NCBI GenBank assembly: GCA_028715885.1
Contig: JAQUQX010000018.1
Coordinates: 1 to 32,752, forward strand
Length of the DNA stretch: 32,752 nt
From: Candidatus Methanoperedens sp.
GTDB taxonomy: Archaea; Halobacteriota; Methanosarcinia; Methanosarcinales; Methanoperedenaceae
Reading direction: 5' to 3'
The notes beneath the pieces are model-generated. The model had not been told where the DNA came from, did no database searches, and saw only the letters and a program-made list of their open reading frames with translations. Positions 1-32,752 of the stretch are shown here, piece after piece. The position numbers and the translations under genes are program-made. Within the stretch, counting starts at the first letter, position 1; each line of letters starts with the position of its first letter.

Positions 1-72
1 AAGTTCGGCAACATGTTTCATGCGCTTCCCGTCACCTACTGATGTCCCTCCGAATTTCATCACGAGTCTCAT
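1..72 (-). CDS. lysC: Aspartate kinase, N-terminal fragment cut by the window edge
   Basis: Reading the minus strand from an ATG at 72 gives 24 codons that run off the left edge. The peptide starts MRLVMKFGGTSVGDG, which is the nucleotide-binding N-terminus (K-F-G-G-T-S) shared by aspartate kinases. The enzyme phosphorylates aspartate, the first step towards lysine, threonine and methionine. A second Met at codon 5 could also be the start. It is divergent from thpR. A weak TATA-like element at about 99-107 lies roughly 30 nt before the start and there is no obvious ribosome binding site, so leaderless transcription is possible. Only the N-terminus is visible, so the regulatory domains cannot be judged. 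Confidence 0.8.
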   Translation of the reverse strand, partial: MRLVMKFGGTSVGDGKRMKHVAEL

Positions 73-219
73 ATTGGGCTTTCAATCGCTGGCAGTGCTA
101 TTAAAGTTTATGCAAATGAATTTATCACGAAGAGGCGAAACTAATAGAATTCAATAAAAAACAGTTCCTCGCCCGCAATGAATGTTTTGAAAGTAGAGTA
201 ATACTATTCTTTTTTAAGG

Positions 220-226
220 TTATAAT
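220..226 (+). promoter_or_regulatory. Probable TATA box of thpR-cca
   Basis: The sequence TTATAAT is centred about 25 nt before the thpR ATG at 248, the usual archaeal TATA-to-transcription-start distance. No Shine-Dalgarno precedes the ATG, so the transcript may be leaderless. A second AT-rich candidate (TTATAAC at 231-237) is too close to the start to fit. Confidence 0.4.
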
Positions 227-247
227 GAGTTTATAACATGATATATT

Positions 248-784
248 ATGATACGCACATTCATAGCCGTGGAATTGCCTGGGAAATTCTTGCCGGAGAT
301 AGAAAGAATTGAAGCTTCTCTTGACATTCCCGGCATCAAACTCGTGGAGCCAAAACAGGTGCATATAACCCTGAAATTCCTCGGTGATATCCATGAAGAT
401 AAAGTCGAGCCTGTTGCTTCCGCCCTGTCGCAGGTTGATTGCAAGCCGTTTGAGGCGAGGATTAAAGGCGTGGGCGTATTCCCGAAACTTGCCTACATCA
501 AAGTTATCTGGCTTGGCGCCGAGGGTAATTTTGATGCGTTGCACAGTGATGTCGAGCGCGTACTTGCGCCTTTCAAGTTTGAAAAAGACCACCTGTTTTC
601 CCCTCATGCCACGCTGGCGCGTGTAAAGATGCTGAAGGACAAAGGGGCGCTTCTTGAAAAAATACAGAAACTTGAGAATATTGATATTGGCGCTATGAAT
701 GTGGCGTCCATAAGCCTCAAGAAAAGTACGCTGACGCCGAAGGGACCGATTTACGAGACGCTGAGGGAAATAAAACTACAATGA
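248..784 (+). CDS. thpR: RNA 2',3'-cyclic phosphodiesterase (2'-5' RNA ligase family)
   Basis: A 178-aa protein, normal for the ThpR/LigT family of the 2H phosphoesterase superfamily. Both catalytic HxTx motifs are visible: HITL at residues 39-42 and HATL at residues 120-123. The N-terminus MIRTFIAVELP is typical. Family members hydrolyse 2',3'-cyclic phosphates at RNA ends and can ligate tRNA halves in vitro; they are cytosolic. The stop codon overlaps the ATG of the CCA-adding enzyme by 4 nt (ATGA at 781-784), so the two are probably co-transcribed and translationally coupled. That fits a tRNA-end processing unit. The substrate in the cell is not shown by the sequence. Confidence 0.93.
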   Translation: MIRTFIAVELPGKFLPEIERIEASLDIPGIKLVEPKQVHITLKFLGDIHEDKVEPVASALSQVDCKPFEARIKGVGVFPKLAYIKVIWLGAEGNFDALHSDVERVLAPFKFEKDHLFSPHATLARVKMLKDKGALLEKIQKLENIDIGAMNVASISLKKSTLTPKGPIYETLREIKLQ

Positions 785-2133
785 CTGACATCAACCAAAT
801 CCGCGCCTCACTCCTCTCCCGCATCAAGCCCAGCGAAGCAGAAAAAACCAGACTCGCAACTCTTGCAGAAAGCATCATCGAACGGATAAACGCCATCGCA
901 GAAAAGGAAGGCATTAGTGCCAGCGCTCAGCTTGTAGGCTCTTCGGCGCGCGGGACATGGATATCGGGAGAGCACGACCTTGACATTTTCATCATGTTCC
1001 CGCCCGAAGCGGAACGCAGGGAGCTTGAAGAAAAAGGGCTCTACATCGCACGAAAACTGGCGGAAGAATCGCAAAGTTCCGAGGAGCGCTACGCTGAGCA
1101 TCCTTACATCCATGCAATATTTGACGGTTTTGAAGTTGACCTTGTTCCCGCCTTCAATGTGGAAAGCGCGGCAGACATAAAATCCGCTGTGGACAGGACG
1201 CCGTTCCATAATATCTACGTTGCCTCCATGATAAAAGGACTTGAGGACGAGGTACTGGTGCTGAAGCAGTTCATGAAGGGCATTGGGGTTTACGGCTCTG
1301 AACTGAAGACACATGGTTTCTCGGGTTATCTCGTGGAACTTCTGGTAATCAATTACGGCTCGTTCGTAAAGGTTCTTGAGGCTGCATGCGACTGGAAAAG
1401 CGGCATAACGATTGATATCGAAAAACACGGATGCATGGCTCATAGCGACCCCATGGTCGTGGTTGACCCCACAGACCCGGCTCGCAATGTCGCAGCGGCG
1501 CTCTCGCTTGATAACCTGTGCGTCTTTATCGATAAAGCCTGCGAATTCCTGGAAAAACCGGATGAAGCATATTTCAGAGCAGAGGTTCCAGAACCCGTCG
1601 ATGATAACGAATTTAAAAATATCCTCGCAGCCAGAGGCACTTCACTGCTTGCCATTGAATTTACCGCTCCCGACGTTGTAGAGGACGTATTATTCCCTCA
1701 GCTTCATAAACTCGAAGAATCGGTACGGGAAATGTTTGAAAGATACGATTTTTGCGTGTATAACAGCAGCGTGTGGGCTGATAAGAAGGCGATTGTGCTG
1801 TTTGAGCTTGAATCCGCACAACTGCCGAAGGTTAGAAAACATGCAGGTCCTTTTGTGTGGTCAAAAGAACATGCGCCTGCATTCAAATCCAAATATAAGG
1901 GTTCAAACACTTTTTCCAATGTATTTATCGAGAACGGGAAATATATGGTCGAAATTCCAAGGAAATACACGCATGCAAAGAAACTTGTTGAATCGAGGAT
2001 ACTGAATTGCGCCCTTGGAAAGCACCTTGCTTTAAGTATTAAAAAAGAGTTTCATGTCCTTGAAGATGTGGAGATACTGGATATCAGGGATGATGATTTC
2101 CGCAGGTTCCTTCGGAGATTTTTCGAAAAATAA
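781..2133 (+). CDS. cca: Archaeal CCA-adding tRNA nucleotidyltransferase (class I)
   Basis: A 450-aa protein of usual length for archaeal class I CCA-adding enzymes. The nucleotidyltransferase signature is at residues 53-68 (G53-S54 and D66/D68 in HDLDIF), with a third carboxylate at D120 in FEVDLVPAF. The central and tail domains follow, ending in an Arg/Phe-rich tail. The enzyme adds or repairs the 3'-terminal CCA of tRNA using CTP and ATP without a template. The ATG overlaps the thpR stop by 4 nt. Gene and protein look intact, and the function is secure from the motif arrangement and archaeal-type length. Confidence 0.95.
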   Translation: MTDINQIRASLLSRIKPSEAEKTRLATLAESIIERINAIAEKEGISASAQLVGSSARGTWISGEHDLDIFIMFPPEAERRELEEKGLYIARKLAEESQSSEERYAEHPYIHAIFDGFEVDLVPAFNVESAADIKSAVDRTPFHNIYVASMIKGLEDEVLVLKQFMKGIGVYGSELKTHGFSGYLVELLVINYGSFVKVLEAACDWKSGITIDIEKHGCMAHSDPMVVVDPTDPARNVAAALSLDNLCVFIDKACEFLEKPDEAYFRAEVPEPVDDNEFKNILAARGTSLLAIEFTAPDVVEDVLFPQLHKLEESVREMFERYDFCVYNSSVWADKKAIVLFELESAQLPKVRKHAGPFVWSKEHAPAFKSKYKGSNTFSNVFIENGKYMVEIPRKYTHAKKLVESRILNCALGKHLALSIKKEFHVLEDVEILDIRDDDFRRFLRRFFEK

Positions 2134-2157
2134 AAAAGAGGGACGATAGAACCAATC

Positions 2158-3846
2158 ATGAAATTTATACCAATATTCCTTGTTTTATTGTTCTTTACAG
2201 TTACCGGGTGTCTTGAAACCTCTCCTTATAAAGATGTCTCACCTTCACAATTATTATCAAACCCGGCTGTTTTTGAAGGAAAAACAATCTGTATAAATGG
2301 GGTTGTGGAGAATAACAGTATTTCCGGAATCCCTATTCGAAAAACCCTGAATTTTACCGGGGATTATCAAGAGTGGACGCTTTCAAACGTGTGCGGCGTT
2401 TATAAAAATATCACACTGGAAGCCGATTCTGCACAATCAATCCTGTCGATATCCACAGGGCAGGATATTTACCATTCAAATGAGACGCTGAAAGTACATT
2501 TAGAGTTAAATTCCACTTATGCCGGCAGGGGGCAGGTTGCGGTATCTGGAATAAAAAATGATTTTGGCAGGGCAATGATAAGCGAAACGCGAGACGTTGC
2601 CATTAATAAGGGCATCAACGGATTTGATTTTGTGTTCACGACGCCGTCGTGTGAGGAATGTTCGGCATTGTCGCCCGGCGTGTACATGGTCAATGCTACG
2701 GTAAATATCGGCGGAAATACCTATGATACTTACAAGAAAATAACACTCGAAAGAGAGAAATCGAATGTTTCGCAGGTGCAGGCTGGCAATTCAAAGATTA
2801 ATACTACACCTGTCGATAATCTGCGCACATTCAATAACACAAATACAAATTTAGTAACGGTTGAGTACTTCTATATTCCCGGCTGCTCAAAATGTGAAAA
2901 AGCCACGCCTGTGATTGAGAATGTTATACAATCCTATGGCGGCAGGGTAAACTTTTTAAAATACAACGCCAACGAAGAAGGGCGCGAGCTTGCTATAAAC
3001 TACCGGATTCCTGGGACGCCTTCTATTGTCATCGGCAAAGACAAAGAGAGGCTGATTTCGTATGAAAATTATAACGGGGACACGGTAAAACTTGAGACGC
3101 TTTTAATTGAAGCGATTGAAAAAGCCCCGGTCTTGCCTGCTGCAACCGCAGTAACGGCTGAAAAAGCAATTACCCTTACGGTGCCATCTGTCCTTGTGGT
3201 GGGCTTCCTTGCAGGTTTTAACCCCTGTCTTCTCGCAATACTTGCTTTTATTGCATCCGTAACCCTTGCAACCACGGGCAAAAGGCGCAATGTCCTTCTT
3301 ATTGTCATAATGTTCAGCCTGGGTATTTTTGTGACATACCTGATAGTTGGGATAGGAATTTTAAAGATATTCCAGCAATCACCGCAATTGCAGGCTAGCA
3401 TAAAGAATTTCCTTGTAGTCTTAATCGGCATTCTCGGAGTCTGGCATGTGTACGACGCCTACCATCTTCGGAAAAATACGGAGTCCTCTTTCTATACCCC
3501 GAAAGCTTTCATCCGTCTCACCGAAAGCATGACAAAAAGGGTAAGCCTTCCCGCGGCTTTTTTCATGGGCGCCCTGTTTTCCCTCATAAAAGCCCCCTGC
3601 GTGGGCGCAGTTTATTTCGTCATCCTCGACATGGTGAGAAGCGGCGAGGGCGCAGGATTTGTGTACCTTGCAGCCTATAATCTGGGCGTGGTGCTGCCTG
3701 TGCTGGTGCTTGGCGCCGCTATCGCATTCGGATTGAACCCTGAAAAAGTGGAGAAGTTCAGGAAAGAAAAGAGGGCTGCGATGCGGCTGGTTACAGGGGT
3801 GACGCTGCTCGTTATTGCGGTTTTGATGCACGCCGGAATAATTTAG
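2158..3846 (+). CDS. Lipoprotein with thioredoxin and DsbD/CcdA-like membrane domains
   Basis: A 562-aa fusion. Residues 1-18 form a lipoprotein-type signal ending in the lipobox TVTGC (C18). A soluble, probably extracytoplasmic region follows, with an extra CEEC at 165-168. Residues about 232-320 are thioredoxin-like, with CSKC at 243-246 and a cis-proline in GTPS (P288). The C-terminal ~220 residues form about six membrane helices of the DsbD/CcdA type: the NPC of the first helix holds C357, and KAPC of the fourth holds C481, the expected transmembrane redox pair. The likely role is passing electrons from cytoplasmic thioredoxin across the membrane to extracytoplasmic disulfides, possibly for cytochrome c maturation. 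It converges with the DsbA-like gene and overlaps it tail to tail by 4 nt. Confidence 0.82.
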   Translation: MKFIPIFLVLLFFTVTGCLETSPYKDVSPSQLLSNPAVFEGKTICINGVVENNSISGIPIRKTLNFTGDYQEWTLSNVCGVYKNITLEADSAQSILSISTGQDIYHSNETLKVHLELNSTYAGRGQVAVSGIKNDFGRAMISETRDVAINKGINGFDFVFTTPSCEECSALSPGVYMVNATVNIGGNTYDTYKKITLEREKSNVSQVQAGNSKINTTPVDNLRTFNNTNTNLVTVEYFYIPGCSKCEKATPVIENVIQSYGGRVNFLKYNANEEGRELAINYRIPGTPSIVIGKDKERLISYENYNGDTVKLETLLIEAIEKAPVLPAATAVTAEKAITLTVPSVLVVGFLAGFNPCLLAILAFIASVTLATTGKRRNVLLIVIMFSLGIFVTYLIVGIGILKIFQQSPQLQASIKNFLVVLIGILGVWHVYDAYHLRKNTESSFYTPKAFIRLTESMTKRVSLPAAFFMGALFSLIKAPCVGAVYFVILDMVRSGEGAGFVYLAAYNLGVVLPVLVLGAAIAFGLNPEKVEKFRKEKRAAMRLVTGVTLLVIAVLMHAGII

Positions 3847-4502
3847 CTAAGAAGCGAACCGATAACCGTATCCAGGTTTGCTATGGCGGGGTTAACATCG
3901 AGATTCCCGTTAATCACAACCGTAGGAGTCCCCTGCACGCCGTATTTATTCATAAGAGCAAGATTTGCCTGTGCTGCTTTTTTCCCATCACCGCCCTCAA
4001 GTTGTGCATTGAAATCCGCCTCAAGCCCGATGCTTGCCGCGACATCTTCCAGAGCAAGCGTGCTTTCCATTATATCCATTCCTTTTTCGAACTTCGCCCG
4101 GAACAGAGCCACACGCATCTCCTTTCCTTTCCCCATCCGCTCGGCGATGATATACGCTTCGATGCTTTTGGTAGATTGCTTTGGCCAAACAATCGGGACA
4201 TAGGTAACCTTTACTTTATCGCCGTATTTTTGCAGTAGCTGCGGCATATTTTTATCAAGTTCGTAACAATGAGGACAGTCGAATTTCATGAACACCATGA
4301 TTTTAACAATGCCCGGCTCATAGTTGCTCTGTTGGCTGAGTTTCAGATACTCTCCGGCGGTGGGAAGTTTTCCTGTCTTTTCAGGAGGTGTGCCCGAAGT
4401 GAAAAATATAACCAGCGCTGCAATAACAAGCGCCGCCAGTCCGGCATATACAAGAGCCGGATTTGATTTTTTCGGGGGAGGTATGTGTTTCTTTTTTGCC
4501 AT
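3843..4502 (-). CDS. Membrane-anchored DsbA-like thioredoxin-fold protein
   Basis: A 219-aa protein with a Lys-rich N-terminus, one membrane anchor at about residues 16-35, and an extracytoplasmic thioredoxin-fold domain. The active site CPHC is at 76-79, in the DsbA-type context FMKFDCPHCYEL, and the cis-proline lies in QGTPTVVING (P193). A helical insertion separates the two, as in DsbA/DsbG proteins. It probably oxidises or isomerises disulfides in exported proteins. The stop overlaps the stop of the DsbD-like gene on the other strand (3843-3846), so the two redox genes are convergent neighbours rather than an operon. Whether it is an oxidase or an isomerase cannot be decided from sequence alone. 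Confidence 0.85.
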   Translation of the reverse strand: MAKKKHIPPPKKSNPALVYAGLAALVIAALVIFFTSGTPPEKTGKLPTAGEYLKLSQQSNYEPGIVKIMVFMKFDCPHCYELDKNMPQLLQKYGDKVKVTYVPIVWPKQSTKSIEAYIIAERMGKGKEMRVALFRAKFEKGMDIMESTLALEDVAASIGLEADFNAQLEGGDGKKAAQANLALMNKYGVQGTPTVVINGNLDVNPAIANLDTVIGSLLS

Positions 4503-4637
4503 TCGTCTGGTTTATTGGGCTTGCCTGTAATAACTATTGCGGTTTTTATACCGAATCATTTTTAATTGAATACTTGTTAATCGAAGAACTTATTAAATAC
4601 AAAGAAAAAGTATTATTGTCATTCATGGTGAATTCTT

Positions 4638-5264
4638 ATGAAAACAATCGATGAACTAACCCGAAAAGCCATTGAACTGCAGGCTGCAGGACTTTTAACT
4701 GGTCAGATTGCAGATGAACTCAACATTTCCCGTGAGACTGCCACATGGCTTCTGACCCATGTAAAAAAAGGAGATGTCGCACCGGCGCCCAAGGATATTT
4801 ACGTCGACTGGAGCAACATCGGAAGAAGTTCTACCAGACAGAGGTTGATAGCAGGGGCATTGACTGATATGATTATTGATTGCCTTGATAAGACAGAAGA
4901 ACAGGCGGATGTGGTTGTTGGCGTTGCTCTTTCAGGAATACCGCTTGCCAACCTTGTCGCCGATGAGCTGGGATGCGAATTTACCACTTACCATCCGAAT
5001 AAACAGAAATGGGAGGCGGGGACAAAAGAGATAAAAGGCACCATCAGCCAGAATTTCGCGCGTGTAGGGGGAAAGAATTGCGTCCTTATAGACGATGTGG
5101 TTACATCCGGCACAACACTTTCCGAAGCCATAGCCGTGCTTTCAGGGCTGGAAGCAAAACCCGTGGCAATTGCTGTATTGGTAGATAAGAAAGGCATTGA
5201 TGAGATATCCGGCGTGCCTCTGAATGCCTTATTGCGCGTGACAAGAGTGGATAAGATAGAATAA
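4638..5264 (+). CDS. gfcR: PRTase-type transcriptional regulator, GfcR family
   Basis: A 208-aa protein made of an N-terminal helix-turn-helix (residues about 1-45, core LTGQIADELNISRETATWLL) and a phosphoribosyltransferase domain with the PRPP-binding loop VLIDDVVTSGTT at 149-160. This layout matches the archaeal GfcR/PyrE-like family, known in haloarchaea as a sugar-responsive activator and often annotated as orotate phosphoribosyltransferase-like. GGTGA at 4627-4631 serves as ribosome binding site. It heads a run of closely spaced genes (a 1-nt gap to the next). The proximity of R15P isomerase makes PRPP or ribose-phosphate sensing an attractive idea, but that is inference. Confidence 0.85.
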   Translation: MKTIDELTRKAIELQAAGLLTGQIADELNISRETATWLLTHVKKGDVAPAPKDIYVDWSNIGRSSTRQRLIAGALTDMIIDCLDKTEEQADVVVGVALSGIPLANLVADELGCEFTTYHPNKQKWEAGTKEIKGTISQNFARVGGKNCVLIDDVVTSGTTLSEAIAVLSGLEAKPVAIAVLVDKKGIDEISGVPLNALLRVTRVDKIE

Positions 5265-5265
5265 C

Positions 5266-5772
5266 ATGCCTGACTGGCCGATACACTTAATAGTCCCCCT
5301 GCTTGCCCTGTTGATTGTCAGCAAGAAAGAGAATCAAAAATATATCCTTCTACTATTACCACTTGCTGTCATATCTGATTTTGACACTTTTGTGACCCAG
5401 CACAGGGCGCTACTGCACAATATCTTTATTCCGCTTCTCCTGTTACTGTCAGGTCTGCTAATTAAAAAAGAGAGACCGCTGTTCATTATTGCCTCGGTCT
5501 ATATAGCCTCCCATGTCCTGCTGGATATGTTCGGCGGGGGTGTGGTGCTTTTATATCCCCTGTATAATGGGATGGCATTTATTGACGCAAGCCTTGCTAT
5601 GAGCCAAAAAAACGATTTATTATGGACATTCGATTATGGCTTCAGGCACTATGATAAAGGATGGGAAACTGCATACGGCTACATCTCAGATAGTACGGGC
5701 ACCGGAGCAATGGTATTTGTATTTCTGGCAGGTGTATGCGCTGCATACAGGAACAGGCTGAGGGCTATATGA
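5266..5772 (+). CDS. YdjM-like membrane-bound metal-dependent hydrolase family protein
   Basis: A 168-aa integral membrane protein with about four to five hydrophobic segments. It carries the His/Asp pattern of the YdjM (PF04307-like) family: H7 near the N-terminus, D38/D40 in SDFDTF followed by HRALLHN (H46 and H51), and HVLLDMFGGG around residue 84. Bacterial YdjM is an inner-membrane protein of poorly defined role. It sits 1 nt after gfcR, and its TGA overlaps the cobQ ATG (ATGA at 5769-5772), so it belongs to the gfcR-cobQ transcript. The family call is good; the biochemical function is unknown. Confidence 0.7.
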   Translation: MPDWPIHLIVPLLALLIVSKKENQKYILLLLPLAVISDFDTFVTQHRALLHNIFIPLLLLLSGLLIKKERPLFIIASVYIASHVLLDMFGGGVVLLYPLYNGMAFIDASLAMSQKNDLLWTFDYGFRHYDKGWETAYGYISDSTGTGAMVFVFLAGVCAAYRNRLRAI

Positions 5773-7217
5773 CAAAGAACCTCATGGTCTTCGGAACAGC
5801 TTCCCACGTGGGAAAAAGCATACTGGTGACTGCGCTTTGCAGGATTCTGTCAAAACGGTATGATGTGGCTCCTTTTAAGGCGCAGAATATGAGCCTGAAC
5901 TCATGGGTAACCCGTGACGGCAAAGAAATTGGAATCGCGCAGGCAATCCAGGCAAAAGCCGCAGGGCATGAACCTTCTGCGGATATGAATCCTGTCCTGT
6001 TAAAACCCAAAGGCGCCCATACATCGCAGGTGATTATCCTCGGGAAACCTTATGCTGATAAGGAAGCGGGCGAATATTATGATTCAATCGGCGGCATAAC
6101 GTCAATCGTAAAAGGCGCATACGACCGCCTCTCCTCTGCGCACGAAGTGATAGTAATTGAAGGCGCAGGCGGTGCAGCCGAGATAAACCTGTATCATCGC
6201 GATATAGTGAACATCGGGATGGCGCGGCTGGTTAAGCCGCCGATAATACTGGTCGGGGATATCGAGCGGGGCGGGGTGTTTGCAAGCATATACGGGACTC
6301 TGGAACTGCTCCCTCCTGATGTAAGAGCGCTTGTCAGGGGAATAATCATAAACAAATTCCGGGGTGATATGAAACTGCTCGAGCCCGGGATAAAACAGGT
6401 CGAAGAACTCACCGGACTTCCGGTAATCGGGATTATCCCGCATACTGATATGAAAATCCCATCTGAGGATTCCGTTTCAATAAAAGACAAAACCCAAAAC
6501 GGTCAGCCGGTCAGGATTTCAGTGGTAAGGCTTCGCCACATCTCAAACTTCACGGATTTTGAGCCGCTTGAACGCCATGCAGACATCAGGTATGTCGAGC
6601 CGGGCGAAGAGCTGGGTGAACCGGATGCGATTATACTGCCTGGAACAAAAAACACCATTGACGACCTTAAAGAATTGATGTCAAAAGGAATGGGAGAAAA
6701 AATAATAAATGAAGCGCAAAAAGGGATGCCTGTTATCGGGATATGCGGCGGATACCAGATGCTTGGCGGGGAAATTACAGACAGCGGGATAGAAGGAACC
6801 AGCGGCGCATGTTCTATAAAGGGTCTTGGTCTTCTAAATGTTACAACGCGATTCGGAAAATACGAGAAGCACACCAGACAGGTTGAAAAATACGTTACGG
6901 GAAATGGGAAAATTCTTGGTTCGATAAAGGGTGAAAAAGTTACAGGATATGAAATACACATGGGTGAATCTGTAGGTGGGGAACCTGCTTTCGAAGATGA
7001 CGGGAGCGTGAGTGAAAACGGGCTTGTGATCGGGACGTATCTTCACGGGCTCTTTGAAAATGAAAACATACGGAATTCCTTCATGGGCTATTTATATAAA
7101 CGCAAAGGACTTACCTATACTGACGTAAAAATGGACGATTGTCTGGAAGAACTTGCAAAATTCGTGGGAGAGCATGTGGATATGAACCTGGTATACAGGA
7201 TGCTGGAGGAACAATGA
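5769..7217 (+). CDS. cobQ: Cobyric acid synthase
   Basis: A 482-aa protein, normal for CobQ/CbiP. The start was set at the ATG at 5769, which overlaps the upstream stop (ATGA) and follows a TGAGGG ribosome binding site; an ORF 11 codons longer exists but lacks this. The N-terminal dethiobiotin-synthase-like ATPase domain has the P-loop GTASHVGKS at 9-17. The C-terminal glutaminase domain has the nucleophile in GICGGYQM (C326), followed by GYEIHMGES and a final GTYLHGLF. CobQ amidates the b, d, e and g side chains of adenosylcobyrinate in cobamide synthesis, required for corrinoid-dependent methyl transfer. The stop overlaps the next ATG by 4 nt. Confidence 0.95.
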   Translation: MTKNLMVFGTASHVGKSILVTALCRILSKRYDVAPFKAQNMSLNSWVTRDGKEIGIAQAIQAKAAGHEPSADMNPVLLKPKGAHTSQVIILGKPYADKEAGEYYDSIGGITSIVKGAYDRLSSAHEVIVIEGAGGAAEINLYHRDIVNIGMARLVKPPIILVGDIERGGVFASIYGTLELLPPDVRALVRGIIINKFRGDMKLLEPGIKQVEELTGLPVIGIIPHTDMKIPSEDSVSIKDKTQNGQPVRISVVRLRHISNFTDFEPLERHADIRYVEPGEELGEPDAIILPGTKNTIDDLKELMSKGMGEKIINEAQKGMPVIGICGGYQMLGGEITDSGIEGTSGACSIKGLGLLNVTTRFGKYEKHTRQVEKYVTGNGKILGSIKGEKVTGYEIHMGESVGGEPAFEDDGSVSENGLVIGTYLHGLFENENIRNSFMGYLYKRKGLTYTDVKMDDCLEELAKFVGEHVDMNLVYRMLEEQ

Positions 7218-8176
7218 AACAGCTTAAGGAAACTGCGCAAAAAATTAAAAGCATGGAAATACGGGGCGCGGGTAGGATTGCACGGACTGCGGCGGCAGAG
7301 CTTCGCGACTATGCAGGTAGGTTAAAAACTTCCGACCTCGTCGAGTTCAATAAAATGATGGAACATGCCGCCGGGCTTCTTGTCAGCACGCGCCCGACTG
7401 CGGTGTCACTTCCGAATGCTGTCAGGGCTGTGATGCGGTATGAGGGCGGGACTGTGGATGAGGCAAAGGCTGATATTAAAAAACTGGCAGGCGATTTTAT
7501 CGCGAACTCCGAAAACGCTGTGAAGAGGATTGGCGAGATAGGCGCTCGAAGGGTGCGCGAGGGTGATACCATAATGACGCATTGCAATTCATCTGCTGCT
7601 ATTTCCATTATGGCTGCGGCGCATGCGCAGGGAAAAAATATCAATGTCATTGCCACGGAATCGCGACCGAGGATGCAGGGGCACCTGACAATAAAGCAGC
7701 TTGATACACTCGGGATAAAAACCTCGCTCATTGTGGATTCCGCGGTGCGTTATTTCATGAAGGATGTTGACCTTGTGGTTATGGGAGCTGATGCCGTGAC
7801 GGTAAATGGCTCGGTTATCAACAAGATAGGGACATCCCAGGTGGCGCTTGCGGCTCATGAAGCGCGAAAAAACGTGATAATAGCGGCTGAAACCTATAAA
7901 TTCAGCCCACGAACGATATTAGGCGAGCTTGTCGAGATAGAGGAACGGGACAGCTCCGAGGTGCTCGGCGCGGAAAAGCTGCGTGGATTTCCGAATGTGG
8001 ACGTGAAAAACCCGGCGTTTGACGTGACGCCGCGCGAGTATATTGACCTTATATGCACAGAAGTCGGGGCGATACCGCCTGAAATGGCATACGTTATTAT
8101 CAAGGACCACCTTGGGTGGGAGATAAAGGAGATGAATTCGGCGATAGGAAATAGAACTAACCATCAAAAACATTAA
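7214..8176 (+). CDS. Ribose-1,5-bisphosphate isomerase
   Basis: A 320-aa eIF2B-alpha-like protein. The start is the ATG at 7214, overlapping the cobQ stop and preceded by GGAGGA at 7205-7210. Key features of archaeal R15P isomerases are present: GTSQVAL, KFSPRTILGELVEIE, a catalytic Cys in THCNSS (C124) and an Asp in MGADAV (D193). These are offset by the same nine residues from Cys133/Asp202 of the characterised Thermococcus enzyme. It converts ribose-1,5-bisphosphate to RuBP, the RuBisCO substrate, in archaeal AMP salvage. The form III RuBisCO gene is 1.2 kb away on the other strand. The AMP phosphorylase gene is not in the window. Confidence 0.9.
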   Translation: MKQLKETAQKIKSMEIRGAGRIARTAAAELRDYAGRLKTSDLVEFNKMMEHAAGLLVSTRPTAVSLPNAVRAVMRYEGGTVDEAKADIKKLAGDFIANSENAVKRIGEIGARRVREGDTIMTHCNSSAAISIMAAAHAQGKNINVIATESRPRMQGHLTIKQLDTLGIKTSLIVDSAVRYFMKDVDLVVMGADAVTVNGSVINKIGTSQVALAAHEARKNVIIAAETYKFSPRTILGELVEIEERDSSEVLGAEKLRGFPNVDVKNPAFDVTPREYIDLICTEVGAIPPEMAYVIIKDHLGWEIKEMNSAIGNRTNHQKH

Positions 8177-8218
8177 GTATGATACTAATAATATTAAATC
8201 CATCACTGAGGAGCTATT

Positions 8219-8833
8219 ATGACATTGACACTATTTGAAACAATATTATTAATCTTAGACGTTATTTTACTAATAGTTGCGATTTTTTTGTTTATCCGCC
8301 TTAGAAAATCAGGAAAGAAAAGTGAACCTGAAAAAAAACAGGAACTTTCACCGTCACAAACTGATATCCTTCCCCCACAGGATTTAACTCCTTTGGAATT
8401 TAAACCAGAGAGGTTTAATCTAATGCCCGAGGATATTGTGGCGCCTATAAACCCATCTGCGGATGTTAGTATGGAACCTAAACTAGAGTTTCATGAACAG
8501 ACTGGACTCATGCTTGAAGACGAGCCAATAAGAAAAGAGGCTGCTGGAAAAAAGAAGGTTGCTAAAAAAGAGCCGAAAAAATCAATTGTATCGCCTGTAA
8601 AGGTTAAAACTTCACCTGCTGTGAAACCTGTAATTACTGAAGCAAAGGAAGAGAAACCAGCGAAGAAAAAAGCTAAAAAGGAAAAACCTGCTAAAAAAGA
8701 GCCGGAAAAATCAATTGTATCACCTGTAAAGGTTAAAACTTCACCTGCTGTGAAACCGGCAATTACTGAAACAAAGGAAGAGAAACCAGCGAAGAAAGTA
8801 GCTAAAAAGAAGAAAGCCACTAAACAAAAATAA
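8219..8833 (+). CDS. Membrane-anchored Lys-rich protein with internal 43-aa duplication
   Basis: A 204-aa protein, not a recognised family. Residues about 2-28 are a single hydrophobic helix, followed by a polar, Pro- and Glu-rich linker and then a very Lys/Ala/Pro-rich tail from about residue 105. The tail contains two nearly identical 43-residue units (sharing KSIVSPVKVKTSPAVKP) and ends in a KKVAKKKKATKQK basic cluster resembling histone-H1-like or PAKKA-repeat tails. GAGGAG at 8207-8212 is a good ribosome binding site. Orientation is uncertain. A cytoplasmic tail could bind DNA, RNA or acidic lipid, but this is inference from charge alone. Confidence 0.65.
   Translation: MTLTLFETILLILDVILLIVAIFLFIRLRKSGKKSEPEKKQELSPSQTDILPPQDLTPLEFKPERFNLMPEDIVAPINPSADVSMEPKLEFHEQTGLMLEDEPIRKEAAGKKKVAKKEPKKSIVSPVKVKTSPAVKPVITEAKEEKPAKKKAKKEKPAKKEPEKSIVSPVKVKTSPAVKPAITETKEEKPAKKVAKKKKATKQK
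8561..8818 (+). repeat. Two-copy 129-bp in-frame tandem repeat
   Basis: Two adjacent copies, 8561-8689 and 8690-8818, both starting GCTAAAAAAGAGCCG. They differ at roughly a dozen positions, mostly in the last third. The period of 129 bp is 43 codons, so copy number changes would keep the reading frame of the Lys-rich protein. Confidence 0.85.
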
Positions 8834-8862
8834 AGCAATATAATATTTATTCTTTTAACATA

Positions 8863-9219
8863 TCATTTTTTTGAAAAAATAGCATTGTTCCACTGGTATG
8901 CTAAAAAAGCCATCACAAATGTGGTGATTGGCAGTGTTAAGGCATAAAGTAGCTGGGCACCCCGCGAAAACGAAATTAAAATATTTATGAACCCATACTC
9001 AAAAAATTCTAAAATTGTGTGGAGAAAAACAAAAAAGCACATAATAAATACGAAAACAAAGTTATTGCGCAAAAAATTTTTGGTAAGAAAGATTTTCGCT
9101 CTGAGTAAATCATCAGGCATATTTTTAAACGATATAAATGCTTTTATGGCATAATAGAAACCAAAAATTGAAAAAAAGGCTGCGATCTCAAATATAAGTT
9201 CAACTAGTACCAAATCCAT
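8863..9219 (-). CDS. Small integral membrane protein, possible paralog of the 21899-22315 protein
   Basis: A 118-aa hydrophobic protein with three to four predicted membrane segments (about residues 3-27, 50-70, 75-90 and 92-110). I chose the ATG at 9219; a TTG at 9243 would add eight basic residues (VYKRRVK). Neither has a strong ribosome binding site. The family is not recognised. The C-terminal half resembles the protein at 21899-22315: an FLxxxxL segment before the second helix, a Phe/Glu turn between helices, and a final AY..NN.I..K ending. The gene is isolated and low in GC, converging with the Lys-rich gene. Confidence 0.55.
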   Translation of the reverse strand: MDLVLVELIFEIAAFFSIFGFYYAIKAFISFKNMPDDLLRAKIFLTKNFLRNNFVFVFIMCFFVFLHTILEFFEYGFINILISFSRGAQLLYALTLPITTFVMAFLAYQWNNAIFSKK

Positions 9220-9355
9220 TTTTACACGACGCTTATAAACCAATTTGGAACTTCCATGACTTATAGTTTCTGGTTTTTTTCAATATATAATTGTTTTAAG
9301 CATAAAAAATCCGGTAGTATTCCACGCCTTTTGCATACGAATGATTCTTTTTTTA

Positions 9356-10639
9356 TCATTTAGGCTTATAATATTCCCATTTCTCAAGCGCCTGCCGTAA
9401 TTCCCTGTTCTTCGCTGCGTACTCGCCAAGGTCAACCCCTTCCATTGTTGCTTCTATAGCCTGCATCACTGCCTTTGCGCCTGCGCGCGTTCCCTTGGGA
9501 TGCCCGTGTATGCCTCCGCTCACAAGCAGCGTGCAATCATTCCCGAGGATACCCATCACCGACGGTATTAAGCCCGGGTGAAGACCGCCTGAAGAAACAG
9601 GAAGCGCGGGTTTTATCGAACCCCATTCCTGAGGCATGGGCGCTGTTATACTGGATTCCCGGAGCACGCTTGCGATTTGAAGCACATCCTTTTTACTCCC
9701 CACCAATTTCCCTATCGCAGTGCCGGAATGAATTTCATCCACGCCTATCAATCGCATGAGTTTTGCTATGAAATACATCGTAATCCCGTGCTTTGGATTC
9801 CTGTCAAACGCTGCATGCATGGCGCGGTGGGCATGTATCGCCAGACCAAGGTCGCCGCATTCTTCGCGCAGCGTTTGGACAGCCGCAGTCCCGCAGGTTA
9901 CAACATCTATCATGGCAAACCGAAAGCCGGAATCGTGAACCAATTTCGCCCTGCGTATCATTTCTTTTGTTTCACCGGTGATATTCAGCAGGGCGTCCTT
10001 CTCTTCGCCTGTTTGCTTCTGCGCTTTATCTCTCAATGTTGCCATTCGCTCTACGCGCTCCTCGAAGCGATTAAAAGAAGTGGATGTCAGGTTTTCATCG
10101 TCTTTTACAAGGTCAAACCCGCCCATCCATGTTTCGTATGCAACCTCTGCGTGTTCAGCCGCGCTGAAACCTATTTTCGGTTTGGGCACTGCGCCTGTCA
10201 GGGGTCTTTCTTTTACCTTTAATAGCGACCTGATTCCTGAAATACCGTGATGCGGTCCTTTGAAGGAGCTGATATACTTTGCAGGAAGGGAGGCATCCAT
10301 TAATCTTAAGTTCCGCAAAGCTTTCATGCCAAAAATATTGCCTGCTATGCCGCTCAGCAACTGCGGCGCATTTCCGGGCTCCCACAGGTCGAGCGGATAA
10401 GCCACTTTTACGTATTTGCCTTTTAATTCAAAGGCGCGCGCCTTAATCTTAGCCACTCTTGCGGGCAATTCGTGAAGCGTTGTCCATGTGCCTGCAGAAC
10501 TTTCAGAGGCGATTCTCCCGATGGCTTCTTTTGCGCTGATTCCTTTTGCAGGTTCAAAATAGTAAAGGCATATCAGGTCGTCTTTTGCCGGTGTGTAGTT
10601 AAAATCAACGAATTCATCGTACCAGTCAATTTTGGACAT
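9356..10639 (-). CDS. rbcL: Ribulose-1,5-bisphosphate carboxylase, archaeal form III
   Basis: A 427-aa RuBisCO large subunit. Catalytic positions are intact: K153 in VPKPKIGF, the carbamylated lysine K179 with D181/E182 in GGFDLVKDDEN, HRAMHA with His and Arg, the loop-6 lysine in GTAIGKLVG, and phosphate-binding SSGGLHPG and VSGGIHGHPKGT. These features and the absence of a small-subunit gene point to form III, which carboxylates RuBP made from AMP via R15P rather than in a Calvin cycle. TGTGATC just before the ATG resembles the ribosome binding site. It is transcribed away from the DUF3368/UPF0175 pair with a 4-nt gap, so read-through from that pair is possible. Confidence 0.95.
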   Translation of the reverse strand: MSKIDWYDEFVDFNYTPAKDDLICLYYFEPAKGISAKEAIGRIASESSAGTWTTLHELPARVAKIKARAFELKGKYVKVAYPLDLWEPGNAPQLLSGIAGNIFGMKALRNLRLMDASLPAKYISSFKGPHHGISGIRSLLKVKERPLTGAVPKPKIGFSAAEHAEVAYETWMGGFDLVKDDENLTSTSFNRFEERVERMATLRDKAQKQTGEEKDALLNITGETKEMIRRAKLVHDSGFRFAMIDVVTCGTAAVQTLREECGDLGLAIHAHRAMHAAFDRNPKHGITMYFIAKLMRLIGVDEIHSGTAIGKLVGSKKDVLQIASVLRESSITAPMPQEWGSIKPALPVSSGGLHPGLIPSVMGILGNDCTLLVSGGIHGHPKGTRAGAKAVMQAIEATMEGVDLGEYAAKNRELRQALEKWEYYKPK

Positions 10640-10643
10640 TTGA

Positions 10644-11168
10644 TCACATCTTCAAATTTTTGAATTTTTTTATTTTTTCCATAGCCTCTTCTATAATACC
10701 CGGCTCTATCCAAAAAACCTGCGGGTTATCTCCGAATTTCAAAAGAATACCTAAAGCCTCTCCTTCATTAATTAACCCTGCCTTCAATGCATCAAACAAA
10801 ACCCCTATGCTGCCCTTAACCCTGAGTCCTTCCCTTTTAGCAGCATTTCTTCCTTCTCTTTCATTCATGAGTATAAGCTGGGCGCCCGTCTCCAAAGCAA
10901 GCTGAATCGAATCCGCCTCGCCTCTATGGATGAGGTATTTTTCAACCAGGTGCTGAGAAGATGATTTCGGATTTTTGACATGAATACTCCTGCCAATGTA
11001 ATTTTGAACAACTCCAGCGTCCTCTTTTTCAAGAAGATTTCCTTCCACAACCACCTCTCTGTAAACCTCATTTGTGATTAAAATTTCCTTATACAGGGAG
11101 AAGAGAATTTCAATCTGACCTACTTTAGCAAGGTGAATTAGAGGCGTTGAATCGCTCACTACAATCAT
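10644..11168 (-). CDS. DUF3368 PIN-like toxin
   Basis: A 174-aa protein with the DUF3368/PIN-like layout: the N-terminal SDSTPLIHLAKVG (D6), the middle GEADSIQLALE (E84, D86), and the motif LILMNEREGRNAAKREGL near 98-115, followed by KGSIGVL. PIN proteins are Mg-dependent RNases, and DUF3368 proteins are typically paired with UPF0175 antitoxins. It overlaps the upstream UPF0175/RHH gene by 4 nt. In many DUF3368 proteins the position before EREGR is Asp; here it is N102, which might lower metal binding. It is probably a toxin, or a weakened one. The target is unknown. Confidence 0.8.
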   Translation of the reverse strand: MIVVSDSTPLIHLAKVGQIEILFSLYKEILITNEVYREVVVEGNLLEKEDAGVVQNYIGRSIHVKNPKSSSQHLVEKYLIHRGEADSIQLALETGAQLILMNEREGRNAAKREGLRVKGSIGVLFDALKAGLINEGEALGILLKFGDNPQVFWIEPGIIEEAMEKIKKFKNLKM

Positions 11169-11470
11169 GCAGTGTCCTCAATAAGTTCCTCTTTGCCGTA
11201 GCGGATATATACACCTCTTTTTCCAAACTCATCCAGAGTCTCCCTCAGGGTAAGTTCCATGAGGTCTGCAGCCTGCCGGATGGTTATTTTCCCTTTTGTG
11301 TAAAGTTCAGCAGCCCTATCTACAGATTCCTTCCTGCCATACTCTTTAAGAACCTTCCTTATGCCATCCCTTATTACCTCGGACAGGTTGGAGTAATGCC
11401 TGCCTATAAGGTATTTTTCCACATCCTTTTCAAGTTCAATTGGAAGGGTTATGGTTTTTTTGATGTACAT
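11165..11470 (-). CDS. Antitoxin: ribbon-helix-helix plus UPF0175 domain
   Basis: A 101-aa protein. Residues 1-45 look like a ribbon-helix-helix DNA-binding domain (MYIKKTITLPIELEKDVEKY, then YSNLSEVIRDGIRKVLKEYG). Residues about 50-95 match UPF0175: DRAAELYTKGKITIRQAADLM, then FGKRGVYIRYG. UPF0175 proteins are antitoxins of DUF3368 toxins, and this one overlaps that toxin gene by 4 nt. AGAGGT lies 8 nt before the ATG. The start sits beside an 8+8 bp palindrome (11475-11495) that overlaps both the probable TATA and the ribosome binding site, which fits autoregulation by the RHH domain. Confidence 0.82.
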   Translation of the reverse strand: MYIKKTITLPIELEKDVEKYLIGRHYSNLSEVIRDGIRKVLKEYGRKESVDRAAELYTKGKITIRQAADLMELTLRETLDEFGKRGVYIRYGKEELIEDTA

Positions 11471-11474
11471 CTTT

Positions 11475-11495
11475 TATACCTCTTTATGAGGTATA
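11475..11495 (-). promoter_or_regulatory. Palindromic operator overlapping TA promoter and ribosome binding site
   Basis: The perfect inverted repeat TATACCTC-TTTAT-GAGGTATA lies 5 nt upstream of the antitoxin ATG (minus strand). One arm contains the AGAGGTA ribosome binding site and the other AT-rich flank could be the TATA box. This is the expected layout of a conditional-cooperativity toxin-antitoxin operator, but it would also form an RNA hairpin hiding the ribosome binding site. Confidence 0.6.
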
Positions 11496-11611
11496 TGGAA
11501 TTCGATATATATTATGACTTCGCTGACCAGTCGAGGCAAATGGTCCTTAATCGGATAAAGCATTTTTAGGCGCCACATATTTATTACTTTACAAATATTT
11601 AATCTCGGCGG

Positions 11612-12172
11612 CTAAACAAATACTTTTCCGACAATATTTTTTTTCTTTACGCACGAATCCACATAAAATATAATTGTTTCTGGATTAATCTCTTTTCCAA
11701 CATAATTTTCTTTGAGATATATTCCTAGTGTTTCATAAAAAGAAAGAGAAGCCTTATTTTGTAGTGTAACTTCTCTTTTTAAATTCCCATATGTGTATTT
11801 ACCAATCTCGCTATAGTTTCCGATAGTTGCGTCCCCTTTACGCAGTACTAATATTGTATCGTCTGAAATCTCGTTTTTGTCAGCATCTTTGAGCGTCAGT
11901 TTTATTCTATTCACATTTATTCGTTGATCCGTTGAAATTGGTTTAAGTGTAATTATTGCGTTTATTCCGAAACACTTAGAATTTGTCTTAACATAATCAC
12001 CGTCATCCTTGGTCAGAATATCGTCTCTACAATCCCATTCTTTAGGTTTTCCAATATTTTTCACGTCTATCTCGATTATGTCACCTTGATTTATTCCCTC
12101 TGTTACTCTTAGCTCTTCAGGAATAGTTATTCTGAAATTCTTATCCGTCACAATTATTGTGGTTTTTGTCAT
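11612..12172 (-). CDS. AbrB/SpoVT-like N-terminal domain protein of unknown function
   Basis: A 186-aa protein. Residues about 8-40 fit a swapped-hairpin AbrB DNA-binding fold (FRITIPEELRVTEGINQGDIIEI). The remaining ~145 residues are polar and beta-rich with three scattered Cys (near DCRDD, SKCFG and DSCVK) and match nothing I recognise. Local GC content is lower than in the flanking metabolic genes, suggesting acquisition. It is divergent from a damaged transglutaminase-like gene, and the gap contains nested palindromes that such a protein could bind. An antitoxin role is possible, but no partner toxin is visible. Confidence 0.6.
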   Translation of the reverse strand: MTKTTIIVTDKNFRITIPEELRVTEGINQGDIIEIDVKNIGKPKEWDCRDDILTKDDGDYVKTNSKCFGINAIITLKPISTDQRINVNRIKLTLKDADKNEISDDTILVLRKGDATIGNYSEIGKYTYGNLKREVTLQNKASLSFYETLGIYLKENYVGKEINPETIIFYVDSCVKKKNIVGKVFV

Positions 12173-12180
12173 TTATCTTA

Positions 12181-12253
12181 TTATAACCATCACTATATTT
12201 ATAGTTATTGGTTGTATTGGTTGGTTATATAGGTTTTATAACCAATAACTATA
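12181..12253. promoter_or_regulatory. Nested inverted repeats between divergent genes
   Basis: A perfect 14-bp inverted repeat (TATAGTTATTGGTT at 12200-12213; AACCAATAACTATA at 12240-12253) encloses a second one (TTGGTTATA at 12221-12229; TATAACCAA at 12237-12245). A further TTATAACCA copy stands at 12181-12189, next to the AbrB-like gene start. Such a set of repeated half-sites looks like an operator array controlling both directions, and the elements also carry TATA-like sequence. Confidence 0.65.
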
Positions 12254-12284
12254 TAATGGGTAACAGCAATACAATAAAATGTGA

Positions 12285-12872
12285 GGTCAAACCGATGAAA
12301 ACAAAGAATTATGTCAGGTATTAGAAGAGAGGAACATTCAAATTAGCAAGGAAGTTGTTGAGGAATACCATCAAACTCATAGTTATTACGGAGAGGATAT
12401 TTTTGTGTGTGGGGATATGGCGAATGATGTCTGGAATATGTTAAAAACCAAAGGAATTAATGCAAAAATTCAAATTGGTAATGTCGATAAAGATAATGCA
12501 ACGCTATTTGAATCTAATCATGCATGGGTTTTAGCAGAAATATCCGCAGATAAATGGTTAGCTTTAGAAACAACAGGAGGATATTTAGTTTCCTTCGAAG
12601 ATAATCCCCGTTATTATAGAGGATGGTATTTTTATACTCCCAAACAATTTAAGAAATATCTACAACTTTTAACACAATATAATGATCTGCTATCTAAATA
12701 TAATGATGCACAAACACAATGTGATCAATTACTATCACAATATAATCAAGCAGATAATATAAAAAAAGGTGGCTTGGTTTTTGACTTGAGTAGGGAGTTA
12801 GTTGAATGTAATCAAAGACTCAAAGATTTAAGGGAAGTAATATCAAAAATGACGGCATTATTAACGTATTAA
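12285..12872 (+). pseudogene. 5'-damaged transglutaminase-like (Cys-His protease fold) gene
   Basis: The open frame runs from just after a TGA at 12282-12284 to a TAA at 12870-12872, but contains no ATG, GTG or TTG before a GTG at 12405. The 40 codons before that GTG read as good protein (ELCQVLEERNIQISKEVVEEY), so the true gene began upstream. The core resembles archaeal transglutaminase-like proteins: Cys in VCGDMANDVW (codon at 12408), His in ESNHAWVL (12519) and a following LALETTGGY, then a YYRGWYF segment and a coiled coil with YNDLLSKYNDAQ-type repeats. Such proteins normally have a signal or membrane anchor, absent here. A 22-codon ORF from an ATG at 12256 ends in another frame at 12321, consistent with a frameshift. 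If translated from the GTG it would lose its N-terminus. Confidence 0.65.
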
Positions 12873-13069
12873 ATAAAAAATCATCGAACTAAATAATAAT
12901 TTAAAAACTATTTACTAAATAAATCGATGTATTTTCTTAACCAAAAAAGATAAAAATCTATAAGCCTTATTTTTAATAGGGTTTTAGGTTAATCCTTTAA
13001 GATATATTGCACATTAGGACAACCCCCACCACAAACCGAAACCCTCCCACTTTTCCGAAACTCACCCCT

Positions 13070-14038
13070 TCACGAAACCTCTATCCGTCGCCCTCGCTCC
13101 TGCAAAAGGTCAATAAAATCGTCTTTATCATCTAACTTTTTCAATTCCTTCTCTTCCACAAGCACGGTTTTTTCAATATTCCGTGTCCTGCTTGCCCCGT
13201 TTACTATCAGGACAGACTGTGTGAGAGTGACCTCGGATATGCTGCTCATGAGATGCGCCTTTTTTACCATGGTTTTTGTATATTCGCCCACGCCAGTCAG
13301 TATCGTGGTTTCATCACGGCGGTTTGAAGACTGGGATACCGCATCAAACGGAGCCTGTGAAATGGGCATTACATCGAATCCCATATTTTTCAGGCACGAG
13401 AAAACATTTGAATTTTCTTTTGTCACATTTTCCTGTTTCTGCTGCTCCTTCATATGAAGTTTTTCAAACAGGTCAACTGCTACTGTAAATCCCCTGTCCA
13501 GTATTTCTTCAAGCCGAAGCGCCACATCGACGCTCGCTGCCATCTCGCCTTCTTCGTACTTGCTTATTGTCCTTCTGGAAACCCCAAGCAGAGATGCAAG
13601 CGCGCCCAGGGATATGTTTTTCCCGGTGCGTTCCTGTTTTAAGATATTCCCGTCGAGATTGACATACAAACCGCCATGCTCGGCATAAATCAAAGGCGGT
13701 TTATCCTCTATGAAATAATCCTGCATTGTGCTTATATCAAAAGCCGGAACCCCATACCTGAAATAGACAACGCCTGTTTCCAGTGAGTGGTCACGGGTTT
13801 TTTCACCTATGACTACCGGGTATCCGTGTAAATGTTTTGAAAGGAACTGCATTTCTCCTGTGGTTTCCTCATTCAAACCGTCAATGTTGGAGATTACTTT
13901 AATCAGGAGCAGTACGTTGTCCCGCCGCGCGGCAAGGTCAAAACTTCTCGGGCGGGTATCGCAGCGGTCGGAAATTAGAAAACCAGCCTTGCTCAATATG
14001 GCAATAGCCCGGTTGATAAGCAATTCCTTGTTCATCAA
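13070..14038 (-). CDS. Archaeal XRE-type HTH transcriptional regulator with degenerate nuclease-like N-domain
   Basis: A 322-aa protein of a conserved archaeal regulator family. The HTH is at 141-165 (ISLGALASLLGVSRRTISKY). The N-terminal ~110 residues resemble a PD-(D/E)xK nuclease fold: RSFDLAARR (D34), then LLLIKVISN, where the expected ExK reads IK, so the domain is probably inactive. The C-terminal ~120 residues form a second alpha/beta domain (FDVMPISQAPFDAV, then a final ERGRRIEVS). Two Met codons open it (14038 and 14035). A TATA box about 26 nt upstream suggests a leaderless transcript. Its regulon is unknown. Confidence 0.75.
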   Translation of the reverse strand: MMNKELLINRAIAILSKAGFLISDRCDTRPRSFDLAARRDNVLLLIKVISNIDGLNEETTGEMQFLSKHLHGYPVVIGEKTRDHSLETGVVYFRYGVPAFDISTMQDYFIEDKPPLIYAEHGGLYVNLDGNILKQERTGKNISLGALASLLGVSRRTISKYEEGEMAASVDVALRLEEILDRGFTVAVDLFEKLHMKEQQKQENVTKENSNVFSCLKNMGFDVMPISQAPFDAVSQSSNRRDETTILTGVGEYTKTMVKKAHLMSSISEVTLTQSVLIVNGASRTRNIEKTVLVEEKELKKLDDKDDFIDLLQERGRRIEVS

Positions 14039-14057
14039 ATTTTGATTGTTTCTACGT

Positions 14058-14067
14058 CTATATAAAA
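14058..14067 (-). promoter_or_regulatory. TATA box of the XRE-type regulator
   Basis: On the minus strand TTTTATATAG is centred about 26 nt before the ATG at 14038, and there is no Shine-Dalgarno between, so transcription likely begins at or next to the start codon. Confidence 0.5.
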
Positions 14068-14148
14068 GGTTTGATGAATCCGGATATACTTCTCATGCGG
14101 GTCATCATATTGCCAAGATTTATTATACCCGGAACATAGTGTGAACTT

Positions 14149-15477
14149 ATGATTATAGGTCTCGACGACACGGATTCAAAAGAAGGCATGTGCACTACCT
14201 ACTTGGCAGCCGTGCTTATCGGGAAGCTCGAAAAATACGGCACGATAAAAGAATATCCGCTTTTAATCCGCCTGAACCCGAACATAATTTACAAAACCCG
14301 TGGCAATGCGGCATTAGCCATCCAGCTTTTACTCAGGGACAGAAAAGATGCTGAAAAAGCCAAAAAACTGGTCATTGAAACCGTGGAAGAAATGGCGGTA
14401 TTTTCGGCTGAAAACACCAATCCTGGAATCGTTTTTATTGAGGAGGCGCCGGAAAAGATGCGAAACGAACTCGCCCGGTTCTCCATGCGCGCCGTGAAGG
14501 ACGTGCTGGAAATCCATGAGGCGAAGGAACTGCTGCTGCGCCATGGAATAAGCCATCGGGGGTTTAAGAACGAAAGGGGTCTCATCGGCGCACTTGCAGC
14601 CGCAGGTTTTGCGCTTTGCGGTCTTCCTGATTATTCATACGAGCTGATTGCATACAGGGAAAAAAACAGGTGGGGCACGCTTCGGGAAATAGACGAGGGC
14701 TCGGTATGGGCTGCCGACGCTGCCACGCATCCGGATACATGGGACACCGTGGATTACGAAAACAAGCGTATCGTCTTTGCCCCGCACTCGCCCGACCCGA
14801 TTCTTTTTGGCATCCGGGGAAACTGCGAAACAGCGGTGAGGGATGCGTTTTCGATGATAAAAAGCGAGCCTGTCGAGAGATACGTTGTTTATAAAACGAA
14901 CCAGAATACGGATATGCACCTGATTAATGCAAAAATTAGCGAAGTTCAAAATGACCGCTCATACATTCTTGATGGAAAGGTCAGTGGGCTTCCGAAAACG
15001 ATAGAAGGCGGTCATGTTATTTTCTCAATTTCAGAAAATGGCGCCGCCCTTGAATGCGCCGCCTTTGAGCCCACGAAAGGTTTCCGCAACGTAGTCAGGC
15101 AGCTTCGCATCGGTGATGACGTAACGGTCTATGGAAGCGTAAAAGACAGGACATTGAATGTTGAGAAAATCTATATTAAGGCTCTGAACCTGCACGAATA
15201 CCGAAATCCCATGTGTTGCGGCAAACGGATGAAATCCATGGGTAAAGGGCAGGGCTACAGGTGTGAAAAATGCGGTGCAGTGAACAAAGAAAAGGTAATT
15301 GAGACGCTAAAGAGAAACATATCACCGGGATTCTATGAAGTCCCGCCCAGCGCACGAAGGCACCTTGCAAAACCTCTCGTCAGAGGTCACACGATAGGGG
15401 CGGTATCCTCTTGTGCTCATTTGCATGGAGAAGCGCAACCAGCCTGTCAACATGGGCAGGGGAAAATACTTTCCTGA
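14149..15477 (+). CDS. tiaS: tRNA(Ile2) 2-agmatinylcytidine synthetase
   Basis: A 442-aa protein that opens MIIGLDDTDSKEGMCTTYLA, the signature of TiaS. It has the THGNAA-equivalent TRGNAALA, a central domain, an OB-type segment, and a C-terminal zinc ribbon (MCCGKR and YRCEKCG). TiaS attaches agmatine to C34 of the CAU-anticodon tRNA-Ile so that it reads AUA. A TATA-like TTTATTATA is centred about 26 nt before the ATG. The 3' end is odd: the frame continues about 33 codons past the expected tail (after PPSARRHLAKPLVRG) and overlaps nadE antisense by 98 bp. The last residues are low-complexity Cys/His/Gln-rich and probably not native to the family. Confidence 0.93.
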   Translation: MIIGLDDTDSKEGMCTTYLAAVLIGKLEKYGTIKEYPLLIRLNPNIIYKTRGNAALAIQLLLRDRKDAEKAKKLVIETVEEMAVFSAENTNPGIVFIEEAPEKMRNELARFSMRAVKDVLEIHEAKELLLRHGISHRGFKNERGLIGALAAAGFALCGLPDYSYELIAYREKNRWGTLREIDEGSVWAADAATHPDTWDTVDYENKRIVFAPHSPDPILFGIRGNCETAVRDAFSMIKSEPVERYVVYKTNQNTDMHLINAKISEVQNDRSYILDGKVSGLPKTIEGGHVIFSISENGAALECAAFEPTKGFRNVVRQLRIGDDVTVYGSVKDRTLNVEKIYIKALNLHEYRNPMCCGKRMKSMGKGQGYRCEKCGAVNKEKVIETLKRNISPGFYEVPPSARRHLAKPLVRGHTIGAVSSCAHLHGEAQPACQHGQGKILS

Positions 15478-16150
15478 CAGCGGAAAGTTCCTTTTTTTCA
15501 TCCACCAGCATGGCGAGTATTTTGTCTGCTGTTTCATATGGCACCCCAAGCTCTCCTTCATCGGTCTGCCCTTTCCATAAGCCTGCCGTGGGTGTTTTAT
15601 CAATAATTCCTGCCGGTATTCCCATGTACCGGGCAAGCCCGCGCACCTGTGTTTTATAAAGACCGCCTATTGGTTCGATATCCACGCCCCCGTCCCCGTA
15701 TTTTGTGAAATACCCCAGCAGCAGTTCTGTTCTGTTCCCCGTACCTACGACCATGCGGTGCATGAGGTTTGCGTGATAATATAGTATGCACATGCGGGTG
15801 CGCGCTTTCAAATTTCCCTTTGCCGGAAGCGCAGTTTTATCAAAATCCGGTATGGCTTTTGAAAAAGACCGTATAACAGGGGATATCTCAATGACCTTAT
15901 GCCCGATGCCGAGAATTTTTACGACTTCCTGCGCATCTTCGATATCCTCATCTGTTGTGATGCCTTTTTCAGGCAGCAGCAGCCCCAGAACATTCTCAGA
16001 GCCGAGCGCCTCGACAGCGAGATAGGCGGTCAGCGTTGAATCTATGCCTCCGCTTAAACCGATGACAGCACCGCTTGCACCTGATTCCTGCACTTTAGAG
16101 CTTATGAAGGCGACGATTTTGTCTTTAATGGATGGATAATTAATAGTCAT
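15380..16150 (-). CDS. nadE: NH3-dependent NAD+ synthetase
   Basis: A 256-aa protein of normal length for the ammonia-dependent enzyme. The PP-loop GLSGGIDS is at 31-38; further family blocks are LLLPEKGITTDEDIEDA, GTGNRTELLLGYFTKYGDGG and GLYKTQVRGLARYMGIP. It adenylates nicotinic acid adenine dinucleotide and amidates it to NAD+. It lacks the N-terminal glutaminase domain, as usual in archaea. The 3' end overlaps the tiaS 3' end by 98 bp on the opposite strand. A minus-strand TATA box at 16173-16182 lies about 27 nt before the ATG, so the transcript is probably leaderless. Confidence 0.95.
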   Translation of the reverse strand: MTINYPSIKDKIVAFISSKVQESGASGAVIGLSGGIDSTLTAYLAVEALGSENVLGLLLPEKGITTDEDIEDAQEVVKILGIGHKVIEISPVIRSFSKAIPDFDKTALPAKGNLKARTRMCILYYHANLMHRMVVGTGNRTELLLGYFTKYGDGGVDIEPIGGLYKTQVRGLARYMGIPAGIIDKTPTAGLWKGQTDEGELGVPYETADKILAMLVDEKKELSAVRKVFSPAHVDRLVALLHANEHKRIPPLSCDL

Positions 16151-16172
16151 CCGGTTTTAATTGGGTTATTTC

Positions 16173-16182
16173 TTATTAAAAT
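16173..16182 (-). promoter_or_regulatory. TATA box of nadE
   Basis: On the minus strand ATTTTAATAA is centred about 27 nt before the nadE ATG. No ribosome binding site is evident between them. Confidence 0.45.
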
Positions 16183-16207
16183 ATTACTTTCACCCCGCTC
16201 TGATAAG

Positions 16208-16215
16208 CTTTATAT
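16208..16215 (+). promoter_or_regulatory. TATA box candidate for the RPA operon
   Basis: CTTTATAT at 16208-16215 predicts transcription starting near 16240 and a leader of about 40 nt with a GAGG ribosome binding site. A second TATA-like element, GGTATAATC at 16229-16237, is an alternative. Confidence 0.4.
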
Positions 16216-16280
16216 CCTCTCAGGATAAGGTATAATCTGCCTCTCAAACAAAAAATCAAACAAGAGGCTTGAGGAAATAT

Positions 16281-17225
16281 ATGAAAGAAATCGCAAAACA
16301 GATAGAAGCCCGATTCTTGGAACTGGGCGTTAAGGTACAGACAGGCGAAATTGAAAACAAACTGGAACAACTGGTAAATCAGTACAAGGTTCCACCCGAA
16401 GAAGCGCGGAGAAACGTAATAAACTCTTTATTAAAGAAACACAATCTCCAGAAGTCGGATTTTTTTACGCCACGTGAAACACCGCAGGTAAAAGCATCAG
16501 ACATCAAGCAGGACGGGAAATGGGTTACACTGCGCGCAAAGGTTGTGCAGTTGTGGGACGCAAACCAGGAATCCATCTCGCAGGTGGGACTGCTGGGCGA
16601 TGAATCAGGGACAATAAAATTCACAAAATGGGCGAAAGCTTCGGCTCTGCCGACCTTAGAGGAAGGTAAGTGTTACATATTCAAGAATATAACCACCTCG
16701 GAATGGCAGGGGCAGTTCAGCGTCAAGATCAATAAGACAAGCGAGATAATCCCCATAAGCGAGGACATCGAGGTAGGCTCAACACCCACAGAATTCAGCG
16801 GCGCCATAGTAGATATACAGAGCGGCTCAGGTCTTATCAAGCGCTGCCCCGAGTGTAATCGAGCATTAGTCAAAGGCGCATGCGGAGAGCATGGGAAGGT
16901 GGAAGGGCTCTACGACCTCAGAGTGAAAGCTGTCATGGACGACGGCGAGCGGGTGCAGGACATCCTGTTGAACAGGGAAATCACTGAAGCTCTGACAGGC
17001 ATCACCCTTGAGAAAGCCAAGGAAATGGCAACCGAGGCTCTTGACCAGGCTGTTGTGCTTGACATGATAAAGAACAAGCTTGTGGGCAGGTACTATGTGG
17101 TGGCAGGAGCAAAGCTTGACAGGTTCATACTCGTGGAGACCATCAGGCAGGATGTGAAGCCGATAGAAGAGGACATAAAGAGGCTGCTTGCGACCTCTGC
17201 CGCGCCGATTGCACAGGAGGCGTAA
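16281..17225 (+). CDS. Replication protein A (single-stranded DNA-binding protein)
   Basis: A 314-aa euryarchaeal RPA. I start it at the ATG at 16281, preceded by GAGG at 16271-16274; a TTG four codons earlier is less likely. An N-terminal helical region (1-60) is followed by an OB fold at about 75-155 (VTLRAKVVQLWDAN, LLGDESGTIKFTKW, CYIFKN), then a zinc finger with C189, C192, C201 and H204, and an alpha/beta C-domain. It coats single-stranded DNA in replication, repair and recombination. Its partner gene follows after 3 nt, the usual RPA operon. Confidence 0.9.
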   Translation: MKEIAKQIEARFLELGVKVQTGEIENKLEQLVNQYKVPPEEARRNVINSLLKKHNLQKSDFFTPRETPQVKASDIKQDGKWVTLRAKVVQLWDANQESISQVGLLGDESGTIKFTKWAKASALPTLEEGKCYIFKNITTSEWQGQFSVKINKTSEIIPISEDIEVGSTPTEFSGAIVDIQSGSGLIKRCPECNRALVKGACGEHGKVEGLYDLRVKAVMDDGERVQDILLNREITEALTGITLEKAKEMATEALDQAVVLDMIKNKLVGRYYVVAGAKLDRFILVETIRQDVKPIEEDIKRLLATSAAPIAQEA

Positions 17226-17228
17226 ATC

Positions 17229-17801
17229 ATGGCAGAGAACAACGGATTCACAAGGGAAGTAGCGCACCGCATATTCGCAGCGGAGTTTAAGGAGGCAAAC
17301 ATGCAGGTGAAGGAAGGGAGCGACCAGTACTCGCCGCAGTACCTCATCACCCCGACGGGCGCAAAGGTAAACCGCGTGTTCATCGTGGGCACGCTGACCG
17401 AGAAGGAGGACGTAGGCTCTGAGGCTGAGTTCTGGCGCGGGCGCATTGTCGATCCAACCGGCGCATTCTTCGTGACCGCGGGGCAGTACCAGCCAGAGGC
17501 TGCGCAGGTCTTATCGAGAACCACGCCGCCGGAATTTGTAGCGGTGATTGGGAAGCCGAGCACTTACACAACGAAAGAAGGTAACGTGCTCACATCGATA
17601 AGGGCTGAGTCCATGCAGGTTGTGGATGCGGCGACACGCGACAGGTGGGTTGTGGATGCTGCAAATCACACAACGAAGAGGCTGGAGAAGCTTGCGGGAA
17701 ATGAGCCCAATGCTGTGAAGGCGAAGGAGCATTACAACACGAATGCGGAAGCCTACAAAGCGATGGTGACGCAGGCGCTGGAGTCGGTGAGGGCACAATA
17801 G
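17229..17801 (+). CDS. RPA-associated protein (COG3390-type RPA family protein)
   Basis: A 190-aa protein starting 3 nt after the RPA stop, with GGAGG before the ATG. It has an OB-like segment, VNRVFIVGTLTEKEDVGSEAEFWRGRIVDPTGAFFVTAGQYQPEA at residues 40-84 in shortened form, and a C-terminal helical tail. That order, and its place in the operon, match the archaeal RPA-associated proteins that bind RPA and modulate its DNA binding. The block 17226-17800 is higher in GC than its neighbours downstream. An AT-rich stretch with TTTATTTTTAG just after the stop could act as terminator. Confidence 0.85.
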   Translation: MAENNGFTREVAHRIFAAEFKEANMQVKEGSDQYSPQYLITPTGAKVNRVFIVGTLTEKEDVGSEAEFWRGRIVDPTGAFFVTAGQYQPEAAQVLSRTTPPEFVAVIGKPSTYTTKEGNVLTSIRAESMQVVDAATRDRWVVDAANHTTKRLEKLAGNEPNAVKAKEHYNTNAEAYKAMVTQALESVRAQ

Positions 17802-17864
17802 GGGTGCCCTTTATTTTTAGAATTTATCACAATTTAGTAGTCGAACATTAAATGAGGTGAAATA

Positions 17865-18440
17865 ATGAATGATAATTTAACAAAGGCAAAAATAAATCTG
17901 AACGAAGGAACAATCGAATTGGAAGGTGCTGAAGGATTCGTACAAAAGAACCTTGATGTCTTTAAGGATTTTATCTCTCAACCGATAAAAACGTCTTCTA
18001 AAGAAGTAGAAGCTAATGATGCTGAAATAAAACAATCTAACGATTTCAAAACAAAACAGTCCAACAATGGTATAAAAAAATATAAACCTTCAAGATTAGA
18101 TAATGTATCCCCAGAAGAATTTGACATTAGTTGCGATGGTGTCATCCCATTTAAAGATTTTTTCAACGATAAAAAACCATCTCGTACAGCCCCTGAAATG
18201 ATCGCAGTGACTGGATTTTATTTGAAACATTACTTAAAAAAAGAGGAATTTTCAGAGGGTAATGTAATGTATGCATATGTAGCAGTTGGAGTTAAAAGAC
18301 CTGTAAGAGTGCATAAAGCGTTCCAAGATACAAAAGATAGGCTGCACTGGGTAACAAAAGGAAGTTCTGTAGGTAAATGGATTTTATCTCAGATTGGAGA
18401 AGATTATGTGCTACATGACCTCCCCAATACAAAAAAATAA
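17865..18440 (+). CDS. Unrecognised protein with winged-helix-like C-terminal domain; first gene of a putative defence-like module
   Basis: A 191-aa soluble protein with a GAGGTGA ribosome binding site. Residues about 8-40 hold the short motif INLNEGTIELEGAEGFVQK. A low-complexity Lys/Asn/Ser linker follows (about 45-80). The C-terminal ~90 residues (from SRTAPEMIAVTGFYLKHYL to GEDYVLHDLPN) look like a compact helical domain. That domain aligns by eye with residues 25-92 of the next gene product: [A/G]-F-Y-x-K, then E-x-F-[ST]-x-x-N-V, a K-[PR]-P-x-x-[IV] turn, and a W/I-x-x-x-G-x-x-x-L-x hairpin. GC is low compared with the RPA genes upstream. I do not recognise a named family; the PLD partner suggests defence or stress function, by inference. 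Confidence 0.6.
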   Translation: MNDNLTKAKINLNEGTIELEGAEGFVQKNLDVFKDFISQPIKTSSKEVEANDAEIKQSNDFKTKQSNNGIKKYKPSRLDNVSPEEFDISCDGVIPFKDFFNDKKPSRTAPEMIAVTGFYLKHYLKKEEFSEGNVMYAYVAVGVKRPVRVHKAFQDTKDRLHWVTKGSSVGKWILSQIGEDYVLHDLPNTKK

Positions 18441-18460
18441 ATTTGTTGTGAGGAATAAAA

Positions 18461-19204
18461 TTGAAAGTTATAATTTCAGATTTTATTGATAAGAAACCTA
18501 ATTTTTCAAGCCTTTCACAAGCAGAGCAGGTTAAATACCTTGCTTATTTTTATATTAAGACAACGAATGATGAAATTTTCACGCCACAAAATGTTAAAAC
18601 TTATTTTGAACTGGCAAACTTACCAAAACCAAAAAATATTCCTGACGTCTTTAAGAAATTAAAAGAGAAAAATATATTTATTTCATCCCAAAATGGCTAT
18701 ATATTACACAGAGACGCCCTTAAGGAATTAGATAAAGAGTTCTCCGATTACGAAAAAGAAACTCACGAAGACAAGTATGAATGGATTTATGATAAAGGGG
18801 AAAATTACGATATTTACAAGGATATCAGAACAATTGTAAAAAAGGCTGCAACAGAAGTGTTTATTGTTGATGGTTATCCTGATGAGAACATTTATCAATT
18901 ATATTTAGATGAAATTCCAAATGAAGTAAGAATAAAATTTTTGACAAATCGTCCTCAAGGAAAATTCCTAAATGTCACTCAATTATGGATGAAAAATCCA
19001 AAGAAAAAATTAGCTATTAAAAAAGGTGAAATTCATGATCGAGCAATTTTTGTTGATAATAATGAATGTTGGGTTCTTGGTGCTTCAATAAAAGACGCTG
19101 GTAACAAACCCACATACTTGATTAAAATCAGAAATAAAAATAAAATGTATTCGATTTATTCTGAAATTTTCAATAGAGGTCAAAATATTTTTCTAACCCC
19201 CTAA
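18461..19204 (+). CDS. Winged-helix-like domain fused to PLD-type nuclease-like domain
   Basis: A 247-aa protein 20 nt after the previous gene, with TGAGGAAT as ribosome binding site and a TTG start at 18461. Residues about 20-95 form a helical domain (YLAYFYIKTTNDEIFTPQNV, then PKPKNIPDVFKKLKEK and NGYILHRDALKELD) like the C-domain of the upstream protein. Residues about 118-245 look phospholipase-D-like: beta strand EVFIVDGYPDE, then the single active-site motif H192-x-R194-x4-D199 and GASIKDAG at 207-214. Arg replaces the Lys of the classic HxK motif, a form common in standalone PLD domains of defence-associated proteins. Such proteins usually dimerise to complete the site. Substrate and target are unknown. 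Confidence 0.65.
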   Translation: MKVIISDFIDKKPNFSSLSQAEQVKYLAYFYIKTTNDEIFTPQNVKTYFELANLPKPKNIPDVFKKLKEKNIFISSQNGYILHRDALKELDKEFSDYEKETHEDKYEWIYDKGENYDIYKDIRTIVKKAATEVFIVDGYPDENIYQLYLDEIPNEVRIKFLTNRPQGKFLNVTQLWMKNPKKKLAIKKGEIHDRAIFVDNNECWVLGASIKDAGNKPTYLIKIRNKNKMYSIYSEIFNRGQNIFLTP

Positions 19205-19235
19205 CTTTTATGCTAGACTTTAGAGGCTATTAAAG

Positions 19236-19538
19236 ATGCTATCAAAAGAAGAAATCATAACAATCTTAAAAAAAGAACTACCCTATTTAAGAGATATTTT
19301 CGGCGTAAAAAGAATCGGCTTATTCGGGTCTTCCGCAAAAGGAATCCAGAGAGAAGACAGCGATGTCGATCTCGTTGTGGAATTTGAGAAGCCAATAGGC
19401 TTGAAATTCATTGAACTATCGGATTATATCGAAAACGTCCTCGGGAAAAAGGTGGACATCCTGACTCCCGTAGGCATCAAAAGTATACGAGTAAAAAAAG
19501 TCGCAGAAGATATTAAAAAGAACATCGTTTATGTCTGA
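19236..19538 (+). CDS. MNT-type nucleotidyltransferase (antitoxin-like)
   Basis: A 100-aa minimal nucleotidyltransferase. G31-S32 and D43/D45 form the GSx10DxD motif (LFGSSAKGIQREDSDVDLVV), followed by the usual IGLKFIELSDYIENVLGKKVDIL. MntA-type proteins AMPylate a HEPN RNase toxin and neutralise it. Here the gene is followed not by HEPN but by a UPF0175-like gene, overlapping by 8 nt. There is no HEPN-like ORF (RX4-6H) close by. It is either an orphan antitoxin or part of an unusual pair. Confidence 0.85.
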   Translation: MLSKEEIITILKKELPYLRDIFGVKRIGLFGSSAKGIQREDSDVDLVVEFEKPIGLKFIELSDYIENVLGKKVDILTPVGIKSIRVKKVAEDIKKNIVYV

Positions 19539-19758
19539 AATAAATAAAAAAGAGAAAGCTGCGGCGCTTTATATAGAGAAAAAAATGTCTCTTGCAAAAG
19601 CTGCCAGCATGGCTGGCGTTTCCATAACCCGAATGAAGCAAATTCTTATGGAAAAAGGAATAAATCCAAGGCTTGGGGTGGAGGACGTGAAGGAGCTTAA
19701 AGAAGACTACGAAACCCTAAAAGGGATTCATAAGAATTTTATCCAGTCAATCCTGTAA
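19531..19758 (+). CDS. UPF0175-like small protein (orphan antitoxin-like)
   Basis: A 75-aa protein resembling UPF0175: KEKAAALYIEKKMSLAKAAS, an HTH-like SMAGVSITRMKQILMEKGI and then NPRLGVEDVKEL. The second Asp-Val-Lys region replaces the usual RYG. UPF0175 genes normally precede a DUF3368 toxin, but the next gene is thiL on the opposite strand and the ~107-nt gap holds no coding frame. It overlaps the MNT gene by 8 nt and is probably translated together with it. It may be a degraded toxin-antitoxin locus that lost its toxin. Confidence 0.65.
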   Translation: MSEINKKEKAAALYIEKKMSLAKAASMAGVSITRMKQILMEKGINPRLGVEDVKELKEDYETLKGIHKNFIQSIL

Positions 19759-19865
19759 ATCCTGTCTGAAATATTCGTTTTGAGTTCGCTGTTAACCACA
19801 TCACCTTGCTCTCGCTGCCTCTTTAAAAAGATGGCACGCATTATCTATGAACCTCCCTGCTCATG

Positions 19866-20825
19866 TCAGCCGAAATGCTCATACCCGCGCGCTTCAAGCT
19901 CCTCCAATCCGCCTTCTTTTTCAAGAAACACCCCCCCGCCAATAACTTCCCCGATAACAGTCAGGGGGCAGGCTTCTCTTGCAATATCGATTTTATCCGG
20001 AGATACAGTGAACAATAGCTCAAAATCACCGCCTGTAAAAACAACCGCTTCAAGCAGCTCCCTGCCCTTGAAGAGCTTTCTAACATCCGGCAGCACAGGC
20101 AGCCTGTCCTCATATACTTTAAAACCAACGCTGCTGGCTTTGCCCAGGTCATGAAGCGACAGCGCAAGCCCATCGCTTATGTCCATCATGGACGTAACCG
20201 AGCAAGATCCTACAAGAGCAATGCCTTCGTCTATCCTTGGCATGGGTTCAAACAATGCCTTCAATATCCCCTGACCTACAGGAATTTTCTTATCCAGAGC
20301 AAACAGCGCCGCCCCTGCCGTGCCGAGATGCCCTGTAACGCATACAAGGTCGCTGATTTTCGCCCCGCTCCTGCGTATGAGTAGCTCTTTTTTCACAAGC
20401 CCCAGCGCCGTTCCAGCCATGGTCAATTCGTCGTGCGAGTCCGTATCCCCGCCTATTACCTGTGTTCCGAATCTTCCGGCGCACTCATCCATTCCCTCTA
20501 CAATTTCTTCGATAAATTCGAGCTCGGTATCAGGCGGGATGCCCATCGCCATCACCACACCAACAGGTCTGGCGCCCTTGGAAGCCAGGTCGCTCAGGTT
20601 CACAGCAACCGACATCCACCCTATCTGCCAGCCGCTCATCTGGTGCGGAAAATCCGTTTTACGATGGAGCATATCTGTGGTGACGAGAAGATAATCTTCG
20701 CCGCCGATATCCAGGACTGCGCAATCATCCTCTCCGGCGCCTACTATTGTTCCATTTCCTGGTTTTGCAAGTAATTTTGCAATACGGGCAATCAATGCCC
20801 GCTCATTAAATTCGCAAGCTTTCAT
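19866..20825 (-). CDS. thiL: Thiamine-monophosphate kinase
   Basis: A 319-aa protein of normal ThiL length. It begins with the helical ERALIARIAKLL, then has the metal- and phosphate-binding GAGEDDCAVLD, the TTDMLHRKTDFP loop, VNLSDLASKGARPVGVVMAMGIP, GGDTDSHDEL, the DISDGLALSLHDLGKAS segment and FTGGDFELLFTV. It phosphorylates thiamine monophosphate to thiamine diphosphate. The gene stands alone on the minus strand between the accessory block and tatC. It completes the thiamine theme together with the ThiC-like gene 4.3 kb downstream, although that paralog may not make thiamine. Confidence 0.95.
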   Translation of the reverse strand: MKACEFNERALIARIAKLLAKPGNGTIVGAGEDDCAVLDIGGEDYLLVTTDMLHRKTDFPHQMSGWQIGWMSVAVNLSDLASKGARPVGVVMAMGIPPDTELEFIEEIVEGMDECAGRFGTQVIGGDTDSHDELTMAGTALGLVKKELLIRRSGAKISDLVCVTGHLGTAGAALFALDKKIPVGQGILKALFEPMPRIDEGIALVGSCSVTSMMDISDGLALSLHDLGKASSVGFKVYEDRLPVLPDVRKLFKGRELLEAVVFTGGDFELLFTVSPDKIDIAREACPLTVIGEVIGGGVFLEKEGGLEELEARGYEHFG

Positions 20826-20873
20826 TTAAACACTAATTAACTTCAATCTCTATAGAACTTTTCTTTACGCACG

Positions 20874-20883
20874 TTTATAAATA
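20874..20883 (+). promoter_or_regulatory. TATA box of tatC
   Basis: TTTATAAATA is centred about 26 nt before the tatC ATG at 20905, and no Shine-Dalgarno intervenes, so the mRNA is probably leaderless. Confidence 0.55.
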
Positions 20884-20904
20884 ATAAAGAATCAGTAAAC
20901 TGCA

Positions 20905-21612
20905 ATGAACCGCGTACCCGGCGACGAAGAGATGGCACTGGTGGAGCATGTCGAAGAACTGCGCTCACGAATGATGGCTGCTGCTATTCCGATTACGCTC
21001 ATTACAGCAATTGCTTTTCTCTTCTCGGGCGAACTGTTGCAGGTTATATGGAAACAAACGGTGCCTGTGCCCATGACCATATATTCCCCGATGGAACTTG
21101 TTATCACAAAACTTACACTCTCACTCATGGTCGCCCTGTTTATAGGGATACCACTGCTGGTTTATGAGGGCTTTATGTTCGTGGGAAAGGGACTTTATGA
21201 GAACGAAAAACTGTTTTTTATCAGGATTGTGCCTTTTTCCTTTATCATGTTTTTAGCCGGGGCTGCGCTTGCCTATTTTGCGGCTGTGCCGCTGATATTC
21301 AAATACACGATACTTTATTCGGTTGATGTGGCAAACCCGCAGATTTCCGTTATTAAGACTATTTACACCATAACAACGCTACTCCTCGGTTTCGGGCTAG
21401 TTTTCCAGTTCCCGCTGCTGCTTGTATTTGCTATGAAGATGGGGATTTTGAAACGCGAGTCCCTGGGAGGAAAACGGAAGATAATATACGGCGCGCTTAT
21501 TGCATTTGCATTCTTCGTTTCCCCTGACCCTTCAGCCATTTCGGAATTGATAGTAGCGGCGGCGTTTGTGATATTATTTGAATTCAGTCTTGTAATAGCC
21601 AGATATTTTTGA
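20905..21612 (+). CDS. tatC: Twin-arginine translocase subunit TatC
   Basis: A 235-aa protein with six membrane segments and the TatC signature near the N-terminus (LVEHVEELRSRMM). It also has the family glutamate in the first periplasm-side loop region (FVGKGLYENEK) and the cytoplasmic FVSPDPSAISE ending of the fifth loop. TatC recognises twin-arginine signal peptides and forms the core of the translocase for folded proteins. No tatA gene is in the window. A TATA box sits 26 nt before the start. Confidence 0.92.
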   Translation: MNRVPGDEEMALVEHVEELRSRMMAAAIPITLITAIAFLFSGELLQVIWKQTVPVPMTIYSPMELVITKLTLSLMVALFIGIPLLVYEGFMFVGKGLYENEKLFFIRIVPFSFIMFLAGAALAYFAAVPLIFKYTILYSVDVANPQISVIKTIYTITTLLLGFGLVFQFPLLLVFAMKMGILKRESLGGKRKIIYGALIAFAFFVSPDPSAISELIVAAAFVILFEFSLVIARYF

Positions 21613-21794
21613 CAATTTGATTCAAATCAATAATTTACGGACAGCTCAGGCTGATTTTTTATATTACCATGACAGAGTACAATTAAATTTTTCCACAAGA
21701 AATAAAGGGGTTAAATAAAGAGACCGGTATATTGAAAAAGCAAATCATATTCGGTTTATCTAAGCGTTTTTCCTTAAAATACCACATGCAAAAC

Positions 21795-21859
21795 CTTTAT
21801 ACAGCATGAAACTCATTACTATGATAATAATAATAAGGAGGAGGATAAAACTTCTATAA
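21795..21859 (+). promoter_or_regulatory. Promoter, mini-ORF and orphan Shine-Dalgarno in a 286-nt intergenic region
   Basis: The gap 21613-21898 is AT-rich without a normal gene. CTTTATAC at 21795-21802 is a good TATA box and predicts transcription from about 21821, exactly at an ATG. That ATG opens a 12-codon frame (MIIIIRRRIKLL) of four AUA codons in a row and three AGG codons, all rare types. The AGG run at 21837-21844 (GGAGGAGG) is also the strongest Shine-Dalgarno in the region, yet no long frame starts 5-12 nt after it. The following gene starts 55 nt later. Confidence 0.4.
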
Positions 21860-21898
21860 GCGATGTAACTTCAAATGACCAAATTATAAAATTTAATA

Positions 21899-22315
21899 AT
21901 GGAGGAATTTGAGATTTTAACGATAGAGTTTTCTGAGGTCTTCATAGAAATATTTAATGCATGCTCTGCGTTAATCTTAATCATCATTATTTGGCAGATT
22001 ATCGTCAAGACAAGCAGGGTGGACAGGGGTTTATATAATGATTTATTTCTTGACAGGGAACTGCTGGAGCAAACTTGGATTTATATTTCACTTGCTGGCG
22101 CAGCATTTGCTCTAAATACACTAATCAAATTTAGGACATGGTTCGGAAATATAGCAGGAGATATGTTTGAGATTTATCATTTTGCTGACCTGACAGAGAT
22201 TATCTTTCTTACAGCATATATTATAGGAGCTTACAATAATGAACTGATATTAAAATCACAGAGATATGCGGAGGAGGGGACAGAAATCTGGAAAAGAATT
22301 TTTAGAAGTAGGTGA
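21899..22315 (+). CDS. Small integral membrane protein, possible paralog of the 8863-9219 protein
   Basis: A 138-aa protein of unrecognised family with three to four membrane segments: about residues 15-36, 60-80 (ISLAGAAFALN), and 98-112 (LTEIIFLTAYIIGAYNN), and a charged C-terminus. It starts at the ATG at 21899, which overlaps a GGAGGA of its own second codon; a TAA directly precedes the start in frame. Its C-half resembles the small protein at 8863-9219. The gene is preceded by the mini-ORF leader described at 21795-21859. Confidence 0.6.
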   Translation: MEEFEILTIEFSEVFIEIFNACSALILIIIIWQIIVKTSRVDRGLYNDLFLDRELLEQTWIYISLAGAAFALNTLIKFRTWFGNIAGDMFEIYHFADLTEIIFLTAYIIGAYNNELILKSQRYAEEGTEIWKRIFRSR

Positions 22316-22383
22316 GCGTATTTATAAAAGAAATAGGTAAAAGTAGTTCTGGGGAATTTTAAAGTAAAAGATTAAGGTAACTC

Positions 22384-22391
22384 TTTTATAA
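22384..22391 (+). promoter_or_regulatory. TATA box of the pterin/C1 operon
   Basis: TTTTATAA is centred about 27 nt before the GTG start at 22416. That distance implies a leaderless mRNA beginning at the GTG. Confidence 0.5.
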
Positions 22392-22415
22392 TCGTAAAAA
22401 CTATTATGGTAAAAC

Positions 22416-23636
22416 GTGATAGAAAAAACCATTGCAGGATTGAAAGTCGGAGACGCTCAACCTGTCCGCGTAATGGGTGTAATAAATCTAAGCAGGGAGT
22501 CTTTTTATAAAGGGTCTGTGATTTCCGGGGATTCGGTTCTGGATGCTGCCCGAAGGATGATTGATGACGGCGCTGATTTTATAGATGTGGGCGCGCGTTC
22601 CACCTGGCCTCTTGCCCCTAAAATCTCAAAAGAGGAAGAACGAAAACGTCTCATTCCCGCATTAAAACTCCTGCAGGATATTGCAGTTCCGGTATCCGTG
22701 GATACGATGTTTGCGGATATTGCCGGGGAAGCGCTTGACGCCGGGGCGGATATTATCAACGATGTAAGCGGTTTTACAGCGGACGCCGGCATGGCAGACG
22801 TGGCAAAAGAGCATGGCTGCCCTGTAATACTTATGGCAAGCAACAAAGTTCCCGGCGATCCGGTGGGCATGGATGCGATAATTGATTCACTTGGAAGGAT
22901 TATAAACGCGGCAGAGGAGAAAGGAATAAATCCCGACAACATAATCATTGACCCCGCTATCGGAAGATGGACGCCTGAGAAACTCCCGGTTTACGATTAT
23001 GAGACCATCGACAATATCCAGCGACTTCGCTTCTTCGGGAAGCCGATACTTGCTGCAATATCCAGGAAATCCTTTATCGGCGAGACGCTTAATAAACCTG
23101 CGGATGAGAGGCTTTTCGGAAGCCTTGCAGCCACTGCAATTGCGGTGCGAAACGGGGCTCACATAATAAGGACGCATGACGTTTCCGCCACTGTGGACGC
23201 GGTCAGGGTTGCGGAAAGAGCAAAAGCAAGGATACCAACAGTCAGCACTGGCGATTATGAAGTTGAACTGCTTGATATAAGAAAACCAGATGATGCGGCA
23301 AGATTCATAACCTCTGTCGGGACTACGAAAGCAGGAAGCCAGGTCATGAAGAACAAAGCCGTTTTATTAAATATCCTGTTAAAGAACATAACCACAACAG
23401 AAGCGCTGATAATAAAACAGGAGATGCTTGCGAGGGGAGGGGATGCGGCTCTTCCTCGCGAAGCTGTATCGCATGAAGCGGATAAGGTAAACCTGATTAT
23501 CATCGGTACACAATTACAGGTTGAACGCCTCATTAAAAAAATAAAACAACAGGCGAGGGAGCTGCCTTTGATTGCGGATATGCTTGCTGAATTGATAAAC
23601 AAGAAAAATGACGTCATTTTTGGGTATTCGAGATAA
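22416..23636 (+). CDS. Dihydropteroate synthase-like protein with C-terminal extension
   Basis: A 406-aa protein starting at GTG (22416). Residues about 1-265 form a DHPS-type TIM barrel: VMGVINLSRESFY, DGADFIDVGARST, PVSVDTMF, INDVSGF, IIDPAIGRW and LAAISRKSFIG. The substrate residues are partly altered: the canonical NxTPDSF reads NLSRESF and GxSTRPG reads GARSTWPL. About 140 extra residues follow (from VSTGDYEVELLDI), ending with LIKKIKQQARELPLIADML. Enzymes of this group condense a pterin with an aminobenzoate or related arylamine to make folate or methanopterin. With metV-metF next to it, tetrahydrofolate or methanopterin synthesis is likely, but which one is not shown. Confidence 0.8.
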   Translation: MIEKTIAGLKVGDAQPVRVMGVINLSRESFYKGSVISGDSVLDAARRMIDDGADFIDVGARSTWPLAPKISKEEERKRLIPALKLLQDIAVPVSVDTMFADIAGEALDAGADIINDVSGFTADAGMADVAKEHGCPVILMASNKVPGDPVGMDAIIDSLGRIINAAEEKGINPDNIIIDPAIGRWTPEKLPVYDYETIDNIQRLRFFGKPILAAISRKSFIGETLNKPADERLFGSLAATAIAVRNGAHIIRTHDVSATVDAVRVAERAKARIPTVSTGDYEVELLDIRKPDDAARFITSVGTTKAGSQVMKNKAVLLNILLKNITTTEALIIKQEMLARGGDAALPREAVSHEADKVNLIIIGTQLQVERLIKKIKQQARELPLIADMLAELINKKNDVIFGYSR

Positions 23637-23638
23637 AA

Positions 23639-24265
23639 ATGATAATATCAAGGCAAAAAGAATTTAAAGAAATCCTGCGAAACCTGAATGAATGGAATAT
23701 TTTCATAATCGGCTGCGGGAAATGCGCTGCCAAGATGCGTGTGGGCGGTGAGCCTGAAGTTATCGAAATGGGAAAAAAACTGCGTCGCGCAGGGAAAAAT
23801 ATTACGGGATGGACAGTTTTAAGCTCGGCGTGCAGCATACCTTCATGGGAAGATGTGCTGTCCTGCAATCCCGGGGTTAAAAAGTCGGATGCTCTCCTTG
23901 TTATGTCCTGCGGGGGCGGGGTTTCCGCCATCTCACGGTTGGCTGGAATAACTGTTTATCCAGCTCTTGATACCGAATCCCTTGGAGGGGTATGCGGCGA
24001 TGAGAACCTGAAAGAACTGTGCGGCATGTGCGGGGAATGCAAAGTGTGGATCTTTGGCGGTATATGCCCTATTTCGCAGTGCTCCAAGGGCTTGCTGAAC
24101 GGACCTTGCGGAGGCGCAGTGGATGGAAAATGCGAAGTTGATGAGCGCTCCTGCGCATGGGATGAAATCTATAAAAAACTGGAAAAGCTCGGGAAGCTGG
24201 AATACCTTGAAATCATACATGAGCCAAAAGACCATACAAAAAAAGAGAGGAGTGGTAAGGTTTGA
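23639..24265 (+). CDS. metV: MetV-like partner of methylenetetrahydrofolate reductase
   Basis: A 208-aa Cys-rich protein starting 2 nt after the DHPS-like gene. It has the MTHFR C-terminal (MetV) pattern: GCGKCAAKM, LSSACSIPSW, MSCGGGVSA, LCGMCGECKVW, GGICPISQCSKGLLNGPCGGAVDGKCEV and DERSCAWDEIYKKL. In acetogens MetV-type subunits bind iron-sulfur and zinc and pair with MetF. It precedes metF with a 4-nt overlap. It probably links the flavin of MetF to an electron carrier other than NADH. Confidence 0.88.
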   Translation: MIISRQKEFKEILRNLNEWNIFIIGCGKCAAKMRVGGEPEVIEMGKKLRRAGKNITGWTVLSSACSIPSWEDVLSCNPGVKKSDALLVMSCGGGVSAISRLAGITVYPALDTESLGGVCGDENLKELCGMCGECKVWIFGGICPISQCSKGLLNGPCGGAVDGKCEVDERSCAWDEIYKKLEKLGKLEYLEIIHEPKDHTKKERSGKV

Positions 24266-25137
24266 ACTTTGGCGATAAACTGCTTTCGGGGAAATTCATA
24301 ATTACGGCAGAGGTAAGCCCACCGAAAGGCACGGACATAGAAGAGATGCTAAAAGACGCAAGCCTTGTAAAAGACTTAACAGATGCGATTAATGTTACCG
24401 ATAACCAGAGGGCTCTTATGCGGATGAGCGCTCAAGCTGCATGCAGCCTTCTTCGGCAGGAAGGGTATGAAACCATAATGCACCTGACATGCAGGGACAG
24501 GAACAGGCTTGCACTCCAGTCTGAACTGCTGGGCGCATCTGCAATGGGGATAAGAAATGTACTGGTAATGTCCGGCGACCATCCCGTAAAAGGCGACCAC
24601 GAAGGAGCTAAGCCTGTATATGACCTGGATTCAGTACAGCTTCTTGGATTGATTCAAAAATTAAACCGGGGATTTGATTTTTCCGGGAACCTCCTTGCGG
24701 GCGGGACGGATTTCTGTACCGGCGCTGTGACAAATACCGACACGAATGAACTTGCACTCATCAAGCTTTCAAAAAAGATAAAAATGGGTGCGAGTTTCAT
24801 CCAGACGCAGGCGGTTTTTGATACTGGTAAGTTTTGCGAATTTATGGATAAAATTGAGCCAAAACATGAAGGCGGAAGAGTAAAGATAATCGCAGGAATA
24901 ATCCCGTTAAAATCCGAAAAAAATGCAAAGTTCCTGAATTCGAATATAGCAGGCGTTAAAATCCCCGAGGACATTATCCACAGGATGCGGACTGCGAAAA
25001 ATCCAGAAGCATGCGGGATGAAAATAGCAGCGGATTTGATTAACGAATTGCGCGATATGTGCGACGGCGTGCATATTATGCCAATCGGGAACCATGAAAA
25101 TACGCGGGAAATACTTGAGATGGCGGGTATTATATGA
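24262..25137 (+). CDS. metF: 5,10-methylenetetrahydrofolate reductase
   Basis: A 291-aa TIM-barrel flavoprotein. It starts at TTG (24262) overlapping the metV stop, preceded by GGAGTGGTAAGG. Signatures: ITAEVSPPKGTD, INVTDNQRALMRM, MHLTCRDRNRLAL, GIRNVLVMSGDHP, and FIQTQAVFDTGKF. It reduces methylene-tetrahydropterin to methyl-tetrahydropterin or the reverse. In an organism that oxidises methane through tetrahydromethanopterin, a MetF may serve methionine synthesis or substitute for Mer; the substrate cannot be read from sequence. The stop overlaps the ThiC-like start by 4 nt. Confidence 0.92.
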   Translation: MNFGDKLLSGKFIITAEVSPPKGTDIEEMLKDASLVKDLTDAINVTDNQRALMRMSAQAACSLLRQEGYETIMHLTCRDRNRLALQSELLGASAMGIRNVLVMSGDHPVKGDHEGAKPVYDLDSVQLLGLIQKLNRGFDFSGNLLAGGTDFCTGAVTNTDTNELALIKLSKKIKMGASFIQTQAVFDTGKFCEFMDKIEPKHEGGRVKIIAGIIPLKSEKNAKFLNSNIAGVKIPEDIIHRMRTAKNPEACGMKIAADLINELRDMCDGVHIMPIGNHENTREILEMAGII

Positions 25138-26381
25138 AAACGCAGGTAGAACGGGCAAGGGATGGAACCGCAACGAAACAGATGGAAGCTGTTTCTGGCT
25201 CGGAGAATATCGATATCCGGGTTTTGCTTGAGAGAATCGCAAACGGAAGCGTTGTTATTATGAATCGGGGGAAAAAATCCGCGGGCATAGGCAAAGGCAT
25301 CTCAACGAAAGTGAATGTCAATATCGGCACATCCTCTTTAAAAATCGACCCGGACGACGAGGTAAAAAAAGCCTGCATCGCGGAAAAATACGGCGCCGAT
25401 ACAATTTCCGATCTTTCCATGGGCGGGAACATCACCGCAATACGCGCAAGTATATTTGAAAATACCACACTTCCCCTTACCACTGTCCCCATCTACCAGA
25501 CAGCGGCAGAGACAGGTCTTAAGAATATGACCGAGGGTGACATCATCGGGAATATGAAGCGGCAGGCTGAGGAAGGCGTGAGTTCTTTTGTTCTCCACTG
25601 CATTGATAATAACACCCTGAGCCTGCTGAAAAAAAGAAAAAGAATCATGGGCGTGGTATCCAAGGGCGGCTCATTAACCTGCGCTTATATGATGCTCAAC
25701 AATTGCGAAAACCCTTTTATAGAAAACTTTGATGAGATTTTGAAGTTACTTAAAAAACATGACATCGTCCTCTCGCTCGGAAACGCCATGCGAAGCGGGT
25801 GCATACACGATACGCGGGATAAAGCGCAGGTCGCGGAAATTAAACTGAACGTAGAACTTGCAAAACGCGCAAATGAAGAAGGAGTGCAGGCGATTATTGA
25901 AGGAACCGGCGGGCATGTGCGCGCCGACAGGATTGCAGGGCATGTCAGATTTCATAAACGCCTCTCGGATTTCCCGCTCTTTGTGGCGGGACCATTGCCT
26001 ACAGATGTGGCGGTGGGGTACGACCATATTGCCGGGTGCGTGGGAGCCAGCATAGCAAGCGGGGCTGGAGCGGATTACCTGTGTTATATTACGCCCTCAG
26101 AACATCTCGGGCTTCCATCGTCCGAACAGGTGAGGGAAGGGCTGATAGCTTTTAAGATTGCAGCGCATATAGGCGATTCCATGAAATACGGTTTAAATGA
26201 AAGGGACAGGGCTCTTGCAAGAAAAAGGGCGAACCTCGACTGGGAGGGACAGTTAAGATACGCCATTGACAGCGAGAGAGCCAGGGCACTGGCGCCGCAT
26301 GAAGGACCATGCACCATGTGCGGGGATTTCTGCGCCATAAAAATAATGAAGGAGTTCGGATCATGCAATTATTCGGAATAA
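25134..26381 (+). CDS. ThiC-family radical SAM protein, diverged paralog
   Basis: A 415-aa protein of the ThiC family. The C-terminal radical SAM cluster CX2CX4C is intact (C393, C396, C401 in PCTMCGDFCAIK). Typical blocks remain: STKVNVNIGTS, ADTISDLSMGGN, LTTVPIYQ, LSLGNAMRSGCIHD, AGPLPTDVAVGYDHI and ITPSEHLGLP. Others differ from canonical ThiC: VIPxNxNH reads VIMNRGKKS, DLSTGG reads DLSMGG, LGDGLRPG reads LGNAMRSG, and EGPGHVP reads EGTGGHVRAD. It could be thiamine HMP synthase or, as for BzaF in benzimidazole synthesis, a rearranging enzyme with a new product. Its place between metF and cofE favours a pterin or F420 role, by inference. Confidence 0.8.
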   Translation: MKTQVERARDGTATKQMEAVSGSENIDIRVLLERIANGSVVIMNRGKKSAGIGKGISTKVNVNIGTSSLKIDPDDEVKKACIAEKYGADTISDLSMGGNITAIRASIFENTTLPLTTVPIYQTAAETGLKNMTEGDIIGNMKRQAEEGVSSFVLHCIDNNTLSLLKKRKRIMGVVSKGGSLTCAYMMLNNCENPFIENFDEILKLLKKHDIVLSLGNAMRSGCIHDTRDKAQVAEIKLNVELAKRANEEGVQAIIEGTGGHVRADRIAGHVRFHKRLSDFPLFVAGPLPTDVAVGYDHIAGCVGASIASGAGADYLCYITPSEHLGLPSSEQVREGLIAFKIAAHIGDSMKYGLNERDRALARKRANLDWEGQLRYAIDSERARALAPHEGPCTMCGDFCAIKIMKEFGSCNYSE

Positions 26382-27121
26382 AAACTCCGCTCATAAAACC
26401 GGGCGATGATATGGTTCTGGTGCTTTGCAATGCGATGAAGAGCGCAGGAATAACGCCGCAGGATAACGATACAATCGTGCTTGCGGAATCAGCTGTCGCA
26501 AGTGCGGAAGGGCGGGTTGTTAATCTTGAAGATGTGATTCCATCTGAAAAAGCAATTGAACTTTCAAAGCTTTATGAAAACGACCCCAGAAAAATGGAAC
26601 TTATCATGCGGGAATCCGAGGAGATACTCGGCGGGATACCCGGTGTGGTAGTGACGATTACAAAGGGTGTTCTCTCACCGAGCGCCGGGATCGATAATTC
26701 CAACGCGCCTGAGGGGCATGTTGTACTGCTGCCGGAAGACCCGAAAAGAAGCGCCATTGAAATCCGAAAAAAGCTCATGGAAGAATACCACTGCAATATT
26801 GCCGTGATTATAGGGGACAGCAGGACACAGCCGCTGCGCCTCGGCTGCGTTGGCATAGTGCTTGGCTGCGCGGGCATAGAGCCTGTCGAGGATATGAGGG
26901 GAAGAAAAGACCTTTTCGGGAAACCGCTTCTGATAACAAGGCGTGCCACGGCAGATAACCTTGTTTCTGCGGCGCAGATAATAATGGGTGAGGCGGATGA
27001 AAGTACCCCGGCAGTGCTTATAAGGGATGCGCCCGTGAGATTTATCGGGGGCAGCGAGGATATACCTGCGATTCCACGACAGGAGTGTTTGTATTTCGGG
27101 TGTTTTGGTAAAGAGAAATAA
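26363..27121 (+). CDS. cofE: Coenzyme F420-0:L-glutamate ligase
   Basis: A 252-aa protein of standard archaeal CofE length. I start it at the ATG at 26363, with GGAG at 26351-26354; it overlaps the ThiC-like gene by 19 nt, and a longer frame from 26309 is less likely. Signatures are LFGIKTPLIKPGDDM, IVLAESAVASAEGR, MRESEEILGG, NAPEGHVVLLPEDP, ISDSR-equivalent IIGDSRTQPLRLG and GKPLLITRRATADNL. It adds GTP-dependent gamma-glutamates to F420-0. This ties the operon to cofactor biosynthesis. Confidence 0.95.
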   Translation: MQLFGIKTPLIKPGDDMVLVLCNAMKSAGITPQDNDTIVLAESAVASAEGRVVNLEDVIPSEKAIELSKLYENDPRKMELIMRESEEILGGIPGVVVTITKGVLSPSAGIDNSNAPEGHVVLLPEDPKRSAIEIRKKLMEEYHCNIAVIIGDSRTQPLRLGCVGIVLGCAGIEPVEDMRGRKDLFGKPLLITRRATADNLVSAAQIIMGEADESTPAVLIRDAPVRFIGGSEDIPAIPRQECLYFGCFGKEK

Positions 27122-27132
27122 ATGCAAACCAA

Positions 27133-27142
27133 ATTTTTTATA
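27133..27142 (+). promoter_or_regulatory. TATA box candidate of aglB
   Basis: TTTTTTATAC lies about 38 nt before the aglB ATG at 27176, giving a transcript with a short leader that carries AGGGA about 7 nt before the ATG. Confidence 0.4.
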
Positions 27143-27175
27143 CTTACAGGATGTTAGGCATTCCAGGGAAATATT

Positions 27176-29479
27176 ATGGGTACGTTGTTCGTAGAAAAAA
27201 ATAAAAATAAATTCCTGCTGTGCATATTGCTTCTTGCGCTGATTGCCAGACTATGGGTTTTTCCGGTAGTATTTTCCGGTGGGCATATAACCTTGCTGGG
27301 AGCCGATACTTATTATCATGCAAGGCGTATTTTAGCCACCGTTTCCCATTTTCCGGACACGCTGGCATTTGATACATACATCAACTTCCCATATGGTTCA
27401 ATTATTGGCTGGCCACCGCTATTTGACCAATTCATTGCGCTAATCGCGCTCCTTATAGGGTTTGGACATCCTTCACCCTATACAATAGAAGCCACAGCAG
27501 CAGTCATTCCGCCTCTTTTCGGGACACTGACAGTGCTTCTGGTTTATTTAATCGCAGAAAAAATATTTGACTGGCGCTTCGGGCTTGTGAGCGCGGGCAT
27601 CTTCGCGATAACTCCTGCTCATGTTTATGTTTCTTTTATCGGGTATGCAGACCACCATGTTGCAGAGACGTTACTTTCTACCGCGGCGTATCTTTTCTTT
27701 GTTATTGCAATGAAACGTTTGCATCAAGGTAATATCAACTTTGGCAATTTCAGGACGAACATATTTAAAAATTCATTGTATCCCGCACTTTGCGGTATCA
27801 CGCTTGCACTATCGATATTCACATGGGAAGGTGCTTCTATTTTTATCGGGCTCATAGGAATATATATTCTTATCCAGTTTGTGCTCGACAGGAAATTAAA
27901 CCGCAATTCGGATTACCTTATTATAACAGGCAGCCTGGCATTTCTTGTTTCTCTATTGATTATAACGCCCGTAGCCCAGGGAAACGGACTTAACATTGGC
28001 ACTTATTTACCGTCCCTGTTCCAGGTCGGATTCCTCTCTGTCTTTTTTTTATTATGCATCCTGCTCTGGGTGATGCAAAAACTGAACCTCAAAAAATGGT
28101 GGTATCACCCGACGATACTGGTTTTAATATTTGCCGCCGCTGTATATTCTCTTAAGATTTTTTCACTGAATTTTTATCTTGCAGCAAACAACCGGATAAG
28201 CTATCTTTTTGGCGGCGGGATACTTGCCACAATACAGGAGGCAGTGCCGCTTTTTAATAACCCCGCCGGTGCATTTACACTGGATAACGTGTGGAATGCC
28301 TTCACCATCAGCTTTTTTATCTTTTTATTGTCGTTCGTATATTTTCTATATAGAACTATACGGGAAAAATATCCCTTTGAGGCGGTATTTCTAATTGTAT
28401 GGACATTAATCGTGCTTATGCTTACGGTTTTACAGAAACGTTTTATCTATTTACTTTCTGTAAATGTGGCAATATTTTCAGCATATTTTATCATCGCTTC
28501 GGCAGGGCATTTCGCGCCCGCGCAGGAGAAAGAAGCGATAACCGGTAAGAAAAAGCGAAAAGGGCAGCAAAAACCCAGACCATCACCCAATGCAGGATTA
28601 ATAGTAGGATTATTTCTGCTTGTTCTTATCAGCGCCCCCAATATCACAGTAATAAAAACCATGGCAAGCGGTGCAGCTGCGCCAGACCAGGACCTGCAGG
28701 AAACATTCAAATGGCTCAAGGATAACTCCCCTCCCACGAGTTACTTTGATGCTCCTGACAAAACCCCCGAATACGGCGTTATGAGCTGGTGGGATTACGG
28801 GAACTGGATTCTGTACATCTCGCAGCGCCCGGTTGTGGCAAATAATTTCCAGACGGGTATTGATGACGCAGCGCACTTTTTAACCGAGCCCGATGAAAAA
28901 ACAGCAAATGAGATTCTTGGCAAAAGGAAAGTCCGTTTCATAATAACCGATGCCCAGATGCTTAAACTGAAATTCAAATCCTTAGCAATGCTGGCAGGTA
29001 AGAACCCCGATGATTATTATAGGACTTCTGACGGGGCGCCGATAGCCAGCATCAATGCTGAAAATAAAAAATTCTTCGAAACCATGTTGTCAAGACTTCA
29101 TGTTTTTGATGGGGACGGGTTGAGCCATTACCGCCTTCTTTATGAATCAAAAACAACAGCTATCAGGAGCCCGGATATAAAATATGTAAAAATTTTTGAG
29201 TATGTGCCAGGGGCTACAATCACAGGAAAATCAGAGGGGGATGTGAAGATATCATTGAGCGTAATTACCAACCAGGGCAGGACTTACGTCTATACCAATC
29301 AGGCGGCTGTTAAGAACGGAAGGTATGAAATTGTAGTCCCGTACTCTACCCGTGGAGGGGAATACTGGACCAAACCTCTCAGTGACTATATAATTCAAAA
29401 TGCCAACATATCAAAAGCAGTATCGATTAATGAACAGGATGTACAGGAAGGGAGAACACTTGAAGCGGATCTGGTTTAA
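27176..29479 (+). CDS. aglB: Dolichyl-phosphate-type oligosaccharyltransferase AglB (STT3 family)
   Basis: A 767-aa protein. About 12-13 membrane segments occupy residues 12-510, and an extracytoplasmic domain follows. Signatures are a first-loop acidic site LLGADTYYHARR (D44), YADHHVAETLLST with D159-H160-H161, and the STT3 signature WWDYG at 538-542. It transfers lipid-linked glycan to Asn of exported proteins. A Lys-rich cytoplasmic loop (EAITGKKKRKGQQKPRPS) separates the membrane and catalytic parts. It begins a glycosylation block with two downstream glycosyltransferases. Confidence 0.95.
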   Translation: MGTLFVEKNKNKFLLCILLLALIARLWVFPVVFSGGHITLLGADTYYHARRILATVSHFPDTLAFDTYINFPYGSIIGWPPLFDQFIALIALLIGFGHPSPYTIEATAAVIPPLFGTLTVLLVYLIAEKIFDWRFGLVSAGIFAITPAHVYVSFIGYADHHVAETLLSTAAYLFFVIAMKRLHQGNINFGNFRTNIFKNSLYPALCGITLALSIFTWEGASIFIGLIGIYILIQFVLDRKLNRNSDYLIITGSLAFLVSLLIITPVAQGNGLNIGTYLPSLFQVGFLSVFFLLCILLWVMQKLNLKKWWYHPTILVLIFAAAVYSLKIFSLNFYLAANNRISYLFGGGILATIQEAVPLFNNPAGAFTLDNVWNAFTISFFIFLLSFVYFLYRTIREKYPFEAVFLIVWTLIVLMLTVLQKRFIYLLSVNVAIFSAYFIIASAGHFAPAQEKEAITGKKKRKGQQKPRPSPNAGLIVGLFLLVLISAPNITVIKTMASGAAAPDQDLQETFKWLKDNSPPTSYFDAPDKTPEYGVMSWWDYGNWILYISQRPVVANNFQTGIDDAAHFLTEPDEKTANEILGKRKVRFIITDAQMLKLKFKSLAMLAGKNPDDYYRTSDGAPIASINAENKKFFETMLSRLHVFDGDGLSHYRLLYESKTTAIRSPDIKYVKIFEYVPGATITGKSEGDVKISLSVITNQGRTYVYTNQAAVKNGRYEIVVPYSTRGGEYWTKPLSDYIIQNANISKAVSINEQDVQEGRTLEADLV

Positions 29480-29539
29480 AAGAGAGGGCATGTCATACTG
29501 CGGAAAAGGTTTTTTAGACATTAAGGCGTCTTGGATATC

Positions 29540-30679
29540 ATGAGCCATCCTCTTGTGTCTATTATAATCCCATGCAAGGACGAGGAAAAAACAATCGGTA
29601 TCGTCATCGGGAAAGCGGTATCGACCTTAAAGCAGGAAGGACTGGAAGGGGAAATAATAGTATCGGACAATTCCACGGATAATTCGGGGGAAATCGCACA
29701 GAAACTGGGCGCAAAAATCGTGACTGCCAAAAAAAACGGATACGGCAACGCATACCTTGAAGGCATCAGGCATTCCCGGGGAACATATTTCATACTGGCT
29801 GATGCTGATGATACCTATGACCTCCGGGAAATGCCGAAATTTTTAAAGCCCCTGCTTGCAGGTGAAGCGGACTTCGTTATGGGCTCCCGATTTAAGGGGG
29901 AAATCAAAAAAAACTCAATGCCGTGGCTGCACAGGTATATCGGGAATCCATTGCTGACACGAATCCTTAATATGCTTTTTAAGACAAATATAAGCGATTC
30001 TCATTGCGGTATGCGCGCCATAACCAGAGAGGCTTATGAAAGGCTTGATTTGAAAAGCGAAGGGATGGAATTCGCAAGCGAAATGGTAATTGAAGCTGCA
30101 AGGAAAAAGCTCAGGATAACCGAGGCGCCTATTACATATTATCCAAGGCTTACGCCTTCCAAACTTCACTCATGGGGAGACGGCTGGCGCCACCTTAGAT
30201 TCATGATGCTTTATAACCCAACGCCTTTTTTCTACATCCCGGGCTTATTGCTGTTCATCCTCGGCGCTTTCATGACCCTGACTCTTGCGATGCGGGGTAA
30301 CGTGGAAACAACAAGCCTGCATTCTTTCGTCCTGGGCAGCATGTTTGCGATAATAGGGACACAGATGATAGCCACTGGCAGTTATATGAAGGTTTATGGG
30401 ATAATCCACAATAAAATAGAAAAGACCGGGATGACTGCGAAAATCCTGGACTACCATTCTCTTGAATACGGGCTGGTTATTGGCATGTTGTTATTCTTAG
30501 CAGGAATTGTTTTGGGTTCTAACATTATCTTCAAATGGGTATCCTCGGGATACGGCTCCCTCTCGGAAGTGGGAAATGCGGTAATCTCTGTTGTGCTTGC
30601 AGCGCTGGGAATTCAGGTAATTTTTTCCACGCTCATAATCAGTGTATTCATGCTTGAGAAAAAGGATAATAATAAATGA
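29540..30679 (+). CDS. GT2 glycosyltransferase with C-terminal membrane helices
   Basis: A 379-aa protein. I start it at the ATG at 29540; a TTG three codons upstream is the alternative. The N-terminal GT-A domain (VSIIIPCKDEEKTIG, VSDNSTDNSGEIA, DADDTYD with DADD at 88-91, MGSRFKGEIKKNSMP) is typical of polyprenyl-phosphate sugar transferases. HCGMRAITREAYERL and TYYPRLTPSKLHSWGDGWRH follow. Four membrane helices make up the last 150 residues. It probably charges dolichyl phosphate with a sugar from a nucleotide sugar, feeding AglB, in the manner of AglJ-like or DPG synthase-like enzymes. The sugar is unknown. Confidence 0.85.
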   Translation: MSHPLVSIIIPCKDEEKTIGIVIGKAVSTLKQEGLEGEIIVSDNSTDNSGEIAQKLGAKIVTAKKNGYGNAYLEGIRHSRGTYFILADADDTYDLREMPKFLKPLLAGEADFVMGSRFKGEIKKNSMPWLHRYIGNPLLTRILNMLFKTNISDSHCGMRAITREAYERLDLKSEGMEFASEMVIEAARKKLRITEAPITYYPRLTPSKLHSWGDGWRHLRFMMLYNPTPFFYIPGLLLFILGAFMTLTLAMRGNVETTSLHSFVLGSMFAIIGTQMIATGSYMKVYGIIHNKIEKTGMTAKILDYHSLEYGLVIGMLLFLAGIVLGSNIIFKWVSSGYGSLSEVGNAVISVVLAALGIQVIFSTLIISVFMLEKKDNNK

Positions 30680-30685
30680 TAAACT

Positions 30686-30759
30686 GTTGCGTCGGTTTAC
30701 ACCGCACACACGTATGGCTTTGCCATACGTGGATTTTCATAAAGCGAGGTGTCGCTTTA
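30686..30759 (+). repeat. Hairpin-bearing repeat, copy 1
   Basis: First of two copies of a ~75-bp unit with a 103-bp period. It begins GTTGCGTCGGTTTAC, holds a 10-bp perfect stem with a 3-nt loop (CACGTATGGC / GCCATACGTG at 30709-30731) and ends with TAAAGCGA-GGTG-TCGCTTTA (30740-30759). The second copy varies at the tip of the first stem in a compensating way. Confidence 0.8.
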
Positions 30760-30778
30760 AAACCTTTAAGAAAGGTTT
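30760..30778 (+). repeat. Perfect 8-bp inverted repeat between the two repeat copies
   Basis: AAACCTTT-AAG-AAAGGTTT can form a hairpin. It lies about 80 nt past the GT2 stop and could act as a terminator, but it lacks a strong T-run after it. Confidence 0.55.
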
Positions 30779-30788
30779 ATCAAAAACC

Positions 30789-30864
30789 GTTGCGCCGCTT
30801 TACTTCGCAGACACGTATGCCCGCAGGCATACGTGGATACCGCATAAAGCGAGGTGTCGCTTTA
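30789..30864 (+). repeat. Hairpin-bearing repeat, copy 2
   Basis: Second copy, starting GTTGCGCCGCTTTAC. Its stem is CACGTATGCC / GGCATACGTG (30812-30835) with loop CGCA. Relative to copy 1 the ninth pair is C-G instead of G-C, a compensatory change. The final 22 nt (from CATAAAGC to the last TTTA) are identical in both copies. Copy 2 ends on the A of the GT4 start codon. Confidence 0.8.
30845..30864 (+). promoter_or_regulatory. Hairpin containing the ribosome binding site of the GT4 gene
   Basis: TAAAGCGA-GGTG-TCGCTTTA is an 8-bp stem with a 4-nt loop. It contains the Shine-Dalgarno GAGGTG (30851-30856), seven nt before the ATG, and its last A is the first base of that ATG. The structure could hide the ribosome binding site. 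Confidence 0.5.
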
Positions 30865-31994
30865 TGAAGATAGCTTTCGTTTATGATGCTGTTTATCCCT
30901 GGATAAAGGGGGGCGCTGAGAAAAGAATATATGAACTGGGCAAAAGACTGGCAGAAAATGGGAATGACGTTCATCTTTTCGGGGTTAAATGGTGGGAAGG
31001 CTCCGATATTCTGGAGTATGAAGGCATGGTGCTGCATGGCGTTTGCAAGCCCATGGAATTATATGTTAACGGCAGGCGGTCAATCACTGAGGCGTTGATA
31101 TTCTCAATTAAACTATTCCCGCACCTGGTTAAAGAGAGGTTTGATGTGATTGATGCCAGCGCGTTCCCGTATTTTTCTTGTTTTACCGTGAAACTCGTAT
31201 CTGCTCTCCAGAGAACCCCGGCTGTAATCACATGGCATGAGGTCTGGGGAAATTACTGGTATGAATATATGGGATGGTATGGTTTTTTCGGGAAGCTCAT
31301 CGAGTATCTTTCCTCTAAATTGACGCATGAATCAATCGCCGTGTCTGCCCTGACAAAAAAGAATCTCACGCTGCTGGGGGTTAATAGCGAAAACATCCAT
31401 CTTGTGCCAAACGGTATTGATTTAAAATCAATTGCAGGCATACCGCCGTCGCCAGATGAATGCGATATAATTTTTATTGGCAGGCTTATCAGGGAGAAGA
31501 ATGTGGATGTGCTGCTTGAGGCTATTGCGCATACCACGAAGGCGCTGCCGAATGTAAAATGCCACATTATAGGGGATGGGCCTGAAAAGGAGAGGCTTGC
31601 CAGGCTTGCAGCCGACCGCAGGCTTCTGGAAAACGTCAGGTTCTCCGGGTTTATGGAGTATAAGGATGTAATCGCGCGGATAAAGTCCTCAAAAATACTG
31701 GCGCTGCCTTCCAGCCGTGAAGGATTCGGGATGGTGGTTATCGAGGCGTTTGCATGCGGGGTGCCTGTTATCACGGTCAAATCCCCGGGAAACGCCGCCT
31801 CCCTCCTGGTCAATGAGAAAACTGGTCTTGTTGTGAATCCCGGCGCTGCGGAACTTGGCAGCGCCATCCGTACGCTGGTTAAGGAGCGCGCGCTCCGGGA
31901 AAAGATGGCAATGTCTGCTAAGGATGCGGCAAAGGAGTATGATTGGGAGAAGATAGCGGGTCAGTTGTCGCGCCTGTATGGGGAACTGGTTTGA
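30864..31994 (+). CDS. GT4 glycosyltransferase
   Basis: A 376-aa GT-B enzyme. I start it at the ATG at 30864, directly after GAGGTG; the frame is open for 74 codons more upstream, but that is the repeat and translates as low-grade Arg/Lys-rich sequence. The N-terminal domain has MKIAFVYDAVYPWIKGGAEKR (shortened here to its start, with glycine loop IKGGAEKRIYELG), and the C-domain has GRLIREKN, HIIGDGPEKERL and the EX7E motif in SREGFGMVVIEAFACG. It probably adds a sugar to the lipid-linked or surface glycan. The donor is unknown. Confidence 0.88.
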   Translation: MKIAFVYDAVYPWIKGGAEKRIYELGKRLAENGNDVHLFGVKWWEGSDILEYEGMVLHGVCKPMELYVNGRRSITEALIFSIKLFPHLVKERFDVIDASAFPYFSCFTVKLVSALQRTPAVITWHEVWGNYWYEYMGWYGFFGKLIEYLSSKLTHESIAVSALTKKNLTLLGVNSENIHLVPNGIDLKSIAGIPPSPDECDIIFIGRLIREKNVDVLLEAIAHTTKALPNVKCHIIGDGPEKERLARLAADRRLLENVRFSGFMEYKDVIARIKSSKILALPSSREGFGMVVIEAFACGVPVITVKSPGNAASLLVNEKTGLVVNPGAAELGSAIRTLVKERALREKMAMSAKDAAKEYDWEKIAGQLSRLYGELV

Positions 31995-32009
31995 TAATTG
32001 TGCAGTTAG

Positions 32010-32105
32010 CTACGGGAAGAAGCAAAAGAGAAATTCCAGAAAAACGGGCGCGTGAGTCTTGAGGAGTTCAGGATTCTGGTGGAGAACGAGGATATTAAGC
32101 TTTGA
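32010..32105 (+). pseudogene. Short gene remnant
   Basis: The frame after a TAG at 32007-32009 reads 31 codons of protein-like sequence (LREEAKEKFQKNGRVSLEEF, then RILVENEDIKL) before a TGA at 32103-32105. It has no ATG start and no upstream coding frame. It looks like the C-terminus of a small alpha-helical protein, perhaps an antitoxin, whose 5' part is lost. The rest of 31995-32210 has no recognisable gene. Confidence 0.35.
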
Positions 32106-32210
32106 AGCAGGTTGTTTTAAAAAGCTGGCTATAAAACGCTAATAGGATCGCTGTACCCATAAGTAGGGGGTTATTGTGGATTGTGGTTACGTTTACCCTT
32201 TTATTTTATG

Positions 32211-32609
32211 TCATGTACCTTTTGGGGGAAAATATTTCGATAGAATAAAGAGGATTATAGGTACAATCAATGCCATAGCCTGAGAAATTGTATCTTTGTT
32301 CCTAAGCATCCATTCCGATTGCCTTGATAATTTTTGGGATGTTAAATCAAAATTGAACTTTTTTAGATATATTATGATGTCCTCATTCAATTTTAATATC
32401 GCTGAAGTCAAACCTTTCAAATCTATTTCGTCCTTCTCTTCTAATGATTTCAACATGGTTTTAAGATTATTTTTTAAAGACCGCCTCTGTTCTATCCCAC
32501 CAAATTCTATATAAAATGGCAAATAATTTAAAAATGTATATTCTAAATCTAAAATGGAACTACCATCAGACTTGTCTGAAAGTTTCAAGTTGAGTCCTTT
32601 ACCAAACAT
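32211..32609 (-). CDS. Hypothetical protein with C-terminal membrane anchor
   Basis: A 132-aa protein, not recognised. Residues 1-108 are soluble and mostly helical, rich in Lys, Leu and Ser, and residues about 109-126 (AMALIVPIILFILSKYF) form a membrane segment with a short tail, so it may be tail-anchored. The ATG directly follows AAAAAGG, leaving no spacer; a TTG at codon 8 preceded by AAAGGAC is an alternative. The gene is AT-rich like the other accessory islands. Confidence 0.5.
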   Translation of the reverse strand: MFGKGLNLKLSDKSDGSSILDLEYTFLNYLPFYIEFGGIEQRRSLKNNLKTMLKSLEEKDEIDLKGLTSAILKLNEDIIIYLKKFNFDLTSQKLSRQSEWMLRNKDTISQAMALIVPIILFILSKYFPPKGT

Positions 32610-32752
32610 CCTTTTTATATTTTTATATGTTGAGTACGATTATTATTTCGCTTCCTATCAAAAAATTTTTCCATGTTATCCACTCCATGAAAAAAATAAT
32701 CCCAAAACAGCAGCAATGGGCATCTTTCTAATAAAAGCCATTCCAGGACTCT

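Follow-up and report, generated by a model that had tools for sequence, protein, structure and literature searches.

Two small adjacent genes of Candidatus Methanoperedens sp., here called gene1 and gene2, probably make up a small defence or toxin module that has not yet been named. They lie within a 32,752-nucleotide stretch of DNA that was analysed at its full length (the window; contig 18 of a 2.09 Mb archaeal genome), and the explanation we favour, with moderate confidence, is that they form a compact conflict module (anti-virus or anti-plasmid, similar to toxin-antitoxin systems) that was acquired at a hotspot for defence systems lying behind RPA2. The arguments for a module are the absence of the pair from 30 other genomes of the genus, its AT-richness, its position in a variable slot, a match of gene2 to the PADLOC defence candidate PDC-S05, the conservation of the gene2 HxRx4D motif, the genetic surroundings of related PLD proteins, the recurrence of the layout with other partners and the domain common to both proteins. 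The locus is organized as follows.

17229-17801, + strand: RPA2-like gene, left border of the variable defence slot, outside the module
17854-17859, + strand: Shine-Dalgarno-like sequence GAGGTG of gene1, 5 nt ahead of the ATG
17865-18440, + strand: gene1, 191 aa, ATG start; N-terminal motif domain, polar linker, C-terminal wHTH-like domain
18448-18453, + strand: Shine-Dalgarno-like sequence GTGAGG of gene2, 7 nt ahead of the TTG
18461-19204, + strand: gene2, 247 aa, TTG start; N-terminal wHTH-like domain and C-terminal PLD-fold domain
19236-19538, + strand: MNT nucleotidyltransferase (NTP_transf_2), right neighbour of gene2, outside the module

Both ORFs are intact and co-directional, and the 20-nt spacing between them is as the original prediction had described. 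Their AT-richness against the neighbours was likewise confirmed, the GC content being 0.335 for gene1 and 0.286 for gene2 versus 0.442 for the window, 0.574 for RPA2 and 0.519 for thiL. Two RPA-like genes precede the pair (16269-17225 and 17229-17801); they were recognized by their own sequence and by genus-wide conservation, with no Pfam match above cut-off. On the 3′ side of gene2 follow the MNT gene, a UPF0175 gene and then thiL on the opposite strand, so that placing the pair beside toxin-antitoxin relics was a fair description. Another group of probable toxin-antitoxin genes lies on the − strand of the window (10644-12172), with RHH/UPF0175-like and PIN-like genes recognized by eye and a MazE-like AbrB domain with a weak Pfam match.

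The position behind RPA2 is the strongest evidence for a defence role of gene1-gene2. We located RPA2 orthologues in nine genomes of the same genus and inspected the genes 3′ of them. In three of the nine (G364, G430 and G429) the slot contains a complete Wadjet system, JetABCD, with JetA matching at E values of 1e-152 to 1e-170; JetB, JetC and JetD were found by profile in G364, and both G430 and G429 have matching ORFs in an identical arrangement. One further slot (G435) holds a JetA fragment at a contig end, and another (G433) a CBASS system with a cyclase (E 3e-120) and a 2TM effector. The remaining slots are occupied by a small unknown protein (three of nine) or an unrelated gene (one of nine); this non-defence or unknown cargo, in four of the nine sister genomes, counts against the defence reading. 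In G364, an MNT gene 78% identical to that at 19236 of the window comes right after JetD, which, together with the RPA2 border, indicates that gene1-gene2 occupies the slot filled by Wadjet in a sister species. The genus has a defence hotspot directly 3′ of RPA2; gene1-gene2 lies in this variable defence locus, and its defence context is well supported. We also observed that defence systems in the slot (17801-19236 of the window; L183-L191) are often trailed by MNT/HEPN toxin-antitoxin pairs.

As judged by sequence comparison, gene1 and gene2 carry related domains at their facing ends.

18147-18422, + strand: C-terminal wHTH-like domain of gene1, residues 95-186, a profile match
18476-18736, + strand: N-terminal wHTH-like domain of gene2, residues 6-92, an independent profile match

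A BLASTP alignment of the two proteins covers exactly these two domains (E 0.016), and its score was matched in 3 of 5,000 shuffles. Since our alignment A1 includes gene1 and gene2, its matches to them are circular, and the real test is an independent profile built from eight wHTH-like domains of other archaeal proteins, with both gene1 and gene2 left out. Among about 3,200 ORFs, this profile found the gene2 N-terminus at E 4.6e-8 and the gene1 C-terminus at E 1.9e-5 (9e-7 and 6e-4, respectively, when the gene1-like L040 sequence was also removed). Other wHTH-type proteins in the same ORF set, for example 136-aa neighbours, scored at E >1, so the profile is selective and does not catch any winged helix. 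BLASTP, shuffling and the independent profile thus show that the pattern which had been read by eye in the two domains is real. We infer the fold name 'winged helix' from helix order and weak wHTH matches: the N-terminal half of the gene2 model has helices at residues 20-34, 42-51 and 60-69 at low confidence, the best wHTH-type match among PDB sequences is marginal (MarR, E 0.14), and gene1 folded from its single sequence gave a pLDDT of 34. The shared domain family is without a Pfam, NCBIfam or PADLOC entry.

Gene1 as a whole found no match in Pfam, NCBIfam, PADLOC or PHROGs. Its N-terminal part contains a motif common to archaeal gene1-type proteins.

17889-17963, + strand: N-terminal motif of gene1, residues 9-33, INLNEGTIELEGAEGFV

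A motif profile built without gene1 recovered residues 9-33 at E 0.0013 among 3,390 ORFs, as the best new match once clear family members are put aside, and BLASTP of gene1 with the L040 protein gave E 7e-4. The short element INLNEGTIELEG, which the original prediction had called conserved-looking and a possible sensor of a ligand or partner, turned out to recur at the N-terminus alongside the same wHTH elsewhere, as GEIEVEG (L040), ATVEVEG (L143), VTVDVEG (L180) and VSVELSG (L181), and motifs of this type occur with the same wHTH in both Archaeoglobi-like and halophilic archaea. Gene1 therefore appears to carry the N-terminal motif domain of archaeal gene1-type proteins, with modest support; its membership of the wHTH and motif families is likewise modestly supported, at E values of 1e-5 to 1e-3, which weighs against the favoured explanation. 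When the haloarchaeal gene1 group was compared with gene1 profile to profile (hhalign), no significant match resulted (E 0.36), and the link between them runs via proteins of the L040 and L143 type, not directly.

The C-terminal half of gene2 has a PLD fold.

18773-19171, + strand: PLD-fold domain of gene2, residues 105-237, homologue of the C-terminal half of PDC-S05 (ORF6N-PLD)
19034-19057, + strand: HxRx4D motif (H192, R194, D199), identified in the sequence
19079-19096, + strand: GASIKD, residues 207-212, corresponding to GS..N in the HKD motif

Both motifs (H192-D-R194..D199 and GASIKD) are present as had been described. Gene2 gave no Pfam or NCBIfam match above cut-off, and hence none to a housekeeping family of PLD domains in these libraries. 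PDC-S05 matched at E 7e-21, over gene2 residues 84-236 and only positions 151-300 of the 306-position model, in agreement with the proposal that the domain is of a defence-linked type. ORF6N, which forms the N-terminus of the single-gene candidate PDC-S05, was looked for in gene2 by Pfam search and not found, while the same model matches L009 at 5e-30; gene2 is therefore not a PDC-S05 member. What they share is the homologous PLD-fold domain with HxRx4D...GxS and a small DNA-binding-type domain in front of it; in gene2, however, the latter is the shared wHTH, and a partner gene carries the same domain. PDC-S05 is itself an unvalidated defence candidate, and experimental validation is lacking for most candidates of the PDC type (PMC12988326).

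The PLD-fold domain of gene2 was modelled mostly at pLDDT 70-94, and Foldseek matched the model to Salmonella Nuc, H. pylori NucT, Zucchini, FAM83, MITD1 and TrmB/TrmBL2. A genome-wide scan of 84,980 species for relatives carrying one exact motif returned 302, of which the sequences of the best 80 were read; these are nearly all ORF6N-PLD proteins, largely from gut Clostridia. HxRx4D is present in 78 of these best 80 of 302, and H192 is kept in 25 of 26 aligned homologues. The site is thus a variant, HxRx4D..GxS..D, conserved in homologues, and differs from the canonical HxKx4D..GS..N. Its conservation suggests catalysis, though the usual lysine is an arginine, so that activity is a prediction and the domain a probable nuclease. 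Counting against this, the PLD fold also occurs in non-catalytic proteins; TrmB, FAM83 and MITD1, all among the Foldseek matches of gene2, are examples. In single-motif PLD nucleases the active site forms across a dimer. Candidate wHTH-PLD relatives in gut Clostridia (query residues 17-236) were dropped, the ORFs being nearly all ORF6N-PLD.

The same structural matches raise the question of whether the pair encodes transcription regulators of the TrmB type, in which gene2 would combine a wHTH with a non-catalytic, ligand-binding PLD-fold domain and gene1 would be a co-regulator. Indeed, the top Foldseek matches are TrmBL2, with TrmB lower, and wHTH plus PLD fold is the TrmB architecture (the wHTH half of the gene2 model being of low confidence). 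The superposition on TrmBL2 is, however, poor (TM about 0.4, rmsd 17-27 Å); a Pfam search of gene2 returned no family at E ≤1, those of TrmB among them; and HxRx4D...GxS is nearly invariant across the best 80 of 302 homologues, unexpected for pure ligand binding. In addition, the locus is a defence hotspot and not beside a metabolic operon. Given the conserved catalytic-type motif and the lack of a TrmB sequence match, we consider a TrmB-like regulator quite unlikely.

The exact gene1-gene2 pair was found in none of 393 genomes of the phylum, in none of 30 other genomes of the genus and not among the best 80 of the 302 PLD relatives (from 84,980 species). Single-sequence searches of plasmid, phage and viral-contig collections gave no orthologue of the pair, and scans of viral sequences with the gene1, HEPN-partner and haloarchaeal gene2 alignments gave no matches; the weak hits that gene1 gave on plasmids of Klebsiella and Aminobacter (E 0.4-3) are regarded as chance similarities. 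The combination of gene1 with a PLD effector is thus known from a single, unreplicated instance, a point against the favoured explanation. The layout, however, does recur at six or more other loci, where a HEPN or HEPN-like partner takes the place of PLD. In five of them (L040, L045, L041, L139 and L141) a gene with the gene1-type motif and wHTH is followed directly by a nuclease-like, wHTH-bearing partner, and in L143 an inverted gene lies between the two. At the Archaeoglobi-like loci L040 and L045, the motif-plus-wHTH gene overlaps the partner gene, which has an Rx6H motif (RSKRGGAH and RNKKRVVH) followed by a C-terminal HTH-like segment, an arrangement opposite to gene2, where the wHTH is N-terminal to PLD. 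This Rx6H fits the Rx4-6H motif of HEPN RNases (PMC3710099). In the haloarchaeal two-gene units (L041:2518-3995, L139:3266-4692, L141:2338-3782), a gene1-related gene with a 'GPLxxE' motif and a C-terminal domain precedes a protein in which an N-terminal wHTH is fused to a HEPN-like domain bearing the motif NxxAH. The HEPN assignments are based on motif and context, no Pfam HEPN model being significant. On two halophile (haloarchaeal) plasmids (L144:3132-3947 and L145:3126-3938), the HEPN-like domain of the haloarchaeal gene2 proteins is fronted by AbiJ_NTD5.

The wHTH family also occurs with HEPN-type and HerA-like genes in larger archaeal cassettes (L032-L038). Undescribed cassettes of this kind (L032, L033, L034, L036, L037, L038 and L182) encode several small wHTH proteins, accompanied by a HEPN-type (Rx6H) protein, by a HerA-like ATPase or SF2 helicase, or by both. 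Several of the cassettes have motif-plus-wHTH genes beside a HEPN-type gene, but they are larger than the pair, at four to six genes, include the ATPase or helicase and lack PLD. It is possible, and we put it forward tentatively, that gene1-gene2 belongs to an undescribed family of archaeal immune systems as its branch armed with PLD. In this family a small motif-plus-wHTH adaptor would be combined, by way of a shared wHTH, with interchangeable effectors (a PLD nuclease and two kinds of HEPN or HEPN-like RNase); larger versions would also have a HerA-like ATPase. Effector swapping between HEPN and PLD nucleases is a likeness to AbiJ-NTD systems, where one N-terminal domain type is found on exchangeable effectors, HEPN and HKD/phospholipase D nucleases included (PMC3710099); these, however, have a single-protein layout, and their N-terminal domain is unrelated to the gene2 wHTH by the tests run. 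No named system with the composition of gene1-gene2 was found in the family libraries or the open-licence literature searched, in line with the original prediction.

PLD relatives of gene2 are found beside type I R-M genes, in haloviruses and on haloarchaeal plasmids. In the haloviruses HJTV-3 (L016:2563-3947), HRTV-16 (L164:2063-3423) and HRTV-9 (L165:2090-3423), a PDC-S05-like PLD protein comes after an integrase and is convergent with a wHTH gene, whose product in HJTV-3 weakly matches our wHTH profile (E 3e-5). One viral contig (L192:1796-3432) encodes an Abi-C/HEPN-like protein (RTRRGSAH) directly followed by a gene2-family PLD protein. The pair could accordingly be cargo of a mobile element, serving superinfection exclusion, DNA processing or regulation for the element and not the host, as the presence of a gene2-related PLD family beside a halovirus integrase and on plasmids would allow; ORF6N fusions, moreover, are common in viruses. 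We regard this as very unlikely: among the genes adjoining the pair in the window, none was recognized as an integrase or viral gene, and at the corresponding site sister species have entire defence systems of the host type, with no viral genes.

A classical type II toxin-antitoxin module that persists by addiction and lacks a dedicated sensor, with gene1 as DNA-binding antitoxin and autoregulator and gene2 as nuclease toxin, would share with the pair two small, adjacent, co-directional genes, the regulator first and the nuclease-like gene second. The small upstream partner with its polar linker and wHTH, the effector in second place, the 20-nt spacing, the adjoining MNT and UPF0175 genes and the MNT/HEPN toxin-antitoxin pairs that occupy the RPA2 slot in sister genomes all agree with this. 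The same domain type in both proteins is, however, atypical of toxin-antitoxin pairs, the layout is also found in larger cassettes with a HerA-like ATPase and extra wHTH proteins, and the slot holds dedicated defence systems, although toxin-antitoxin and defence roles are not exclusive. A module of the classical kind is, in our estimation, rather unlikely.

Under the favoured explanation of a compact conflict module, gene2 would be the effector, its HxR-type PLD-fold domain, probably a nuclease working as a dimer, being carried on the N-terminal wHTH-like domain. Gene1 would be the cognate partner, with the motif domain and the homologous wHTH-like domain separated by the polar linker. Because the two wHTH domains are homologous, hetero-pairing or binding to the same DNA is plausible, and most likely gene1 would restrain or place the PLD nuclease through wHTH-wHTH pairing or shared DNA binding; invasion would then release or direct the nuclease, with a presumed antiviral effect. 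For the role of gene1, neutralisation as in toxin-antitoxin relations fits as well as the sensor-effector relation that had been proposed.

If one wHTH family does pair with HEPN, PLD and HerA-like proteins across ten or more genera of archaea, it would represent a discoverable type of system. The domain shared by both partners offers a handle on how a two-gene module keeps its nuclease silent, and the RPA2 slot is a usable guide to further archaeal defence cargo. Should the adaptor reading be true, one adaptor logic would arm different nucleases.
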